A stretch of DNA of 64,000 bases from Pseudooceanicola atlanticus (GTDB taxonomy: Bacteria; Pseudomonadota; Alphaproteobacteria; Rhodobacterales; Rhodobacteraceae). This document shows positions 1 to 64,000 of the stretch, piece after piece; positions within the stretch are counted from its first letter, which is position 1; every line of letters begins with the position of its first letter. A program made the translations under genes and the position numbers. Under the pieces are notes generated by a model. That model did no database searches, had not been told where the DNA came from, and saw only the letters and a list, made by a program, of their open reading frames with translations. The stretch covers positions 62,001 through 126,000 of the forward strand of contig NZ_AQQX01000002.1 in the NCBI RefSeq assembly GCF_000768315.1, given 5' to 3'.

Positions 1-1029
1 GAGGCCTATGCCGACCACTTCGGCATCCCGGAGATGGTCCGATTCAACACCGCCGTCACCTCGGTCGAGCCGGAGGGCGACCGCTATCGCGTGACGCTCG
101 ATACCGGGGAAAGCCGCGATTACGCGCGCGTCGTGATCGCCAATGGCCACCTCTCGGACCCGCGGATGCCGGATTTTCCGGGCCAGTTCGACGGCACCGC
201 GATCCATTCGCACCATTACCGCAGCGCCGATCCCTATATCGGCAAACGGGTTCTGGTGGTCGGCATCGGCAATTCGGCCGTAGATATCGCCGTGGACCTG
301 TGCCGTCGGGCAGAGCATGTGACCCTGTCGACCCGCCGCTCGGCCTGGGTGATGCCGAAATACCTGATGGGTGTGCCGATCGACCAATGGTCGGGCTTCC
401 TGGGGCGGAAGCTGCGCCTGCCGACCCCTGCGGTGCGGCGCATCATGGCGCAGCTGATCAAGCTGGGGGTCGGCGACCAGCGCCGGTTCGGCCTGCCCCG
501 GCCCGAACATCCGATGTGGCGCGAACATGCGACGCTATCGCAGGAATTGCTGCCCAATATCGGCCACGGCTATATCGACGTGAAACCCAACGTGAAGCGG
601 CTGGACGGCACGCGCGTCGCCTTTGTCGACGGGACGGACGCGCCCTATGACGCGATCATCTACGCCACCGGCTATAACCTGACCTTCCCGTTCCTCGACA
701 GGGGCGTGTTTGACCCCGACCTGCAAGCCGGAGAGCTGTATCGTCGCATGGTCGTGCCCGCCCATCCCGGCCTGATCCATGCCGGGCTCGTGCAGCCGGT
801 CGGCCCGACGATCCCGCTGGTGGAAACGCAGGGAAAATGGATCGCCGCGCTCGCCTCCGGCCGGATGACCTTGCCCCCCAGGGCAGAAATGGACCGCGAG
901 ATCACCGCCCACAGGGATTACCAGCGCCGCACCTACCTGGACGCACCGCGCTATGCGCTGGAGGTCGATTACAAGACCTACACCAGGCAGATGCTGGCAG
1001 ACATGAAGGCGGGACAGGCGGGCACCTGA
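1..1029 (+). CDS. Flavin-containing monooxygenase / NAD(P)-binding oxidoreductase (5' truncated by the window)
   Basis: The frame is open from base 1, so the N-terminus and its FAD-binding GxGxxG lie outside the window. The visible 342 residues carry the FMO fingerprint FxGxxxHxxxY (FDGTAIHSHHY, about visible residues 63-73), a second Rossmann motif for NADPH (VVGIGNSAVDIA) shortly after, and the C-terminal ATGY motif (ATGYNLTFPF). This is the signature of class B flavoprotein monooxygenases, which use NADPH and O2 to oxygenate a soft nucleophile (N or S) or a ketone. The substrate cannot be read from the sequence; a Baeyer-Villiger enzyme is a less likely alternative. It converges on the GNAT gene with only 12 bases between the stops. 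Confidence 0.85.
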   Translation, partial: EAYADHFGIPEMVRFNTAVTSVEPEGDRYRVTLDTGESRDYARVVIANGHLSDPRMPDFPGQFDGTAIHSHHYRSADPYIGKRVLVVGIGNSAVDIAVDLCRRAEHVTLSTRRSAWVMPKYLMGVPIDQWSGFLGRKLRLPTPAVRRIMAQLIKLGVGDQRRFGLPRPEHPMWREHATLSQELLPNIGHGYIDVKPNVKRLDGTRVAFVDGTDAPYDAIIYATGYNLTFPFLDRGVFDPDLQAGELYRRMVVPAHPGLIHAGLVQPVGPTIPLVETQGKWIAALASGRMTLPPRAEMDREITAHRDYQRRTYLDAPRYALEVDYKTYTRQMLADMKAGQAGT

Positions 1030-1041
1030 CCCGCCCGGGGG

Positions 1042-1623
1042 CTAGAGCGTCCGCATCCAGAATTGCAGTGGATGGGCGGTTTCGTCGGCCTCGCCCACGT
1101 CGCGCCAGTTGAAATGGGCGATCACGCCGGGCAGCGGGGCATAGCCACGGCCACGCCAGAACGGCTCGAGCGAGCGGGCAGCGGCGGGGCGCATCGGATG
1201 ATCCTCGGGCCGCACGACACCGCAGAAGGCCGAATAACGGCGGCCCAGCTCGCGGGCATGGGCCTCTCGCGCGTCAAAGAACGCGTGGCCAAGGCCATGG
1301 CCCCGGTAGTCGGACAAAAGCACCGATTCCGCGCAATAGAAGATATCCGACAGCGCCTCGGGCCGGTCGGCGAAGGCCGTTGCGAAGTCTTCGTCCGACA
1401 CTTCCAGCCCCATTCCGGTGGACGCGCCGACGATCCGCGGGCCGTCGAAGGCCGCCACGACAATGGCCGTGGGGTGGGTGTAGCCCGACAGGTACTTCCG
1501 CTCGTACTCGACGTCCCCATCGTAGAGATAGGGCCAGTCGCGAAACACCTCGATCCGCAGCCGCGCCAGGTCATCCAGCGCGGTCTCCAGCGCATCGCCT
1601 GTCAGCACGCGGGTCTCGATCAT
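1042..1623 (-). CDS. GNAT family N-acetyltransferase
   Basis: A 193-residue protein that probably transfers an acetyl group from acetyl-CoA to an unknown small molecule or protein amine. The acetyl-CoA pyrophosphate-binding motif Q/RxxGxG/A is visible as RGHGLG at residues 107-112, following a beta strand (ESVLLSDY), as expected for a GNAT fold. It is the last gene of a tightly packed leftward run: its ATG overlaps the stop of the NTF2-like gene in an ATGA junction at 1620-1623, which implies translational coupling. The substrate is not inferable. Confidence 0.75.
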   Translation of the reverse strand: MIETRVLTGDALETALDDLARLRIEVFRDWPYLYDGDVEYERKYLSGYTHPTAIVVAAFDGPRIVGASTGMGLEVSDEDFATAFADRPEALSDIFYCAESVLLSDYRGHGLGHAFFDAREAHARELGRRYSAFCGVVRPEDHPMRPAAARSLEPFWRGRGYAPLPGVIAHFNWRDVGEADETAHPLQFWMRTL

Positions 1624-2012
1624 GAGACCTGCGCGATCCAGTCGGCGAGGTTGTAATAAGTGGTCACGCGGGCAATCTTGCCATCCTTCAGCGTGAAGAA
1701 CGACCCGCCGGGCAGGCGGTAGGTCTGGCCGTTGGCTTCGGGCAGGCCTTCGTCGGTTTCAAGGTAGGTGCCGTTGACCATGAATTCCGCAGCGCCGCGC
1801 GTCCCGTCTTCCGAAACGAAGATCACCATCTCGGTCAGGCGTTCCTTGTAGCACCGCTCCATATGAGCGCAGAATTCGGCGAACAGCGCCTTGCCGGTGC
1901 GGATCTTGCCCTCGTTGACATGGTGGGCCACGTCGTCGGTCAGGCAGTCCAGCATGGCGGCGGTATTGCCGTCGTTGAACGCGTCGAAATAGGTCTGCAG
2001 GATAGTCGTCAT
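1620..2012 (-). CDS. NTF2-like / SnoaL-type small protein (ketosteroid isomerase-related)
   Basis: A 130-residue protein starting MTTILQTYFDAFNDGN, an opening helix typical of the NTF2/SnoaL cone-shaped fold, followed by a section with Asp and His (LTDDVAHHVNEG) and an ending strand (KIARVTTYYNLADW). Members bind small hydrophobic ligands or act as isomerases; its actual role is unknown. I chose the ATG at 2012 because it forms an ATGA overlap with the upstream phosphatase stop. The frame extends 20 residues further upstream, but that part only reads antisense through the phosphatase end. It is also coupled to the GNAT gene downstream. Confidence 0.7.
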   Translation of the reverse strand: MTTILQTYFDAFNDGNTAAMLDCLTDDVAHHVNEGKIRTGKALFAEFCAHMERCYKERLTEMVIFVSEDGTRGAAEFMVNGTYLETDEGLPEANGQTYRLPGGSFFTLKDGKIARVTTYYNLADWIAQVS

Positions 2013-2470
2013 AAGCTTACCAGGGGCGGACCGAACCGCCGTTGAAGGTTGTCGATGATCTGGTCGCGGCACTGGCGATAGGCGTTCAGCTTCTGCTCGC
2101 GCGTTTCGCCGATGGCTGTCGGGTCCACGATCGGCCAGAAATCGACCGAGAGGTGGTAGAACTTGGTCAGCTCCAGCGCCCGTTTCTGGGACATGCTCGA
2201 CAGCGCGACGATCAGGTCGAACGAGGACAGGTCGTCCCCGAACCGGGCCATTTCGTCGAAGGACCGGGATTGATGCCGCGACAGCTCCACCCCGATCTCT
2301 TCACAGACGGAAATCGCGAAACCGTCGATTTCCAAGTCGTTGTAGCATCCGGCCGACTGCACGTAAGTGCCGGTGCCATAGAACTTTTTCATGATGCCTT
2401 CGGCCATGGGGGACCGAACCGCATTGTGGTCGCAGCAGAACAGCACAGACTGAGGAAGTTCTGCTGCCAC
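2009..2470 (-). CDS. Low-molecular-weight protein-tyrosine-phosphatase family protein
   Basis: A 153-residue cytoplasmic enzyme of the LMW-PTP / arsenate reductase fold. The P-loop CX5R(S) is at residues 13-20 (CDHNAVRS), directly after a beta strand (SVLF), and the general-acid Asp-Pro pair appears as VDPTAIG near residue 118. It probably hydrolyses phosphotyrosine or a related phosphoester; arsenate reduction is the main alternative. The start codon is GTG at 2470, three bases after the UPF0262 stop, with a GGGG ribosome-binding stretch inside the upstream gene. It sits between UPF0262 and the NTF2-like gene in the hisD-led operon, a neighbourhood common in alphaproteobacteria. Confidence 0.8.
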   Translation of the reverse strand: MAAELPQSVLFCCDHNAVRSPMAEGIMKKFYGTGTYVQSAGCYNDLEIDGFAISVCEEIGVELSRHQSRSFDEMARFGDDLSSFDLIVALSSMSQKRALELTKFYHLSVDFWPIVDPTAIGETREQKLNAYRQCRDQIIDNLQRRFGPPLVSL

Positions 2471-2472
2471 GC

Positions 2473-2952
2473 TCAGACCCCGAAATGCAGGACGCAGATG
2501 AGGGTAAACAGGCGACGGGCCGTGTCGTGATCGACCTCGGCCTTGCCGTCCAGGCGTTCGATCAGGACGCGCGCGCCCTCGTCATGGATGCCACGGCGGG
2601 CCATGTCGATGGTTTCGATCTGCGCGGGCGGCAGGTCCTTCACGGCATCGAAATAGCTTTTGCAGATGGCAAAGTAATCCTTCACCACCTGGCGGAACGG
2701 CCCCAGCGACAGCAGGAATTGCGCGGCCGTGTCGCCGCTTTCCGTCTGGATGTCGAAGACAAGGCGCTTGTCCTGGATGGACAGGGCGATCTTGTAGGGG
2801 CCATCGGGCACAACCCGGTCGTCCCGCTTCGGCAGGGTAAAGCTGTTCTCTTCCAGCAGGTCGAACATCGCCACGCGACGTTCCTGTTCAATCTCCGGGG
2901 TGGGCGGCGGCAGATTGCGGTCGTCCAACTCGATTTGGGCAATATAGGACAT
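2473..2952 (-). CDS. UPF0262 family protein
   Basis: A 159-residue protein recognised by its N-terminus (MSYIAQIELDDRNLPPPTPE) and the central YKIALSIQDKRLVFDIQ segment of UPF0262, a family restricted to alphaproteobacteria and of unknown function. It has no signal peptide or membrane segment and is predicted to be cytoplasmic. It lies directly downstream of hisD (114 bases) and just before the LMW phosphatase, the same order found in many alphaproteobacterial genomes. No catalytic motif is evident. Confidence 0.88.
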   Translation of the reverse strand: MSYIAQIELDDRNLPPPTPEIEQERRVAMFDLLEENSFTLPKRDDRVVPDGPYKIALSIQDKRLVFDIQTESGDTAAQFLLSLGPFRQVVKDYFAICKSYFDAVKDLPPAQIETIDMARRGIHDEGARVLIERLDGKAEVDHDTARRLFTLICVLHFGV

Positions 2953-3066
2953 CGGTCCGGTTCCCTCTGATCGGTTGCAGGTCTCCCTGCGCGCAATCTA
3001 TGCTGCGCCGCAGCAAATTTCCACTTCAACCTGAAACTAAGTTAACATTTAGCGGATTGTCACCCG

Positions 3067-4377
3067 TTAATCTGTATCCTCGTTCAGGCGGTCCAGCCGG
3101 GCGCGGACGGAAAGCCCATGCGCCTGAAGGCTTTCCGAGGTCGCGAGCGTTTCCGCCGCCGGCCCGATAGCCGCCAGCGCGGCGGGCGACATCCGGGCCA
3201 TCGTCGTGCGTTTGACGAAATCCATCACCGACAGGCCGGACGAGAACCGCGCCGACCGGGCCGTCGGCAGCACGTGGTTCGGGCCGCCCACATAGTCGCC
3301 GATCGCCTCGGGCGTCCAGGCGCCCAGGAAGATCGCCCCGGCATGGGTGCATTTCTCGGCCAGCGCCTCCGGATCGGCCACGCAGAGTTCAAGGTGCTCG
3401 GGGGCGATGCGGTTCGACAGGGCCGCGGCCTCGGCCAGGTCGTCCACCACGATCACCGCGCCGAAATCGCGCCATGACGCGCCGGCGATTGCACGGCGTT
3501 CCAGCGTTTGCAGCCGGGCCTCGACCGCGTCCGCCACGGCCTGGCCAAAGGCCGCATCATCAGTGATCAGCAACGATTGCGCGCTTTCGTCATGTTCCGC
3601 CTGGCTCAGCAGGTCCAGCGCGATCCAGTCGGGGTCGTTGTCGCGGTCGGCAATCACCAGGATCTCGGACGGGCCGGCGATCATGTCGATCCCCACCTTG
3701 CCGAAGACCCGGCGCTTGGCCGCGGCGACAAAGGCGTTGCCCGGCCCGGTGATCTTGTCGACCGGCGCGATCGTGCCGGTGCCATAGGCCAGCGCGGCAA
3801 TCGCCTGCGCCCCGCCGATGCGATAGACCTCGTCGACACCGGAAAGTCGCGCGGCCAGCAGGACCAGCGGGTTCGCCACGCCATCGGGCGTCGGCACACA
3901 GATCGCCAGACGCTCCACCCCCGCCACCTTGGCCGGGATCGCATTCATCAGAACCGAGGACGGATAGGACGCCAGCCCGCCCGGAACGTACAGGCCAGCG
4001 GCAGACACCGGCGTCCAGCGCCAGCCCAGCGTCGCGCCTTCGGGGTCGGTCCAGCTGGCATCCTGCGGCATCTGGCGGGCGTGGTAGGCACGGATGCGTT
4101 CCGCCGCGGTAACCAGCGCCGCCCGGTCCGCATCGCCGACCTTTTCGCATTCGTCGTCGATCTCTTCGCGGGAAAAGGCCAGAGTTTCCGGGGAGAGGTC
4201 CATCCGGTCAAAGCGCGAGGTCAGTTCGATCACCGCCGCGTCGCCACGCGCCCGCACATCCGCGATGATCGCGGCGACGGTGTCGTCGACATCGGGGCTG
4301 TCCTCCCGCTTGGCGTTCAGCAGGGCGGTGAATCGGGCCTCGAAATCGGCGTCGCGACTGGACAGAAACTGCGGCAT
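3067..4377 (-). CDS. hisD: Histidinol dehydrogenase
   Basis: HisD carries out the last two steps of histidine biosynthesis, oxidising L-histidinol to L-histidine with two NAD+ and a bound zinc. The 436-residue length matches the family. Characteristic segments are visible: GPGNAFVAAAKR, DMIAGPSEILVIAD, the QAEHD metal-site region, and NRIAPEHLEL, which carries the catalytic Glu-His pair. The ATG at 4377 is preceded by AAGGAGAA at good spacing; the longer frame starting at 4416 adds unconserved residues and was rejected. It is followed by UPF0262 and the phosphatase gene. Confidence 0.97.
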   Translation of the reverse strand: MPQFLSSRDADFEARFTALLNAKREDSPDVDDTVAAIIADVRARGDAAVIELTSRFDRMDLSPETLAFSREEIDDECEKVGDADRAALVTAAERIRAYHARQMPQDASWTDPEGATLGWRWTPVSAAGLYVPGGLASYPSSVLMNAIPAKVAGVERLAICVPTPDGVANPLVLLAARLSGVDEVYRIGGAQAIAALAYGTGTIAPVDKITGPGNAFVAAAKRRVFGKVGIDMIAGPSEILVIADRDNDPDWIALDLLSQAEHDESAQSLLITDDAAFGQAVADAVEARLQTLERRAIAGASWRDFGAVIVVDDLAEAAALSNRIAPEHLELCVADPEALAEKCTHAGAIFLGAWTPEAIGDYVGGPNHVLPTARSARFSSGLSVMDFVKRTTMARMSPAALAAIGPAAETLATSESLQAHGLSVRARLDRLNEDTD

Positions 4378-4483
4378 CGGCTTCTCCTTCCCGGCTTCCC
4401 TTACAGGGCGCTGCACGGGGCCTCAAGTGAGCGAATACAGATCGGGGCGATGCGCGATGACGCGCCCGGCAAGGCCCTGACGG

Positions 4484-4684
4484 TCAGTGATCGCGCCGGA
4501 TCGTATCCTGGCCTTCGCCGCGTTCGAGGGCGTCGATCGCCTCTTCGATGTCCTCCGGGTCGGTCGAGGGCACGGCGTAGTTGCCTTTCAGCCAGCGGCC
4601 CAGGTCGACATCGGCGCAATGCTTCGAACAGAAGGGGCGGTATTTCGGGTCGGTATCCTTGGCGCAGATCGGGCAGCTGCTCAT
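4484..4684 (-). CDS. yacG: DNA gyrase inhibitor YacG (zinc-binding)
   Basis: A 66-residue protein with four zinc ligands, C4-x2-C7 and C19-x3-C23 (CPIC...CSKHC), followed by the family's DLGRWLKGNYAVP segment. In Escherichia coli YacG binds GyrB and inhibits gyrase. Its start overlaps the RNase G/E stop (ATGA at 4681-4684), so the two are translationally coupled. In this family the small zinc protein often follows RNase G/E in alphaproteobacteria. Confidence 0.93.
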   Translation of the reverse strand: MSSCPICAKDTDPKYRPFCSKHCADVDLGRWLKGNYAVPSTDPEDIEEAIDALERGEGQDTIRRDH

Positions 4685-5736
4685 CGGATCATGTCCTCCG
4701 TCACAATCTCGGACAGGGGCTGGCGGGCGCGTTTGCGCTGCAATTCGTAATTGCCGAGCGGCGTCCAGCCGGCCAGCACCGTATCGGTTTCATCGGCGCG
4801 GAAGGCCGCGCGCAGGGTGGTTTCAAACCCCCGACGATCCTTTTTTGGCATCGGGGCCACGTCGAGGATGATCTGCCCGCCAAGCCCGCGCAACCGCAAT
4901 TGCCGCGGCAGATCGCGCGCCGCGGCCATGTTCGCCTTGAGACCCGCGGCGAGCGAGGAATCGGTGCCGGTGTTGACGTCCACCGCGACGAAGGCGCGGG
5001 TCGGCTCAATCGCCATGGAGCCCTGGCCCAGCGACACCTCGGACCGCATCAGCGCCTCGATTTTCTCAATGACGCCATGGTCTTCGAAGCAGCCCGCGTT
5101 GTTTTCTACCTGCGCCGGGCCGGTCCATTCACGCCAGGCGGACGCATGGGGGCCGTCGCCTTCGAGAAGGGTTTCGACCTCGCCCTCGGCATCCGCCAGG
5201 ACCTGCATGGCCAGATCGGCCATGGCCTGGATATCCTCGGCCACGGCCTCCGGGTCCGCGCCCTTGGCAGAGGACCGCACGATCAGCCCGCCGGCGGGGT
5301 CGGTCTGGGTGACCGGATGCCCCTCCAGCACGTCATGGGCGACCTCGAGCAGGGCGTCGCGTTCGTCATCGTCCTTGATCTGGCGCGAGACGTTCAGACC
5401 CGGCGCGCCGGGGGTGATGATCGCGTAGCGGCTCTTGAACAGGACCTTGGTCGTGACCGGGATCGCCTTGCCCGGTTCCGCATGGCCGGTGACCTGCACC
5501 AACAGCACCTGACCGGGGGACAAGCCCTTGACCTGGCGCAGGAATCCCGACCCGTCCGGTGTCTGCACGAACATGCCGCCCTGCCCTTTCACGGGGCGGT
5601 CGGCGCTGGCGCGGTAGATGGTGCCGGGGCGCGGGGCGTCGCTGTCGATCAGCAGATCCTCCAGCCGTCCATCGCGGATCAGGGCGGCCGATTCGGTATC
5701 GCCCAGGTGGTCGAGCAGGATGAGATCGCCTTTCAT
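4681..5736 (-). CDS. rng: Ribonuclease G/E family endoribonuclease
   Basis: A 351-residue RNase G/E-type protein, shorter than the Escherichia coli RNase G of about 490 residues. An S1-like N-terminal half ([25 protein letters not shown]) is followed by the catalytic module with VAVDVNTG and [10 protein letters not shown], where the Asp residues coordinate the active-site magnesium. It should cleave single-stranded RNA in rRNA processing or mRNA turnover. The start at 5736 overlaps the maf stop (ATGA); the open frame continues to 6036 but only as antisense of maf. It is probably cotranscribed with infA, maf and yacG. Confidence 0.88.
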
Positions 5737-6308
5737 GAGGCCCTCCAGATTGGCCAGCCCGCCGCATCCAGCAGGGCGGCGGTTTCGGCCACGGGCAGGC
5801 CCATCACGGCGGAATAGCTGCCCTGGAGCCAGGGGATGAACGCCCCCGCCGGCCCCTGGATGCCATAGCCACCCGCCTTGCCCTGCCAGTCGCCCGTGGC
5901 AAGGTAGCCGTTCAGCTCGACATCCGAGAGGCGCTTCATCTTGACCTGGGTGACGACATCGCGTTCCCAGACCCGGTCGCCGCGACGGATCGCGACGGCT
6001 GTGATCACACGGTGCCTGCGGCCCGACATGGACCACAGGAACTGGGCCGCCTCACCGGCGTTTTCGGGCTTGCCCATGATGCGGCGACCAAGTGCGACGG
6101 TGGTGTCGGCACACAGCACGATATCGTCGCTATCCGCCTGAACTGCCTGCACTTTTTCACGCGTGACGCGGATGCAGTAATCGCGCGGAAGCTCGGCCTT
6201 GAGGGGCGTTTCGTCGATGTCTGGGGGGCGGATATCGTCTGGCACGACGCCAAGCGTCGCCAGCAATTCCAGACGGCGAGGGCTGCCGGATCCGAGGATC
6301 AGCTTCAT
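5733..6308 (-). CDS. maf: Maf family nucleoside triphosphate pyrophosphatase
   Basis: A 191-residue protein opening with the Maf signature GSGSPRR ([14 protein letters not shown]) and carrying the catalytic-base segment CADTTVAL. Maf proteins hydrolyse non-canonical or canonical NTPs (dTTP, UTP, m7GTP depending on subgroup) to the monophosphate. It lies 22 bases downstream of infA and overlaps the RNase G/E start, so it belongs to the infA transcription unit. Confidence 0.93.
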
Positions 6309-6330
6309 CAGAACCCGCGCCGTCCGAGGC

Positions 6331-6549
6331 TTATTTAAAGCGGTAGTTGATCCGACCCTTGGTCAGATCATAGGGGGTCATTTCGACCTGCACCTTGTCG
6401 CCGGCCAGAACACGGATGCGGTTCTTGCGCATCTTGCCTGCCGTATGTGCGATAATCTCATGGCCGTTCTCGAGCTCGACCCGGAATGTCGCATTTGGCA
6501 GGAGTTCCTTCACGACGCCGGGGAATTCGAGAGTGTCTTCCTTGGCCAT
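6331..6549 (-). CDS. infA: Translation initiation factor IF-1
   Basis: The 72-residue product is a full-length IF-1: [19 protein letters not shown] opening, the OB-fold core [14 protein letters not shown] and the terminal [17 protein letters not shown]-1 occupies the ribosomal A site during initiation and assists IF-2 and IF-3. A clear GGAGA (TATGGAGACAAC) precedes the ATG. The gene heads the leftward infA-maf-rng-yacG run; its upstream region carries four unusual 11-bp direct repeats, described separately. Confidence 0.98.
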
Positions 6550-6682
6550 GTTGTCTCCATATCAGCGTTGCCCGCTTGACGCGCGGGTGCGCGTTAAATG
6601 GGCCTAAACGGGGTGGTTTTCAAGTCTCTAATGCGTGAGAGCGCATTTCATCCCAAGCCGGTGCAACACCCACCGAACGGGA

Positions 6683-6726
6683 CGTCGGTATTGCGTCGGT
6701 ATCACGTCGGTATCGCGTCGGTGCGA
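6683..6726. repeat. Four tandem 11-bp repeats upstream of infA
   Basis: Four consecutive 11-bp units of the form cgtcggtatNN start at 6683, 6694, 6705 and 6716; the fourth diverges in its last bases. The 11-bp period is close to one DNA helical turn, so a protein bound to successive units would sit on one face. They lie about 135-180 bp upstream of the infA start codon and downstream of the RND pump gene. A role as a regulator array or a simple replication-slippage repeat cannot be separated by eye. Confidence 0.75.
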
Positions 6727-6793
6727 AACCGGACCCTAAGACGCGGCGAACCGGCGGGCACAGGCCGCCGGTCCGTTGGTGACCCGAACCGGG

Positions 6794-9700
6794 TCAGGCA
6801 TGGGCATCGTCGGGTGCGCGGGGCAGCAGCGGCCGGATGACCCCCAGCAGGGCGTCGATATAGGTCAGCAGCACCGGCACCACGACAAGCGTCAGCAGCG
6901 AGGACGAGATCAGCCCGCCGATCACCGCGTGCGCCATGGGTGCGTTCTGGCCCGATCCGCCATGGATGTTCAGCGCCAGCGGCAGCATCCCGAAGATCAT
7001 GGCGAGCGTCGTCATGACGATGGGACGGAACCGGGTGCCCCCGGCCTCGACCAGCGCGTCGAACAGGTTCATCCCCGCCTTGCGATGCTGGTTGGCATTG
7101 TCGACCAGAAGGATTGCGTTCTTCACCACCAGGCCCATCAGCATGATGAAGCCGATGATCGAGAACATGTTCAGGGTCGATCCGCCCACCAGCAGGCCCA
7201 GCATCACCCCGACCAGTGCCAGCGGCAGCGACGACATGATCGCGAAGGGCTGCACGAAGCTGCCGAATTGCGAGGCCAGCACGAGGTAGATGAAGACCAC
7301 CGCCAGCAGCAGCGCCGCCGCGGCAGAGGCCCCGGATTCGGCGATCTGTTCGCTGTCACCACCAAAGCCGGTGCGATAGCCCGGCGGCAGGTCAAGCTCT
7401 GCCAGGGCCTCCTGGATGAGGGGCTGGGCAGTACGGATGTCGATCCCTTCCAGGCCCGAGGTCACCTGCACCGACCGTTCCCGGCCTTCGCGCGTGATCT
7501 CGCCCGCGCTGCGGGAGCTTTCGACGACGGCGATCTGGTCGAGCCGGACAAGCCCCGACCCGTCGGCATTGGCCGCCACGGGGAGCGAGCCCAGACGGCT
7601 GGCATCGTTGCGCACGTCCTCGGGCAGGCGCAGCACCACGTCGTAGCTGTCGCCATTGGGCGCGGTCCAGTCCGACACGGTTTCACCGGCGATCATCGGG
7701 GACAGGGCCTGCCCCACCTGGCTGATCGACACGCCGAGGTCCGAGGCCGCGTCGCGGTCGATCCGGATGCCGATGGTCGGCTGCGGATCGTCGAGGCTGG
7801 TGCGGACATCGGCAAAGCCGCCCTTGGAGGCGAGGTTGTCGGCCAGCTGACGCGACAGCCGGGTCAGCACGTCGAGGTCTTCGCCGAAGATCTTGATCTC
7901 GACCGGCGTGGCGACGCCCGACCCGAACGATCCCGGAGGACCGACGCGGAACCGCGCGCCCGGCACCGCCGACAGCGCGTCCCGGATCACCGGGGTCAGC
8001 GTGGTCGGGGTCAGCTCGCGTTCCGTCGGGTCGGTCATGCGCACGACGATGGCGGCGTTGTTCTCGCCGGAATTGGTGCCGGAATTGACAGTGGCATAAG
8101 TGCCCAGCACCTCGGGGAAGCCGCGCACGACCTCGTCGACCTGGGCGATCTTTTCGGCGGTGCGCTCGAGCGGGGTGCCGACCGGCATTTCGAGGTCGAT
8201 CTGCATTTCGGAATTGTCCGCGGGCGGCACGAATTCCGCGCCCACCAGGGGGAACAGGCCCAGCCCGCCGACGAAGATCAGGAAGGCGGTGATCAGCGTC
8301 GTCTTGCGCCAGCGCAGCGTCACCTTGAGCAGCGCCCGGTAGCGCTGGCCCAGCCAGTCGAAGAAGCGTTCGAACTGGTGGATCAGCCGACCGATCGGCC
8401 CGCGTTTCACGTTCTGATCGGCGGCCGGGTCGTACCAGACCGAGGACATCATCGGGTCGAGCGTGAAGGACACGAAGAGCGAGATCAGAACCGCCACGGA
8501 CACGGTGACGCCGAATTGCAGGAAGAACCGGCCCAGGATGCCTTCCATGAAGGCCACGGGCAGGAAGACCGCGACGATGGACAGCGTGGTGGCCAGCACG
8601 GCCAGCCCGATCTCGTTCGTGCCGTCCAGCGCGGCCTGGCGGTGATCCTTGCCCATATGCAGGTGCCGCATGATGTTTTCCCGCACAACGATGGCGTCGT
8701 CGATCAGGATGCCGACGGCCAGCGACAGGGCCATCATCGTCATCATGTTCAGGGTGAATCCCAGGAAGTAGATCGCCGCCATGGTCCCGATGATCGAGAT
8801 CGGCAGCGTCAGCCCGGTGATCACGGTGGACCGCCAGGAGTTCAGGAACAGGAAGACGATGAAGGTCGCCAGCAGCGCGCCTTCGATCAGCATCGACTGC
8901 ACGGTGTGGAAGCTGTTTTCGACCGGCACGGCATTGTCGCGGATGATCTCGAGGTCGATCCCGTCATAGAGCGGATCATGGCCCAGTTCTTCGATCTCTT
9001 CGCGGACGGCTTCGGCGACGGCAACGGTGTTGGCGCCCTGGGTCTTCACGATGTCCACGGCCAGCGCGACCTCGCCGTCGAGCATGGCAAGGCTGTCGCG
9101 TTCCGCCAGTTCGGTGCCGATCTGCGCGACGTCGCCCAGCCGGACCGGGTAGCCACCGCGCCGGGCGATGATGATCTCGTCGAAATCGGCCAGCGCCTCG
9201 ATCCGGCCTTCGACCTGGACCGATTGCTTGGACGCGCCTTCGGTGACGGAGCCCGCGGGCAGGTCGGTGTTTTCGGCCGCCAGCGCTCCGGCGATTTCCG
9301 AGGCCCCGATGCCAAGCGCAGCCTGGCGGTCGGGGTCGATCTGGACATGCACCTCGCGCGGGACGCCGCCCACGACGGAGGCCCGGCCGACGCCGGGGAT
9401 GTTCGACAGGCGGGTGGCCAGCTGATCTTCGGCCAGGGCGGTCAGGGTGCCGGGGCCGTAGCGGTCCGACGAGATCCCGACCGAGATGATGGGCAGTTCG
9501 GACGGATCGAAGCGCAGGATCTGCGGGTCATCGGCATTGTCCGGCAGTGTGCCCTGGATCTGCGCGATCCGGTCGCGCACGTCCTGCGCCGCGACCGAGC
9601 TGTCGACCTCGAGCTGGAACTGGATCAGCACCATGGAGGAACCGGTCTGCGCGGTCGAGGTGATGGTGTCGATGCCCGACAGGGTCGACACCCCGTCCTC

Positions 9701-9901
9701 GATCGGCTTGATGATATCGGCCTCGACCGCCTCGGGCGTGGCGCCCGGGTAGGAGGTGACGACGGCGACGACGGGGAAGTCGACCTCGGGCAGCTGTTCC
9801 ACCGGCAGACGCTGGTAGGAGAACAGGCCGATCACGAAGATCGCCACCATCACCATGGTCGCAAAGACCGGCTGGTTGACGGAGATACGGGTCAGGAACA
9901 T
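6794..9901 (-). CDS. RND efflux transporter permease, HAE1/AcrB type
   Basis: A 1035-residue inner-membrane proton/drug antiporter. It begins with the canonical N-terminal helix ([17 protein letters not shown]), shows the porter-domain segment [19 protein letters not shown], and carries the proton-relay Asp-Asp pair in TM4 ([13 protein letters not shown]). Two symmetric halves of periplasmic loops and TM clusters are visible, and the C-terminal half has [17 protein letters not shown]. With the adaptor directly upstream (3 bases apart) it forms the inner-membrane part of a tripartite pump; no outer-membrane channel is in the operon, and the TolC homologue at 56-58 kb is a candidate partner. 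Substrates are unknown. Confidence 0.95.
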
Positions 9902-9904
9902 GGG

Positions 9905-11179
9905 TCAGTCTCCGATCACGGTGATCTTCATGTCCGGCTGCAACCGGTCCAGCGGCGCGGAAACGACCACGTCGCCCGGCGACAGCCCCTCGGCGATCTC
10001 GGCGATGCGATCGCGGTCCCAGGTGCGGGTCACCTCGACCGGCTGGCGGATCACGCGGTCACCATCCTGTTTCAGCACGAAGCTGCCCTCGTCATCCTCG
10101 CGCAGGGCATCGGCGGGGATGCCGATCGCGTCGGGCTTCTGTTCCAGCACAAGCGCGCCGGAGGCGAACATGCCGCCACGCAGCACACCATCGGGGTTGT
10201 CGATCGTGGCGTAGATCGGCAGCATCCGCGTGCCGCTGGCGGCGACAGGCGCGATGCGTTCCACGCTGCCTTCGAATTGCTGGCCGGCAAAGCCGTCGAC
10301 GACAACCTCGACCGTCTGGCCTTCGCGGATCTGGGGGGCGTAGAGCACCGGCACCGCTCCTTCCAGTTCCAGCGAAGAGATATCGACCAGCGTCATCAGC
10401 GCCGTGCCGGGGCTGACATAGGCGCCCGGATCGACGTTGCGGTCCGAGATGTAGCCCGAGAACGGTGCGGTGATCGTGGCGTTTTCCAGCGAACGTTCGG
10501 CATTGGCGACCTGGTTTTCCAGCGCCGCGAGGTTGGCCTGAAGCTGCTGCACGTTGGCCGCGTCGGAATCCAGCGTCGACGATGTCGCGACGCCGCGATC
10601 CACCAGGCTCTGGGTGCGTTCGTACTTGGCCTCGGCGAATTCCAGCTGCGCACGCGTCGCATCGGCGGTGGAGCGTTGCTGTTCCAGCTGGTTGCGCAGG
10701 GTTTCGATGTCGATGCGCACCAGCACCTCGCCTTCCTCGGCGAATTGCCCGGCGCGTTTGGCGACCGCGTCGACCCGGCCCGAGACCTCGGCCGGGATGC
10801 CGAGATGCCGGTTCGGGGCCAGCGCGCCGGTCAGGCGCACGGTTTCGCGCAGCGTCGCGGCCTCGACCGTGGTCAGTTCCGAGGGCAGCAATTGCATCAC
10901 CACCTCGCGGCCCTCTTCGGGCTGCGCGGCTTCCTCTGCCTCGGCCGGGGCGGCGTCTTCGTCCGACGGCTCCTGAAGGGCGGCAACCTGGTCGGTCGGG
11001 ATCAGGCCATTCTGGCTGGCCCAGATACCACCGGCGACGAGCGCGGCGAGGACCAGCACGACCCAGGGCCAGACACGGCGGGGCGGCTTGCCGCCCGAGG
11101 CCTTGGCGCGGATCGCCTTGCGTTCACGGCGGGTCAGCGCCCATTCGGGTTTTGGCGGTGCGGTGTCTTTATCCGACAT
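9905..11179 (-). CDS. Efflux RND transporter periplasmic adaptor (membrane fusion protein)
   Basis: A 424-residue adaptor that links the RND permease to an outer-membrane channel. A short cytoplasmic Lys/Arg-rich N-terminus is followed by one membrane anchor (WPWVVLVLAALVAGGIW), a lipoyl half-motif, an alpha-helical hairpin (about residues 140-230, with Gln/Ala/Glu-rich helices), the second lipoyl half (TITAPFSGYISDRNVDPG) and beta-barrel domains. The ATG at 11179 overlaps the regulator stop by 11 bases. The frame extends upstream to 11305, but that part only reads through the regulator gene and was rejected. Confidence 0.92.
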   Translation of the reverse strand: MSDKDTAPPKPEWALTRRERKAIRAKASGGKPPRRVWPWVVLVLAALVAGGIWASQNGLIPTDQVAALQEPSDEDAAPAEAEEAAQPEEGREVVMQLLPSELTTVEAATLRETVRLTGALAPNRHLGIPAEVSGRVDAVAKRAGQFAEEGEVLVRIDIETLRNQLEQQRSTADATRAQLEFAEAKYERTQSLVDRGVATSSTLDSDAANVQQLQANLAALENQVANAERSLENATITAPFSGYISDRNVDPGAYVSPGTALMTLVDISSLELEGAVPVLYAPQIREGQTVEVVVDGFAGQQFEGSVERIAPVAASGTRMLPIYATIDNPDGVLRGGMFASGALVLEQKPDAIGIPADALREDDEGSFVLKQDGDRVIRQPVEVTRTWDRDRIAEIAEGLSPGDVVVSAPLDRLQPDMKITVIGD

Positions 11180-11654
11180 GAGGAGGGGTCTCTTTCTCGT
11201 GCTGGTCCGTGGTGGCGAGGGTCTGGGCCCAGCTGTCCAGGAAGTCTGCGGAGCGGAGGTAGAACTCGGCAAAACCTGCGACACGTGCGCCTTCGCCACT
11301 GTCATCTTCGGGGAAATCTGCGGCTATGGATTTGACGGTATCGGCATTGCGACGGAAGCGGTCGGCCAGGGTGGCCAGCACCTGCTGATGCGGGTTCTCG
11401 ACCACGGCCCAGTGATCCTGTCGCGACCCGCGCATCGCCTCGCGCCGGGCCATGCCACGGATTTCGAGCAGCCGGACATTGGTCGAGACCGAGGCCTTGG
11501 ACACGTCAAGCCGTTCCGCGATCTCGGTCAGGCTGAGCGGTTCGTTGGCCAGCACGAGGCAGCCGAGGATCTGGCCCGAGATACGGGGCGACCCTTCGGT
11601 CTGGGAGATCAGGCCGAGCGTTTCGATAAAGCGATCCTGGGGGGAGACTGGCAT
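11169..11654 (-). CDS. GbsR/MarR family transcriptional regulator of the efflux operon
   Basis: A 161-residue winged-helix regulator. The DNA-binding core is visible at about residues 25-75 (ISGQILGCLVLANEPLSL, then TEIAERLDVSKASVSTNVRLL), the GbsR-type MarR arrangement, followed by a helical dimerisation region. It heads the efflux operon and overlaps the adaptor start. The ATG at 11654 has GGAG upstream. A perfect 9-bp inverted repeat lies at 11674-11699 over the likely promoter, which suggests it represses itself and the pump, with a pump substrate as the probable inducer. That inference is from position only. Confidence 0.88.
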   Translation of the reverse strand: MPVSPQDRFIETLGLISQTEGSPRISGQILGCLVLANEPLSLTEIAERLDVSKASVSTNVRLLEIRGMARREAMRGSRQDHWAVVENPHQQVLATLADRFRRNADTVKSIAADFPEDDSGEGARVAGFAEFYLRSADFLDSWAQTLATTDQHEKETPPHVG

Positions 11655-11673
11655 GGGGCTACTCCGTCGTTCG

Positions 11674-11708
11674 TATCGTTCAATATGTACTGAACGATAT
11701 TTATGCAA
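11674..11708 (-). promoter_or_regulatory. Promoter and palindromic operator of the efflux operon
   Basis: TATCGTTCA (11674-11682) and TGAACGATA (11691-11699) form a perfect 9-bp inverted repeat with an 8-base centre. On the minus strand a -35 like TTGCAT (11708-11703) and a -10 like TATTGA (11685-11680) are separated by 17 bases, so the palindrome covers the spacer and the -10. This arrangement suits autorepression by the adjacent MarR-type regulator. The palindrome is seen directly; the promoter and the assignment are inferred. Confidence 0.7.
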
Positions 11709-12070
11709 GGGGCGGCTGGCGCGTGACGCTACGTCCGGGGCTGTCTGTACCGCCCTGCTTCGGTCGGGAGGGACGCGCCCGACCCTGGGTGGGCGGATGG
11801 ATGCCGTTGATCTAGGCTGTACCCAGAAGCATCCATGTCGGGTTGCTTTGGATGACATCGCCGTGCGCCCTCCCGGGGGGAGGGTCGGGCGCGGCCCGGG
11901 CTTGCAGCCCGTGCCGTGGGGAGGGCTTTGTCTGTCACGGGGAGGGGTTTCCGCTGGTCCGGTCGCAGACCGGCAAAGGCTCCGGCGGAGCGTTTGAAGC
12001 GGAAACGGGCGGAGCCCCGGTGGGCGCGGCGAGGGGTATAAGCCCGAACCAGTTGAGCTCTCAAAAGACG
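11709..12070. other. Gene-free stretch between the efflux operon and the nitrilase gene
   Basis: About 360 bases of GC-rich sequence with no credible coding frame, between the efflux promoter and the terminator of the nitrilase-family gene. Several short GC-rich inverted repeats occur (for example around 11870-11920), but I see no clear promoter, RNA gene or mobile-element end. Confidence 0.5.
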
Positions 12071-12105
12071 AAAAAAGATCCGGGCGGGTGAAGCGCCCCC
12101 GGATC
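12071..12105 (-). terminator. Rho-independent terminator of the ftsY-nitrilase run
   Basis: On the minus strand the stem GATCCGGGGGCG / CGCCCGGATC (12105-12077, with one bulge) is followed directly by TTTTTT (12076-12071). The hairpin includes the last bases of the nitrilase stop codon, so termination is placed immediately at the gene end. Confidence 0.85.
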
Positions 12106-12973
12106 AGGCCAGCGTGACGGTCTCGATCCGGGCGGCGGTTTGGGCGGGCCAGTCGGCCAGAGTTCGGACGCCGCCGGCGTGGCGGACGTTGTCCAGCAGG
12201 GTCATGTCGAGATCGGCATAGGTCCAGCCGGGGCGGTCCAGAGCGCCGACCGCGACGATGCCGGTTTCGGGCAGGCCCTTGTCCGGCGGGCAGAAGATGC
12301 CCCCTGCCCCGTGGTTCTGTTCGACCGCCTCGATCGGGTAGGCGCCGGTGGTGGAGGACATGGCGGTGAAGCACTGCCCCTCGAGCGCGCGGGCCATGGA
12401 GCCGATGCGGACACGGTGATAGCCCGCCACCGTTTCGGTGCAGGAGGGCACGAGGATCAGCCGCACATCCTGTTCCACCAGCATCCGGCCCAGCAGGGGG
12501 AATTCGCTGTCATAGCAGATCAGCACGCCGATCTTGCCAAGCGCGGTGTCGAAAACATGGACCGGGCCATTGCCCTGAACCTGCCAGGGGGTGACCTCCC
12601 ACGGGGTCATCATCTGCTTGTCCTGCAGGGCCCGCCCACCGGTCGGCGACAGGAAGGCCGCGCGGTTGACCAGGCGGTCCCCGTCCATCGCCGGACCCGA
12701 GGGGGCGAGGATATGCACGCCATGCGCCTGCGCGAGGCCCGACAGGATGTCATTGGCGCGCGGCAACAGCTCGACCACGGCGCCGGTCGCGGCGCCCAGA
12801 TCGTCGGGGGCGATGCCCCCGAGCGAGGCAAGCTCCATCGCGCCGTATTCGGGAAAGAGCAGCAGATCGGCGCCAGCGCCGGCGGCCTCGGCGACCCATT
12901 CGGTCATCTTGGCCTCGTAGCCCTCCCAGTTGGCGAACCAGTCGAGCGGATAGGTGGCGGCGGCGATTTTCAT
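12104..12973 (-). CDS. Carbon-nitrogen hydrolase (nitrilase superfamily)
   Basis: A 289-residue amidase-like enzyme with the complete nitrilase catalytic triad: Glu42 (LLLFPEYGAME), Lys119 (ALQDKQMMT) and Cys153 (VLICYDSEFP). Such enzymes hydrolyse amides or carbamoyl groups through a thioester on the Cys; the sequence is closest in feel to omega-amidase or N-carbamoyl hydrolase subgroups, but the substrate is not determined. It is the last gene of the ftsY-EamA-yciB run, 30 bases after yciB, and ends in a terminator overlapping its stop codon. Confidence 0.88.
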   Translation of the reverse strand: MKIAAATYPLDWFANWEGYEAKMTEWVAEAAGAGADLLLFPEYGAMELASLGGIAPDDLGAATGAVVELLPRANDILSGLAQAHGVHILAPSGPAMDGDRLVNRAAFLSPTGGRALQDKQMMTPWEVTPWQVQGNGPVHVFDTALGKIGVLICYDSEFPLLGRMLVEQDVRLILVPSCTETVAGYHRVRIGSMARALEGQCFTAMSSTTGAYPIEAVEQNHGAGGIFCPPDKGLPETGIVAVGALDRPGWTYADLDMTLLDNVRHAGGVRTLADWPAQTAARIETVTLA

Positions 12974-13003
12974 CTGGGGCCTCGGGCGATCAGGGGTGGC
13001 AGG

Positions 13004-13615
13004 TCAGGTTTCGGGCTTGGACGTGTCCAGCGCATGATCGCGGAAGAGTCGCGACTGCGCCATGAAGAAAATGAACAGCGCAGCGGTCAGGCCGAAGGTC
13101 TTGAAATAGACCCAGATCTCGGTCGACTGGGTGCGCCAGATCACCTCGTTCGCCAGCGCCAGCGCAAAGAAAAAGGCACAGAGCCGGCGGGTCAGCTTCA
13201 TCCAGCCCTCGTGATCGAGCGGCATCATCCCCTCCATCACGTGTTTCAGCCAGCTTTGGCCGCGCAGCAGGCCGATGCCCAGCAGGCCCCCGAAGATCAG
13301 GTAGATCAGCGTCGGCTTCATCTTGAAGAACCGGTCGTCGTTCAGCCAGACGGACAGGCCGCCGAAGACAGTGACCAGCACGGCGGTGACGATCTGCATC
13401 TTGGACAGATGGCCGGTCAGCCGCCACAGCAGCAGGGTCGAGAGCAGGATCACGGGGATGAAGCCTGCGGTGACGAGGATGAAGCCCTCGTATTCGCTGC
13501 CGCCGATGGTGAAGACGCGGTCCTTGAGCCAGAGATAGGCCACGAAGAACAGCACGATGGGCCCCAGTTCGAGGCCGGATTTCAGCAGCGGATTGATCTT
13601 GCGGGTGTCGGTCAT
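13004..13615 (-). CDS. yciB: Inner-membrane septation protein A homologue
   Basis: A 203-residue polytopic membrane protein of the YciB/IspZ family, with about five or six TM segments (GPIVLFFVAYLWL, GFIPVILLSTLLLW, IYLIFGGLLGIGLL, AALFIFFMAQ) and family motifs NPLLKSGLELGP and SWLKHVMEG. YciB proteins support cell-envelope integrity and septum formation; the biochemical role is not settled. A strong AGGAGAT lies before the ATG. It follows the EamA gene by 11 bases. Confidence 0.92.
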   Translation of the reverse strand: MTDTRKINPLLKSGLELGPIVLFFVAYLWLKDRVFTIGGSEYEGFILVTAGFIPVILLSTLLLWRLTGHLSKMQIVTAVLVTVFGGLSVWLNDDRFFKMKPTLIYLIFGGLLGIGLLRGQSWLKHVMEGMMPLDHEGWMKLTRRLCAFFFALALANEVIWRTQSTEIWVYFKTFGLTAALFIFFMAQSRLFRDHALDTSKPET

Positions 13616-13626
13616 GATATCTCCTG

Positions 13627-14535
13627 TCAGCCGCCAAGTTCCACGATCACGGCGCCGACCGCAATAAGCGTCATCAGGGCAATCCGGCGCGGCCCCACGG
13701 TTTCACGCAGCACCAGCCAGCCGATCAACGCGGCAAAGACGGTGGAGGTTTCGCGCAGCACCGCCGCCTCGCCGACCTTGTCGAGCCGCGTGGCCAACAT
13801 CACCGCCCCGAAGGACCCGAAGGCGATGATCGACCCGGCCAGGCCGATCCCCAGCAGGCGGCGCGGATCAGGCCGCTGGGTCGCGGTCATGCTGCGCCAG
13901 CGCAGCGCAGCGATCACCGGGAAATCCACCGAGGCGATGACGAAGAACCACGCGAGGAAGGTGAACGGGTCGGGCGTGGCCCGGATCGCATAGGCGTCGT
14001 AGGTCGTATAGAGCGCGACCATCGCCCCGGTGCCCACGGCAAACCACAGCGCCGGGACCAGCGTGTCGCGGGCCACCTGGATGGTGCGCAGGTTGTAGAT
14101 CGCCAGGCCGAAGATCCCCGACAGCAGCACCGCGACGCCCAGCCATTGCATCGGCGCGAAGGTTTCGCCGAAGACGATCCAGGCGCCGATCACGGTAAAG
14201 ACCGGCCCCATGCCGCGCACCACCGGGTAGACCACGGTGAAGGCACCGCGCGAATAGGCCAATGCCATGCCCAGCTTGTAGACGAAGTGGATGGGCAGTG
14301 CGCCCAGGATCAGCAGCCATTCCGTGCCCTGCGGCCAGGGCACCAGGAACAGCGCCATGGGCAGCGCGAGCAGCACCTGCCAGCCGTCGATGGCGCCGCG
14401 CGACAGCCAGGGGTCGATCCGCCCCTTCTGCAACGATCCGAAGACCGCATGCAGGAAGGCCGCCATCAGCGCGAGGACCAGCGCGGCCTGGTGGCCGGCC
14501 TCTGTCCCCTCGATGGAGGTGATCCACTCGCTCAT
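13627..14535 (-). CDS. EamA family (drug/metabolite transporter superfamily) membrane protein
   Basis: A 302-residue protein with about ten hydrophobic helices arranged as two EamA repeats (first around residues 18-145, second around 160-300, ending TLIAVGAVIVELGG). Members export or import metabolites, amino acids or drugs; the substrate is unknown. It sits between ftsY and yciB on the same strand, an arrangement seen in related genomes, which suggests shared transcription rather than shared function. Confidence 0.85.
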   Translation of the reverse strand: MSEWITSIEGTEAGHQAALVLALMAAFLHAVFGSLQKGRIDPWLSRGAIDGWQVLLALPMALFLVPWPQGTEWLLILGALPIHFVYKLGMALAYSRGAFTVVYPVVRGMGPVFTVIGAWIVFGETFAPMQWLGVAVLLSGIFGLAIYNLRTIQVARDTLVPALWFAVGTGAMVALYTTYDAYAIRATPDPFTFLAWFFVIASVDFPVIAALRWRSMTATQRPDPRRLLGIGLAGSIIAFGSFGAVMLATRLDKVGEAAVLRETSTVFAALIGWLVLRETVGPRRIALMTLIAVGAVIVELGG

Positions 14536-14608
14536 GCCGGGAATGCCCCGGGGCGACGGCTGAAACGACCCTGCGCCATGGCGAACCGGCGCGGGACGGG
14601 CGGATGCA

Positions 14609-15955
14609 TCATCTGTCGGCCCCGGTCAGGGCGCGGGCGAAATCCTCGGGGTCGAAGGGGGCGAGGTCGTCGATCTGTTCGCCCACCCCGATGGCGTGGA
14701 TCGGCAGGCCGAACTTGTCGGCCAGCGCGACCAGCACGCCGCCCTTGGCAGTGCCGTCGAGCTTGGTCATCACGAGGCCGGTGACATTGGCCATCTTCTG
14801 GAACGTGTCGACCTGGCTGAGCGCGTTCTGCCCCGTCGTCGCATCCAGCACCAGCAGGGTATTGTGCGGCGCGGTGTCGTCCTTCTTGCGGATGACGCGG
14901 ACGATCTTGGCCAGCTCCTCCATCAGGTCGGCGCGGTTCTGCAACCGGCCCGCCGTGTCGATGAGCAGCAGGTCGGCGCCCTCGGCCTCGGCCTTGGTCA
15001 TGGCGTCGTAGGCCAGCGCGGCGGGGTCGGACCCCTCGGCCGCCTTCAGCACGGGAACGCCGGCACGCTGACCCCAGACCTCGAGCTGTTCGACGGCGGC
15101 GGCGCGGAAGGTGTCACCCGCGGCGATGATGACCGACTTGCCGGCAGAGCGGAACTGCGAGGCGAGCTTGCCGATGGTCGTGGTCTTGCCTGACCCGTTG
15201 ACGCCGACGACCAGCACGACCTGCGGCTTCTTGGGAAACAGCGGCAGCGGCTTGGCCACCGGGTCCATGATCCGGGTGACTTCCTGCGCCAGAAGGCCCT
15301 TGATCTCGTCGGTGGACAGGCGGCGGCCCATCCGCCCCTCGGCCATGTTGGAGGCGACGCGCAAAGCGGTATCGACGCCCATATCCGAGGCGATCAGCAA
15401 TTCCTCGAGCTGTTCGAGCATGTCGTCGTCCAGCACCCGGCGCACGACCGGTTTCGACGCCGCACCGCCACCGCCGCGTCCGAACAGACGCGACATCAGC
15501 CCGCCGCCCTCTTTTGGGGCATCTTCGGGCGGGGTTTCGTCGGGGGGCATCGGGATCGGCTGCGGCTCCCGCGTCGGTTCGGGATCGGGGGCAGGCGTCG
15601 GGATCATGTCGGGCGCGGGCGGCGGCACCTCTCCGGGGCCCGGGGCGGGCAACTCCGGGGTGGCCGGTTCCGGGTCGGGTTCGACATCCGGCAGATCGGG
15701 CTGCGGATCCTCGGTCGGCGTGGGGACCGGGGTTTCGTCCGGCGCGGGCGGATCGGCCGGTTCCGAAGGCGGGGTTTCCCGGGGCTGGTCGCCGGGAATG
15801 CCGGGCGGGGCCTGATCGGGCCGGTCAGGACTGTCGGGGCTTTCCGGGCTGTCGGGTTCGGCTTCGCCGCCATCTTCGACGATGGCATCCAGCCCCTCTT
15901 CCAGCTTGGACGAGGATTTGAACAACCGATCCTTGAGTTTGGAGAAAAAGGCCAT
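14609..15955 (-). CDS. ftsY: Signal recognition particle receptor FtsY
   Basis: A 448-residue SRP receptor GTPase. About 160 N-terminal residues are acidic and very Pro/Glu-rich (the A domain, membrane-associating in other species), followed by the helical N domain and the GTPase G domain with GVNGSGKTTT, DTFRAAAVEQL, DTAGR and TKLDGTAKGG. It docks ribosome-SRP complexes at the SecYEG translocon. The ATG at 15955 (MAFFSKLKDRLFKSS) is the usual family start; the frame extends 10 residues further without conservation. It is the first gene of the leftward run ending at the nitrilase. Confidence 0.96.
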   Translation of the reverse strand: MAFFSKLKDRLFKSSSKLEEGLDAIVEDGGEAEPDSPESPDSPDRPDQAPPGIPGDQPRETPPSEPADPPAPDETPVPTPTEDPQPDLPDVEPDPEPATPELPAPGPGEVPPPAPDMIPTPAPDPEPTREPQPIPMPPDETPPEDAPKEGGGLMSRLFGRGGGGAASKPVVRRVLDDDMLEQLEELLIASDMGVDTALRVASNMAEGRMGRRLSTDEIKGLLAQEVTRIMDPVAKPLPLFPKKPQVVLVVGVNGSGKTTTIGKLASQFRSAGKSVIIAAGDTFRAAAVEQLEVWGQRAGVPVLKAAEGSDPAALAYDAMTKAEAEGADLLLIDTAGRLQNRADLMEELAKIVRVIRKKDDTAPHNTLLVLDATTGQNALSQVDTFQKMANVTGLVMTKLDGTAKGGVLVALADKFGLPIHAIGVGEQIDDLAPFDPEDFARALTGADR

Positions 15956-16279
15956 GTCCGCTCCGGCTCTTGTGACCCCTATCACCTAATCCCTTGCATG
16001 GCCGAGGGAAAGGGGGGACCTCCCGTCGCCTCTCCGGTGGGGGCCGGGCCGGCAGAAGGCAATGGACGCGGATCGGACCAAGGGGTCGGGACGGGCAGAG
16101 TATTTTACCTGAAACTCACCCATCGGCTGTATCGTGTCTTTGCAGGGTTTCTCGCTAAGGTTGCGCGGACCCCTTATAAACAAGAGTTTGCCGCTCATTT
16201 GCCCTATCCATGCCGACATAGCATCGTGTAAATAGGACGTAACGAGCGCAATTAACGCCGACACGAGGTAGAGCTGAGA
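15956..16279. other. Divergent intergenic region ftsY / alkB
   Basis: About 325 bases separating the divergent ftsY and alkane hydroxylase genes; it must hold both promoters. A TATAAA-like block occurs near 16178 on the plus strand (reads TATAAG on minus), but no convincingly paired -35 was found for either direction. No small coding frame or RNA gene is evident. Confidence 0.45.
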
Positions 16280-17305
16280 ATGCTAGGGTTTGTCATCGCA
16301 ACTCTGTTGCCTGTTCCTTTGTTGATCCTGTCATCGGCACTGGGGGGCTATTGGGCGTGGATCGCGCTGATCTACCTGACCGTCTTCACGGCATTGCTGG
16401 ACCACATCCTTCCGCGCAGCTGGCGCAACCTTGATGCGGCGCAGGAATTCAAGACCGGCCACGGCCTGTCCATCGCGCTTGGCGTGATCCACCTGTTCCT
16501 CGCGGTGATCGCGATCCGCTATCTTGGCGGCACCGGCTGCGCCGAAGGCTGGGACGTGCTGCCCGCGATCCTGGCCCATGGCACCTATTTCGGCCAGGTT
16601 TCGCACCCCAATGCGCATGAGCTGATCCACCGCACGGGGCGGGAATCGCGGCAGCTGGGCAAGATCGTCTACACTTCGATGATGTTCGGCCACCACGCGT
16701 CGTCGCATCCCAAGATCCACCACGTCTACGTGGCAAGCGTCTATGACCCCAATACCGCGCAGCTGGGCGAAGGGTTCTACCGCTTCTTCCTGCGCGCCTG
16801 GATCGGGTCGTTCCGCGAAGGCATGCGGATCGAGACCCACGACCTGCGCCGGTCCGGGCGCGGAATGCTGGCCCATCCATACCTGGGCTACGTGCTGGGC
16901 GCGCTCGGCATGGTCGTGCTGTCGCTGCTGCTGGCCGGTCTGCCGGGGCTGGGCGTGCTGCTGGGCATGATGGGACTGGCGCAGGTGCAGATCCTGCTGT
17001 CGGATTACGTGCAGCATTACGGGCTGGAACGCGGCGAGAAGGAAAACGGCAAGCTGGAGCCTGTCGGCCCGCAGCACAGCTGGAACGCGCCGCATGCGGT
17101 GACAGCGGCGATGATGCTGAACGCGCCGCGCCATTCGGATCACCACATGCATCCTGGGCGCATCTATCCGGGCCTGCAGATCGAGCAGGACAAGATGCCG
17201 ATGCTGCCGCGGTCCCTGCCGGTCATGGCGACGGTGGCGCTGTTCCCGCGCCGCTGGCGCCGGGTGATGGATCCCCGCGTCCTGCCCTGGCAGCGCTATT
17301 TCTGA
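16280..17305 (+). CDS. alkB: Alkane 1-monooxygenase (AlkB-type, non-haem di-iron membrane hydroxylase)
   Basis: A 341-residue integral membrane hydroxylase. The eight-histidine pattern of the family is complete: HELIH at 113-117, HHASSHPKIHH at 138-148 and RHSDHH at 284-289, plus the AlkB-specific HYG motif (VQHYGL) near 245. Four to six TM segments flank these clusters. It hydroxylates the terminal carbon of medium-chain alkanes using O2 and electrons from rubredoxin. No rubredoxin or rubredoxin reductase lies nearby, so electron donors must be encoded elsewhere; fatty-acid-type substrates are an alternative. A GAGG stretch precedes the ATG. Confidence 0.92.
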   Translation: MLGFVIATLLPVPLLILSSALGGYWAWIALIYLTVFTALLDHILPRSWRNLDAAQEFKTGHGLSIALGVIHLFLAVIAIRYLGGTGCAEGWDVLPAILAHGTYFGQVSHPNAHELIHRTGRESRQLGKIVYTSMMFGHHASSHPKIHHVYVASVYDPNTAQLGEGFYRFFLRAWIGSFREGMRIETHDLRRSGRGMLAHPYLGYVLGALGMVVLSLLLAGLPGLGVLLGMMGLAQVQILLSDYVQHYGLERGEKENGKLEPVGPQHSWNAPHAVTAAMMLNAPRHSDHHMHPGRIYPGLQIEQDKMPMLPRSLPVMATVALFPRRWRRVMDPRVLPWQRYF

Positions 17306-17412
17306 GCATTTCGCCGGGCCCACCCGCCCGGCAGAGGCAAGCCATCGCTGATCGCCCCGCCGTCACCGCTTTGTCAGTGGCCCCTGCCCTGCGGGTCTGG
17401 CAAGTTGCGGGC

Positions 17413-17829
17413 ATGATTCAGATATTTCGCACCCTGCCCGCGCTGGCCCTGGCGGCGCTGACCGCCCTTCCGGCCCTGGCCGAAACGCCGATGACCGCCG
17501 AGGAATTCGACGCCTATTCCCGTGGCAAGACCTTCTATTACGGCTCCATGGGGCAGGCCTACGGGGTGGAGCAGTATTTCGACAATCGCCGCGTGCGCTG
17601 GTCCTTCCTGGACGGGCAATGCGCCGACGGGTTCTGGTACGAACAGAACGGCATGATCTGTTTCGAATACGAATCCTCGATCGATCCCGGCCCGCAATGC
17701 TGGACCTTCTACGACAGCCCTGGCGGGCTGGTCGCGCAGTTTCAGGGCGATCCGGACCAGACGACGCTCTACGAGGTCGATCAGGCGGACGAGCCGATGA
17801 CCTGCCTCGGCCCGGAGGTTGGGGTCTGA
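17413..17829 (+). CDS. Secreted protein of unknown function
   Basis: A 138-residue protein with a clear signal peptide (about residues 1-26, MIQIFRTLPALALAALTALP, cleaved after ALA) and a mature part rich in aromatic residues with four cysteines (CADGFWYEQ, MICFEY, QCWTFY, TCLG) that may form two disulfides. The ATG at 17413 was chosen because it starts the signal peptide; an earlier in-frame start at 17371 adds unconserved residues. Similar secreted proteins of unknown function are common in roseobacters. It ends 41 bases before the convergent xseA stop. Confidence 0.7.
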   Translation: MIQIFRTLPALALAALTALPALAETPMTAEEFDAYSRGKTFYYGSMGQAYGVEQYFDNRRVRWSFLDGQCADGFWYEQNGMICFEYESSIDPGPQCWTFYDSPGGLVAQFQGDPDQTTLYEVDQADEPMTCLGPEVGV

Positions 17830-17870
17830 ACCCCGGCTGATCCGCGCCTTTCAGCGCATTCCTTGAGATT

Positions 17871-19490
17871 TCAGAACAGGCTGCCCTGCTCGGGCGGGGT
17901 GTCCTTGGGCGCTTTCGCCTTGGATTTCTTCGGCTTGGGCGCGGCTTTCGGATTGTCCTTGGGCGCGGCGGCCGGTTCGGGCGCGGTGGTCCCCATGGAG
18001 GGAGCGCCCAGCACGCCATCGGCGAATTCGATGGCCAGCGCGTCGGCCTTTTCGGCCTCGGCGCGGCGGGTCATCACCCGGCCCTCGCCATCCCGCACCA
18101 CGGCATAGCCGCGCGCCAGCGTCTGGCGGTAGCCCAGGGTTTCGCGCAGCCGGTCCAGCGCCTCGAGACGGTCGCGGCGGGCGGTCAGCCCGCGCTCCGC
18201 GACCTCGGCAAAGCGCGTTGAAAGACGCTCGAACGCCTCTGCCCGGCGGTCCAGCTCGCGCCGCAGCGGCGCCGGTTGCAAGCGTCCGCCCCAGTTTTCC
18301 AGGGCGCGGCGATGCTGGGTCGTGTTGCGGATCAGCGCGGTCGGCAGGCGGTCGGCCCGGTCGGACAGGCGCCCCCTCTCCTGCCCGATGCGGGCGCGCA
18401 GGGTGGCGGGGCGCAGCGAACCGCCAGCCTCGGACAGGGCGACGCGACGGCGGCCGACGCCCCGGATCAGCGCATTGGGCAGCCGGTCCGACCAGGTGTC
18501 CAGCCGCTGGCGCGCGCCCTCGGTCAGGGTTGCGGGGCGCGGCAGGGCGCGGGCCAGGTCGGTCAGGCGCTGCCGGCGCGAGGTCAGCGCATAGGCCTGC
18601 CCCCGGATCAGCCGGGCCTGCATGTCCGCAGCCCAGGCCAGCAGTTCGGACCGGACCGGCACGGCCAGTTCCGCCGCCGCCGTGGGCGTGGGCGCGCGAC
18701 GGTCCGAGACGAAGTCGATCAGCGTGGTGTCGGTTTCGTGGCCCACGGCCGAGACAAGCGGAATGTCACTGGCCGCCGCGGCGCGGGCGACGATTTCCTC
18801 GTTGAAGCCCCAGAGGTCCTCGATCGAGCCGCCGCCCCGCGCCACGATCAGCAGGTCGGGCCGTGGCACCTTGCCGCCCGGCGCGATGCGGTTGAAGCCT
18901 TCGATGGCCTTGGCCACCTGCGGCGCGCATTGCTGGCCCTGCACGGCGACGGGCCAGATCAGCACATGGGTCGGAAACCGGTCGCGCAGCCGGTGCAGGA
19001 TGTCCCGGATCACCGCGCCCGAGGGCGAAGTGACCACCCCGATCACCCGGGGCAGGTAGGGCAGCGGGCGCTTGAGTTCGGGGGCGAACAGTCCCTCGGC
19101 CTGCAGCATCTTCTTGCGCTTTTCCAGCAGCGCCATCAGCGCGCCGGCCCCCGCGGGTTCGACATTCTCAACGATCAGCTGGTATTTCGACTGGCCCGGG
19201 AAGGTGGTCATGCGGCCGGTGGCGATGACCTCCATCCCTTCCTCGGGCTGGACCTGCATCCGCGCGACCTGGCCCTTCCAGCTGACCGCCGCCAGAACCG
19301 AGCGGTCGTCCTTCAGGTCGAAATAGAGATGCCCAGACCGGGGCCGCGCGACCCTGCCGACCTCGGCCCGGACCCGGATATGGCCGAACTCGCCCTCGAT
19401 GGTGCGTTTGACCGCGCCCGACAGCTCCGAGACGGTGAATTCATGTGCATTGCCGCCGGGGCCGGCGGGCTCGTCCTCGAACATGTCCAT
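17871..19490 (-). CDS. xseA: Exodeoxyribonuclease VII large subunit
   Basis: A 539-residue subunit of ExoVII, which degrades single-stranded DNA from both ends to oligonucleotides. The N-terminal OB-fold (FTVSELSGAVKRTIEGEFG, GHLYFDLKD) is followed by the catalytic domain with FVSPSG-like VVTSPSGAVIRDILHRL, ARGGGSIEDLWGFN and SAVGHETDTTLIDFVSD, then a long coiled coil. The C-terminal 45 residues are Ala/Pro/Lys-rich and end PPEQGSLF. The start at 19490 (MDMFEDEP) is the family start; the frame stays open to 19958 only through the intergenic repeat region. It is divergent from purD. Confidence 0.95.
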   Translation of the reverse strand: MDMFEDEPAGPGGNAHEFTVSELSGAVKRTIEGEFGHIRVRAEVGRVARPRSGHLYFDLKDDRSVLAAVSWKGQVARMQVQPEEGMEVIATGRMTTFPGQSKYQLIVENVEPAGAGALMALLEKRKKMLQAEGLFAPELKRPLPYLPRVIGVVTSPSGAVIRDILHRLRDRFPTHVLIWPVAVQGQQCAPQVAKAIEGFNRIAPGGKVPRPDLLIVARGGGSIEDLWGFNEEIVARAAAASDIPLVSAVGHETDTTLIDFVSDRRAPTPTAAAELAVPVRSELLAWAADMQARLIRGQAYALTSRRQRLTDLARALPRPATLTEGARQRLDTWSDRLPNALIRGVGRRRVALSEAGGSLRPATLRARIGQERGRLSDRADRLPTALIRNTTQHRRALENWGGRLQPAPLRRELDRRAEAFERLSTRFAEVAERGLTARRDRLEALDRLRETLGYRQTLARGYAVVRDGEGRVMTRRAEAEKADALAIEFADGVLGAPSMGTTAPEPAAAPKDNPKAAPKPKKSKAKAPKDTPPEQGSLF

Positions 19491-20007
19491 CTGGGTCTCC
19501 GGTCTGCTTCGGGGGCAGTCTAGGGGTTGGGCGGAGGAGAGGCCAGAGGGGGCGGTCCGTCCCCAAACCGTGCGAGCGCCGTCCCGCGGGGTGGCGCCCT
19601 GACCGGTCCGCTGGTCTGCTTTTATGGTGCAATCTGCATCTTCGCAGTGGGCTAGGCGGTGCCTGCACCATAGCGCCGCCCCGTGGGGGCGGGACGGCGC
19701 TTGCACGGCGCCTACGGCTTGATTCCGTGCAGGGACTGAAGAGGAACCGTTCATCACGACGCCTTCAGACAATAGGTTGGCGCTATTGGCTGGGGACTTT
19801 CTAAGCCCAAGCCGGGGGAGCGCCGCCCTGTGGGGGCGGCATCGTCCATTGTCCTCGGACCGATGGCGGACAATGAACGATCGCTCGCACGGGGCCTTCG
19901 GCTTGATTCCGGGCGGGGCACCGAGCATTTGCCCCGCCCGCCCCCAAACCATTGCCAAAGCCCCCGACCGCCCCTAGAAACCGGCCAAGCAGAGCAAGGG
20001 GCCCTTC
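19491..20007. repeat. Intergenic repeat cluster between xseA and purD
   Basis: Three related GC-rich units occupy this 517-base gap: 19568-19600 (inverted), 19673-19730 and 19820-19914. They share GCGCCGCCC-GTGGGGGCGG followed by GCACGG and, in the last two, CGGCTTGATTCCG. Two large hairpins are present: TATGGTGCA (19623-19631) with TGCACCATA (19664-19672), and ATCGTCCATTGTCC (19841-19854) with GGACAATGAACGAT (19868-19881, one mismatch). The cluster looks like palindromic dispersed elements, not genes. Confidence 0.65.
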
Positions 20008-21273
20008 ATGAACATCCTGATCCTCGGCGGCGGCGGCCGCGAACATGCCCTTGCCTGGGCGGTGATGCAGAACCCGAAATGCGACAAACTGATCGTCGCG
20101 CCGGGCAATGCGGGGATCGCGAAGATCGCGGAATGCGCCTCCATCGACATCGAGGACGGCGCGGCCACCACGACCTTCTGCGAGGAAAATGCCATCGATT
20201 TCATCATCGTCGGCCCCGAGGCGCCGTTGGCCGCCGGTGTCGCCGATGATCTGCGTCGCGCCGGGTTCCTCGTCTTCGGGCCGTCGAAAGAGGCGGCGAA
20301 ACTCGAGGCCTCCAAGGCCTTCACCAAGGAAATCTGCGACGCCGCGAACGCCCCCACGGCCGCCTATGCACGCTTCACCGAGGCCGCGCCCGCCCGTGAC
20401 TACATCCACCAGCAGGGCGCGCCCATCGTGGTCAAGGCCGATGGCCTGGCCGCCGGCAAGGGTGTCATCGTCGCCATGACCGAGGACGAGGCGCTGGCCG
20501 CCATCGACGACATGTTCGGCGGTGAGTTCGGCGCCGCCGGGGCGGAGGTCGTGATCGAGGAATTCATGGAGGGCGAGGAAGCGTCGTTCTTCGTGCTCTG
20601 CGACGGCGAGAACGCCCTGCCCATCGGCACGGCCCAGGATCACAAGCGCGCCTTCGACGGCGACGAAGGCCCCAATACCGGCGGCATGGGCGCCTATTCA
20701 CCCGCCCCCGTGCTGACCCAGGCGTTGCAGGACCAGGTGATGGAGCAGATCATCTACCCCACCCTGCGCGAGATGGCCGCCCGTGGCACGCCTTACGAAG
20801 GCGTCCTCTATGCCGGGCTGATGATCAAGGACGGCCAGGCGCGACTGGTGGAATACAATTGCCGCTTCGGCGACCCGGAATGCCAGGTGCTGATGCTGCG
20901 GCTGGGGGCCCAGGCCTTCGACCTGATCCATGCCGCCGCCGAAAAGCGGTTGGACACGGCCCGCGTCAACTGGGCCGACGATCACGCGATGACCGTCGTG
21001 CTGGCCGCCGAGGGCTATCCCGGCAGCTATGACAAGGGGACCGAAATCCGTGGCCTGGACGACCTGGTCGACACCTCGTGGGAGGTCTGTTTCCACGCCG
21101 GCACCCGCGCCGAGGGCGGCAAGGTCCTGGCCAATGGCGGCCGCGTCCTGAACGCCACCGCGCGGGGCGATACGCTGCAACAGGCGCGCGAGCGCGCCTA
21201 TGCCATGGTCGAGGCGATCGACTGGCCGGAAGGGTTCCACCGCTCCGATATCGGCTGGCGCGTGCTGGGCTGA
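20008..21273 (+). CDS. purD: Phosphoribosylamine--glycine ligase (GAR synthetase)
   Basis: A 421-residue ATP-grasp enzyme performing the second step of de novo purine synthesis, joining glycine to phosphoribosylamine. It begins with the family signature MNILILGGGGREHALAW, carries the ATP-grasp core (VKADGLAAGKGVIVA, EEFMEGEEASFF) and the metal-binding region YNCRFGDPECQ. Length matches the family. It is divergent from xseA, a pairing found in many alphaproteobacteria. Confidence 0.97.
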   Translation: MNILILGGGGREHALAWAVMQNPKCDKLIVAPGNAGIAKIAECASIDIEDGAATTTFCEENAIDFIIVGPEAPLAAGVADDLRRAGFLVFGPSKEAAKLEASKAFTKEICDAANAPTAAYARFTEAAPARDYIHQQGAPIVVKADGLAAGKGVIVAMTEDEALAAIDDMFGGEFGAAGAEVVIEEFMEGEEASFFVLCDGENALPIGTAQDHKRAFDGDEGPNTGGMGAYSPAPVLTQALQDQVMEQIIYPTLREMAARGTPYEGVLYAGLMIKDGQARLVEYNCRFGDPECQVLMLRLGAQAFDLIHAAAEKRLDTARVNWADDHAMTVVLAAEGYPGSYDKGTEIRGLDDLVDTSWEVCFHAGTRAEGGKVLANGGRVLNATARGDTLQQARERAYAMVEAIDWPEGFHRSDIGWRVLG

Positions 21274-21277
21274 TCCG

Positions 21278-22276
21278 ATGCAGCGCGTCTGGATCGGCAC
21301 GTCGAGCATCACGCCCGAGAACACGACCTCGCGCTACCTGTCCGCGAATTCCGCGCTGGTGGCGGCGCTCCTGTCCCCGGCGATGCCCCGGATCGTCACC
21401 CGGTTCGGCGCGCCCCGCCCTGTCGAGGGCGGCTTCGACGTGTTCGACCTGGACGCCCCCGATGGCCCGGGCCGCGATGTCGATGCGATCCGCGACCGCC
21501 TGCCCTTCATCGCCGATCTGCCGGGCCTGGCCGCCGCGCTGGCCGAGGATCGGGAGGGGCAGCGGCTGCGCTCGGTCTTCTTCGTGCTCAGCGAGGAGGA
21601 TCCCAGGCGCGTCTCGGACGGTTGCGTGACCATCACCGACGTGATCGACGTGGACCTGGCGGTCGAGGTCGAAGCCCCCGGGGACGAGGAAACCGGCCCC
21701 ACCGGTTTCCTGCACCGCCCCGGAGAGCCCTTCGCCATCGCCTTCAAACCCGCCCTGCTGAGCGGGTCCAAGACCTGGCAAGTGCAGGGCAACATGCTGA
21801 CCGGGCCGCAGGGGCCGCTGGACCTGACACAGGTGACCGAGGTCGGACTGAGCCAGACCCACCTGCGCAGCAGCGTGATCCGCGAAACAACGCTGATCCA
21901 CCTGCATGGTCGGTTCCGGATCGGCTGCAACGGCACCACCACCAAGGGCGCGGACATGCGGGGCCTTGGCCTGCTGACCGACGCGATCCTGTCCGAGCTT
22001 GCGGTGATCAACCCCGACCTGCCGGTGCATATGGGCTATCTTGGTGGGCAGCGGGTGGCGATGTTCATCGTCGGGATCCTCACCGCGCTCTTCGCGCTCG
22101 GCATGGGGATCGCACTGATGGCGGGCAGCGGGCGCGCCGGGTTCGAGATCGTGATCGTGCTGATCGGCATGCTGCTCTTCGGGGCGATGCTGACCTGGCA
22201 GAACGCGCCGTGGCGCAAGGTGCCGTCCCTGCCGGTGTCGCTGGCCCCGGTGATCCTGGCGGCGCGGCGGCGCTAG
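21278..22276 (+). CDS. Hypothetical membrane-anchored protein
   Basis: A 332-residue protein I do not recognise. The N-terminal 240 residues are soluble-looking and lightly acidic; two TM segments follow (AMFIVGILTALFALGMGIAL about 263-283 and IVIVLIGMLLFGAMLTW about 290-306), then a short cytoplasmic tail. It starts 4 bases after the purD stop, so it may be cotranscribed. An open frame reaches back to 21200 inside purD, but the start at 21278 fits gene packing. Function unknown. Confidence 0.6.
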   Translation: MQRVWIGTSSITPENTTSRYLSANSALVAALLSPAMPRIVTRFGAPRPVEGGFDVFDLDAPDGPGRDVDAIRDRLPFIADLPGLAAALAEDREGQRLRSVFFVLSEEDPRRVSDGCVTITDVIDVDLAVEVEAPGDEETGPTGFLHRPGEPFAIAFKPALLSGSKTWQVQGNMLTGPQGPLDLTQVTEVGLSQTHLRSSVIRETTLIHLHGRFRIGCNGTTTKGADMRGLGLLTDAILSELAVINPDLPVHMGYLGGQRVAMFIVGILTALFALGMGIALMAGSGRAGFEIVIVLIGMLLFGAMLTWQNAPWRKVPSLPVSLAPVILAARRR

Positions 22277-22283
22277 GGCGCCG

Positions 22284-23095
22284 TCACGGAAAGGCGCAGT
22301 CCAGCGCGCGGGCCAGGTCCGACGGGTCGGTATAGGGGCCAAGCGCGCGGCTGCGATAGGTGCCGTCCGACCAGGCAATGGCCCGGACCTCGCGCCAGTC
22401 GCCCGAGGCCACGATCAGCTCCGGCCCCGCGCCGCAATCGCGCAGCCCGCCGGGGATGTGATCCCAGCCGATGCGATGGTTGGTCAGGCCGGGCAGCGTG
22501 GCAACCTCGCGCAGCGCGCCGTCCTCGAACCGCCAGATGCGCAGGGTCTTGGCCAGGTGGGGGCGGTCGATATAGGCGAACTCCACCGCGCCGTCGCCAT
22601 CGAGGTCGCCCGCCCCGATCGGGGCCAGCCAGCGGTTGGACTGCCCGATGAACGGCGTCGCGGCGATCAGCCCCCCGCCATCGTACAGCGCCATCCGCGC
22701 GCCCTGACGCAGATCGCTTTCCACCACCAGCGCGGCGCGACGGCCGCTGGCGTCGATCTCGACGATGCGGGGAGAGAGGTCTTCGAAAACGCGGGTCTCA
22801 GGCAGTCGGATCACCCTCCTGGCCAGGCGCAGCGCGGCACAGCCGGGGCAGGTGTCGACGGACAGTTCCAGCGTGCCCCATTCCAGCGCGTCGCCCAGCA
22901 CGCCATGGGCGTATCGGGCGGTCGGTTCGCCATATTGGGCGCGGATGATCGGGTCGGTCTGCCCCCCCTGCGCCATGGCGAGCACGGCCGGCCAAAGGGC
23001 GCCCGCAACGGCCGCCACACGGGCAGCGGCCCGCAAGGCGCGGCGGGCGGACCGTCGCGACGGGCGAGACGACAGACGCCGCGCCCCTTCGATCA

Positions 23096-23096
<1 letters not shown>
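22284..23096 (-). CDS. Secreted VCBS/FG-GAP-like protein of unknown function
   Basis: A 270-residue protein with an Arg-rich N-terminus and a signal peptide (AAARVAAVAGALWPAVLAMA, ending near residue 43). The mature part has one FG-GAP/VCBS-type motif (GAGDLDGDGAVEFAYID), an Asp-rich calcium-binding loop, in a context of short beta strands resembling a beta-propeller. It overlaps the ferredoxin stop as ATGA at 23096, implying coupling, but no functional link is evident. It converges on the hypothetical membrane gene with a 7-base gap. Confidence 0.6.
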
Positions 23097-23539
<443 letters not shown>

Positions 23540-23544
23540 TCATC

Positions 23545-23961
23545 ATGCGCCCGCATCCGACCACGCCGCCCCCCTTTCCCGATCCGCGCCGGCCCGATCC
23601 CTATCCCTGGCCGCGCCCGCCCGCCTGCCTGCCCGCCGCGCTGCTGGACCGGCCGCCGCAGGGCGCGCGCGTCGCCGTGGCCGGGCTGGTGATCCTGCGC
23701 CAGCGGCCGGGCACCGCCAAGGGGGTGATCTTCATCACGCTGGAGGACGAGACCGGGGTGGTGAACGTGATCGTCTGGCGCAAGCTCTATGAACAATTCC
23801 GCCGCGCCGTGATCTCGGGGCGGATGCTGCGGGTCACCGGGCGGCTGCAACGCGAGAACGAGGTGACCCATATCATCGCCGAACGGGTCGAGGATATCTC
23901 GCCCATGCTGGACGACCTGCTGCGCCCCGGCGGACCGGGCGACCGGATGCCCGCCGGCTGA
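23545..23961 (+). CDS. SOS-regulated OB-fold protein resembling the C-terminus of error-prone polymerase DnaE2
   Basis: A 138-residue protein with a Pro/Arg-rich first 40 residues, then a complete OB-fold strongly reminiscent of the C-terminal domain of DnaE2: VAGLVILRQRPGTAKGVIF, ITLEDETGVVNVIVW, LYEQFRR and a terminal VTHIIAERVED. DnaE2 is usually about 1000 residues; none of its PHP, palm or finger regions is present here. An exact LexA box lies 5 bases upstream of the ATG. Either a deletion has joined the SOS promoter of an imuAB-dnaE2 cassette to the polymerase's tail, or the domain has become an independent SOS protein. I cannot tell which. Confidence 0.7.
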   Translation: MRPHPTTPPPFPDPRRPDPYPWPRPPACLPAALLDRPPQGARVAVAGLVILRQRPGTAKGVIFITLEDETGVVNVIVWRKLYEQFRRAVISGRMLRVTGRLQRENEVTHIIAERVEDISPMLDDLLRPGGPGDRMPAG

Positions 23962-24092
23962 GGCTGGCCGGGGCGCCGCCCCACGCCCGTCCTCGTCACA
24001 GCCCCCGTCGCACAAGGCTTCCGCGGCGCTGCAAAAGCGGGTAGAATGCCGCCAAACGGCATCAGACCGACGAGCAGCAAAGGCACGCCGCC

Positions 24093-24644
24093 ATGACCCA
24101 GACCAGATGGTCCGCCCCGACAGCCGCCGTGGCGTTGATCCTGCTTGCGGCCTGCGAAGCAGCCCTGCCCGTGCCCGGCATCGGCGAACCCGACGTGATC
24201 CAGCTGCGCGGCACGCCGCCACCCGGATCGCCCGCCGGCGCCTGCTGGGGCCGCGAGGCACAGCCCGCCGTCGTGGAAACCGTCACCGAACAGGTCATGC
24301 TGCAACCCGCCCAGGTCCGCGCCGACGGCACGGTCGAGGCACCGGCGATCTACAAGACCGAAACCCGCCAGGCGATCGTGTCCGAACGCAAGGAATTGTG
24401 GTTCCGCACCCCCTGCGAGGCCGAGCTGACGCCCGACGTGATCTCGTCCCTGCAACGGGCGCTACAGGCCCGCGGGCTCTATTCCGGCGCGATCAACGGC
24501 GAGATGGACCGCCCCACCCGCCGCGGCGTGCGCAAGTACCAGGCGCCCCTGGGGCTGGACAGCGGGATCCTGTCGCTGGCGGCCGCCCGCAAGCTGGGGC
24601 TGAGCGTGGTGGACACGCCGACCGACCCGACCGCCGAGGGCTAG
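24093..24644 (+). CDS. Peptidoglycan-binding lipoprotein
   Basis: A 183-residue lipoprotein: hydrophobic leader with a lipobox (LILLAAC, Cys21 as the lipidated residue) and a C-terminal peptidoglycan-binding domain type 1 at about residues 112-165 (LQRALQARGLYSGAINGEMDRP followed by the RRGVRKYQ segment; shown in parts). The middle contains a repeated AVVETVTEQVML-like segment. It would anchor in a membrane leaflet and touch murein. A hairpin terminator follows 40 bases after its stop. Confidence 0.78.
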   Translation: MTQTRWSAPTAAVALILLAACEAALPVPGIGEPDVIQLRGTPPPGSPAGACWGREAQPAVVETVTEQVMLQPAQVRADGTVEAPAIYKTETRQAIVSERKELWFRTPCEAELTPDVISSLQRALQARGLYSGAINGEMDRPTRRGVRKYQAPLGLDSGILSLAAARKLGLSVVDTPTDPTAEG

Positions 24645-24684
24645 GGCACGGGGTCTACGCCCCCCTTCCCGATCACCGCACATG

Positions 24685-24725
24685 AAAAAAGGGGCCGCTG
24701 TTTCCAGCGGCCCCGTTCTCTTTGC
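24685..24725. terminator. Bidirectional terminator between the lipoprotein gene and degP
   Basis: A perfect 10-bp stem, GGGGCCGCTG (24691-24700) and CAGCGGCCCC (24705-24714), with a TTTC loop. It is flanked by AAAAAA on the left and a T-rich GTTCTCTTT on the right, so it can end transcription of the rightward lipoprotein gene and, more strongly, of the leftward degP gene. Confidence 0.88.
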
Positions 24726-24756
24726 AGTCCGGTGCTTTTCGCAGAACCTGGCGCGA

Positions 24757-26238
24757 TCACTCTTCGGCGATCGGCAGGGCCACGAAGCGCGGCTCGCCCT
24801 GGCGGCGGATCAGCAGCAGGATTGACTTGCGACCGGCCTCGCGTGCTTCTTCCACGCGGGTTTCCAGGTCGGCGATTGTTTCCAGTTTCTGCTGACCGGC
24901 TTCGGTGATCAGATCACCGGCACGCAGGCCTTTTTCATAGGCTTCCGACATCTCGTCCACGTCGCGCACGATCAGGCCGTCGGCATCGGGGTCGATGTCC
25001 AGCTGTTCGGCCAGTTCCGGCGTGACCGACGACAGCGACATGCCCATCAGGTCCTTCTCCATCGGGGTGGATTCGCCCGGCTGTGCGGCGGGGACCGCTT
25101 CGGCCTCTGCCTCTTCGCGGCGGCCCAGGGTGACGCGCAGGGTCTGGGTTTCCCCGTCGCGCATCACGGTCACGCGGACCGTCTTGCCGACCTGGGTGTT
25201 GCCCACCTGGCGGACCAGGCCGCGGGTATCCTCGACCTCGACACCATCGAAGGAGGTGATGACGTCACCCGCTTCCATGCCGGCATCCATCGCCGGTCCT
25301 TCCGGCACGTCCGACACGAGCGCACCGCTGGCCGAAGCCAGGCCCATGGCGTCGGCCATGTCCTCGGTCACGTCCTGGATGCGCACGCCCAGCCAGCCAC
25401 GGCGGGTTTCACCGTATTGCTGCAGCTGGTCGACCACGCCCTTCACGACGTTTGACGCCATGGAGAAGCCGATCCCGATGGAGCCGCCATTGGGCGACAG
25501 GATCGCGGTGTTCACGCCGATCACCTCACCGTCGAGGTTGAAGAGCGGACCGCCGGAGTTGCCGCGGTTGATGGCGGCGTCGGTCTGGATGTAGTCGTCA
25601 TAGGTGCCCGAAAGCGCCCGGTTGCGCGCCGACACGATGCCCGCGGAGACCGAGAAGCCCTGGCCCAGCGGGTTGCCCATGGCCACGACCCAGTCGCCAA
25701 CGCGGGCCAGGTCGCTATCGCCGAAATTGACGAAGGGCAACGGTTCATCGGTTTCGACCTTCAGCAGGGCGATGTCGGTCTTTTCGTCGGTGCCGACCAG
25801 TTCGGCGTCCAGTTCGTCGCCGTTGAAGAACTCGATCGTGATCTCGTCCGCGCCTTCGATGACGTGGTTGTTGGTGACGATGAAGCCATCCTCGGAAATC
25901 ACGAAGCCGGAGCCCAGGGCGGAGGAGCGGCGCGGCGCGCGCTCACCGCGGTTGCGGTCCTGGAATTCACGGAAGAAATCCTCGAACGGGGATCCTTCGG
26001 GGACGATGGGCGAGCCTTCGTCGCGTCCCGCCACCGTGGTGGCCGTGGTGATGTTGACGACCGCCGGGCTGAACCGGTCGGCCAGGTCGGCAAAGCTTTC
26101 GGGCCGTGCCATGGCCTGAATGGCCTGGGTCAGCACCAGAAGCGTCGCCAGTGTCAGGGTCCAGAAGGCACGCGCCGAAATCGCGGGTTGTCGCGATTGC
26201 GTGGCGGCTTGGGCCCGGGAAACTGCCTGATGTGTCAC
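24757..26238 (-). CDS. degP: Do/HtrA family periplasmic serine protease
   Basis: A 493-residue periplasmic protease/chaperone. A signal anchor (FWTLTLATLLVLTQAIQAMA) is followed by the trypsin-like domain with catalytic His125 (TNNHVIEG), Asp155 (KTDIALLK) and Ser228 (GNSGGP), then two PDZ domains (about residues 275-365 and 395-485). It degrades or refolds misfolded envelope proteins. I chose a GTG start at 26238 because AGGAG sits 8 bases upstream; the frame continues to 26292 without a ribosome site. It follows DUF2065, hflC and hflK on the same strand but has a 324-base gap and probably its own promoter. Confidence 0.95.
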   Translation of the reverse strand: MTHQAVSRAQAATQSRQPAISARAFWTLTLATLLVLTQAIQAMARPESFADLADRFSPAVVNITTATTVAGRDEGSPIVPEGSPFEDFFREFQDRNRGERAPRRSSALGSGFVISEDGFIVTNNHVIEGADEITIEFFNGDELDAELVGTDEKTDIALLKVETDEPLPFVNFGDSDLARVGDWVVAMGNPLGQGFSVSAGIVSARNRALSGTYDDYIQTDAAINRGNSGGPLFNLDGEVIGVNTAILSPNGGSIGIGFSMASNVVKGVVDQLQQYGETRRGWLGVRIQDVTEDMADAMGLASASGALVSDVPEGPAMDAGMEAGDVITSFDGVEVEDTRGLVRQVGNTQVGKTVRVTVMRDGETQTLRVTLGRREEAEAEAVPAAQPGESTPMEKDLMGMSLSSVTPELAEQLDIDPDADGLIVRDVDEMSEAYEKGLRAGDLITEAGQQKLETIADLETRVEEAREAGRKSILLLIRRQGEPRFVALPIAEE

Positions 26239-26562
26239 TCCCGTATCTCCTCTTGGTAGGTGATGCACTGCACCCCGTGCTGTCGGGGGCATCTCGCTCT
26301 GTCATGCAATGTAGGGTCGCATGGCCGCAACTCAAAGCCAATCGCGCAGTGACAAGTGACCGTGATTGTCACGTGATACCGCCGATGCCCCGCAGGGAGC
26401 GGTGACGCGCTTGGCCAATCCCTTGAAAACAGGACCCTGCGCGGCACGCTAGGGCGTCATCGTTTAAGAAGCGTAACCCCCGCCTCGAAGCCATCGCCCC
26501 GGGCGATATCCCTGACGCGCAAGGACAATCGTCCCGCCTTGCCGGTCGAGCCGGGCCAGCCC
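26239..26562 (-). promoter_or_regulatory. degP upstream region with candidate promoter and inverted repeat
   Basis: This 324-base gap before degP contains a candidate sigma-70 promoter on the minus strand: -35 TTGAGT (26335-26330), 16-base spacer, -10 TACATT (26313-26308). Just upstream lies GTGACA (26349-26354) with TGTCAC (26367-26372), a 6-bp inverted repeat with a 12-base centre, placed about -47 to -70 where an activator of an envelope-stress response could bind. The repeat is seen; the promoter and role are inferred. Confidence 0.35.
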
Positions 26563-26760
26563 TCAGGCGCCCAGCATCTTGGCCGCCCAGACCAGAACGA
26601 CACCGGCCGTGATGGCGATCAGGCCGATCACGCGGCGCTGATCCTCGGCCATGAGGCGGAGCATCTCAAGCATCCGCTCGATAAGCGAAGGGGCCAGCGC
26701 ATAGGCCAGCCCCTCCACGATCAGTACCAGCCCGAGAGCCAGAAGCGCCGTTCCGATCAT
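26563..26760 (-). CDS. DUF2065 small membrane protein
   Basis: A 65-residue inner-membrane protein with two TM helices (TALLALGLVLIVEGLAYAL about 4-22 and VIGLIAITAGVVLVWAA about 44-60), matching DUF2065 (YjeT type). It is translationally coupled to hflC (ATGA overlap at 26757-26760) and sits in the conserved hflK-hflC-DUF2065-degP order. Function is unknown, but its constant company with the FtsH modulators HflKC suggests a role in membrane protein quality control. Confidence 0.88.
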   Translation of the reverse strand: MIGTALLALGLVLIVEGLAYALAPSLIERMLEMLRLMAEDQRRVIGLIAITAGVVLVWAAKMLGA

Positions 26761-27821
26761 TCGGTGGCCGGCGCCGTGCTGTTGGACGCCTCGTCCGCCG
26801 GGGCGGCTTCGGGCGCGTCGTCCTGGGCCGGTTCCTCGGCCGCGGGGGCCGTGTCTTCAGCCGGTGCGGGCTCCTCTGCGGCGTCCGGTGCGGCTTCGGC
26901 TGCCGCGGACGTCTCAGAGCCGGCAGATTGCGTTGCCGCCGACGGACCGGTTGAGGAGACACCGTCGCTCTTCAGGTAGGTGAAGAACTCGCTGTCGGGG
27001 TTCAGGACCATCGTCGAATTCCCCGATTGCAGCGACCGCTGGTAGGCGGCGAGCGAACGGTAGAAGTCGAAGAATTCCGGATCGGCACCAAAGGCTTGCG
27101 CGAAGATCGCGTTCCGACGGGCATCGGCCTGACCGCGAATGATCTCGGCCTCGCGGTTGGCGTCCGACACGATCTCGACCTGGGTCCGGTCGGCCTGGGC
27201 GCGGATACGCTGTGCGGCCTCGTTACCGCGGGCAACCTCGTCGGCGGCCTCGCGTTCCCGTTCCGCCCGCATCCGGGCAAAGGTCGCGTCCAGGTTTTCA
27301 CGCGGAAGGTCGGTGCGCTTCAGCCGGACGTCGATGATTTCCAGCCCGAGGTTGGCAGCCTCACCAATCGCACCGTTGCGGATACGCAGCATCAGCGCGG
27401 CCCGGTCGGTGGACAGGATGTCGTTCGAGGCAACGGAGCCGAGGATTTCCCGCGTTTGCGAGCGCAGGATCGAATCCAGCCGGCTTTCCGCGGCGGTGAT
27501 GCCACCGACACCGACGGCCTGGCGGAACTGTTCCACGTCGACGATCCGGTAACGTGCGAAGGCGTCGACCACCAGACGGCGGTCATCCAGCGGCGTGACC
27601 TCGAGAGGGTCGATGTCGCGCGACAGGATGCGGTCGTCATAGCGCACGACCTCCTGGATCAGCGGCACCTTGAAGGCGAGCCCGGGCTCTTCCTTCACGT
27701 CCACGACGCGGCCGAATTGCAGCACCAGCGCCTTTTCGCGTTCATCCACGATGAAGATCGAGCTGAGGCCGACAAGGGCCAGAACCACGATCACTGGCAG
27801 AAGAATGGCAGATTTCCGCAT
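26757..27821 (-). CDS. hflC: FtsH protease modulator HflC
   Basis: A 354-residue SPFH/band-7 protein that, with HflK, forms a cage around the membrane protease FtsH and restrains it. One N-terminal TM (AILLPVIVVLALVGLSSIFIV) is followed by the SPFH domain (ALVLQFGRVVDVKEEPGLAFK region) and a coiled coil rich in Arg/Glu/Ala. The last 60 residues are an unusual Ala/Glu/Pro-rich tail (SAAAEAAPDAAEEPAPAEDT) longer than in most homologues. The ATG at 27821 follows the hflK stop by 2 bases with GGGGGA as its ribosome site; the TTG at 27827 is an unlikely alternative. Confidence 0.93.
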   Translation of the reverse strand: MRKSAILLPVIVVLALVGLSSIFIVDEREKALVLQFGRVVDVKEEPGLAFKVPLIQEVVRYDDRILSRDIDPLEVTPLDDRRLVVDAFARYRIVDVEQFRQAVGVGGITAAESRLDSILRSQTREILGSVASNDILSTDRAALMLRIRNGAIGEAANLGLEIIDVRLKRTDLPRENLDATFARMRAEREREAADEVARGNEAAQRIRAQADRTQVEIVSDANREAEIIRGQADARRNAIFAQAFGADPEFFDFYRSLAAYQRSLQSGNSTMVLNPDSEFFTYLKSDGVSSTGPSAATQSAGSETSAAAEAAPDAAEEPAPAEDTAPAAEEPAQDDAPEAAPADEASNSTAPATE

Positions 27822-27823
27822 GA

Positions 27824-28984
27824 TCAATTCCCCCCGGTCGAGTTGGATTGGCCGGAATTGCGGCGCAGCTCGTTCAGCGGCAGATAGGGCACGACGCCCT
27901 GGCCCTGCTGCTGTTCGTCGAGAATGATCTTGTCGACGCGGCCCAGCACCTCTTCCATGGTTTCCAGGTACAGACGCTTGCGCGTGACCTCGGGCGCCTT
28001 GGAATATTCCTCGAGAACGGCGGAGAAGCGCGACGCCTCACCTTCGGCCTCGTTCACCACGCGGGCGCGGTAGCCCTCGGCCTGTTCCAGCACCTGCGCC
28101 GCTTCACCACGCGCGCCGGCGAGGACACGGTTGGCATAGGCATCGGCCTGGTTGGTCAGGGTTTCGCGTTCCTGTTCGGCGGCCTGCACTTCGCGGAAGG
28201 CGTCGATCACCTCCATCGGCGGGTCGGCCTTGTCGAAGTTCACACGCACCACGTTCATGCCGGAATCGTAGCTGTCCAGCGTCGACTGGATCATGTCGCG
28301 CAGACGCCCGGCAATGGCACCCCGGTCCCGGTTGAGGATCGGCGCCAGTTCCGATTGCGCGATGATCTCGCGCATGGCGGATTCCGACACGGCGCGGATG
28401 GTCATGCGCGGATCACGCAGGTTGAACAGGTACTTGGCGGGGTCGTTGATGTTCCAGACGACCTGGAAATCGATATCGACGATGTTCTCGTCGCCCGTCA
28501 GCATCAGCCCGGCTTCCCCGCCGCGCCCGCCGACACCGATCTCTTCGGTCTGTTCGCGGGTGACGGGAATGACCTCGGCGGTGACCACGGGCCACGGCGC
28601 GAAGTTCAGGCCCGGCTGCCCGGTCGAGGAATAATCCCCGAGGAACAGCTCGACCGATTGTTCTTCCGGCCGCACGGTGTAGAAGCTCGCCGCGAGCCAC
28701 AGCGCCACGGCGATCAGCAGGCCCACGATCACGGTGCCGCGCCCGAAGGCCGGCCCGCCGGTGCCACCACCGCCAGAGCCATTGGCGCCGCCATTGCCGC
28801 GCCCGCCCATCAGTACGCGCAGCTGGTCCTGGCCCTTGCGCATCAGGTCGTCGATATCCGGGATCTGCGGTTTGTCCCCGTCGGGACGCCGACCGCCCCC
28901 GCCTCCTCCTCCGGAAGGCGGCTGCTGCCGCCCGCCGCCGGAATTTCCGCCGCCCCCCCAGGGGCCGCCCGAATTACCAGCCAT
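27824..28984 (-). CDS. hflK: FtsH protease modulator HflK
   Basis: A 386-residue SPFH protein, partner of HflC. The first 80 residues are a Gly/Asn/Pro-rich flexible region (GNSGGPWGGGGNSGGG), then one TM (GTVIVGLLIAVALWLAASF) and the SPFH domain (EEQSVELFLGDYSSTGQPGL shown in part) with a coiled coil. The ATG at 28984 has AAGGAAGGAC upstream; the frame continues 30 residues further but without conservation. It precedes hflC by 2 bases and follows gor by 86. Confidence 0.94.
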   Translation of the reverse strand: MAGNSGGPWGGGGNSGGGRQQPPSGGGGGGGRRPDGDKPQIPDIDDLMRKGQDQLRVLMGGRGNGGANGSGGGGTGGPAFGRGTVIVGLLIAVALWLAASFYTVRPEEQSVELFLGDYSSTGQPGLNFAPWPVVTAEVIPVTREQTEEIGVGGRGGEAGLMLTGDENIVDIDFQVVWNINDPAKYLFNLRDPRMTIRAVSESAMREIIAQSELAPILNRDRGAIAGRLRDMIQSTLDSYDSGMNVVRVNFDKADPPMEVIDAFREVQAAEQERETLTNQADAYANRVLAGARGEAAQVLEQAEGYRARVVNEAEGEASRFSAVLEEYSKAPEVTRKRLYLETMEEVLGRVDKIILDEQQQGQGVVPYLPLNELRRNSGQSNSTGGN

Positions 28985-29070
28985 GTCAGTCCTTCCTTGC
29001 AATCCCGGGGCGCGGTGACCCGCACCCACCTTATCTATTACCGTTCTACCTGTGTATCTGCGCGCAAAAA

Positions 29071-30432
29071 TCAAGATTTTCGCGTCGGCGCCTTCATCGT
29101 CACGATCTCTTCGGACATGGTCGGATGCACTGCCACGGTCCGGTCGAAATCTTCCTTGGTCGCGCCCATCTTGACCGCGATCCCGGCCAGCTGGATCATC
29201 TCTCCGGCCTGGGGCGCGACGATGTGACAGCCCAGGACCTTGCGGGTTTCCTGGCTGACGATCAGCTTCATCAGCACGCGGTCGTCACGTCCGGCAAACA
29301 GCGTCTGCATCGGCCGGAACGAGGCGACATAGACCTCGATCGGTTCCTGGTCGCGCGCCGCTTCCTCGCTCAGGCCCACCGTGCCCATTTCGGGCTGGGT
29401 GAAGATCGCCGTCGGGATCATGTCGTGATCGGGCTTGGTCGGGTTGCCCTTGAACACGGTTTCCACGAAGGCCATGCCCTCGCGGATCGCCACGGGGGTC
29501 AGGTTCACACGGTCGGTCACGTCGCCGATCGCGTAGATCGAGGGCACGGCGGTCTGGGAATACTCATCGACGATGATCTCGCCGTTGCGGCCCAGCTCCA
29601 CGCCCGCCTCTTCCAGGCCCATCCCGTCGGTATTGGGCTTGCGGCCTGTGGCAAAGAGAACCTGGTCGAACACTTTTTCGGTGCCGTTGGTCGCCTTGAC
29701 CCAGATCCCGTCGCCTTCCTTGCGCATCTCCAGCAGGTTGGTGCCGCAATGCAGGTCGACGCCACGGTTGCGCATTTCCTCTGCCACCAGGCCGCGGGCC
29801 TCGTCGTCGAAGCCGCGCAGCACCTGGGCGCCGCGGTAATATTGCGTGACCTCCACGCCCATCCCGTTGAGGACGCCGGCGAATTCGCAGGCGATATAGC
29901 CGCCGCCGACGATCAGGATCGACTTGGGCAGCTTGTCGAGGTGGAAGATCTCGTTGCTGGTGATGCCCAGATCGGCGTTGTCCATCTCGGGCTTGACCGG
30001 CCAGCCGCCGGTCGCGACCAGGATATGCTTGGCCGTCTTGCGGGTGCCATCGGCCAGTTCGACCGTATGCGCATCGGCGACCCTGGCGCGCTGGTCGAAA
30101 CGTTCGACACCGGAATTGTCCAGCAGGTTCTGGTAGATGCCTTCCAGGCGGTCCAGCTCTGCCTCCAGCTTGGGGCGGAACGTGTCCCAGTCGAAGGTCG
30201 CGTCGCTCATCTCCCAGCCATAGGCGCGGGCATCGGCGACCATCTCGCCGTATTCGCTGGCAAAGACCATCAGCTTCTTGGGCACGCAGCCGCGGATGAC
30301 GCAGGTGCCGCCGAACCGGCTTTCCTCTGCAATTGCCACCTTGGCACCGGCATCGCCGGCGGCCACGCGTGCCGCGCGCACACCGCCCGAACCGCCGCCA
30401 ATCACGAACAGGTCATAGTCGAAATCGCTCAT
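29071..30432 (-). CDS. gor: Glutathione-disulfide reductase
   Basis: A 453-residue class I pyridine nucleotide-disulfide oxidoreductase that reduces GSSG with NADPH. Visible elements are the FAD-binding GGGSGGVRAAR, the redox-active disulfide GTCVIRGCVPKK (CxxxxC), the NADPH Rossmann motif VGGGYIACEFAG, GRKPNT and the dimer-interface active-site region VAVHPTMSEE. The C-terminal HPTxxEE motif is typical of true glutathione reductases and argues against mercuric reductase or dihydrolipoamide dehydrogenase. It leads the gor-hflK-hflC run. Confidence 0.95.
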   Translation of the reverse strand: MSDFDYDLFVIGGGSGGVRAARVAAGDAGAKVAIAEESRFGGTCVIRGCVPKKLMVFASEYGEMVADARAYGWEMSDATFDWDTFRPKLEAELDRLEGIYQNLLDNSGVERFDQRARVADAHTVELADGTRKTAKHILVATGGWPVKPEMDNADLGITSNEIFHLDKLPKSILIVGGGYIACEFAGVLNGMGVEVTQYYRGAQVLRGFDDEARGLVAEEMRNRGVDLHCGTNLLEMRKEGDGIWVKATNGTEKVFDQVLFATGRKPNTDGMGLEEAGVELGRNGEIIVDEYSQTAVPSIYAIGDVTDRVNLTPVAIREGMAFVETVFKGNPTKPDHDMIPTAIFTQPEMGTVGLSEEAARDQEPIEVYVASFRPMQTLFAGRDDRVLMKLIVSQETRKVLGCHIVAPQAGEMIQLAGIAVKMGATKEDFDRTVAVHPTMSEEIVTMKAPTRKS

Positions 30433-30791
30433 GGAACCCCGCATATCAATCCGTTGCCTCCCCTATCCCATACCGGGCAGGGGAAGGCCAGCCACTCAGG
30501 GCCAGATAGGCACGGCCGGGGCGGCGGACAACCGACGTTGCAAACCGGAGCGCCTGCGGCGCACAGGATTTGATTTTGCTCACGCCGCAAGGGCGCTCAA
30601 GGGCGCTGCCCTTGAGAAGCCCGGAGTATTTCACGCAAGGTGAAAAGGGGTGCAGGTCCCCTGCTTCATCTTGCCGGAAATACTCCGGGGTGAGGCCGCA
30701 GGCCGAGGGGCAGAGCCCCTGAACCGCGACGGTCCATCACCCAGTGCAGACACCAGGGCGCATCGCGCACCTGGCGCATCCCCAAGAGGTC
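30433..30791. repeat. gor-rpiA intergenic region with dispersed 3'-end repeat, copy 1
   Basis: The core 30550-30720 (171 bases) is repeated near 42635 and partly near 52341. Read on the minus strand, starting close to the rpiA stop, it consists of a small hairpin (AGGGGCTCTGCCCCT), a Gly-Cys-like GC palindrome, then CCCCGGAGTATTTCCGGCAA followed by GATGAAGCAGGGG, and an interior palindrome around AAGGGCGCTGCCCTTG. It lies 70 bases 3' of rpiA and upstream of gor. Remaining bases of the gap hold nothing recognisable. Confidence 0.7.
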
Positions 30792-31580
30792 TTATTCGCT
30801 CAGGTCGGAGAACAGGTTGTCGTCTTCGAGGAAATCGAGGCGGCTTTCCTCGACGGTGCCGGCATTGATGTCGCGCACCTCGACCCGGCCATCGCCGAAG
30901 CCGACGATCACGCTGTCGCAAATGTCGATGAACAAACCGTTTTCCACGACGCCCGGCATCTGGTTCAGCACCATGGCCAGTTGCCGCGGTTCGCCGATCC
31001 GGTTCAGGTGCAGGTCGAGGATATAGTTCCCCTCATCGGTGATGAAGGGGCGCGGCCCGTTCATCCGCAGGGTCGAATTGCGGCCCAGCACATCCATGGA
31101 GATCAGCGTCTCCTCGATCAGCGCCTGGGTGGTCTGCCAGCCGAAGGGGATCAGCTCCACCGGCAGAGGGAAGGCGCCCAGCGTCTCAACCTCCTTGCCG
31201 ATATCGGCGATCACGATCATCTGATCGCTGGCCGTGGCCACGATCTTTTCCTGCAGCAGCGCGCCGCCGCCGCCCTTGATCAGCGACAGGTCCCCGTCGA
31301 ATTCGTCGGCGCCGTCGATCGTCAGGTCCAGCCATTTCGCCTCGTCCAGCGAAATCACCTCGATGCCCACTTCGCGCGCCAGTTCAGCGGTGCGGGTCGA
31401 GGTCGGCACGCCCTTGATCTTCAACCCGTCCTCGCGGACCAGCTCGCCCAGGCAGCGCACCATCCAGGCCGCGGTCGACCCGGTGCCCAGACCCACGCGC
31501 ATCCCGTCCTCGACATAGTCGACGGACCGTTTCGCGGCGACGAATTTTGCCTTGTCGATCGGCGAAAGCTCTCCGGACAT
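30792..31580 (-). CDS. rpiA: Ribose-5-phosphate isomerase A
   Basis: A 262-residue enzyme of the non-oxidative pentose phosphate pathway interconverting ribose-5-P and ribulose-5-P. RpiA signatures are visible: VGLGTGSTAAWMV (phosphate loop), DGADEFD with the catalytic acidic residues, and LIKGGGGALLQEKIVA. The length is slightly longer than Escherichia coli RpiA (219) because of a C-terminal acidic extension ending DFLEDDNLFSDLSE. It is divergent from sdaA. Confidence 0.96.
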   Translation of the reverse strand: MSGELSPIDKAKFVAAKRSVDYVEDGMRVGLGTGSTAAWMVRCLGELVREDGLKIKGVPTSTRTAELAREVGIEVISLDEAKWLDLTIDGADEFDGDLSLIKGGGGALLQEKIVATASDQMIVIADIGKEVETLGAFPLPVELIPFGWQTTQALIEETLISMDVLGRNSTLRMNGPRPFITDEGNYILDLHLNRIGEPRQLAMVLNQMPGVVENGLFIDICDSVIVGFGDGRVEVRDINAGTVEESRLDFLEDDNLFSDLSE

Positions 31581-31883
31581 CGTATTCTCCTGCGCGCTTT
31601 TTCATTGTCCCTACGGGCTTATACGGTGCGACCGCTCAGGTTGCGAGAGACAATTGCCCCACGCCTGTCCGACAGGCAGAAAAACCGCGCCCCTGCCGCC
31701 CGCGCAATCGCATGGCGGGGGCAGCAGTCCCCTGGGCCGCGGAAACGACCCCACCAAACGGCCCGACAAAGCGCCGCCCGCAGGCCAAACGCCGCTCCCG
31801 TCCGCGCTTGCGTCGTATCCGGGATTGCCACGGCGCCGCGGCGCGGCGACGATCACGCAAAGACCCCCCTGCGAGGCCCCCTC
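31581..31883. promoter_or_regulatory. Divergent control region rpiA / sdaA with a 15-bp palindrome
   Basis: About 300 bases carrying promoters of both genes. GCCTGTC-C-GACAGGC (31663-31677) is a perfect 7-bp inverted repeat around one base, a plausible operator. A TATAAG -10-like element for rpiA occurs on the minus strand near 31620. No other structure stands out; regulator unknown. Confidence 0.4.
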
Positions 31884-33254
31884 ATGTTTCTCTCCGTCTT
31901 CGATGTCTTCAAGATCGGCGTCGGCCCCTCATCCTCCCACACGATGGGACCGATGGTGGCGGCCGGGCGGTTCCTCGACATGCTGCGGCATGCGCCGTTC
32001 AAACCCCATGGCCTGCGCGCGTCGCTGCATGGTTCGCTGGCCTTCACCGGCAAGGGACACGCCACCGACCGTGCGGTGATCCTGGGGCTGGCCGGGTTCC
32101 TGCCCGACACGTTCGACGCCGACGCCGCCGAAGCGACGCTCTTGGCCATCGCCCGCACCCGCACCGTGTCGCCAGAAGGCTTGCCGCCGCTGCAATTCGA
32201 TCCCGAAACCGACCTGATCTTCGATTACGACCGCCCCCTGCCCGGCCATGCCAACGGGATGGAGCTGATGGCGCTCGACGCGCAGGGTGACGTGATCCAG
32301 CGCGAAACCTATTACTCCATCGGCGGCGGGTTCGTCCTGACCGCAGCCGAGCTTGAATCCGGCAAGGCCGAGGCGGAGGGTCCCGAGATCCCCTTCCCGT
32401 TCAAATCCGCCGCCGAGATGCTGGAGATGGCGAAGGCGTCGGGGCTGACCATCGCCCAGATGAAATCCCGCAACGAGGCCGCCCGCCAGACCGGCGCCCT
32501 GACGCCCGGCACGCTGCGGATCTGGCAGGTGATGCGCGACTGCATGGATCGTGGACTGGCCACGCCCGGCATCCTGCCCGGCGGGCTGAACGTGCGCCGC
32601 CGCGCCCCCGCGATCCACGAAAAGCTGCTGGAGGAACGCGGCCGCAACATGGCCGCGCCGCATATCGTGAACGACTGGATCGGCACCTATGCCATGGCCG
32701 TGAACGAGGAGAACGCCGCCGGCGGTCAGGTCGTCACCTCGCCCACCAATGGCGCGGCGGGGGTCGTGCCGGCCGTTATCCGCTACTGGCTGGACCATGT
32801 GCCCGGGGCCACGGAAACCCGCGTGCCGGAATTCCTGCTGACCGCGGCGGCGATTGCCGGGCTGGTCAAGTTCAACGCCTCGATCAGCGGCGCCGAGGCC
32901 GGCTGCCAGGCCGAGGTCGGATCGGCCGCCGCCATGGCCGCCGCCGGGCTGTGCGCCGTGATGGGGGGCACGCCAGAACAGGTAGAAAACGCCGCCGAGA
33001 TCGCGCTGGAACATCACCTCGGCATGACCTGCGACCCGGTGAAGGGTCTGGTCCAGGTGCCCTGCATCGAGCGCAACTCGCTGGGTGCGATCAAGGCGGT
33101 CAGCGCCGCGTCGCTGGCACTGCGCGGCGACGGCACGCATTTCGTGCCGCTCGATGCCGCGATCGAGACGATGCGCCAGACCGGGCGCGACATGCACGAG
33201 AAGTACAAGGAAACCTCGCTGGGCGGTCTGGCCGTGAACGTGCCCAATTGCTGA
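31884..33254 (+). CDS. sdaA: L-serine ammonia-lyase (L-serine dehydratase, iron-sulfur type)
   Basis: A 456-residue single-chain SdaA that deaminates L-serine to pyruvate with a 4Fe-4S cluster as Lewis acid. The N-terminal beta domain starts MFLSVFDVFKIGVGPSSSHT, the hallmark of the family, and the C-terminal alpha domain has TSPTNGAAGVVPAV, GSAAAMAAAGLCAV and HHLGMTCDPVKGLVQVPC with cluster cysteines. Length matches the family. The ATG at 31884 fits; the frame remains open to 30744 only as antisense of rpiA. Confidence 0.96.
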   Translation: MFLSVFDVFKIGVGPSSSHTMGPMVAAGRFLDMLRHAPFKPHGLRASLHGSLAFTGKGHATDRAVILGLAGFLPDTFDADAAEATLLAIARTRTVSPEGLPPLQFDPETDLIFDYDRPLPGHANGMELMALDAQGDVIQRETYYSIGGGFVLTAAELESGKAEAEGPEIPFPFKSAAEMLEMAKASGLTIAQMKSRNEAARQTGALTPGTLRIWQVMRDCMDRGLATPGILPGGLNVRRRAPAIHEKLLEERGRNMAAPHIVNDWIGTYAMAVNEENAAGGQVVTSPTNGAAGVVPAVIRYWLDHVPGATETRVPEFLLTAAAIAGLVKFNASISGAEAGCQAEVGSAAAMAAAGLCAVMGGTPEQVENAAEIALEHHLGMTCDPVKGLVQVPCIERNSLGAIKAVSAASLALRGDGTHFVPLDAAIETMRQTGRDMHEKYKETSLGGLAVNVPNC

Positions 33255-33313
33255 GGTCCGCTTGCTGAGGCGGGTCGCCTGTCGCATCAGGCCCGGACAC
33301 CGCGTCCGGACAT

Positions 33314-33342
33314 GAAAAGACCCCCGGGCGATTGCCCGGGGG
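33314..33342 (-). terminator. Rho-independent terminator of the secreted Ala/Asp-rich protein gene
   Basis: CCCCCGGGC (33321-33329) pairs with GCCCGGGGG (33334-33342) around a GATT loop. On the minus strand it is followed by TCTTTT, giving a terminator 40 bases after the stop of the leftward gene at 33382. Confidence 0.8.
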
Positions 33343-33381
33343 CCTCGGGGCCGCGGGGGTCGGCCCCTGCGGGCGCAAGGA

Positions 33382-33990
33382 TTACCCGCGATCGTCGACC
33401 AGCACTTCGAAGCTGTTATCGGCGGTGGAATACACACCGATCACGTCTTCCGCTTCGAACCCTTCGGCTTCCAGTGCGGCCTTGAGCTCTGCATTGCCAT
33501 CGATCATGGCGTGGAAATCGGTCAGTTCGGCATCGGCCAGGGCATTGTCCAGCGCCTGGGCGTTTTCACCGGCATTCCCCTGCAGTTCCGACACGGTCAT
33601 GGTCGAGATTTCGCTGTCCGCGTCGATGGACCCGATATCGGCCTCGGCATTGGTGCCCGTCTGCAGCGAGGACACGACGGCGCCGTAGGTCTGCTTCATG
33701 GCATCCGTGCCGTCTTCCATGGTGTCGCCGGTATCGGCGGCCATGTCGGTATCCATGTCCGCATCGGCGCCCATATCGGCCGAGCCATTGCCGTTCGACA
33801 TGTTGCCTGCGGCATCCGCGCTTGCATCGGCGCCCAGCGACGCGCCGACGGATGCGGCGCCGTTTCCGGTCCCGACGGAGGCACCGGCATCGCCACCGGT
33901 CCCGACGCTGACACCCTGTGCGAGGGCGGCACCGGACACGGATGCGGCGAGGATGGCGGCAAGGCTCAGGCTCTTGGTACGAAAGGTCAT
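33382..33990 (-). CDS. Secreted low-complexity Ala/Gly/Asp-rich protein
   Basis: A 202-residue exported protein with a signal peptide (TKSLSLAAILAASVSGAALA, about residues 4-23). The first mature stretch is a repetitive GVSVGTGGDAGASVGTGNGA sequence with repeated VSVGTG/ASVG units, then an acidic Asp/Met-rich part (ADMGADADMDTDMAADTGD), ending in a small folded-looking domain (AELTDFHAMIDGNAELKAAL). AAGGAGA precedes the ATG at 33990. I do not recognise a family with confidence; the composition suggests an extracellular or periplasmic calcium-loving protein, which is a guess. Confidence 0.65.
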   Translation of the reverse strand: MTFRTKSLSLAAILAASVSGAALAQGVSVGTGGDAGASVGTGNGAASVGASLGADASADAAGNMSNGNGSADMGADADMDTDMAADTGDTMEDGTDAMKQTYGAVVSSLQTGTNAEADIGSIDADSEISTMTVSELQGNAGENAQALDNALADAELTDFHAMIDGNAELKAALEAEGFEAEDVIGVYSTADNSFEVLVDDRG

Positions 33991-34449
33991 GATAGTCTCC
34001 TTCAGTCTTGTGATCGGGGCGGTGTCGTTGCCCCGTTGCCAGCCCAATGGCCTGCCCCCCGGATACGTTCCGGCCCCCGTCCGGGCGGGCGAACCTTCGC
34101 CCGAAGCGGTCCCAACCTTCGGCAGAAGATCGCAGGAAAACCGCCCCCCGATGCCCCGGGGGCCGCAAAATGCGCGTCAGGTCATCCAGTTGACCTTGCG
34201 TAGACTTGAACCCCGGGTTGCGAGGGTCCGGCCCCGGCCTACGGCGGATCGTCCCCGTGGCGGTGGCAGGCGCCTCCGGCGGGGATATTTATCGGCCAGA
34301 TGAAAGAGGGGCGCGCGCGAAAGGGCGGGACCGGCGCGGGCGTCGGGCCATGGCCTGCACGGGCGTTCTTGCATTGCGGGGGCGGTGGCAGAGCTTGCCC
34401 GGCGCGGCGCTGCGTGGTTTGGTCCGTCTATTCTGCCCCGGAGCCCCCG
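33991..34449. other. Gene-free stretch with a degenerate copy of the dispersed element
   Basis: About 459 bases between the divergent secreted-protein gene and the EamA transporter. At 34269-34311 on the plus strand lies CTCCGGCGGGGATATTTATC followed by GGCCAGATGAAAGAGGGG, a degenerate form of the element found in three other intergenic places. The rest holds short GC-rich palindromes, no credible coding frame. Confidence 0.5.
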
Positions 34450-35400
34450 ATGAACGCCGACCGTCCGATGCTTGGCATAGCCCTGATGCTGGGCTTTTGC
34501 GTGACCGCCCCCCTGGGCGACAGCACGGCGAAACTGCTGGGCCAGCCGGAATTCGGCCAGCCCGTCTTCCAGGTGGTTCTGCTGCGGTTCGTCATGCAGG
34601 GGCTGTTCCTCGTGCCGCTGGCCTGGGCCACGGGCCGCGCGATGCGGATTTCGCCGCAGATCGCCGCCTTCGTGTTCCTGCGCACGGTGCTGCACATCCT
34701 GGGCGTCGGGCTGATGTTCACCTCGCTGCAATTCCTGCCGCTGGCGGAAACCGTCGCCATTGCCTTCGTCATGCCCTTCATCCTGCTGCTGATGGGCTGG
34801 GCGCTGATGGGCGAACAGGTGGGCTGGCGCCGGCTGGCTGCCTGCGCCGTCGGCTTTGTCGGCACGCTGTTCGTGGTGCAGCCCAGCTTTGCCAATGTCG
34901 GCTGGCCGGCGCTTCTGCCGATCGGGGTCGCCTTTGCCTTTGCCTTCTTCATGCTGGTCACCCGCCGCATCGCCAAGGAAACCGACCCCATCGGCATGCA
35001 GGGCGTCAGCGGGCTGATGGCCACCGCGCTGCTGGTGCCGATCGCGCTGGTCGGCGCCGAATTCGAGATCACGCCGCTGGAAATGGTGTCGATCCCCACC
35101 GAGGCGATCAAGTTCTACATCATGCTGGGGATCCTGGGGTCGTTCGGTCACCTGCTGATGACCTGGTCCCTGCGCTTTGCCCCCTCGGCCACGCTGGCGC
35201 CGATGCAATACCTGGAAATCCCCATTGCCACGATCATCGGCTGGGCCGTCTTCGGCGACCTGCCCAACGGGCTGGCGGCCATCGGTATCGGGATCACCGT
35301 GGCGGCGGGCCTCTATATCATCCTGCGCGAGCGGGCCATCGCGCGTCAGACCGTGACAGAGCTTCAAGCAGAGGGCGGAGGGCCGGGCGCGGCAGTATGA
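34450..35400 (+). CDS. EamA family (DMT superfamily) transporter
   Basis: A 316-residue protein with ten TM helices in two EamA halves; visible examples are MLGIALMLGFCVTAPLGDST, TVAIAFVMPFILLLMGWALM and AAIGIGITVAAGLYIIL. Typical motif PLAETVAIAFVMP ends the first half. Substrate unknown. The ATG at 34450 begins the first helix; a longer frame from 34300 has no conserved sequence. Its last 83 bases overlap, on the opposite strand, the 3' end of thiamine diphosphokinase. Confidence 0.85.
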   Translation: MNADRPMLGIALMLGFCVTAPLGDSTAKLLGQPEFGQPVFQVVLLRFVMQGLFLVPLAWATGRAMRISPQIAAFVFLRTVLHILGVGLMFTSLQFLPLAETVAIAFVMPFILLLMGWALMGEQVGWRRLAACAVGFVGTLFVVQPSFANVGWPALLPIGVAFAFAFFMLVTRRIAKETDPIGMQGVSGLMATALLVPIALVGAEFEITPLEMVSIPTEAIKFYIMLGILGSFGHLLMTWSLRFAPSATLAPMQYLEIPIATIIGWAVFGDLPNGLAAIGIGITVAAGLYIILRERAIARQTVTELQAEGGGPGAAV

Positions 35401-36052
35401 GCAGCATCAGCGGCGCGCCCATTTCCAGCTGCACCGGGCCAGAGACTCGGTTGGACGTACCGACGCGGTCTGCCGGCGTCAGCTCCAGCCCGTCGATGGG
35501 CCATTCCAGCCCGTCCGAGCATCCGCTGACCGGACCCAGCGGATAAAGCGACAGCCAGGACCCGACCTCGGCCTGAAGCCGCAGGCGCGGCGGGCAGAGG
35601 CAGACGATATCCTCGGGCCCGACAAGGATGCAGGGCCGGTCCGGGTGGCGCGCCAGCACCGTCATCGCCGCCAGCTGATGATCCAGCCGCGCCCCGTGAA
35701 ACCCGACGCCCACCACGACCGGCGCGCGGACCGCCCGCAGCGCCTTGTCGAAATCCGTCGTTTCCTGTTCCGCGACCCGGTGCAGCACCGACGGGTCGAG
35801 CCGCGCGCGGTCCGCATCCGACAGGCTGTCGAAGTCGCCGATCACCGCCGCCGGGGCCAGCCCGGCCGCAATCGCCAGCCCCGCACCGCCATCCGCGGCG
35901 ACGACAGGGGCCTGCCCAAGCGCCCCGATCGCCAGCATATCGCGCAAAACCCCTTGCGTGTCCGCCGTCCTGGCCCCGCCCAGAAGCAGGACAGGCCCAT
36001 CTGTGCTAACAAGGGGTTGAATAGAATCACGTGGGTTTATGTCGGATGTCAT
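35318..36052 (-). CDS. Thiamine diphosphokinase (thiamine pyrophosphokinase)
   Basis: A 244-residue enzyme converting thiamine plus ATP to thiamine diphosphate. The ADGGAGLAIAAGL, VIGDFDSLSD and TTDFDKAL segments are the conserved catalytic and substrate-binding motifs of the thiN family. The ATG at 36052 was chosen because the family N-terminus begins shortly before the VLLLGGA strand; the frame runs on to 36232 without conserved sequence. The C-terminal 20 residues (RPLLEALSRSDARWPARAG) extend past the usual end into the antisense of the EamA gene. Confidence 0.88.
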   Translation of the reverse strand: MTSDINPRDSIQPLVSTDGPVLLLGGARTADTQGVLRDMLAIGALGQAPVVAADGGAGLAIAAGLAPAAVIGDFDSLSDADRARLDPSVLHRVAEQETTDFDKALRAVRAPVVVGVGFHGARLDHQLAAMTVLARHPDRPCILVGPEDIVCLCPPRLRLQAEVGSWLSLYPLGPVSGCSDGLEWPIDGLELTPADRVGTSNRVSGPVQLEMGAPLMLLILPRPALRPLLEALSRSDARWPARAG

Positions 36053-36215
36053 TGTTCTCGATTTCGGTCTGAAGTGGACGGGTACCACAGAATTGTCACA
36101 AAATGAGACGACCTGTTCCTTAGATTCGGACCTGTTCGGGCGCATCGTCCAAAGCCAGAGGTGGAAATAAGACCAATCCCGCCCCGAGTGGTAGAGACAA
36201 AGAGCGAGAAGTAAC

Positions 36216-39158
36216 GTGGCTGAGTCAAACAAAATCCTGACCGTGTCTTATGGCACGTTCTCCTGCACGCTTGAGGGTTTCGACGACGCCTTCACGACGA
36301 TGAAAGCCATTGCGGAATACTTCCGTGACCTGGCCGCGGATGATCGCTTTTTCGGGGCGGAACCGCCGACCCCTGATCCCGACCTGCTGGCCCAGCTGGC
36401 CAGCCGCACCGCCGCCCGCCGGATCGAGGCCCGCCACAGCGAGGACGGAATCGTCCTGCGCCAGGGCGACGACGCCCCCGCCGAAGAGAAGGCCGAGGCC
36501 CCGAAGGCAGAGGCCCCCGCAGAGGCCCCTGTTGCCAAGGCACCGGTCGCAGAGCCGGAAGCGCCTGCCGAAGATGTCGCAGACGATGCCGATGACGTGA
36601 ACGAAGACGACATCGCCACCGACATCACCGAAGACGACGTCGAAGAAGAGGTCGTGGCAGAGGATGACGCCGCCGAGGATGAGGCACTCGACACCGCCCT
36701 CGCCGACGTGATCGCCGAAGCCGACGCAGAAGACGCCACCGCAGATATCGACGCGACCGAAGCCGAGGCCGAAGTGGCCGCGGAAGAGATCGCCGAGGCT
36801 GACGAAGACACCGAGATCGCCGCCGAAGCCGAAGTTGAAGCCGCAGCCGACATCGAAGCCGACGACCTGGCAGACGCCATCGCCGAGGACGAGGTCGAGG
36901 CGGCCACCCAAGACGAACCCGTCGCCCAGAACCCCGCCCCGCAGCCGCAGCCCCGCGTGCAGCCCCGTATCGCGGTGCCGTCCCGCGCGGCCTCGATCAC
37001 CCCGGCGCGTCCCCGCGTGCAGGTGACCGGCGCGACCCGTCCGGCCCGCCTGGGCCAGGCACGCCCGACCCCGACCGTGCATCCCGACGCCAATTCCGTC
37101 GCCGCCAAGCTGCAGCGCATCCGCGAAGTCGTATCCAAGGACCGCGTCGCACCGATGCCCGATTTCAGCGAAGACCAGCATGCGGAAGAGGCGGATTTCG
37201 AGGAAACCGATGCCTTCCTCGAGGACAATTTCGAGAACGAGACGACCCCGGCCGAGGACCTGACTGACGCCGCTCTCGCGGAAATCGCCGACGAGGCTGT
37301 CGCTGACGAAGACATGGTCGAAGAGACCGTGACCGAAGCCGAAGACGACGTCGCAGCCGAGGCCGAAGAGGCCACCGCAGAGGACGATTCCGAGGACGAT
37401 GACGACTTCACCGAAGCCGACATCGCCAAGATCGCCGAGATGGAGTTCGATTACGACGACGAAGACGAGGATGACAGCGTCGAGGCTTATGCCGAAGACG
37501 CGCCCGCAATCGCCGATATCGACGATGCAGATGCCGACGCCACGCTGGCCGCCATCGACGCCCATATGCGCCAGCAGGACGACGATGGGGACACCGATAA
37601 GGCCGTTGCCGACAGCGACGACGCCGAGGGCGATATCGATCTCTCTGCCGCCATGGCCATCGCCAATGCCGAGGGTGAAGATACCGCCGAGGACGAGGCC
37701 GTCAGCGAAGAAGACACCATCGCTGCCGTGATCGCCGCTGAGGCGGAGGATGAGGACGACGCCGACCTCTGGCTCGATGACGAAGACGATTTCGAGGACG
37801 CCGCCGAAGCGGACGACGCGGACGAGGTCGAGGCCTACGATGACACGTTCGACGCGGAAGACGCCGACGACGACGCCCAGGATGACGAAGCCTGGCTCGA
37901 CGATGAGGACGACGAAGAGCCTGCAGCAGCCGCGCCGGCCCCCGAAGCGCCCCGCCCCGCCGCTGCCGCGCCCCGCGTGGTCAAGGTCAAGCGCCGCGAC
38001 TTCGAAGCCGCGCTTCAGGACGGCACGCTGGAAGAAGATGACGACGCCGAGGACGAGGACGACGGCCCGCTTTCGACCCGCACCCTGGACCTGGGCGAAA
38101 GCAGCCTGAGCCCCGAGGACGAGGCAGAGCTTCAGCAGGAGCTTCTGGCCCTCGAAGCCGAGATCGCCCGCGACTCCGGTGCCGATCCGTCCGAACCCGC
38201 CCCCGCCGCAGCGGCCCCCAAGGCCGAAGCCCAGCCCGAAGAGGACTGGTCCTACGACGAGGACGAGGATGACGACGACCTGATGGACGCCGGCGAATCC
38301 TGGGACGATGAAGCCTGGGACGACGACGAGGACGATGAGGATGTGGCCGAGGCCCCCGCCCCGGTTCAGCCCGTCACCCCGCGCCGCCAGCGCCTGCTGG
38401 ATACCGGGTCGGAAAACGACATGGACCGCATCCTGGCCGAAACCAACCACCAGCTGGGCGATACCGACGGCACCCGCCGCCGCTCTGCCATCGCGCATCT
38501 GCGCGCTGCCGTGGCCGCCACCAAGGCGGAAAAGCAGGCCGGCTCCGATCTGGCAGAACCGGATGAGGAAGAGGATACCGACGCCTATCGCGAGGACCTG
38601 GCCCAGGTCGTGCGCCCCCGCCGTCCCGCCGTCAAACCGGCCGGCGACACCCCGGCGCGCCGCACCGAGGACCGCCCGGCCCCGCTGAAACTGGTCGCCG
38701 AACAGCGCGTCGACATGACCGAAGCGGCCCCCGCCGGCCCGGTCCGTCCCCGCCGCATCCGCGTCGCCGACATCGCCAAGCAGGAAGAAGAAGCCGAACG
38801 CGCCATCGCCCGCCGCGAGGCCGATTCCGATCACGACGCCGACAAGCATGCGCAGGCCGCGGCCGCCCATGCCGCGTCCTTCACGGAGTTCGCCGCCCGC
38901 GTCGGTGCCGTCGATCTGCCCGACCTGCTGGAAGCCGCGGCCTCCTACCTCGCCTTCGTCGAGGAGCGCGAGCAGTTCTCCCGCCCGCAGCTGATGACCA
39001 AGGTTCGCCAGGTCGAGCAGGAGGATTTCAACCGCGAGGACAGCCTGCGCCATTTCGGCCGCCTGCTGCGCGAAGGCAAGCTGCGCAAGGTTGCCGGCGG
39101 TCGCTTCGCGGTCTCCGACCGGATCAACTTCCGCCCCGAGGAGCGCGCGGTCTCCTGA
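36216..39158 (+). CDS. Very large, extremely acidic Ala/Asp/Glu-rich protein with conserved ends
   Basis: A 980-residue protein of unknown function. About 70 N-terminal residues are a folded conserved module (ILTVSYGTFSCTLEGFDDAF, then MKAIAEYFRDLAADDRFFGA), and about 100 C-terminal residues look like a winged-helix or small helical domain (LPDLLEAAASYLAFVEEREQ, then a segment ending GRLLREGKLRKV). Between them run some 700 residues of low complexity, dominated by Asp, Glu and Ala (EDDDDFTEADIAKIAE, DAEDADDDAQDDEAW), with a short basic/Pro-rich island near 245-300. No signal peptide or TM segment is seen. Homologues in other alphaproteobacteria are sometimes labelled chemotaxis or hypothetical proteins; I would not assign a function. 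Confidence 0.75.
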   Translation: MAESNKILTVSYGTFSCTLEGFDDAFTTMKAIAEYFRDLAADDRFFGAEPPTPDPDLLAQLASRTAARRIEARHSEDGIVLRQGDDAPAEEKAEAPKAEAPAEAPVAKAPVAEPEAPAEDVADDADDVNEDDIATDITEDDVEEEVVAEDDAAEDEALDTALADVIAEADAEDATADIDATEAEAEVAAEEIAEADEDTEIAAEAEVEAAADIEADDLADAIAEDEVEAATQDEPVAQNPAPQPQPRVQPRIAVPSRAASITPARPRVQVTGATRPARLGQARPTPTVHPDANSVAAKLQRIREVVSKDRVAPMPDFSEDQHAEEADFEETDAFLEDNFENETTPAEDLTDAALAEIADEAVADEDMVEETVTEAEDDVAAEAEEATAEDDSEDDDDFTEADIAKIAEMEFDYDDEDEDDSVEAYAEDAPAIADIDDADADATLAAIDAHMRQQDDDGDTDKAVADSDDAEGDIDLSAAMAIANAEGEDTAEDEAVSEEDTIAAVIAAEAEDEDDADLWLDDEDDFEDAAEADDADEVEAYDDTFDAEDADDDAQDDEAWLDDEDDEEPAAAAPAPEAPRPAAAAPRVVKVKRRDFEAALQDGTLEEDDDAEDEDDGPLSTRTLDLGESSLSPEDEAELQQELLALEAEIARDSGADPSEPAPAAAAPKAEAQPEEDWSYDEDEDDDDLMDAGESWDDEAWDDDEDDEDVAEAPAPVQPVTPRRQRLLDTGSENDMDRILAETNHQLGDTDGTRRRSAIAHLRAAVAATKAEKQAGSDLAEPDEEEDTDAYREDLAQVVRPRRPAVKPAGDTPARRTEDRPAPLKLVAEQRVDMTEAAPAGPVRPRRIRVADIAKQEEEAERAIARREADSDHDADKHAQAAAAHAASFTEFAARVGAVDLPDLLEAAASYLAFVEEREQFSRPQLMTKVRQVEQEDFNREDSLRHFGRLLREGKLRKVAGGRFAVSDRINFRPEERAVS

Positions 39159-39210
39159 CCCCGCGCGCCCGGCCAGCCAGCTTGGCCGCGCCGCACAGAC
39201 CCACTCGCAA

Positions 39211-39247
39211 GGGCCCGGATGGAGGATTTCATACCTCCGCCGGGCCC
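39211..39247 (+). terminator. Hairpin terminator of the acidic protein gene
   Basis: GGGCCCGGATGGAGG (39211-39225) pairs with CCTCCGCCGGGCCC (39234-39247) with a mismatch/bulge around an ATTTCATA loop, followed by TCTGCCTTT. The tail is only moderately T-rich. The ATG at 39219, a possible start of the next gene, lies inside this hairpin, which argues against its use. Confidence 0.65.
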
Positions 39248-39344
39248 TCTGCCTTTCCCCGCCTGGCGCGCAAACTGCGCATGTCCCGCAAATCGCCGCC
39301 GAGGATTTCGGGAATCACTATCATCCCGCGCCCCCGCCGTTAGA

Positions 39345-40190
39345 TTGGTCCGACACGATCCAAATCTGCCCGAGGTCCGCGCCCTGCCCCGCCTGCTTCC
39401 TGCCCTTGCCCTCCTGCTGCTGGCCGACCAGGCCATGGCGCAGGTCGTCACCTCGACCCGCAAGGTCATCACGACCCGCCAGGACAGTGCCGAAGCCAGC
39501 TTGGACGACCTGACGACGCCGGGCCGATGGTCGCTGTCGCATCGCTGGGTCGAAGATGAATACGCCCTGTCCTATGGCGCACTGATCGCCGATCACGACG
39601 AACGGCGCAGCTACCGGCTCTGCCGCAACGACAGCGTCTCGGGGGGCGCCGATCCGGCACCGCTGTCGGTCTATATCGACGACACCGTCCTCGCGGGCGC
39701 CCGGCCCTATGCGCTGGATGCAGGGTCCTGCCTCGTCACCACCGCAGAGCGCATCGCGCTGCGCTATGACAGCCCCGTCCCGCCGCTGAGCGCCCCGCTG
39801 GAGGGCACGTTCACGGAAATCGACCCGCTGACCATGACCTCCTACGGGCTGGAACGGATCAGCCGCTGGGTCATGACCTGGGAAGACAGCGGCGCGCCCC
39901 TGCACGACGTGGTGCTGGTGAACGACCTGCCCGGCCGCTACCAGTTCTGCATCCGCGGCGGCTCTCCAAGCGCCGACGCGCGGCGCCAGCCCGCGGTGAC
40001 CGTGTCGCTGCGCGTCGACGGTGCAAGACTGCGCGCCTTCGACCAGCCCGTCACCTATGCCGCGCAGACCTGCACCAATATCGACGGCGCCACGATCTCG
40101 GTCGAGATCGCGGGCGCGGCGGGCGGCCTCAGCTATTTCAGCCTGAGCGGAGAGCTGTTCCGCCGCACGATGGACTACGACCCGGAGTGA
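39345..40190 (+). CDS. Secreted protein of unknown function
   Basis: A protein of about 281 residues with a signal peptide (LPRLLPALALLLLADQAMA, cut before QVVTS) and a mature part of mostly beta strands with several Cys (RLCRNDS, GSCLVTT, QFCIRGG, QTCTNID) that may pair. I do not recognise the family. The start is uncertain: TTG at 39345 gives a normal signal peptide, whereas the ATG at 39219 lies within the preceding terminator and would add an unlikely 42 residues. It ends near a bidirectional terminator. Confidence 0.6.
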   Translation: MVRHDPNLPEVRALPRLLPALALLLLADQAMAQVVTSTRKVITTRQDSAEASLDDLTTPGRWSLSHRWVEDEYALSYGALIADHDERRSYRLCRNDSVSGGADPAPLSVYIDDTVLAGARPYALDAGSCLVTTAERIALRYDSPVPPLSAPLEGTFTEIDPLTMTSYGLERISRWVMTWEDSGAPLHDVVLVNDLPGRYQFCIRGGSPSADARRQPAVTVSLRVDGARLRAFDQPVTYAAQTCTNIDGATISVEIAGAAGGLSYFSLSGELFRRTMDYDPE

Positions 40191-40227
40191 TCCCGGCCAA
40201 GCCCCGCCGCGCCGACCCTGGCAGCAC

Positions 40228-40268
40228 CAAAAAAGGGCGCCCCGGCCAGACCGAAGCGCCCTTTCTTG
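40228..40268. terminator. Bidirectional terminator
   Basis: AAAGGGCGC (40232-40240) and GCGCCCTTT (40256-40264) form a 9-bp stem with flanking A-run on the left and TTTCTTG on the right, closing both the rightward secreted-protein gene and the leftward enoyl-CoA hydratase gene. Confidence 0.8.
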
Positions 40269-40284
40269 TCAGCCCCGGAAGCCC

Positions 40285-41073
40285 TCAGAATTCCGGCTTG
40301 CGCCCTGCCATGTTGGCCGACACGATTTCGATCTGGTGCGCGCCGCCGATCAGCTTGGCCTGTTCGACGCTTTCCGCCATCAGCACGTCCGCCTCGCTCG
40401 CACCGCTTTCCGCGGTCGCGATCAGCGCCTTGGCCAGCCGCGTGGCCGACGGCGACTTGTCGGCAATCGCCGTCACGATCTCCAGCGCGCGGGCCTGCGG
40501 GTCTTCGGCGATCTCGGTGACAAAGCCCCAGTCGACGCCCTTTTCCGCCGGCACCGGTTCCGCGGTGTAGGTCATCAGGCGGATCACGTCGGACCGCATC
40601 AGCTTGGGCATCAGGACCATGCCGCCCATATCGGGGATCAGGCCCCACTTGGCCTCCATCACCGCGAATTTCGTGCCCGGCGCAGCGATACGCACATCCG
40701 CGCCCAGGGCCAGCTGGAACCCCGCGCCAAAGGCCACGCCCTGCACGGCGGCGATCACCGGCACCGGTACGTCGCGCCAGACCGTGGCCACGCGCTGCAT
40801 CAGGTTCGATGCGCCGTGGGTCCGGGCCACGATCCGGTCGGTCTGGTCCCCGCCCGAGGCATGTTTGCCAAACGACGCCACATCGAGCCCGGCGCAGAAC
40901 CCCTTGCCGGCGCCCGACAGCAGCACGGCGCGGATATCCTCGTTGCCGATCAGCGCCTCGCCGGCATCGACGATGGCCTGCGCCATGTCGGGATCGACGG
41001 CATTCATCTTGTCCGCCCGCGTCAGCGTCACATGGGCGACGTGGTCCCTGATTTCCGTGGTCACTCTGGCCAT
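40285..41073 (-). CDS. Enoyl-CoA hydratase/isomerase (crotonase) family protein
   Basis: A 262-residue crotonase-fold protein acting on an acyl-CoA. The CoA-binding and oxyanion-hole segments are visible (GAGKGFCAGLDVASFG and VQGVAFGAGFQLALGADVRI). The usual hydratase Glu pair is not obvious; the segment after the second motif reads GTKFAVMEAKWGLIPDMGG, so whether the reaction is hydration, isomerisation or another crotonase chemistry is open. The ATG at 41073 has GGGAGG upstream; the frame open to 41412 is a shadow of the aminotransferase region. Confidence 0.85.
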   Translation of the reverse strand: MARVTTEIRDHVAHVTLTRADKMNAVDPDMAQAIVDAGEALIGNEDIRAVLLSGAGKGFCAGLDVASFGKHASGGDQTDRIVARTHGASNLMQRVATVWRDVPVPVIAAVQGVAFGAGFQLALGADVRIAAPGTKFAVMEAKWGLIPDMGGMVLMPKLMRSDVIRLMTYTAEPVPAEKGVDWGFVTEIAEDPQARALEIVTAIADKSPSATRLAKALIATAESGASEADVLMAESVEQAKLIGGAHQIEIVSANMAGRKPEF

Positions 41074-41254
41074 GGCTATACCTCCCTCAACCTGGTTGGC
41101 GCCACTCTGCCCCCTCCCACCCGGAGAGGCCAGCCCGACGTTGCGGCGAGTTTGTCGCTGCGCTGCCGCATACGCCACGCTTGCCCGAACGACCCCGATC
41201 GGGCTATGCGCGCCGGAAACAGCGGCTCGTCGCGCCTGCAGAGAAGGATATGCC

Positions 41255-42367
41255 ATGCCCCCGCGCCTGACCAAACTGGCAGACAGCCTGCCGGCCACCG
41301 TGCCCTTCATCGGCCCCGAAACCCTGGAACGGGATCGCGGCACGGCCTTCCGGGCAAGGCTCGGCGCGAACGAGAACATCTTCGGCCCCAGCCCCCAGGC
41401 CCTGCAGGCCATGCGCGAGGCGGATGCGGAGATCTGGAAATACGGCGACGCACCCAGCCACGACCTACGCCACGCACTGGCAGCGCATCATGGCGTCGGG
41501 TTCGACAATATCGTGATCGGCGAAGGCATCGACGGGCTGCTGGGCTACGTCACCCGCCTGATGGTCGAGCCGGGCGATACCGTCGTCACCTCGGCCGGGG
41601 CCTACCCCACCTTCAACTACCACGTGAACGGCTACGGGGGGACGCTTTCCATGGTGCCCTATGCGGATGACAAGGAGGACCTGCCCTCCCTTATCGCCCG
41701 CGCCAACGAAACGGATGCCAAGCTTGTCTACATCGCCAATCCCGACAACCCGATGGGCAGCTACTGGACCGGTGCGGAGATTGCGGCGGCGCTGGACGAC
41801 CTGTCCGATGGCTGCCTGCTGGTGCTGGACGAGGCCTATTTCGAAACCGCCCCGCTGGACGCCACCCTGCCCCTGCCGGTGGAGGATCCGCGGGTCATCC
41901 GCCTGCGCACCTTCTCCAAGGCCTATGGCATGGCGGGCGCGCGGATCGGCTATGCGATCGGGGCCGCGCCGATCATCAACGCCTTCGAGAAGATCCGGCA
42001 TCATTTCGGCATGAACCGCTCCGCCCAGGCGGGCGCGCTGGCAGCGTTGCAGGATCAGCAGCACCTCGCCTGGGTGATCGACGCCGTTGCCGCCGCCAGG
42101 GACGAGATCGGCCGCATCGCCCGCGACAACGGCCTGACACCGCTGCCCTCGGCTACCAATTTCGTGACCGTGGACCTGGGCGCCGATGGCGACCTGTCCC
42201 GCGCGCTGGTGGCCAGCCTGGCCAAGCAGGGCGTCTTCATCCGCATGCCCTTCGTCGCCCCGCAGGACCGCTGCGTGCGGATCTCCTGCGGGCGGCCCGA
42301 AGACCTGGCCGTGCTGGAAAAGGTCCTGCCCTCCGCCCTGGCAGAGGCCCGCGCAAGCCTGGCCTGA
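41255..42367 (+). CDS. Class I/II PLP-dependent aminotransferase, HisC-like
   Basis: A 370-residue fold-type I aminotransferase. The N-terminal substrate/phosphate region (ANENIFGPSP) is the HisC-type ARLGANENIFG, the Asp-Tyr-like VLDEAY is present, and the Schiff-base lysine is in RTFSKAYGMAGAR. It resembles histidinol-phosphate aminotransferase but also general aromatic/other aminotransferases; a true hisC role is not proven, as no other his genes lie adjacent (hisD is 37 kb away). The ATG at 41255 follows AGAAGGA. It is divergent from the crotonase gene and followed by a small membrane protein gene. Confidence 0.85.
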   Translation: MPPRLTKLADSLPATVPFIGPETLERDRGTAFRARLGANENIFGPSPQALQAMREADAEIWKYGDAPSHDLRHALAAHHGVGFDNIVIGEGIDGLLGYVTRLMVEPGDTVVTSAGAYPTFNYHVNGYGGTLSMVPYADDKEDLPSLIARANETDAKLVYIANPDNPMGSYWTGAEIAAALDDLSDGCLLVLDEAYFETAPLDATLPLPVEDPRVIRLRTFSKAYGMAGARIGYAIGAAPIINAFEKIRHHFGMNRSAQAGALAALQDQQHLAWVIDAVAAARDEIGRIARDNGLTPLPSATNFVTVDLGADGDLSRALVASLAKQGVFIRMPFVAPQDRCVRISCGRPEDLAVLEKVLPSALAEARASLA

Positions 42368-42435
42368 TCAGATTTTGCGGTGATTTGCCGTCGGGATGCG
42401 CTACATTTCCTGCCATATAGCAGGACCTGAGACAG

Positions 42436-42612
42436 ATGAACGGAGATCACCGCCCCCGCGCCCCCGATTACACCGTGGCCGCCCTGGTCATGGGGTTCGT
42501 GAACCTGCTGTGGATTTTCGGCGTGATCTGGTCGCTCTACGGATTGCCCGCGGTGATGGCCGCAGGCTGGCTTCTGAACATTGGCATCGACCGCCTCCGC
42601 CCCCGTGACTGA
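42436..42612 (+). CDS. Small one-TM/two-TM membrane protein (58 residues)
   Basis: A short frame of 58 codons, MNGDHRPRAPDYTVAALVMG onward, with a strong hydrophobic segment (ALVMGFVNLLWIFGVIWSLY) and a second weaker one (GLPAVMAAGWLLNIGI). It starts 68 bases after the aminotransferase and ends RLRPRD. The composition and codon usage (third-position C/G) look coding, but with a weak ribosome site I cannot confirm it. Function unknown. Confidence 0.5.
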   Translation: MNGDHRPRAPDYTVAALVMGFVNLLWIFGVIWSLYGLPAVMAAGWLLNIGIDRLRPRD

Positions 42613-42634
42613 AGCCGCCGCCTGATCCAAAGGC

Positions 42635-42819
42635 GCGCCTGCGGCGCACACGATCTGATTTTGCTCACGCCGCAAGGGCGCTCAAGGGCGCTGCCCTTGA
42701 GAATCCCGGAGTATTTAACGCAAGGTGAAAAAGGGGCGCTGGTCCCCTGCTTCATCTTGCCAAAAATATTCCGGGGTAGCGCCCAAAGCGCAGCTTTGGG
42801 CGCCAGGGGCAGAGCCCCT
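42635..42819. repeat. Dispersed 3'-end repeat, copy 2
   Basis: A 185-base copy almost identical over most of its length to copy 1 at 30550-30720: it shares GCGCCTGCGGCGCACA, a TTTTGCTCACGCCGCAAGGG stretch, the palindrome AAGGGCGCTGCCCTTG, CCCGGAGTATTT, and a TGCTTCATCTTGCC block. On the minus strand it begins 8 bases after the alanine-glyoxylate aminotransferase stop. Confidence 0.85.
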
Positions 42820-42826
42820 TTCCGAC

Positions 42827-44026
42827 CTATCCGGCGGCGATGACCTCGGCCGCGGCGCTCAGCGCGTTCGGGCCGTGATGGACGCCGATCGCCTGCATCC
42901 CGGCTTCCAGCGTGCCCAGCATGCCCAGCACCATATGCGCGTTCAGGTGGCCCATATGGCCGATCCGGAAGAACCCGTCGCCATTGGGGTCCTCCTTCGT
43001 CGCCATGCCGAGGCCCAGGCCCAGCGTCACGCCGGCATTGTCCGCCACCCAGCGGCGCAGGGCGGCGCCGTTGCGTTCGCCCAGGCCAAGCGCCGTCACC
43101 GCGTGGGACCGCAGCGTCCGGTTGGCGACGTTCATCCGCAGGGCCCCGTTATCCTCGCCCCAGGCCTCGCAGGCCGCCCAGATCGCGCGGGACAGGGTGA
43201 CATGGCGCGCCCAGACGGTTTCGATCCCCTCGTCATGCAGGATGTCCAGCGCCGCCCGCAGACCGAAGAGGTGGTGGGTGGGCGCCGTGCCGCCGAAGAA
43301 ATTGTAGAAGAATTCCGGGTTGATGCGCGGCGTCCAGTCCCAGTAGCGCGACACGCGGGGCACGGCCTTGCGCGCCTCTTCCGCCTTTGCGTTGACGAAG
43401 ACGAAGGACAGGCCCGGCGGCACCATCAGACCCTTCTGCGACCCGGTCACGGCGATGTCCACGCCCCAGGCGTCCATCTCGAATTCCTCGCAGGCCATCG
43501 AGGCGATGCAATCGGCCATCAGCAGAGCCGGGTGGCCCGCCGCGTCCAGCGCCGCCCGCAGCGGGCGCGGATCGTTCAGCAGCGAGGTCGCGGTGTCGAC
43601 ATGGCTGAAAAGCACCGCCTTGTAGCCATGGCCGGTATCGGCGCGCAGCGCCTCTTCCAGACGGGCGGCGTCGATGCCCTCCTTGGTGCCGAAATCCAGC
43701 TTGGTGACGTCCAGTCCCAGACCTTCGGCCATGTCGGCCCAGCCATGGCCGAACCGGCCGGTGACACAGACCAGCACCTTGTCGCCGGTGCTGGCGATAT
43801 TGGCCAGGGACGCCTCCCAGGCGCCGTGGCCATTGGCGATGTAGATCGCGACCTTGCCCTCGGTCCGGGCGACCCGTTTCAGGTCGGGCACCATGCCCTG
43901 CACCATCGCCACGATGTCACCTTCGTAGATGTTGGGCGCGGGCTGGTGCATCGCCTGCAGCACCGCATCGGGCATGACGGAGGGACCGGGAATGGCAAGG
44001 TAGGGACGGCCGGCGGCAAGGGGCAT
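42827..44026 (-). CDS. Class V aminotransferase, alanine/serine--glyoxylate type
   Basis: A 399-residue fold-type I class V aminotransferase. The N-terminus (AIPGPSVMPDAVLQAM) and the PLP lysine K198 in VTGSQKGLMVPPG are as in alanine-glyoxylate and serine-glyoxylate aminotransferases, which move amino groups onto glyoxylate. An ATG at 44026 gives the usual family N-terminus; the frame opens 10 residues earlier. The dispersed repeat immediately follows its stop. Neighbour sdaA elsewhere in the window also handles serine, but no operon link exists. Confidence 0.88.
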   Translation of the reverse strand: MPLAAGRPYLAIPGPSVMPDAVLQAMHQPAPNIYEGDIVAMVQGMVPDLKRVARTEGKVAIYIANGHGAWEASLANIASTGDKVLVCVTGRFGHGWADMAEGLGLDVTKLDFGTKEGIDAARLEEALRADTGHGYKAVLFSHVDTATSLLNDPRPLRAALDAAGHPALLMADCIASMACEEFEMDAWGVDIAVTGSQKGLMVPPGLSFVFVNAKAEEARKAVPRVSRYWDWTPRINPEFFYNFFGGTAPTHHLFGLRAALDILHDEGIETVWARHVTLSRAIWAACEAWGEDNGALRMNVANRTLRSHAVTALGLGERNGAALRRWVADNAGVTLGLGLGMATKEDPNGDGFFRIGHMGHLNAHMVLGMLGTLEAGMQAIGVHHGPNALSAAAEVIAAG

Positions 44027-44285
44027 GGGACACCTGTCAGAATTTACGCCGCGCAAGTGTTAGCGGAGCCTCCGGCGGCGTCAATCGCTGCGGCGCGACC
44101 GGGCTGCGGCATTTGCGGCGACCGGCTTTGCAAAGTTGCAGGCCTCACTTCGCAAACCTGACCGTCCCGACGTCGCGCCCCGCCTTGCTTGCCACAGCCA
44201 CGGCGACACCCTAAATGGGGGGACCGGACCGATCCGGACGTGAAAGGCCAGCAGTGACAGGCCAGTTTCGAAAGGCCAGAACCGC

Positions 44286-44966
44286 ATGAATCCGATCGCA
44301 CGGATACAGCAATGGGAAAAGGCGCTCCGGGCTTCGTACAACGTGGCGCCGACCACGCCGGAAAACCGCCGACGCGCCAATATCTACAACCTGTGGTTCG
44401 ACCATGCGATCCTGCGCAAGGTCTGGACCAATTTCTTCCAGGTCGCCCCCGGCGTCTACCGGTCCAATCACCCAGATCACGCGCGGTTCGCAAAGCTCAA
44501 GCAGATGGGCATCAAGTCGGTGCTGAACCTGCGCGGCGCGGGCGGATCGGCGCATTACCTGACCGAAAAGGCCAGCTGCGAAGAGCTTGGACTGACCCTG
44601 GTCGATTGCAATCTTCAGGCCCGCAACGCCGCCTCGCGCGAACATATCCTGGGCGTGATCGACGCCTTTCGCACCATCGAGAAACCCTTCGTGATGCATT
44701 GCAAATCGGGCGCCGACCGCGCCGGGTTCGCCTCGGCCATGTACCTCATGGTGATCGAAGGCCGCCCGGTCGAAGAGGCCCGCAAGATGCTGGGTGCGAA
44801 ATACGTGCATTTCAAATGGACCAAGACCGGGGTGCTGGACCATACTCTGGATGTCTACGCCGCCCGCCATGCCGAAACCGGCATCGGATTCGAAGACTGG
44901 ATCCGCACCGAATACGACCCGGCCGTCATCCAGGACGGCTTCAACCGGAAACGGAGCAGGTCTTGA
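44286..44966 (+). CDS. Dual-specificity / tyrosine phosphatase family protein
   Basis: A 226-residue cysteine-dependent phosphatase: the P-loop HCKSGADRAG (Cys139, Arg145, CX5R) and an upstream acid segment (DCNLQARNAASREHI). It is of the DSP/PTEN-like class rather than LMW-PTP. It starts with a helical region (NPIARIQQWEKALRASYN). Its stop overlaps the next gene's TTG start (TTGA at 44963-44966), so it is coupled to an MsbA-like ABC exporter; this suggests a role in envelope glycolipid or lipid chemistry, but that is inference. Confidence 0.82.
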   Translation: MNPIARIQQWEKALRASYNVAPTTPENRRRANIYNLWFDHAILRKVWTNFFQVAPGVYRSNHPDHARFAKLKQMGIKSVLNLRGAGGSAHYLTEKASCEELGLTLVDCNLQARNAASREHILGVIDAFRTIEKPFVMHCKSGADRAGFASAMYLMVIEGRPVEEARKMLGAKYVHFKWTKTGVLDHTLDVYAARHAETGIGFEDWIRTEYDPAVIQDGFNRKRSRS

Positions 44967-47017
44967 CCCAACCCGATCCCAACGCCCCCAAGGACACAAA
45001 GGCCACCGGCGACAAACCGTCCGACGCGAGCAAAGCCGGTACGTCCGCCACCAATGGCGCCCCCAACGGCGCTCCCCCGGTCGGGCCTAACCCCGGCCCC
45101 GCCACCGCCGCCGCGCTGAGCGGCGCGGAACAGACCGCGCCGATTGCCGCCGACAGCCGCGGGCTGTTGCTGTGGCTCTGGCGCGGGTACCTGCACCAGT
45201 ACAAATGGCCGATGCTGGCGGCGCTGCTGCTGATGTCGGTCGAAGGCTCGATGCTCGGCGCGCTCAGCTGGATCATGCGCCCGATGTTCGACGAGGTCTT
45301 CATCTCGGGCAACACCCAGGCGCTTGGCTGGGTCGGCGCCGCGATCCTGGGGATCTTCCTGGGCCGCGCCTTCGCCTCGATGGGGCAGAAGGTGCTGCTG
45401 GCGCGGATTTCCCAGCTCTCCTCGGCGCGGCTGCGCAAGGACCTGCTGGCGCGGATGATGCGGCAGGACGGGCTGTTCCATCAGACCCATCCGCCCGGCT
45501 ACCTGATCCAGCGGATCCAGGGGGATGTGGGCGCCGTCAACGATGTCTGGAACGCCGTGCTGACCGGCGCGGGCCGCGACGCGGTGGCGCTGGTGATCCT
45601 GTCCATCGTCGCCCTGTCGGTCGACTGGCTGTGGACCGTGATCGCCCTGATCGGCGCCCCTCTGATGGTGCTGCCCGCCATCCTCGTGCAGCGCTTCGTG
45701 CGCAGCCGCGCCCGCGAGGTCCGCGACCTGGGCGCCAAGCTGGCCGTGCGGCTGGACGAGATCTTTCACGGCATTGTCCCGGTCAAGCTGAACCGGCTGG
45801 AGGCCTACCAGTCCCAACGCTATGGCGAGGCGACCGATGACCTCGTCTCCGCCTCGGTCAAGGTGACCGCCGGCACCGCCGCGATCCCCGGCCTGATCGA
45901 CATCATGGCCGGTCTCGGGTTTCTCGGCGTGCTGGTCTATGGCGGCGGAGAGATCATCTCGGGCGAGAAGACGGTGGGCGAGTTCATGTCCTTCTTCACC
46001 GCCATCGGCCTGGCCTTCGAACCGCTGCGCCGGCTGGGCGCGGTGTCGGGCGTCTGGCAGGTCGCCGCCTCCGCGCTGGAACGCCTGCGCGAGCTGATGG
46101 AGACCCAACCGACCCTCGTTTCCCCGTCCAAGCCCGTGGCCCCGCCGACCGGCGTGCCCGGCATCACCCTGCGCGACGTGGAACTCAGCTATGGCGAGAC
46201 CAAGGTGTTGCATGGGCTCAGCTTCACCGCCGAGCCGGGCAAGACCACGGCGCTGGTCGGGGCCTCCGGTGCGGGCAAGTCGACCGTGTTCAACCTCGTC
46301 TCCCGCCTGGTCGCGCCACAATCCGGCACGATCGAGATCGGCGGCGTCGGGGTCGATACGATGCGGCTCGAGGATCTGCGCGGGCTGCTCTCGGTCGTGT
46401 CCCAGGATGCCGCGCTCTTCGACGAAACCCTGCGGGAAAACATCCTGCTGGGCCGTACCGATGTCAGCGAGGACCACCTGCAGGAGGTGCTCGAGGCCGC
46501 CCATGTCGCCGACTTCCTGCCCAAGCTGCCCAAGGGGCTCGACAGTCCCGTCGGCCCGCGCGGCTCCAGCCTGTCGGGAGGTCAGCGCCAGCGCGTCGCC
46601 ATCGCCCGCGCCCTGCTGCGCGACACCCCGATCCTGCTGCTGGACGAGGCGACCTCGGCCCTCGACGCGGAATCGGAAAAGGTGGTGCAGAACGCCCTCG
46701 ACAGGCTGTCGCATGGGCGCACGGTGATCGTGATCGCGCACCGCCTGTCCACCGTGCGCGACGCCGACAAGATCGTGGTCATGGATCGCGGCCGTGCCGT
46801 GGACGAAGGCCCGCACGAGGAATTGCTGGCCCGCGACGGGCTTTATGCCCGGCTGCACGACCTGCAATTCAAGACCGACGGGATGACGGCCGATAAGATC
46901 GCGCTAGCGCGTGCGGGTCGGCTCCGGCCAGATAGCGCAGCAGGCACCACAGGTTCCGACGCCCTCGCCAGAACCAGCCTTCGGCAACGTATCTGGCGGC
47001 GCTTGTTCGGGCGGTGA
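44963..47017 (+). CDS. ABC transporter, fused permease-ATPase (MsbA/exporter type)
   Basis: A 684-residue half-transporter. After a 65-residue disordered Ala/Pro/Gly-rich leader come six TM helices (about 70-340; e.g. KWPMLAALLLMSVEGSMLGA) and the nucleotide-binding domain with Walker A GASGAGKST, the Q-loop, signature LSGGQRQR and Walker B ILLLDEATSALD. It probably exports lipid A-related lipids, lipopeptides or another amphipathic substrate. The start is TTG overlapping the phosphatase stop, with GGAGCAGG upstream. The usual end would be near residue 640; the last 45 residues run antisense to the glycosyltransferase end, suggesting a late frameshift (see findings). Confidence 0.88.
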   Translation: MTQPDPNAPKDTKATGDKPSDASKAGTSATNGAPNGAPPVGPNPGPATAAALSGAEQTAPIAADSRGLLLWLWRGYLHQYKWPMLAALLLMSVEGSMLGALSWIMRPMFDEVFISGNTQALGWVGAAILGIFLGRAFASMGQKVLLARISQLSSARLRKDLLARMMRQDGLFHQTHPPGYLIQRIQGDVGAVNDVWNAVLTGAGRDAVALVILSIVALSVDWLWTVIALIGAPLMVLPAILVQRFVRSRAREVRDLGAKLAVRLDEIFHGIVPVKLNRLEAYQSQRYGEATDDLVSASVKVTAGTAAIPGLIDIMAGLGFLGVLVYGGGEIISGEKTVGEFMSFFTAIGLAFEPLRRLGAVSGVWQVAASALERLRELMETQPTLVSPSKPVAPPTGVPGITLRDVELSYGETKVLHGLSFTAEPGKTTALVGASGAGKSTVFNLVSRLVAPQSGTIEIGGVGVDTMRLEDLRGLLSVVSQDAALFDETLRENILLGRTDVSEDHLQEVLEAAHVADFLPKLPKGLDSPVGPRGSSLSGGQRQRVAIARALLRDTPILLLDEATSALDAESEKVVQNALDRLSHGRTVIVIAHRLSTVRDADKIVVMDRGRAVDEGPHEELLARDGLYARLHDLQFKTDGMTADKIALARAGRLRPDSAAGTTGSDALARTSLRQRIWRRLFGR

Positions 47018-47567
47018 CCGGCAGCGCCACCAGCTGGCCCCGCAGCCGCCGGGCCAGCGCCACGTCCTCCATCAGCGGGATGTCGGGATAGCCCCCTACA
47101 CCCTCGTACAACTCGGCCCGGATCAGCAGCCCCTGGTCGCCATAAGGCAGCCCCGCCAGCCGCGCCCGTAGGTTGGCCCAGCCCGCGACCCAGGCCGCGC
47201 GCCATCCGCCCCGGTCGAAAGCCAGCCGGAAATACCCCGCCCGCCCGTCACCCTGCGCCAGATGTTCGCCCACGGCCTCGGCCCAGCCCGGCGCCAGCTG
47301 CGTATCGGCGTGCAGGATCAGCAGCCAGGGCGCCTGCGCCGCCGCCACCCCGCGCCGCAACTGCCCGCCGCGGGAGGCAGCGCCCTCGACCCAGATCGCG
47401 CCGATCGCATCGGCCACCGCCCGCGTCCCGTCGCCAGACCCGCCATCGCTGACGATGACCTCGCGGATCAGGCCGGCCTCCAGCCCCTCCATCAGCGCCG
47501 CCGCGCAGCCCGGTAGCGCGGCCTGCGCATCGAGGGTCGGGATGACGATGGAGAGAGGAGCGCGCAT
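46869..47567 (-). CDS. Glycosyltransferase family 2, TIGR04283-type
   Basis: A 232-residue cytoplasmic glycosyltransferase with a GT-A fold: N-terminal SIVIPTLDAQAALPG, the DxD-type metal site LHADTQL and a C-terminal GWFWRGRRNLWCLLRYLAGA segment characteristic of the subfamily. It transfers a sugar or glucosaminyl-like group to an unknown acceptor. The ATG at 47567 follows AAAGG; the GTG at 47573 gives only two more residues. Its 3' end overlaps the ABC exporter by 149 bases on the opposite strand. Confidence 0.82.
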   Translation of the reverse strand: MRAPLSIVIPTLDAQAALPGCAAALMEGLEAGLIREVIVSDGGSGDGTRAVADAIGAIWVEGAASRGGQLRRGVAAAQAPWLLILHADTQLAPGWAEAVGEHLAQGDGRAGYFRLAFDRGGWRAAWVAGWANLRARLAGLPYGDQGLLIRAELYEGVGGYPDIPLMEDVALARRLRGQLVALPVTARTSAARYVAEGWFWRGRRNLWCLLRYLAGADPHALARSYRPSSRRS

Positions 47568-47634
47568 GGTCACCTTTCATGGCCCGGCGAGAATGTTATA
47601 TGTCAGCCAATATCCATGCGGGCAGAGGCAGACC

Positions 47635-48390
47635 ATGACAAGTGAAAAGACCAACCGCACGATCCTGCGTATCACCGGCGGCGATGCCACGGATTTCCTG
47701 CAGAACCTTGTAACCAACGACATCTCACGGCTGGGCGACGGCCCCGTCTACGCGGCCCTGCTGACGCCTCAAGGCAAGCTGCTGGCCGATTTCATCCTCG
47801 CCGCCGATCCCGCCGATCCGGCGGCGATCCTGCTGGACGTGTCCGACGCCTTCGCCCCCGGCCTGCTGCAACGGCTGAAGATGTACAAGCTGCGCGCCGA
47901 CGTACAGATCGAAGAGACGGAGCTTCAGGTGAAACGCGGCACCGGCCCCGCCCCCGAAGGCGCCGTGGACGACCCGCGCCACCCCGCGCTTGGCTGGCGC
48001 CTCTACGGGACCGAGGGTGGCGATGACGGCACCGATTGGGACGCCCTGCGCGTCACCCATGCGATCCCGGAAAGCGGGGTGGAGCTGACGCCCGACACCT
48101 ATATCCTCGAGGTCGGGTTCGAACGGCTGAACGGCGTGGATTTCCGCAAGGGCTGCTATGTCGGGCAGGAGGTCACGGCGCGGATGAAGCACAAGACCGA
48201 ATTGCGCAAGGGCCTGATCCCCGTCGCCATCAGCGGAACCGCTGATCCGGGGACCGAGGTCGAGCGCAATGGCAAAGCCATCGGCACGCTCTATACCAGC
48301 GCCGGCGACCGCGCCCTCGCCTATCTTCGCTTCGACCGGATGGGAGAGGACATGCAGGCCGGCCCCGCAACGCTGTCTCCCTTGCCCTGA
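47635..48390 (+). CDS. ygfZ: Folate-binding protein YgfZ (iron-sulfur cluster repair)
   Basis: A 251-residue tetrahydrofolate-binding protein that helps assemble or repair iron-sulfur clusters in enzymes such as MiaB. The family signature KGCYxGQE is present as RKGCYVGQEVTARMKHK, and the GcvT-like beta-barrel begins TILRITGGDATDFLQNLVTN. The ATG at 47635 was chosen because the family N-terminus begins there; the open frame back to 47173 is antisense of the glycosyltransferase gene. Confidence 0.92.
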   Translation: MTSEKTNRTILRITGGDATDFLQNLVTNDISRLGDGPVYAALLTPQGKLLADFILAADPADPAAILLDVSDAFAPGLLQRLKMYKLRADVQIEETELQVKRGTGPAPEGAVDDPRHPALGWRLYGTEGGDDGTDWDALRVTHAIPESGVELTPDTYILEVGFERLNGVDFRKGCYVGQEVTARMKHKTELRKGLIPVAISGTADPGTEVERNGKAIGTLYTSAGDRALAYLRFDRMGEDMQAGPATLSPLP

Positions 48391-48437
48391 AAGCGGAGCC
48401 AGCCCGAGCGTGGGCATCGGAGCGCACGGCGTTTCGC

Positions 48438-48456
48438 CCAACCCCCACGGGGTTGG
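48438..48456 (+). terminator. Hairpin after ygfZ, possible terminator
   Basis: CCAACCCC (48438-48445) and GGGGTTGG (48449-48456) form a perfect 8-bp stem with a 3-base loop, 48 bases after the ygfZ stop. It lacks a T-run, so it may be a Rho-dependent or RNA-stabilising structure rather than an intrinsic terminator. Confidence 0.4.
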
Positions 48457-48513
48457 CAGGGCGCGCTAATCCTCGCCTCTTGACCCGGTCGCACGACTGG
48501 CGATCCTGTGCGC

Positions 48514-49347
48514 ATGGATGATACCACGCTCGACCAGGCCCTCACCCGCGCCCTCGGGGCACAGGTCCAGGCCCGGACACCGCTGCATGGCGGAGACCTG
48601 TCGGATGTCACCCGGCTGGACCTGTCCGACGGGCGGCGTGTCGTGCTCAAGACCGGCCCGGTCGCAGGGGTCGAGGCGCGAATGCTGGACGCCCTTCAGG
48701 CCGCAGGCGCGCCGGTGCCGCAGGTCCTGTGGGCCACCGACACGGCCTTCGTGATGACCTACCTGCCCACGGCCCCGGCCACGCCGACCCATTGGCAGGC
48801 CCTTGGCCACGCATTGCGCGCCCTGCACGACCATCGCCCCGAAGACGCGCCCTATGGCTGGCCCGAAGATTACGCATTCGGCGCCGTGACGATACCCGCC
48901 GCCCCGATCTCTGCCAGGCGCGAAGGGACATGGCCCGATTTCTGGGCCGAGGCGCGGCTGGCCGCCGACCTCTCCGCCCTGCCCGCGGATATCGCCCGCC
49001 GGATCGAGGCGCTCTGCCCCCGCCTGCCAGACATGCTGCCCCGCGATCCTGGCCCCGGCCTGCTTCATGGGGATCTCTGGCAGGGGAACCTGCATTTCGG
49101 CCCGGACGGCGCGGCGCATCTGATCGACCCGGCCTGTTGTCACGGCGATGGCGAGGTCGACCTCGCCATGCTGCACCTCTTCGGCCAGCCCGGCCCCGGC
49201 TTCAACGCGGCCTATGGCCCCCTCGCGCCCGGCTGGCAGACGCGGCGCCCCCTCTACCAGCTCTGGCCGGCCCTGGTGCATCTGCGCCTCTTCGGGTCGG
49301 GCTATCGTGGTTTGGTGGAGCGGCTGCTGACCGCTAGCGGCGCCTGA
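48514..49347 (+). CDS. Fructosamine kinase-like / aminoglycoside phosphotransferase-fold protein
   Basis: A 277-residue protein-kinase-like fold enzyme. The ATP-binding strand RRVVLKTG, the catalytic HGDLWQGNLHF, and the magnesium motif LIDPACCHGDGEVDLAML are those of fructosamine-3-kinases, which phosphorylate sugar-modified amines and so start their removal from proteins. An aminoglycoside phosphotransferase-like role on another substrate is the alternative. The ATG at 48514 has a weak ribosome site; a GTG at 48508 gives two more residues. Confidence 0.85.
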   Translation: MDDTTLDQALTRALGAQVQARTPLHGGDLSDVTRLDLSDGRRVVLKTGPVAGVEARMLDALQAAGAPVPQVLWATDTAFVMTYLPTAPATPTHWQALGHALRALHDHRPEDAPYGWPEDYAFGAVTIPAAPISARREGTWPDFWAEARLAADLSALPADIARRIEALCPRLPDMLPRDPGPGLLHGDLWQGNLHFGPDGAAHLIDPACCHGDGEVDLAMLHLFGQPGPGFNAAYGPLAPGWQTRRPLYQLWPALVHLRLFGSGYRGLVERLLTASGA

Positions 49348-49518
49348 TCTTCACCTGAATAAGGCGTTTCGCGAGACACCTGGAAAGCCTCCTTTTTTCC
49401 GAGCCAGGCGCGCTGCATCCAGTCTATAAGCACCCAGAATTTTCCGGCAGCAGTTCGAAGCAGACAAGTCCGCAATGTCACAAACGCGTGGGGCGGCGCT
49501 GGCAGGCCGCCTGTGCTA

Positions 49519-49551
49519 TTGCGCGGGACCAAACATGAACATATCATGAAC
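49519..49551 (+). promoter_or_regulatory. LexA box and promoter of the radical SAM-UdgX cassette
   Basis: GAAC (49537-49540), seven bases, GAAC (49548-49551): the reverse complement of the alphaproteobacterial LexA box GTTC-N7-GTTC. It overlaps a plausible promoter: -35 TTGCGC (49519-49524), 17-base spacer, -10 TATCAT (49542-49547). The predicted transcription start coincides with the ATG at 49554, so the mRNA would be leaderless. Architecture matches that at 23508-23539. Confidence 0.78.
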
Positions 49552-49553
49552 AT

Positions 49554-50780
49554 ATGCCCGGATTATCCCTTTCCCAGAAGCTCGCGATCCTGTCCGATGC
49601 CGCCAAATACGATGCCTCCTGCGCGTCGTCGGGGGGCGAGCGGCGGGATTCGCGGGATGGCAAGGGGCTGGGATCATCCGGCGGGTCGGGGATCTGCCAT
49701 GCCTATGCGCCGGACGGGCGCTGCATCAGCCTGCTCAAGATCCTGATGACGAATTTCTGCATCTTCGATTGCGCCTATTGCGTGAACCGGGTGTCGAGCC
49801 AGGTGGACCGCGCGCGATTCTCGGTCGAGGAGGTCGTCAAGCTGACGATCGAATTCTACCGGCGCAATTACATCGAGGGGCTGTTCCTGTCCTCGGGCAT
49901 CATCCGGTCGCCGGATGACACGATGGCCGACATGGTGCGTATCGCCCGCACCCTGCGCGAGCAGGAGAACTTTCGCGGCTATATCCACCTCAAGACCATC
50001 CCCGATGCCGCGCCCGAACTGATCGAGGAGGCGGGCAAATGGGCCGATCGCCTGTCGATCAACATCGAGATGCCGACCGAAACCGGACTGGCCAGGCTGG
50101 CCCCGGAAAAGGACGCCAAGGGCATTCGCAAGGCGATGGGCGAGGTCCGGCTGCGCCGCGAAGCCTCGCGCGAGGTGACCTATCGCGGCAAGCGCAAGGC
50201 GCGTTTCGCGCCGGCGGGGCAATCGACGCAGGTGATCGTTGGCGCGGACGGGGCCGATGACAAGGCGATCCTGTCGCAATCCTCGAACCTCTACGCCAAT
50301 TACGCGCTGTCCCGGGTCTATTACTCGGCCTTTTCGCCGATCCCGGATTCGTCGAAGGCCCTGCCGCTGATCCGTCCGCCGCTGCTGCGCGAACATCGGC
50401 TGTACCAGGCGGATTGGCTGCTGCGGTTCTACGGGTTCGACGTGAGCGAAGTGGCGTCCAAGGGCATGCTCGACCTGGATGTCGACCCCAAGCTGGCCTG
50501 GGCGCTGGACCATCGCGGCGCCTTTCCCGTCGACGTGAACCGGGCCGCGAAGGAAATGCTGCTGCGCGTGCCCGGTTTCGGGACCAAGACGGTGGGGCGG
50601 TTGCTGGCGGCACGGCGGCACCGGACCCTGCGTTACGAGGATCTCAAGGCCATGGGCGCGGTGATGAAACATGCCGCGCCCTTCATCACCGCCGCCGGCT
50701 GGTCGCCCCGGGGACTGACCGATGCCGAGGCCCTGCGCGCGCGCTTCGCCCCGCCGCCCGAACAGCTGAGCCTGTTCTGA
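49554..50780 (+). CDS. Putative DNA modification/repair radical SAM protein
   Basis: A 408-residue radical SAM enzyme. The 4Fe-4S-binding CX3CX2C is at C69, C73 and C76 (FCIFDCAYC); the N-terminus LSLSQKLAILSDAAKYDASC matches the family known to accompany UdgX. Near the C-terminus a helix-hairpin-helix-type segment (LLRVPGFGTKTVGRLLAARR) suggests direct DNA contact. It presumably uses a SAM radical to repair or modify a DNA base, though no reaction is established. The SOS LexA box lies 2 bases before the ATG, and the gene overlaps udgX (TGATG). Confidence 0.88.
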   Translation: MPGLSLSQKLAILSDAAKYDASCASSGGERRDSRDGKGLGSSGGSGICHAYAPDGRCISLLKILMTNFCIFDCAYCVNRVSSQVDRARFSVEEVVKLTIEFYRRNYIEGLFLSSGIIRSPDDTMADMVRIARTLREQENFRGYIHLKTIPDAAPELIEEAGKWADRLSINIEMPTETGLARLAPEKDAKGIRKAMGEVRLRREASREVTYRGKRKARFAPAGQSTQVIVGADGADDKAILSQSSNLYANYALSRVYYSAFSPIPDSSKALPLIRPPLLREHRLYQADWLLRFYGFDVSEVASKGMLDLDVDPKLAWALDHRGAFPVDVNRAAKEMLLRVPGFGTKTVGRLLAARRHRTLRYEDLKAMGAVMKHAAPFITAAGWSPRGLTDAEALRARFAPPPEQLSLF

Positions 50781-52222
50781 TGCGCGAGGTCGTCCTGCCC
50801 GAGGTCGGAAGAGTCGCCGCCTGGCGGAAAGAGGCGCGGGCGCTGGCCAGTCAAGGGATCCGGGCCGAGGATGTCGTCTGGCGCGTGGGCGCGGCGACGG
50901 GCGACCTGTTCGCCGGGGCTGCCCCGACCCCCGGCCCCAGGCGCGAGATCAGGGTATCGCGCAAGGCGCTGTCGACCATCGAAAGCGCGCTGCATCATTC
51001 CGATCCGGAACGCTTCGCCCGCGCCTATGCCGCCGTGCTGCGCCTGTCGGACCGGCAGGTCACCTGGGGCGACCGCTCCGATCCGATGATCCGGCGCATC
51101 CTGGCCGACGCCAAGGCGGTGGGGCGCGACGTTCACAAGATGCATGCCTTCGTGCGGTTCCGTGAACTGCCCTCGGACGGGGCGCGGCGGGCCTTTGGCG
51201 CGTGGTTCGAACCCGAACATCCGATTGTCGAGGCCGCGACCCCGTTCTTTGCCAAGCGGTTCGGCGACATGGACTGGGTGATCGCGACGCCGACGCTGAC
51301 CGCGCGGTTCACGGAGGCGGGGCTGAGCTTTTCACCCACCCCGCCCGACCAGCGCCCGCCCGAGGACGCGACAGAGGAATTGTGGCGCACCTATTACGCC
51401 TCGATCTTCAACCCGGCGCGGCTGATGGTCGGGGCGATGCAATCCGAGATGCCCAAGAAATACTGGAAGAACCTGCCGGAGGCCGCGCTGATCCCGGACC
51501 TGATCCGGGACGCACCGCGCCGCGCCGCCGAGATGCAGGCGGCCATGCCCACCGAACCGCCCGCGCGCCGGGCGATGGTGGCGCGGGCCATGGCGCGGCG
51601 CGAGGCCGTGGCGCCCCTGCCCGGATCGCTGGACGATCTGCGCGCGCAGGCGGCGGGCTGCACACGTTGTCCGTTGCACGGACCGGCGACGCAGGTCGTG
51701 TTTGGCGAAGGGCCGGTCGATTCGGATCTGATGATCGTCGGCGAGCAGCCCGGGGATCAGGAGGATCTGGCTGGGCGTCCCTTTGTCGGCCCTGCCGGTG
51801 CGGTTTTTGATGCCGAAGCCAATGCTGCAGGTCTCGACCGGTCGCGGGTCTACGTGACCAATGCGGTCAAGCATTTCAAATTCACCGCGCGGGGCAAGCG
51901 GCGCATCCACCAGCGCCCCGATGCCGGGGAGGTCGAACATTGCCGATGGTGGCTGGACCTGGAACGCCAGATGGTGGCCCCGAGGCTGATTGTTGCCATG
52001 GGGGCCACGGCCTGTGCGTCGCTGACCGGGTCGGGGGCGGGGCTGCTGAAACGGCGCGGCGGGATCGAGGCGGCAGCGGATGGCACGCCGGTCCTGGTGA
52101 CGATCCACCCCTCCTACATCCTGCGGGTGCCGGATCCGACCGCACAGGCGGAGGCGCGGGCGCAGTTGCGCAGTGACCTGGTGGCGGCGCGGGATTGGCT
52201 GGCGGCGCAGGCGCGCATGTGA
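50780..52222 (+). CDS. udgX: UdgX-family uracil-DNA binding protein fused to an N-terminal DUF4130 domain
   Basis: A 480-residue two-domain protein. The C-terminal half is UdgX: GEQPGDQEDLAGRPFVGPAG from about residue 321, cysteines C294 and C297 of the 4Fe-4S site (CTRCP), and the R-loop KRRIHQRPD with His377, the position that in Mycobacterium smegmatis UdgX (His109) forms a covalent bond to the uracil site in DNA. The N-terminal half (residues 1-260) is a DUF4130-type domain usually linked to it. So it likely traps uracil lesions after DNA damage. The ATG overlaps the radical SAM stop; both are under the LexA box. Confidence 0.9.
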   Translation: MREVVLPEVGRVAAWRKEARALASQGIRAEDVVWRVGAATGDLFAGAAPTPGPRREIRVSRKALSTIESALHHSDPERFARAYAAVLRLSDRQVTWGDRSDPMIRRILADAKAVGRDVHKMHAFVRFRELPSDGARRAFGAWFEPEHPIVEAATPFFAKRFGDMDWVIATPTLTARFTEAGLSFSPTPPDQRPPEDATEELWRTYYASIFNPARLMVGAMQSEMPKKYWKNLPEAALIPDLIRDAPRRAAEMQAAMPTEPPARRAMVARAMARREAVAPLPGSLDDLRAQAAGCTRCPLHGPATQVVFGEGPVDSDLMIVGEQPGDQEDLAGRPFVGPAGAVFDAEANAAGLDRSRVYVTNAVKHFKFTARGKRRIHQRPDAGEVEHCRWWLDLERQMVAPRLIVAMGATACASLTGSGAGLLKRRGGIEAAADGTPVLVTIHPSYILRVPDPTAQAEARAQLRSDLVAARDWLAAQARM

Positions 52223-52340
52223 ACAGTCAGACGCGCGGGCAACCCGCACGCTGTTATCGTGTTCGGAAAGCATGCGCTCCGGAAGAAAGCCAAGGCATTT
52301 CGCCAAATCTATGCCGTCACGTTCCTGCTAAACGCGAATG

Positions 52341-52424
52341 GGTGCTGCGCCCCTGCTTCATCTTGCCGGAAATACTCCGGGGTAGACGTCAAGGCGCAGC
52401 CTTGGCGGCAGGGGCAGAGCCCCT
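52341..52424. repeat. Dispersed 3'-end repeat, partial copy 3
   Basis: An 84-base copy of the right-hand half of the element: CCCCTGCTTCATCTTGCCGG, AAATACTCCGGGGTAGA, and a terminal GGGGCAGAGCCCCT hairpin. On the minus strand it begins 18 bases after the efp stop. The gap 52223-52340 before it holds nothing recognisable. Confidence 0.8.
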
Positions 52425-52441
52425 ATGCCACCGCCGAACGC

Positions 52442-53005
52442 TTACGCGCGTTCGGAATATTCCATGGTCTCGGTGTTCACGACGATATCCTCGTCCTGGC
52501 CCACGAAGGGCGGCACCATGACCTTCACGCCGTTGTCCAGAATGGCGGGCTTGAAGCTGTTGGCGGCGGTCTGGCCTTTGACGACCGGCTCCGTCTCGAC
52601 GATCTTGCAGGTCACCTTCTGGGGCACGGTCGCGTTCAGCGCTTCGGATTCGTAGAATTCGACCACGATGGTCATGCCGTCCTGCAGGAACGGGCGGCGA
52701 TCGCCCAGAAGCTCTGCCGGAAGCTCGACCTGTTCGTAGGTCTCGGTGTCCATGAAGACGAGCATCCCGTCGGTTTCATAGAGGAATTGCTGGTCCTTCT
52801 GCTCGAGCCGCACGCGTTCCACCTTGTCCGCGGACCGGAAGCGTTCGTTCAGCTTGGAGCCGTTGCGCAGGTTGCGCATCTCGACCTGGGCGAAGGCGCC
52901 CCCCTTGCCGGGTTTGACGTGATCGACCTTCACCGCGGCCCAGAGGCCACCGTTATGTTCCAGCACGTTGCCGGGCCGGATTTCGTTACCGTTGATCTTG
53001 GGCAT
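52442..53005 (-). CDS. efp: Elongation factor P
   Basis: A 187-residue full-length EF-P, which binds between P and E sites and rescues ribosomes stalled at polyproline. The conserved tip lysine K34 is in [12 protein letters not shown], and the usual N-terminus [16 protein letters not shown] is present. As in many alphaproteobacteria no EpmA/EpmB modification genes are adjacent. The gene stands alone, with the dispersed repeat directly downstream. Confidence 0.97.
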
Positions 53006-53221
53006 GCTGATTTCCGCCTATAGAGGTTGATCGCTTTCAGCCCGGTCCTATATCTGGACCTCTCGGTGCTGACAAGGTATCGGGTTCGCGGGGATGTCCA
53101 TTGCGGTAGGTATGCGGTGAGAGCATGACAGGGTTGCAAAGGTTGCCGACCCGAATCGTCTCATTTTCGCCATAAACGGCGGCACGCCCTAAATCGCAAG
53201 AGCAATAACAAAGGTCGAAAC

Positions 53222-53542
53222 ATGAAAGATTTCGTTGACGGCACGGCATTCAACAACGAACAGGGCAACCGCTCCCGCAAGCTCTTCGCAGCTGTGGTTC
53301 TGGCGGCTCTGGACGATGCCATCGCCGATGACAAGAAATACGGAAACGGTCCGGAACAGATTGCACGTTGGGCTCGCTCTCGCGATGGCCGCGAAGTGCT
53401 GAGCTGTGCCGGCATCGATCCGAACGAACGCGTGGTTTCGGGGCTGATGGAATTCGTGTCTCGGGGTGTCCGCACCTCGGTTGCGCTGTCGCGCGAGGAA
53501 AGCGAACGCCGTCATGCCGCAGAGCAGGCCGACGCCGCCTGA
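53222..53542 (+). CDS. DUF6280-type small cytoplasmic protein
   Basis: A 106-residue protein without signal or TM segment, mostly helical: [20 protein letters not shown] at the N-terminus, a central [20 protein letters not shown] region and a charged C-terminus ([16 protein letters not shown]). The conserved look matches a family of unknown function common in Rhodobacteraceae (DUF6280 by recollection, not checked). A strong terminator follows within 20 bases, so it is monocistronic and divergent from efp. Confidence 0.7.
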
Positions 53543-53561
53543 CCTCTGTCCGATCCACGGT

Positions 53562-53593
53562 AAAAAAACGCGCCTTTCGGGGCGCGTTTTTTT
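53562..53593. terminator. Strong bidirectional terminator after the DUF6280-type gene
   Basis: AAAAAAACGCGCC (53562-53574) with GGCGCGTTTTTTT (53581-53593) gives a long stem of A/T flanks and a CGCGCC/GGCGCG core, classic intrinsic termination in either direction, 19 bases after the stop. Confidence 0.92.
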
Positions 53594-53645
53594 GTGCTCA
53601 ATTCCGCGCGCAACGTTCGGTGGATGGCAAGGAACGCAACACCCC

Positions 53646-55100
53646 ATGGCACGCGCGATCATGATCCAGGGCACCGGTTCCAACGTGGGCAAGTCGATGC
53701 TGGTGGCGGGGCTGGCCCGCGCTTTCCGGGATCGCGGATTGCGGGTCGCGCCGTTCAAGCCGCAGAACATGTCCAACAACGCCGCTGTCACCGAAGATGG
53801 CGGAGAGATCGGCCGCGCCCAGGCGCTGCAGGCCCGGGCCGCGCGCATCGCGCCGCGCATCGACATGAACCCCGTATTGCTGAAACCCGAGACGGATACG
53901 GGCGCCCAGGTCATCGTGCAGGGGCAGCGTTTCGCCACCCTGTCGGCCCGCGATTATGCCCGCGAGAAGCCCAAGCTGATGTCGGCAATCGTCCAAAGTT
54001 TCCAACGTCTTGGCGCGGATCACGACCTGATCGTCGTCGAAGGCGCGGGCAGCCCGGCAGAAGTCAACCTGCGGGCGGGCGACCTGGCCAATATGGGCTT
54101 TGCCGAGGCCGCCGGCGTGCCGGTGATCCTGGTCGGCGATATCGACCGCGGCGGGGTCATCGCGCAGATCGTCGGCACCCAGGCGGTGCTGTCGGATGCC
54201 GACGCCGCCCGGATCCGCGGCTTTGCGGTAAACCGGTTCCGGGGCGATCCGACCCTGTTCGACGATGGCATGACGCGGATCGCGGAACAGACCGGCTGGG
54301 CCTCTCTGGGGTTGGTGCCCTGGTTCCACGACGCGTGGAAATTGCCGGCCGAAGACGTGCTCGACCTGTCCTCGGGGCCGGAGCGCGGCGGGATCAAGGT
54401 GGCAGTGCCGCGGCTAAACCGGATCGCCAATTTCGACGACCTCGATCCGCTGACATCCGAGCCGGGGCTGGAGGTCCAGATTATCGAGGCCGGGCAGCCG
54501 CTGCCCGGGGATGCGACGCTGGTTCTGATCCCTGGCTCCAAGGCGACGATCGCGGATCTGGAGCATTTCCGCGCCCAGGGATGGGATATCGACCTGGCGG
54601 CGCATGTGCGGCGCGGCGGGCATGTGCTGGGGCTCTGTGGTGGTTACCAGATGCTGGGCGACTGGATCGACGACCCCGACGGGATCGAGGGTCGGCCGGG
54701 GCGGCATCCGGGGCTGGGCCTGCTGCGGATCGAAACGGTGATGAAGCCTGGCAAACGCGTCCGGCTGAGCGCGGCGCATCACGTCGAAACCGGCGAGGCG
54801 GTGACGGGCTACGAGATCCACCTCGGCCATACGACCGGGCCGGATTGCGACCGCGCCTGGCTGCGCATCGGCGACCGGCCCGAAGGGGCGGCCAGCGCGG
54901 ATGGTCGGGTGCGGGGCTGCTACCTGCACGGGCTCTACGGCGCGGACGGGTTCCGCCGCGCGGACCTCGCCCGCATGGGCGCGCAGTCGGGGATCAGCTA
55001 TGAGGCCAGCGTCGAGGAGACGCTGGACAAGCTGGCGGCGCATGTCGCGCAACACCTTGATCTGGATCGTATTCTGGAGCTTGCAGAACCGGTGGCCTGA
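53646..55100 (+). CDS. cobQ: Cobyric acid synthase
   Basis: A 484-residue amidotransferase of adenosylcobalamin synthesis that amidates four carboxylates of the corrin ring. The N-terminal ATP-binding domain begins [20 protein letters not shown] with the P-loop-like GTGSNVGKS, followed by [13 protein letters not shown]; the C-terminal glutaminase domain has the Cys nucleophile in [10 protein letters not shown] and the HGLYG end region. Length is typical. It stands apart from other cobalamin genes in the window. An open frame to 53466 is not conserved. Confidence 0.95.
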
Positions 55101-55126
55101 CGCGGCCGCCCGGTTTCTATCGTGGC

Positions 55127-56383
55127 TTAGACGATGTCGCGGGCCGACAGGGCGCGGTGGATTTCGCGGCGCACCAGCTTGCGGACATTGCGGGTGATGC
55201 GTTCGCCGAGGGCGCCCTGCAATTCCTGGCGGACGATTTCGGCGACCATGTCGCGCAGCATGTCCTCGTCCAGCAGGGTCGGATCATCGGCGCTGAGCGC
55301 GGCCTGATCGTCGGCATAGGGTTCGGCGCTGTAGCTGCGGCTGGCCGGGCGGGCCGGCTCTTCCTCGGGCAGGTCGTCTTCCCATTCCGCGGCCTCTTCG
55401 GCGGTCGGCTGCGGTGCGACGGTTTCGACCGCGCGGGGGCCGGCGGTGACCGGTTCGGGTTCGGACGCGGCGAGTTCGGGCTCCTCGTCCTCTTCCTCGA
55501 CGAGGTAGGCATCGCGGCGGGCATCGGCGCCGCCCAGCTCCATTTCGGAACGGATCGAGTCAAAGTCGAAATTCAGCTCTGCTCCGTCGAACTCTGCCGT
55601 GGCAATGTCTTCTTCGGCCGGCTCGGGCTCGGCCGAAAAATCTTCGCTCTCATCCTCTTCGGCGAAGTGATCTTCCCACGGGACGGAGCTGCTTTCCGGT
55701 TCCGGTGCGGCGTCGCTGTCTTCGTCAACGTCCGGCTCCCATTCCCCACCGGAGGAGGACACGGCCTCTTCGACATCGGCGATGCGCTGCTTGAGCGACG
55801 ACACGCCCGACCGGCGCAGGAAGGTCGGGATCACGTCGGATTCCGCTTCCTCTTCGGGATCGGCTTCAGCCTTGGTCTTGGCGGTCGTTTGCGGTGCAAC
55901 CTCGGGGATGAAGCTGGCCTTGATCTTCTCGGGTTCGATGCTGGCAGTGTCATCGTCCTCGGCAACCTCGGGGGCCTTGGCCTCCGGGGTTTCGGGCGCG
56001 TCGTCTTCTGCACTGACCTCCGGATCGGGAGCGACGGCGGCGACGCGCTGCATCAGGTTCATGACCTCGGCCTCGCATTGCGGGTCATCCTCGGCCTCGG
56101 CATGGACGAAATCGGCTTCGTCCTCAATGGTTTCGGGTTCCTCCACCTCGGGCTCTTCAGTGGTGGGCGGCGTCACGCGCAGCGATTGCGTCAGGATCAG
56201 GCGGTCATCGGCGGGCTTCGCCTCTGGCTCAGGCGCGGGGTCAGGAACCACGCTGGCGGGACGGGCGGGCGCACGATTCGTCGCACTTCCGTCCCGTGTC
56301 TGGGCCCGGACCTCTTCGGATACAAGTTTTCGGATTGAAGACAGGACGTCCTCGATCTGCACGTTGGTTACAGAATCTGCCAT
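55127..56383 (-). CDS. Acidic PopZ-like (DUF2497-type) protein
   Basis: A 418-residue protein with a short conserved N-terminal motif (VQIEDVLSSIRKLVSEEVRA), a roughly 300-residue acidic, Pro-rich, low-complexity middle, and a conserved C-terminal helical region (DEDMLRDMVAEIVRQELQGA, then ITRNVRKLVRREIHR). That pattern — short N-terminal helix, disordered acidic linker, C-terminal helix set — is the architecture of the polar organiser PopZ, and the N-terminal motif resembles its 'EEILASIR' signature. Assignment as PopZ-like is an inference from architecture. It ends the leftward pcm-tolC run. Confidence 0.6.
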   Translation of the reverse strand: MADSVTNVQIEDVLSSIRKLVSEEVRAQTRDGSATNRAPARPASVVPDPAPEPEAKPADDRLILTQSLRVTPPTTEEPEVEEPETIEDEADFVHAEAEDDPQCEAEVMNLMQRVAAVAPDPEVSAEDDAPETPEAKAPEVAEDDDTASIEPEKIKASFIPEVAPQTTAKTKAEADPEEEAESDVIPTFLRRSGVSSLKQRIADVEEAVSSSGGEWEPDVDEDSDAAPEPESSSVPWEDHFAEEDESEDFSAEPEPAEEDIATAEFDGAELNFDFDSIRSEMELGGADARRDAYLVEEEDEEPELAASEPEPVTAGPRAVETVAPQPTAEEAAEWEDDLPEEEPARPASRSYSAEPYADDQAALSADDPTLLDEDMLRDMVAEIVRQELQGALGERITRNVRKLVRREIHRALSARDIV

Positions 56384-56456
56384 CTCATTCCAGCCGATCT
56401 CGCCTCCGCCATAGGGTACAGCGAACCGCGATTTTTCACAATGGATGCAAAGGTTT

Positions 56457-57884
56457 TTAGTCTTTTCCGATCCGACGCAGCACACGATCAAGGCTCTTGC
56501 CCTGTTCGCTGAGCCCTGCCGGCGCATCCTTGATCATGTTGTAATAGCCTGCCGGGTCGTAGATTCTGACCTTGAGGTTCAGCTTCTGAGCGGTGAGTTC
56601 TCCCATCGCTGACAGCAGGGTATAGCCTGCCGCGATTTCGTCAACCTGCGCCGAAATCAAATTCGCGCGCGCGTCGAGCAATTCCTGTTCCGCGTTCAGC
56701 ACGTCCAACGTGGTGCGTGCGCCCAGCGTCGCCTCTTCGCGCGTGCCGCGGAAGGCCAGTTGTGCGGCGCGGACCTGCTGGTCGCTGGCCTGTGCGCTGG
56801 CCCGTTGCACCTGAAGCGCAGAGATTGCGATGCCGACATTCTGCCGGATCGTGTGGCTGACCACGTGCAGGTTGGACCGGGCCGCGTCGCGGTTGTTCAT
56901 CGCCTGCCGCTGGAGCGAGCTAAGCCGGCCACCGGCATAGATCGTCTGGTTCGCGGACAGCCCAATGGAGCCACCGAAATTGTTGGCCCGCGAGCCGAAA
57001 TTCTCGGTGTGGCCGACACGGCCGGTCAGGCTGAGCGTCGGCGACAGGGCGGCGTCGGCCAGCATCACGCGCAGATCGGCGACGGTGGCCTCTTTCTGGG
57101 CCTGCAGCATGTCCGGATGCTGGCGCAGGGCCACCGCCAGAGCCGCATCCGCGGTACCGGGCAGGCGCGGAAGGCCACCGGCGGGGGACAGGCGGCCGGG
57201 CTTGTGACCGACAGCAGCGATATATTCCAGATTGGCCTGGGCGAGCTGCCCCTGTGCGGCGGCAAGGCCGGACCGGGCGGCGGCAAGGCGTGCTTCGGCC
57301 AGGGCCACGTCGGTGCGGGTCACCTCACCGACTTCGAACCGGTCACGCGCGGCGCGCAGTTCCTGGGTGATGAGGCGCACGTTGTTCTGGCGCAGAGCCA
57401 GGAATTCCGAGGCGCGACGCACCTCGAGATAGGCATTGGCGGCGCGCAGCAGCACCTGCTGTTCCAGCGACAGCAGCGCCTGACGGGTGGAAAGCACGGA
57501 TTCCTTGGCGATCTCGACACCAAGCTGCGACTGGCCGCCATCGTATACGACCAATTGCGCCGAAAGGCTGAGCGAGGCGGAGGTGCCGGAGTTCGAGACG
57601 GCGACGAAATTGGAGGCCGCAGTCTTGGAATTGCTGAAGGTGTGGGTCAGTTCAGACCCCCAGGACACGATCGGGCGCAGCTGGGACAGCGCCTGGGCCA
57701 CGCCTTCGTCGGCGGCACGCAGCAGGGCGCGGTTCTGTTCCAGAAGGCCGGAATGTTCGTAGGCCGAAGCCAGCGCATCGGCCAAGGTTTCCGCCCGGGC
57801 CTGTTGCGGTGCGGCCGCCAGACCAGCCACAAGGGCCAGGCTTGCGATCGTCGGTGCCAGAAGTCGTCGTGCTGCCCTGATCAT
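56457..57884 (-). CDS. tolC: TolC family outer-membrane channel protein
   Basis: A 475-residue outer-membrane efflux/secretion channel. A signal peptide (LLAPTIASLALVAGLAAAPQ, cut after ARA) is followed by two structural repeats of long coiled-coil helices and beta strands, with typical motifs (ETLADALASAYEHSGLLEQN, LLEARANLISAQVDE-like segments). It forms the outer part of tripartite efflux or type I secretion systems and may serve the RND pump at 6.8-11.2 kb. It lies 42 bases downstream of pcm and 73 bases upstream of the PopZ-like gene. Confidence 0.92.
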   Translation of the reverse strand: MIRAARRLLAPTIASLALVAGLAAAPQQARAETLADALASAYEHSGLLEQNRALLRAADEGVAQALSQLRPIVSWGSELTHTFSNSKTAASNFVAVSNSGTSASLSLSAQLVVYDGGQSQLGVEIAKESVLSTRQALLSLEQQVLLRAANAYLEVRRASEFLALRQNNVRLITQELRAARDRFEVGEVTRTDVALAEARLAAARSGLAAAQGQLAQANLEYIAAVGHKPGRLSPAGGLPRLPGTADAALAVALRQHPDMLQAQKEATVADLRVMLADAALSPTLSLTGRVGHTENFGSRANNFGGSIGLSANQTIYAGGRLSSLQRQAMNNRDAARSNLHVVSHTIRQNVGIAISALQVQRASAQASDQQVRAAQLAFRGTREEATLGARTTLDVLNAEQELLDARANLISAQVDEIAAGYTLLSAMGELTAQKLNLKVRIYDPAGYYNMIKDAPAGLSEQGKSLDRVLRRIGKD

Positions 57885-57926
57885 TGTTGTCCTGCGCCCC
57901 TCAGCCTGTCTGTTCTTTTGCTTTTG

Positions 57927-58580
57927 TTAGAGTGCGAATGCCTGCTGCTTTTCGAAGCCCGGCAGAACCGGTGCCCCCGCATTGAAGGCAAAACGCCAGT
58001 TGATCTGTCCGTCGATGCAATAGCCTATCCGGACCGTGCCCAGGCGCCCCTCGACAAAGAGCACGGCGATCCGGCCGCCGTTCTTCAATTGCTCGGTGAT
58101 GCCGTCGGGCAGGTCCTCGACCGCGCCTTCGATCAGGATCACGTCATAGGGGCCGTGCTGCGGCGCGCCTTCGGTCAGGACGCCCTTTTCCAACACGACA
58201 TTGTCAGCGCCGATATCGCTCAACGGGCCCTGCGCGTCCGCCAGAAGCGACTCGTCTTCCTCTATGGCGATCACGGCCTCGGCAAGGCGCGACATGACGG
58301 CGGCGGAATATCCGGTGCCCGCACCGATATCGAGAACCAGCTCATCGGGCTGAATGTCCAGCGCGTCCAGTGCCTTGGCCAGCGTCCGGGGTTCCAGCAA
58401 CACGCGGTCGCCACCCAGATCGACGTTTTCGCCAAGATAGGCGGCTTCTTTCTTTTCGGCCGGCACGAATATCTCGCGCGGGACCGCCAGCATGGCTTCG
58501 ATGATCGGGAACTTCGTGACATCGGAGGGTCGGATCTGCGCATCGACCATCATGGTACGGCGGGCGGCGAAATCGGGCAT
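57927..58580 (-). CDS. pcm: Protein-L-isoaspartate O-methyltransferase
   Basis: A 217-residue SAM-dependent methyltransferase: motif I VLDIGAGTGYSAAVMSRL, then a segment IEEDESLLADAQ, as in PIMT, which repairs age-damaged isoaspartyl residues. The family N-terminal fingerprint (RTMMVDAQIRPSDVTK) is present. The ATG at 58580 was chosen; the longer frame to 58754 is unconserved. It heads the pcm-tolC-PopZ-like run; the pcm-tolC order is common in alphaproteobacteria. Confidence 0.88.
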   Translation of the reverse strand: MPDFAARRTMMVDAQIRPSDVTKFPIIEAMLAVPREIFVPAEKKEAAYLGENVDLGGDRVLLEPRTLAKALDALDIQPDELVLDIGAGTGYSAAVMSRLAEAVIAIEEDESLLADAQGPLSDIGADNVVLEKGVLTEGAPQHGPYDVILIEGAVEDLPDGITEQLKNGGRIAVLFVEGRLGTVRIGYCIDGQINWRFAFNAGAPVLPGFEKQQAFAL

Positions 58581-58879
58581 ACTGCACTCGTTCGTTCGGA
58601 CTCTGTCTTGTGCGTTCTGCCACATTACCGCGAGACCGGCAACGGCTGGTAAAGGCGCAGCGAAAAAGGCGGGCGCTTGTGCCTCCCAAGGGTCACACCA
58701 TCTGTCGTCCGGCAAAGGCGCGATGACCAGCTGAAACAGCCCGGAAAAAGCCATTTTGCGGGATCACGGGACCAAAAGGTCAGAAATGCCTGACGTTAGG
58801 GAATAGAATTGATCTGCTATACCATGTCCACGAGTCGACATTTTTGCACCCGACGCCTTTGCATCAAAGGAGCCCCGAC
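58581..58879. other. Divergent intergenic region pcm / VWA gene
   Basis: Nearly 300 bases between divergent genes. An AAAGGAG ribosome site for the VWA gene lies near its right end and a TATACC-like element occurs near 58818, but I could not pair it with a -35. No repeats or small genes are evident. Confidence 0.4.
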
Positions 58880-60895
58880 ATGCGGCATTTCATCCAACGC
58901 CTTCTGGCCCCTATGGCCCTGACATTCCTGGCCCTCACCGCCACCCTCGCGCCAGCACAGGCGCAGGACACCAAACAGAACGTGATCCTCGTCCTCGACG
59001 CTTCCGGCAGCATGTGGGGGCAAATCGACGGTGTCTCCAAGATCGAGATCGCCCGGGAACAGATCGCCGGAATGCTGGACGGCTGGGACGCCGAGCAATC
59101 GCTGGGCCTCATGGCCTATGGGCACCGCTCCAAGGGCGATTGCGCCGATATCGAAATGGTCCTGCCGCCGGGCAAGCTGGATGCCGCGGCCTTCCAAAGC
59201 GCCGTCAACAAGATCAGCCCAAAGGGCAAGACGCCCCTGTCGGATGCCGTACGCCAGGCCGCCGAACAGCTGAAATATACCGAGGAAGCCGCAACGGTCG
59301 TGCTGCTGTCCGACGGGCTTGAGAATTGCGAGGCCGATCCCTGCGCCCTGGGGGCCGCACTGGAAGCGGACGGGGTGGATTTCACCGCGCATGTCATCGG
59401 CTTCGACATCTCCGAAGGTGAGGCCGGGCAGTTGTCCTGCCTGGCAGAAAACACCGGCGGCGAATTCTACCTGGCCGGCGATGCTGCGGCGCTGACCCAG
59501 TCGCTGCAACAGACCGTGCAAAGGATCGCGGAGCCTGCCCCGGCCCCCGAACCCACCCCCGTCGTCCAGCCCGAACCTGCCGAAGAGCCCGAACCCGCCG
59601 GACCGCAGGGCCTGCGCGGGCTGGCCAGGCTCTGTGCCGATTGCGATATCCTCGACCAGGACGTGTTCTGGCGGCTCTACGAGGCCGAGCAGGACATCAA
59701 CGGCAAGCGGAAGGAGATCGCCCGCGACGGCAAGGCGCAGCCGATCTTCGAACTGGCCGCCGGCGAGTATTTCATCCAGGTCCAGTACGGCGCCGCCTTT
59801 GCCGGACAGGCCGTCACGATCGAACCCAACACCCTGACGGAGGCCACGCTGACCCTGAATGCCGGTCTCCTGCGCCTCGAGGCAGAGGCCTCTCCGGGCG
59901 GTACGGACCTCGAGGATTCCATGTTTTACTGGGTCTACGAGAACAAGACCGACCTGCAGGGCAACCGCGAAGAGGTGTCGCGCGACGGCAACGCCACGCC
60001 GCTCTTCCGCCTGCCGGCCGGGGAATATTACGTCACCGCCCGTCACGGTGCCGCCTACAAGTCCGAGGTGCTGATCGTGCTGCCCGGCGAGCTGACCGAG
60101 TTCACCTTCGACATGGACGTCGCCTACCTGCGCCTGAAGGCGGTCGCGACGGAGGGCGGAGAAGAGCTGACCGACAACCAGTTCTACTGGGTCTACGACG
60201 CGAAGATCGACCTGCAGGGCAATCGCACCGAAACTGCCCGCGACGGCAACGCGACCCCGCTTTTCCGGCTCAGCGCAGGCGATTACCATATCGTCGCCCG
60301 CCACGGCAGCGCCTATTCCACGCTGGATATCTCGCTCGAACCCGACACCCTGACGGATCGCGTGATGGACATGAACGTGGGCTACGTGCGGATGAAATCC
60401 GTCATGGCCGAGGGCGCTGCGCCGATCGCCGAAGACACGTTCTACTGGGTCTACGAGGCCAAGTCGGACCTACAGGGCAACCGCAAGGAAGTATCCCGTG
60501 AGGGTCGGGCCGAGCCGTTGTTCCGCCTGCCCGCCGGCGATTACCATGTCATCGCCCGCCACGGTGCCTCGCGTATCTCGCACGACCTGACGGTGGTCGC
60601 GGGCGAACTGCAGGACATCACGCTGGTCCAGAATTCCGCCCGGATCAAGGTGACCACCGCGCTTGAAGAAGGCGGCGCGCCCCTGACCGGTGACCTCTTC
60701 TACTGGGTGATGTCAGCCGACACGAACCTTGAGGGTGAACGGACCGAAATAACCCGCGACGGCGGCGCCTCTCCGCTGTTGACGCTGAAGGCCGACGACT
60801 ACGTGATCCGCGTCCGCCACGCCGGCGAGACCTACGACTTCCCGATCTCCCTGACCCCGGGCGAGGAGAGCGAGGTCAACCTCGTGCTGAACTGA
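58880..60895 (+). CDS. Secreted VWA-domain protein with five 86-residue tandem repeats
   Basis: A 671-residue exported protein. A signal peptide (LLAPMALTFLALTATLAPAQ, ending before QDTK) precedes a von Willebrand factor A domain with an intact metal-ion site (DASGS at 40-44; LLSDGLE later). After a Pro/Glu-rich linker (about 220-255) come five repeats starting at residues 259, 346, 432, 518 and 604, each opening with a F(Y/W)(W)VY-type strand then a (D/N)xxGxRxExxRDG segment and a Pro/Ala-rich GxYxVxARHG. No TM or anchor follows, so it is likely periplasmic or secreted. The MIDAS suggests metal-dependent binding; the ligand is unknown. Confidence 0.82.
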   Translation: MRHFIQRLLAPMALTFLALTATLAPAQAQDTKQNVILVLDASGSMWGQIDGVSKIEIAREQIAGMLDGWDAEQSLGLMAYGHRSKGDCADIEMVLPPGKLDAAAFQSAVNKISPKGKTPLSDAVRQAAEQLKYTEEAATVVLLSDGLENCEADPCALGAALEADGVDFTAHVIGFDISEGEAGQLSCLAENTGGEFYLAGDAAALTQSLQQTVQRIAEPAPAPEPTPVVQPEPAEEPEPAGPQGLRGLARLCADCDILDQDVFWRLYEAEQDINGKRKEIARDGKAQPIFELAAGEYFIQVQYGAAFAGQAVTIEPNTLTEATLTLNAGLLRLEAEASPGGTDLEDSMFYWVYENKTDLQGNREEVSRDGNATPLFRLPAGEYYVTARHGAAYKSEVLIVLPGELTEFTFDMDVAYLRLKAVATEGGEELTDNQFYWVYDAKIDLQGNRTETARDGNATPLFRLSAGDYHIVARHGSAYSTLDISLEPDTLTDRVMDMNVGYVRMKSVMAEGAAPIAEDTFYWVYEAKSDLQGNRKEVSREGRAEPLFRLPAGDYHVIARHGASRISHDLTVVAGELQDITLVQNSARIKVTTALEEGGAPLTGDLFYWVMSADTNLEGERTEITRDGGASPLLTLKADDYVIRVRHAGETYDFPISLTPGEESEVNLVLN

Positions 60896-60918
60896 CCGGC
60901 CCCCTCGCCTGACCCTGA

Positions 60919-60943
60919 GGCCGCCCCCTCCAACGGGGCGGCC
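60919..60943 (+). terminator. Hairpin after the VWA gene, possible terminator
   Basis: GGCCGCCCC (60919-60927) and GGGGCGGCC (60935-60943) form a perfect 9-bp stem 24 bases after the stop, but the following GTGCCCC is not T-rich, so intrinsic termination is doubtful. Confidence 0.45.
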
Positions 60944-61064
60944 GTGCCCCGTCCCATGGCAGAGGTGGCAGGCCTGTCACCCCCCTCTCCTGCCGCCCGG
61001 TCGCACCCTACGAATTGCCCTTGATCCACCGCCCCCGAAACCGTAAAAGCCCACCACCACAGGC

Positions 61065-61138
61065 GGCGAGTTGGCGGAGTGGTGACGCAGCGGATTGCAA
61101 ATCCGTGTACACCGGTTCGATTCCGGTACTCGCCTCCA
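61065..61138 (+). tRNA. tRNA-Cys (anticodon GCA)
   Basis: A 74-base tRNA. The acceptor 5' arm GGCGAGT (61065-61071) pairs with ACTCGCC (61128-61134), followed by discriminator T61135 (U73, the cysteine identity base) and encoded CCA (61136-61138). The anticodon loop reads GATTGCAAATC with anticodon GCA, and the T-arm GGTTCGATTCC is canonical. The 5' and 3' arms pair fully. Confidence 0.97.
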
Positions 61139-61166
61139 CAATCATTCAATTGAAACTTGAACGGCT

Positions 61167-61664
61167 TCAGTCCGCCTCTTGCCGCAGGGCGATCGTTGCG
61201 TTGACGGCGGCTTCGTAGTTGCGGTCGGCGAAATCGAGTAGGAGTTCCAGTTCCGCTTCGGAATAGCGGCCAAGCTCTTCGATCCAGGCGCGGTTGGTGC
61301 GGCGGTTGATGGCGCGGATCTCGTCGATTCGGTGCATGACGGGCTCAAGGAATACACGACGGCGATCATTGGTGTCGCGCACCCGGCGGATATAACCCGC
61401 CCGCTCGATCCGGTCGACGACGCCGGTGATCGCGCCCGTGGTCAGGCCGGTTTCCTGCGCCAGCATGCCGGGCGTCACCTTGTCCCCGAGCGTGATGATG
61501 AAAAGGCATTCCAGATCAGTCTGATGCATCCCCAACTTGCTGGCCAGGACACCGCCATAGAGCGTCCGCTGAGCGTTGGCCGCCCGGATTTTACGCTCCA
61601 GCTGTTCGATACGGGCCAGATGGTCGGCAGAGGGGCCTGACAAGTCTTCGTTCTTGACAGACAT
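61167..61664 (-). CDS. MarR family transcriptional regulator
   Basis: A 165-residue winged-helix regulator. The DNA-binding wing and recognition helix are visible (ITLGDKVTPGMLAQETGLTT, GAITGVVDRIERAGYIRRVR with the DTNDRRR wing), and helices at both ends form the dimer. Divergent from a nucleoside hydrolase/ABC gene set. A perfect 9-bp inverted repeat at 61690-61708 overlaps its own promoter, suggesting autorepression and control of the divergent operon. Its inducer is unknown; a nucleoside or base is a reasonable guess. Confidence 0.88.
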   Translation of the reverse strand: MSVKNEDLSGPSADHLARIEQLERKIRAANAQRTLYGGVLASKLGMHQTDLECLFIITLGDKVTPGMLAQETGLTTGAITGVVDRIERAGYIRRVRDTNDRRRVFLEPVMHRIDEIRAINRRTNRAWIEELGRYSEAELELLLDFADRNYEAAVNATIALRQEAD

Positions 61665-61715
61665 GGCCCGATTCCCCTTAACATCTGATTATCTTAGTAA
61701 CTAAGATATCATCAA
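61654..61715. promoter_or_regulatory. Divergent promoters and MarR operator
   Basis: TATCTTAGT (61690-61698), one central base, ACTAAGATA (61700-61708) is a perfect palindrome. On the minus strand -35 TTGATG (61715-61710) and -10 GATAAT (61693-61688) with a 16-base spacer would transcribe marR, with AAGGGGA before its ATG. For the plus strand TTGACA (61654-61659) and a weak -10 at 61677-61683 would place the palindrome near the start of transcription of the nucleoside hydrolase operon. The palindrome is observed; the promoters and repression are inferred. Confidence 0.65.
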
Positions 61716-61761
61716 CACGGCCGCAAGCGTCGTGACGCCAACAGGGGGTCGGGTCCGCATC

Positions 61762-62724
61762 ATGGGACGCCGTATCATCATCGACACCGATCCGGGGCAG
61801 GACGACGCCCTGGCTATCCTGCTCGCCCTCGCGGCTGAGCCGGGGGTGGAGGTTGCCGGTATCACGACGGTGGCCGGGAATGTCGGTGTGGCGCAGACGA
61901 CGATCAACGCGTTGCGCGTTTGCCAACTGGCCGGACGCGACGATGTTGCGGTTCATGCGGGCTGTGCCGCGCCGTTGATGCGCCCGCTGCACACGGCGGA
62001 GTTCATCTGCGGAGCCGATGGTTTGGCCGGGATGGCGCTGCCAGCCCCGCGCCGCGCGGCCAACCCGGGACATGCGGTTTCCTTCCTGGTCGATACGATC
62101 ATGACGTCGGCAGAGACCGTGACGCTTTGCGCGCTCGGGCCGCTGACCAATATCGCCATGGCACTGCGGATGGAGCCCGCAATTGCCGACCGGATCGACC
62201 GGCTGGTCATCATGGGCGGCGCGCGGGATCTGGGCAACATCACCGCGGCGGCAGAGTTCAACACCTTCGTCGATCCGCACGCTGCGGCCATCGTCTTTGA
62301 CGCGGGCCTTCCGATCACGTTGTTTCCTTTGTCGGCGACCTACCAGGCGGTGGCCACGCCGGACCGGTTGACCGGCTTCGACGCCAAGGCGCCGATTCAG
62401 GCGCAGATCCTGTCGATGCTGAGACGCGAACGCCCCGGCGGCGCGTCCCTTGGCGGCGCCGACGGGCACCCGATGCACGACCCTTGCGTGATCGCCTGGC
62501 TGCTCTGGCCGGACCTTTTCGAAGGGCGCGATTGCCGTGTCGATGTCGAGGTGACCGAAGGCCCGACCGTCGGGCGCACCACGATCGACTGGTGGGGCCG
62601 CAGCGGCGCCCCGGCCAATGCCCATGTCGTCGATCGGATCGACGCCGATGCGATGTTCGCCCGGATGGCGGAGGCCGTCCGCGCGCTGGACCTTGCACAA
62701 CCCCCAACGAAGAAAGCGCTCTGA
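61762..62724 (+). CDS. Nucleoside hydrolase (ribonucleoside N-glycosidase)
   Basis: A 320-residue enzyme that hydrolyses the N-glycosidic bond of a nucleoside to the base and ribose. The metal-binding N-terminal DTDPGQDDA (Asp8, Asp10, Asp14, Asp15) is diagnostic, with further active-site segments VIMGGARDLGNITAAAEFN and HDPCVIAWLL. The ATG at 61762 begins the family N-terminus; a GTG at 61732 would add ten residues. Together with the following unknown gene and ABC permease it forms a likely nucleoside salvage/uptake operon under the divergent MarR regulator. Confidence 0.9.
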   Translation: MGRRIIIDTDPGQDDALAILLALAAEPGVEVAGITTVAGNVGVAQTTINALRVCQLAGRDDVAVHAGCAAPLMRPLHTAEFICGADGLAGMALPAPRRAANPGHAVSFLVDTIMTSAETVTLCALGPLTNIAMALRMEPAIADRIDRLVIMGGARDLGNITAAAEFNTFVDPHAAAIVFDAGLPITLFPLSATYQAVATPDRLTGFDAKAPIQAQILSMLRRERPGGASLGGADGHPMHDPCVIAWLLWPDLFEGRDCRVDVEVTEGPTVGRTTIDWWGRSGAPANAHVVDRIDADAMFARMAEAVRALDLAQPPTKKAL

Positions 62725-63231
62725 ATGCCCCATATGCTCGACGATTACACGGCCACGGCAGAGCAGTCGATCGACGCCATGAAAGCGGCGGCGCAGCAGG
62801 CGCGGCGCGACCATGCCGCTGCCGAACTGACCCGCCACATGCTGCTGACGATGCAGAAATTCCTGCATCTCGGCCGGGACGGTGCGGTGCAGGCCGTGGT
62901 CGAGGACTGGATGGGCGCCTGGCACCTGGACCCTGAAGCCTGGCCCGAAATCGCGACCGAGATGCGGGCGATGACCGGCGCTTTCTACGATTACTGCGCC
63001 GCGCCGTCGGATGAGACCGATCAGGCGCTGCGGCAATCCTGGCAGGCACTGAAGTCGGTGCATGACACGTCCGAACGCACGCTGGAGGACCAGATGGCCT
63101 GGCGGTCGGTCTGCGCCCATGGCTGGTGGGGCGATGTCAGCCCCGCCCCCGCAGGCTATCGCGATCACGACACGGCCCGCGCGACCGACCCGTTCTGGAC
63201 CAAGGGCTGCCCGCCCGAATGCCTGGGATGA
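62725..63231 (+). CDS. Hypothetical protein in the nucleoside hydrolase operon
   Basis: A 168-residue cytoplasmic protein that I do not recognise. It is mainly helical (YTATAEQSIDAMKAAAQQAR, MLLTMQKFLHLGRDGAVQA), with a C-terminal region containing CAHGWWGDVSPAP and CPPECLG whose Cys/His residues might bind metal. Its start codon begins the base after the nucleoside hydrolase stop, and the ABC permease follows 85 bases later, so it is almost surely cotranscribed and may help nucleoside use. Function unknown. Confidence 0.65.
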   Translation: MPHMLDDYTATAEQSIDAMKAAAQQARRDHAAAELTRHMLLTMQKFLHLGRDGAVQAVVEDWMGAWHLDPEAWPEIATEMRAMTGAFYDYCAAPSDETDQALRQSWQALKSVHDTSERTLEDQMAWRSVCAHGWWGDVSPAPAGYRDHDTARATDPFWTKGCPPECLG

Positions 63232-63315
63232 TCCGCCCGTCGCAACACGAAAGGGCCCGATACACAGAGGCCCGAGACGCACAGTCCCGTGCGGCAAGAA
63301 GAAGAGACGCATGAC

Positions 63316-64000
63316 ATGAGTACACGCAAGGTGATCGAGATGTACGGAACCGCGCTGGCCGGGCTGGGCCTGTTCGTGTTCCTGTCGATCTTTGCCAACA
63401 ACTTCCTGTCTTCGGCCAACCTCTTCAACGTGCTGAAACAGGTGAGTTTTCTGTCCATGCTGGCCTTCGGCTTCACCTTCGCGCTGATCACGTCCGAGCT
63501 CGACCTGGCCTTTGCCAATGTCTGCAGCCTGGCCGCGGTGGTCATCGGCTTTCTGATTTCGACCGACGTGGCCTGGCCCCTGGCCGTGGCCGCGGGCGTG
63601 GCAACGGGGTTCCTGGCCGGTCTGCTGAACGGATTGCTGGTCACGGTGGCCAAGGTGCCGTCGCTGATCTCGACGCTTGGAACGGCCTCCATCGCCAATG
63701 GCCTGGCTTTCATGATCACGGGCGGCGTGGCCTTTGTCGGCCGGTGGGATCCGAACTTCCTGTTCCTGGGCCGTGGCAAGCTGGGCCCGATCCCGGTCAT
63801 CATCCTGTTCACGCTGGTCCTGTTCCTGATCGTGCTGACGCTGTCGACCCAGACCCGTACCGGCGTCCACCTCCAGGCCACCGGCGAGAACGAAGAGGCC
63901 GCGCGCCGGTCGGGCATCGACACCCGCCGCGCCAAGATCATCGGGTTGGTCCTGTCAGGCCTCGCCGCCGGGATCACGGCCGTTTTTCTGGTCGCCAACC
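63316..64000 (+). CDS. ABC transporter permease, ribose/nucleoside type (3' truncated by the window)
   Basis: The frame starts at 63316 (ATGAGTACACGC) and is open to the end of the window, giving 228 residues of an RbsC-like inner-membrane permease: TM helices TALAGLGLFVFLSIFAN, SMLAFGFTFALITSELDLAF, and the family's conserved segment ISTLGTASIANGLAFMITGG and LQATGENEEAARRSGIDTRR. The last is the cytoplasmic EAA-like loop. Members import ribose, other sugars or nucleosides with an ATPase and a periplasmic binding protein, which should follow beyond the window. The adjacent nucleoside hydrolase favours a nucleoside or ribose substrate. Confidence 0.88.
   Translation, partial: MSTRKVIEMYGTALAGLGLFVFLSIFANNFLSSANLFNVLKQVSFLSMLAFGFTFALITSELDLAFANVCSLAAVVIGFLISTDVAWPLAVAAGVATGFLAGLLNGLLVTVAKVPSLISTLGTASIANGLAFMITGGVAFVGRWDPNFLFLGRGKLGPIPVIILFTLVLFLIVLTLSTQTRTGVHLQATGENEEAARRSGIDTRRAKIIGLVLSGLAAGITAVFLVAN

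Follow-up and report, generated by a model that had tools for sequence, protein, structure and literature searches.

A two-gene cassette in the 64,000-nucleotide stretch of Pseudooceanicola atlanticus DNA analysed here (the window) encodes what we read, with a probability of roughly 60%, as a damage-induced, clamp-tethered radical SAM repair module in which a DUF4130 protein is the obligate partner and UdgX an optional uracil trap. Gene 1 (49554-50780, + strand) specifies 408 amino acids, and gene 2 (50780-52222, + strand) specifies a 480-residue DUF4130-UdgX fusion (TIGR03915 plus TIGR03914). An initial annotation of this DNA had placed a radical SAM gene beside such a fusion, and the assignment stands: TIGR03916, TIGR03915 and TIGR03914 all score over their curated cut-offs, and the radical SAM gene adjoins DUF4130, making the locus a member of the cassette formed by these three families. 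The principal features of gene 1 and of its junction with gene 2 are as follows.

49554..50780, + strand: radical SAM protein (TIGR03916, rSAM_link_UDG), 582.3 bits against a cut-off of 343.5
49620..49724, + strand: extra conserved cysteines C23, C48 and C57 (YDASC...GICH...RC), a candidate second metal site
49758..49781, + strand: CxxxCxxC radical SAM cluster motif, C69-C73-C76
50523..50693, + strand: helix-hairpin-helix-like (HhH-like) region, residues 324-380, Pfam HHH_3 below cut-off
50763..50777, + strand: predicted clamp-binding pentapeptide QLSLF, residues 404-408, the C-terminal end of the protein
50778..50782, + strand: overlapping stop/start TGATG, read from the sequence, with gene 2 starting at 50780

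The module itself is not new: curated models exist for its families, and the literature already describes SOS control of the pair in other groups. A passage of PMC3765255 associates DUF4130 with SplB-like radical SAM proteins and UDGs, and suggests that the SplB-like proteins might modify thymines. Parts of PMC8565304 assign the COG1573-COG4277 operon, in which COG4277 is the radical SAM gene and COG1573 the UDG, to the predicted SOS network of Bacteroidetes, and cite a UDG-based system for Verrucomicrobia and Alphaproteobacteria; in Clostridium acetobutylicum, according to a passage of PMC3828012, a radical SAM operon is putatively under LexA control. Nothing defining sets the present locus apart from these SOS-controlled relatives. 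In the literature searched we found no experiment on the radical SAM-DUF4130 pair, nor a substrate, reaction or phenotype for it. A search for papers combining radical SAM with a clamp-binding motif found none, those combining it with the sliding clamp were, judged by title, not about this family, and the portions of published text examined do not mention its clamp motif, six-cysteine pattern or leaderless-type operator.

The invariant unit is the radical SAM protein plus DUF4130, and UdgX is optional. Among 398 Pseudomonadota genomes, one per species, all 84 with the radical SAM family also have DUF4130 (18 expected), so that the pair is present in about a fifth of the genomes sampled (84/398). 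Laboratory relatives have the family as well: Caulobacter vibrioides, and Phaeobacter inhibens, in which it is plasmid-borne. UdgX over cut-off is missing from 21 of these 84. DUF4130 lies downstream of the radical SAM gene on the same strand in 80/80 named loci, and in 69 of these its estimated start is no more than 50 nt away. These counts bear on the question posed in the initial annotation, why UdgX is paired with a radical SAM enzyme, which gives most emphasis to the optional component. Its reading of the locus as a repair pathway is retained as a likely role in DNA repair but not with UdgX at the centre: because 21/84 genomes have no UdgX over cut-off, uracil trapping cannot be the central function. 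We consider it quite improbable that the cassette exists for covalent uracil capture, in which UdgX would do the main work and the radical SAM and DUF4130 proteins would process or resolve the UdgX-DNA crosslink. The fusion of UdgX to DUF4130 in 74/80 named loci and the near-invariant crosslinking histidine (74/75) would fit such a scheme, and a passage of PMC10359453 anticipates that RecA-dependent pathways or proteases resolve UdgX-DNA complexes. It is opposed by the genomes that keep the pair without UdgX over cut-off, whose pairs still carry SOS boxes (e.g. L154, L155, L159, L160), and by 15 genomes with UdgX but no radical SAM gene, of which 13 have no DUF4130 either.

The UdgX identity of the second half of the fusion is nonetheless clear. 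Solved UdgX structures were matched with a best E of 1.5e-45, and the domain combines a score over cut-off with GEQPG, a KRRIH-type loop containing the histidine, and HPS..LR.

50807..51484, + strand: DUF4130 / TIGR03915 domain, residues 10-235 of gene 2, 174.7 bits against a cut-off of 112.25
51488..52183, + strand: UdgX domain (TIGR03914), residues 237-468 of gene 2, 319.2 bits against a cut-off of 189.95
51740..51754, + strand: UdgX motif A GEQPG (321-325), GEQPG in 72/75
51896..51910, + strand: R-loop KRRIH (373-377) with crosslinking His377, His in all but L081
52106..52126, + strand: UdgX motif B HPSYILR (443-449), HPS in 70/75 and R449 in 73/75

Crosslinking His377 was thus correctly identified in the initial annotation, and its statement on 4Fe-4S cysteines needs a correction: of the four cysteines in gene 2, the candidate ligands 294, 297 and 388 are conserved (68/75 each), whereas Cys412 is not, its column being Ala in 46/75. 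We suggest that His365 of NAVKHF could serve as a fourth ligand. By analogy with described UdgX proteins (parts of PMC10359453 and PMC10776899), the UdgX domain of the gene 2 product would be expected to crosslink at uracil. The Mycobacterium smegmatis enzyme (PDB 6AIL, 6IOD; passages of PMC10359453) shares GEQPG, KRRIH with the crosslinking His, and HPS..LR, but here the domain follows DUF4130 in a single polypeptide whose gene overlaps that of a radical SAM partner; matching UdgX-type chains span 205-229 residues, compared with 480 for the fusion.

SOS (LexA) control of the cassette is strongly supported by the conservation of its operator. The upstream region contains three elements.

49519..49524, + strand: -35-like element TTGCGC, separated by 17 nt from the -10-like element
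49537..49551, + strand: LexA operator GAACATATCATGAAC, an exact GAACN7GAAC direct repeat
49542..49547, + strand: -10-like element TATCAT, inside the operator and 6 nt before the ATG

The LexA box had been reported to lie 2 bases before the ATG, and exactly two bases (AT) do separate it from the start codon at 49554. Exact GAACN7GAAC occurs three times in the window, both strands counted, against ~1.2 expected from base composition, and 130 times genome-wide against 81 for the reversed pattern; the motif alone being weak evidence, it is position and conservation that make this box significant. We fetched 30 family loci from the 36 genomes over cut-off among 198 searched, and every one has an exact box (28 GAACN7GAAC, 2 GTTCN7GTTC) beginning no more than 51 nt upstream of the family match; 500 first-order shuffles gave a mean of 0.23 and a maximum of 2. 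In the named loci an exact box was present within 120 nt in 74/80 and within 60 nt in 70/80, compared with 1/80 for the reversed-pattern control. The four boxes beyond 60 nt may be due to chance. Of the six loci in which these 120 nt contain no exact direct repeat, three show a copy with a single mismatch when inspected by eye. Exact alphaproteobacterial boxes also precede lexA and recA of the same genome, and the conserved direct repeat at the promoter would place the cassette in the alphaproteobacterial LexA regulon.

Pseudomonadota loci outside class Alphaproteobacteria carry CTG-N10-CAG instead in 15/20 cases, 13 of them exact CTGTN8ACAG, with 0/20 for a reversed 8-letter pattern and 5/20 without CTG-N10-CAG. 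Judged by these operators, the radical SAM-DUF4130 pair is SOS-controlled across at least two LexA specificities, in line with the SOS control originally proposed for this locus. The E. coli-type box CTGTN8ACAG was rejected for this organism: the window has 5 one-mismatch matches where 11.3 would arise by chance, and none lies at the radical SAM gene.

Orthologous upstream regions also point to a particular promoter geometry. In 92 unambiguous orthologous upstreams, TAnnnT occurs at a gap of 6 in 27 and in no more than 4 at any other gap; TTG occupies the matching -35 place in 33, as against 0, 1, 11 and 10 at spacers of 15, 16, 18 and 19. A Shine-Dalgarno core was seen in 9/92. The promoter is apparently of leaderless type, with the operator covering the -10.

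This promoter, the C-terminal clamp motif and the three extra radical SAM cysteines had been missed in the initial annotation. QLSLF at the end of the gene 1 product is a QL[S/D]LF-type motif (the clamp-binding consensus in parts of PMC12309361 and PMC4549789) in an exposed place, within a low-confidence tail of the model. Counting hexapeptide and QxxL forms, a loose clamp motif ends 155/155 distinct orthologues (143 pentapeptides, 12 hexapeptides; the frameshifted L073 falls outside this set), and the strict form Q[LM]xL[FL] ends 116/155 orthologues but 0/2016 background ORFs. The case for clamp binding is a motif of five residues, whose loose form also ends 24/2016 background ORFs. The 155-orthologue count supersedes an earlier, narrower definition that gave 71/80 named loci and 51/57 loci in another set. 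Across 52 sequences Q404 is invariant and L407 is 96% conserved, at the end of a variable tail, and a single record from each of Phocaeicola, Fusobacterium and Gemmatirosa shows the motif as well. It is likely, on this pattern of conservation, that the radical SAM protein docks on the beta sliding clamp via QLSLF. Clamp-binding replication and repair proteins such as PolC carry the identical pentapeptide (a passage of PMC12309361), but here, as a putative clamp-binding motif, it belongs to a radical SAM enzyme rather than a polymerase. The conserved tail points to replication forks as the expected place of action, and it makes the function of the family testable by providing a one-residue handle for experiments.

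The radical SAM protein itself combines a TIGR03916 score over cut-off with CxxxCxxC, within a Pfam Radical_SAM match at residues 64-195; TIGR03916 is presumably the same family as COG4277. C23, C48 and C57 are invariant in alignments of 12 and 52 sequences, and the six-cysteine pattern holds in 57/57 loci of one set and in 78/80 named loci, the exceptions being the frameshifted L073 and L116, in which the spacing is shorter and the cysteines are kept. The second cluster is a candidate only, because the N-terminal cysteine region is poorly modelled (pLDDT <50 at residues 26-50 and 53-55). DNA would be the substrate, to judge from the company of the protein and its sub-threshold HhH match; ComEA and RuvA profile matches to that region (E 0.02-0.14) are suggestive only.

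Extra cysteines before CxxxCxxC recall auxiliary-cluster enzymes, and the list of 50 fold matches (of 74) includes RimO, MiaB and LIAS. Dual-cluster chemistry like that of lipoyl synthase and the methylthiotransferases might accordingly add a group to bases during SOS, so that the cassette would modify DNA, not repair it. The listed folds, however, are shared by radical SAM barrels in general (query TM 0.31-0.44), and the cysteine region is not confidently modelled; we think this reading very unlikely. Spore photoproduct lyase (SplB) is a DNA-acting radical SAM enzyme, and it is unlikely, if conceivable, that the gene 1 product is an SPL-like enzyme that directly reverses thymine lesions caused by UV, assisted by DUF4130 and UdgX. 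To our knowledge SPL lacks the three extra cysteines seen near the N-terminus, which counts against this. Membership of the SPL family is not supported: no SPL family appears in the NCBIfam matches at E 0.01 and no SPL structure in the listed 50 of the 74 fold matches at E 0.001, where the best solved folds are MgmA, HydG, HydE, BioB and ThiH. The clamp motif is a further difference from SplB. A radical SAM enzyme with an HhH-like region under SOS control would nevertheless fit direct reversal; SplB shares the SOS context (a passage of PMC8565304), and it is DUF4130-linked proteins that PMC3765255, in the passage cited above, calls SplB-like.

The role of DUF4130 is a guess, because its fold has no Foldseek match at E 0.001 or better in PDB or BFVD (best 7e-3), in a model of gene 2 residues 1-265 with a mean pLDDT of 90.1. 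Pfam DUF4130 was matched, the gene overlaps that of TIGR03916, and a profile search against solved chains returned a single match at E 0.17. Many of the weak top fold rows (E 7e-3 and worse, TM <=0.31) are by name DHH-type phosphoesterases, namely family II pyrophosphatases, PAP phosphatase, a DHH domain, CDC45, RecJ and NrnA, which form one superfamily; we regard this as a lead only. A cross-phyla DUF4130 alignment contained one unrelated, helicase-like ORF (the second L147 row), and its invariants were not used.

In the clamp-tethered repair module that we favour, LexA would repress the two-gene operon, and LexA cleavage would release a leaderless-type transcript. The radical SAM enzyme, with its HhH-like region, would dock on the beta clamp via QLSLF and so work at or just behind replication forks, where it would most likely reverse or process a fork-stalling base lesion. 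The DUF4130 protein, made from the start codon that overlaps the gene 1 stop, would be its obligate partner, recognising the lesion or completing the reaction. Fused to DUF4130 here, as in most alphaproteobacterial relatives examined, UdgX would excise uracil and, via His377, form a covalent link that traps the site; uracils in damaged DNA would thereby be held and not left as free abasic sites. The contrast between invariant DUF4130 and optional UdgX ranks the genes for functional study. If the module works in this way, a fork-associated radical repair step in bacteria has so far been overlooked. Tentatively, and at clearly less than even odds, it could represent a widespread SOS repair of a new chemical kind, in which a two-cluster, clamp-held radical SAM enzyme performs base chemistry at stalled forks, DUF4130 is a new enzyme or lesion reader, and fused UdgX marks uracils covalently; we know of no earlier example of a radical SAM DNA enzyme tethered to the clamp.

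The chromosomal neighbours (EF-P, CobQ, a YgfZ-type protein and an unassigned 279-aa ORF) are unrelated to the cassette, and we rejected the context as a functional clue. A role in anti-phage defence was also rejected, neither protein matching PADLOC at E 0.1. Relatives do occur among phage records, in 10 of 50,697, and at 2 IMG/VR loci.

The radical SAM gene (gene 1) and the DUF4130-UdgX fusion gene (gene 2) overlap at TGATG, the ATG of gene 2 lying inside the stop codon of gene 1, and are preceded by an exact copy of the alphaproteobacterial LexA direct repeat, GAACN7GAAC, a motif given in PMC8565304.

Features of the cassette
49537-49551, GTTC-N7-GTTC on the other strand: LexA box GAACATATCATGAAC, exact alphaproteobacterial direct repeat
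49554-50780, + strand: gene 1, radical SAM protein, 408 residues; TIGR03916, 582.3 bits, cut-off 343.5
50780-52222, + strand: gene 2, DUF4130-UdgX, 480 residues; DUF4130 (TIGR03915) at 10-235, UdgX (TIGR03914) at 237-468

A lone exact box is not rare (3 in the window versus 1.2 expected; 130 genome-wide versus 81 for the reversed pattern), so conservation decides whether this one is real. The TIGR03916 profile matched 38 of the 198 family genomes, with a patchy 36/198 over cut-off. An exact box lies directly upstream of the start in 30/30 family loci fetched (shuffles: 0.23 expected, maximum 2, n=500). In a set of 80 named loci, chosen as the best of 593 confirmed ones, it occurs within 120 nt in 74 and within 60 nt in 70, with the reversed pattern in 1/80; all box counts are of non-independent events, some genomes being closely related. 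Six named loci have no exact box (L077, L085, L120, L127, L133, L135); by eye, L077, L085 and L127 carry a copy with one altered letter, and L120 (Xanthomonas) and L133 (Acidovorax) are non-alphaproteobacteria. Exact boxes also lie upstream of lexA and recA in the window's genome. Outside the class, 20 loci were picked, before their upstreams were viewed, from the 29 Pseudomonadota genomes over cut-off there. CTG-N10-CAG was found in 15/20, the exact CTGTN8ACAG in 13, within 60 nt of the start, and the reversed 8-letter pattern in 0/20 across 110 nt upstream. The site therefore tracks local LexA specificity. Apart from SOS control, few explanations would account for such tracking, and the LexA regulation proposed in the initial annotation is supported both within and outside the family.

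Similar control has been predicted or cited for related operons. COG1573-COG4277 belongs to a predicted Bacteroidetes SOS network in PMC8565304, which also cites an SOS-controlled UDG-based system in Verrucomicrobia and Alphaproteobacteria; CAC3343-CAC3344 of Clostridium acetobutylicum is under predicted LexA control (PMC3828012). A family member is reported to be raised on desiccation in Acinetobacter (PMC13130816). The window cassette is real and ordinary, one more example of an SOS module that is known yet uncharacterised.

Upstream of the radical SAM gene, loci L120 (Xanthomonas dyei), L158 and L169 have in common an inverted repeat like GTCTCAT...ATGAGAC and neither of the two LexA-type repeats tested; it is possibly the site of another regulator or another LexA type. 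In L073 (Alloyangia mangrovi) the radical SAM frame breaks after about 230 residues, through either sequencing error or pseudogene formation, and the LexA box and DUF4130-UdgX are intact.

The window promoter reads TTGCGC, 17 nt, TATCAT, 6 nt, ATG, with the -10-like TATCAT falling within the LexA operator. We compared 92 distinct upstreams, drawn from 134 located loci, in which the ATG is unambiguous. TAnnnT stands 6 nt before the ATG in 27/92 and at any other distance in at most 4; TTG occurs at 17-nt spacing in 33/92, compared with 0, 1, 11 and 10 at 15, 16, 18 and 19 nt. Of the 92, 9 contain a Shine-Dalgarno core. This arrangement suggests a leaderless transcript, with LexA predicted to repress by covering the -10 element.

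Across 398 Pseudomonadota genomes, one per species, TIGR03916, TIGR03915 and TIGR03914 were over cut-off in 84, 87 and 78, respectively. DUF4130 was present in 84/84 radical SAM genomes (18 expected); UdgX over cut-off was absent from anywhere in 21 of these 84, and 13 of the 15 genomes with UdgX and no radical SAM gene had no DUF4130 either. In the 80 named loci, DUF4130 follows the radical SAM gene in 80/80; its start is estimated to lie no more than 50 nt away in 69, and 74 have a fused UdgX. The initial annotation had asked why UdgX is paired with a radical SAM enzyme, but the constant partner is DUF4130, so the real question is how radical SAM enzyme and DUF4130 act jointly. UdgX is an add-on to this pair, yet a common one in alphaproteobacteria. 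PMC3765255, the only paper our search returned for DUF4130, ties it to UDGs and to radical SAM proteins that are SplB-like; a search for UdgX together with radical SAM found none.

DUF4130 over cut-off without the radical SAM gene was confined to three of the 87 genomes (G393, G409, G478), all of one genus; two also have UdgX over cut-off, and the DUF4130 of G393 lies near a contig end. On plasmids, the radical SAM gene occurs in 158/72,556 records, 58 of them Phaeobacter, and 142 are predicted non-mobilizable. Several phage-labelled gut contigs, which may be bacterial DNA, carry some or all of the pair. In L147, a contig labelled Bacteriophage sp., a helicase-like ORF lies downstream of the radical SAM-DUF4130 pair.

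The gene 2 product carries the UdgX motifs GEQPG (321-325), KRRIH (373-377) and HPSYILR (443-449), and M. smegmatis UdgX structures match it with E down to 1.5e-45. The proposed crosslinking residue, His377, holds up, being kept in 74/75 aligned domains. Of the four cysteines, the candidate 4Fe-4S ligands, Cys 294, 297 and 388 are each conserved in 68/75, and the fourth, Cys412, shows no conservation across the 75. The sole exception at His377 is L081 (Acetobacter nitrogenifigens; low score, 137), where Pro replaces it and UdgX may be decaying.

In the radical SAM protein, C23, C48 and C57 match C69, C73 and C76 in their invariance (alignments of 12 and 52 sequences), and the six-cysteine pattern recurs in 135/137 loci, making a second cluster possible. 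The AlphaFold2 model (mean pLDDT 83.7) falls below 50 at 26-50 and 53-55, so its geometry is uninformative on that cluster. Foldseek matched radical SAM barrels (MgmA, HydG, HydE, BioB and ThiH; E from 1.6e-6, query TM 0.31-0.44), and the 50 matches listed include no spore photoproduct lyase; weak ComEA and RuvA matches suggest an HhH-like stretch at 324-380. The DUF4130 model is confident (mean pLDDT 90.1), with no structural match at E 0.001.

The radical SAM protein ends in PPPEQLSLF. PMC12309361 gives QL[S/D]LF, generally QxxLF, as the consensus for binding the beta sliding clamp (DnaN), uses QLSLPL, and describes a C-terminal QLSLF in PolC, the same ending as here; PMC4549789 takes QLSLF as the full consensus. 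We sampled 155 distinct orthologues (L001-L137 and L154-L173, omitting the frameshifted L073). The last 14 residues contain a loose pentapeptide motif in 143 and a loose hexapeptide in the other 12; 116/155 have the strict Q[LM]xL[FL]. Hexapeptides are a known class of clamp motifs, and their interchange with pentapeptides fits such motifs. As background, the ends of 2016 mechanically called ORFs in these loci, many not genes, fit a loose form in 24 and the strict form in 0. In the 52-sequence alignment Q404 is invariant and L407 96% conserved, behind a variable tail. Beyond Pseudomonadota, single records have QLILEF (Phocaeicola), QLKLF (Fusobacterium) and QLSLW (Gemmatirosa, about 21 residues ahead of the frame's end). 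The most likely function is radical repair at damaged forks by an enzyme tethered to the clamp; the probability of roughly 0.6 applies to this frame and not to the chemistry. Within the literature searched, four points are new: the clamp motif, an operator of leaderless type, three additional cysteines, and the finding that the constant partner is DUF4130 and not UdgX. The module itself was already known, and SOS control of related operons has been published (PMC8565304, PMC3828012).

Another exact GAACN7GAAC lies at 23525-23539 (minus strand) beside a 138-aa ORF (23545-23958, +). This ORF matches error-prone DNA polymerase PRK05672 at its C-terminal end alone (942-1039 of 1047). In another part of that contig (L148, G000:C12 about 550 kb), a 905-aa frame resembling such a polymerase seemingly stops short, and the gene may have been split by rearrangement.
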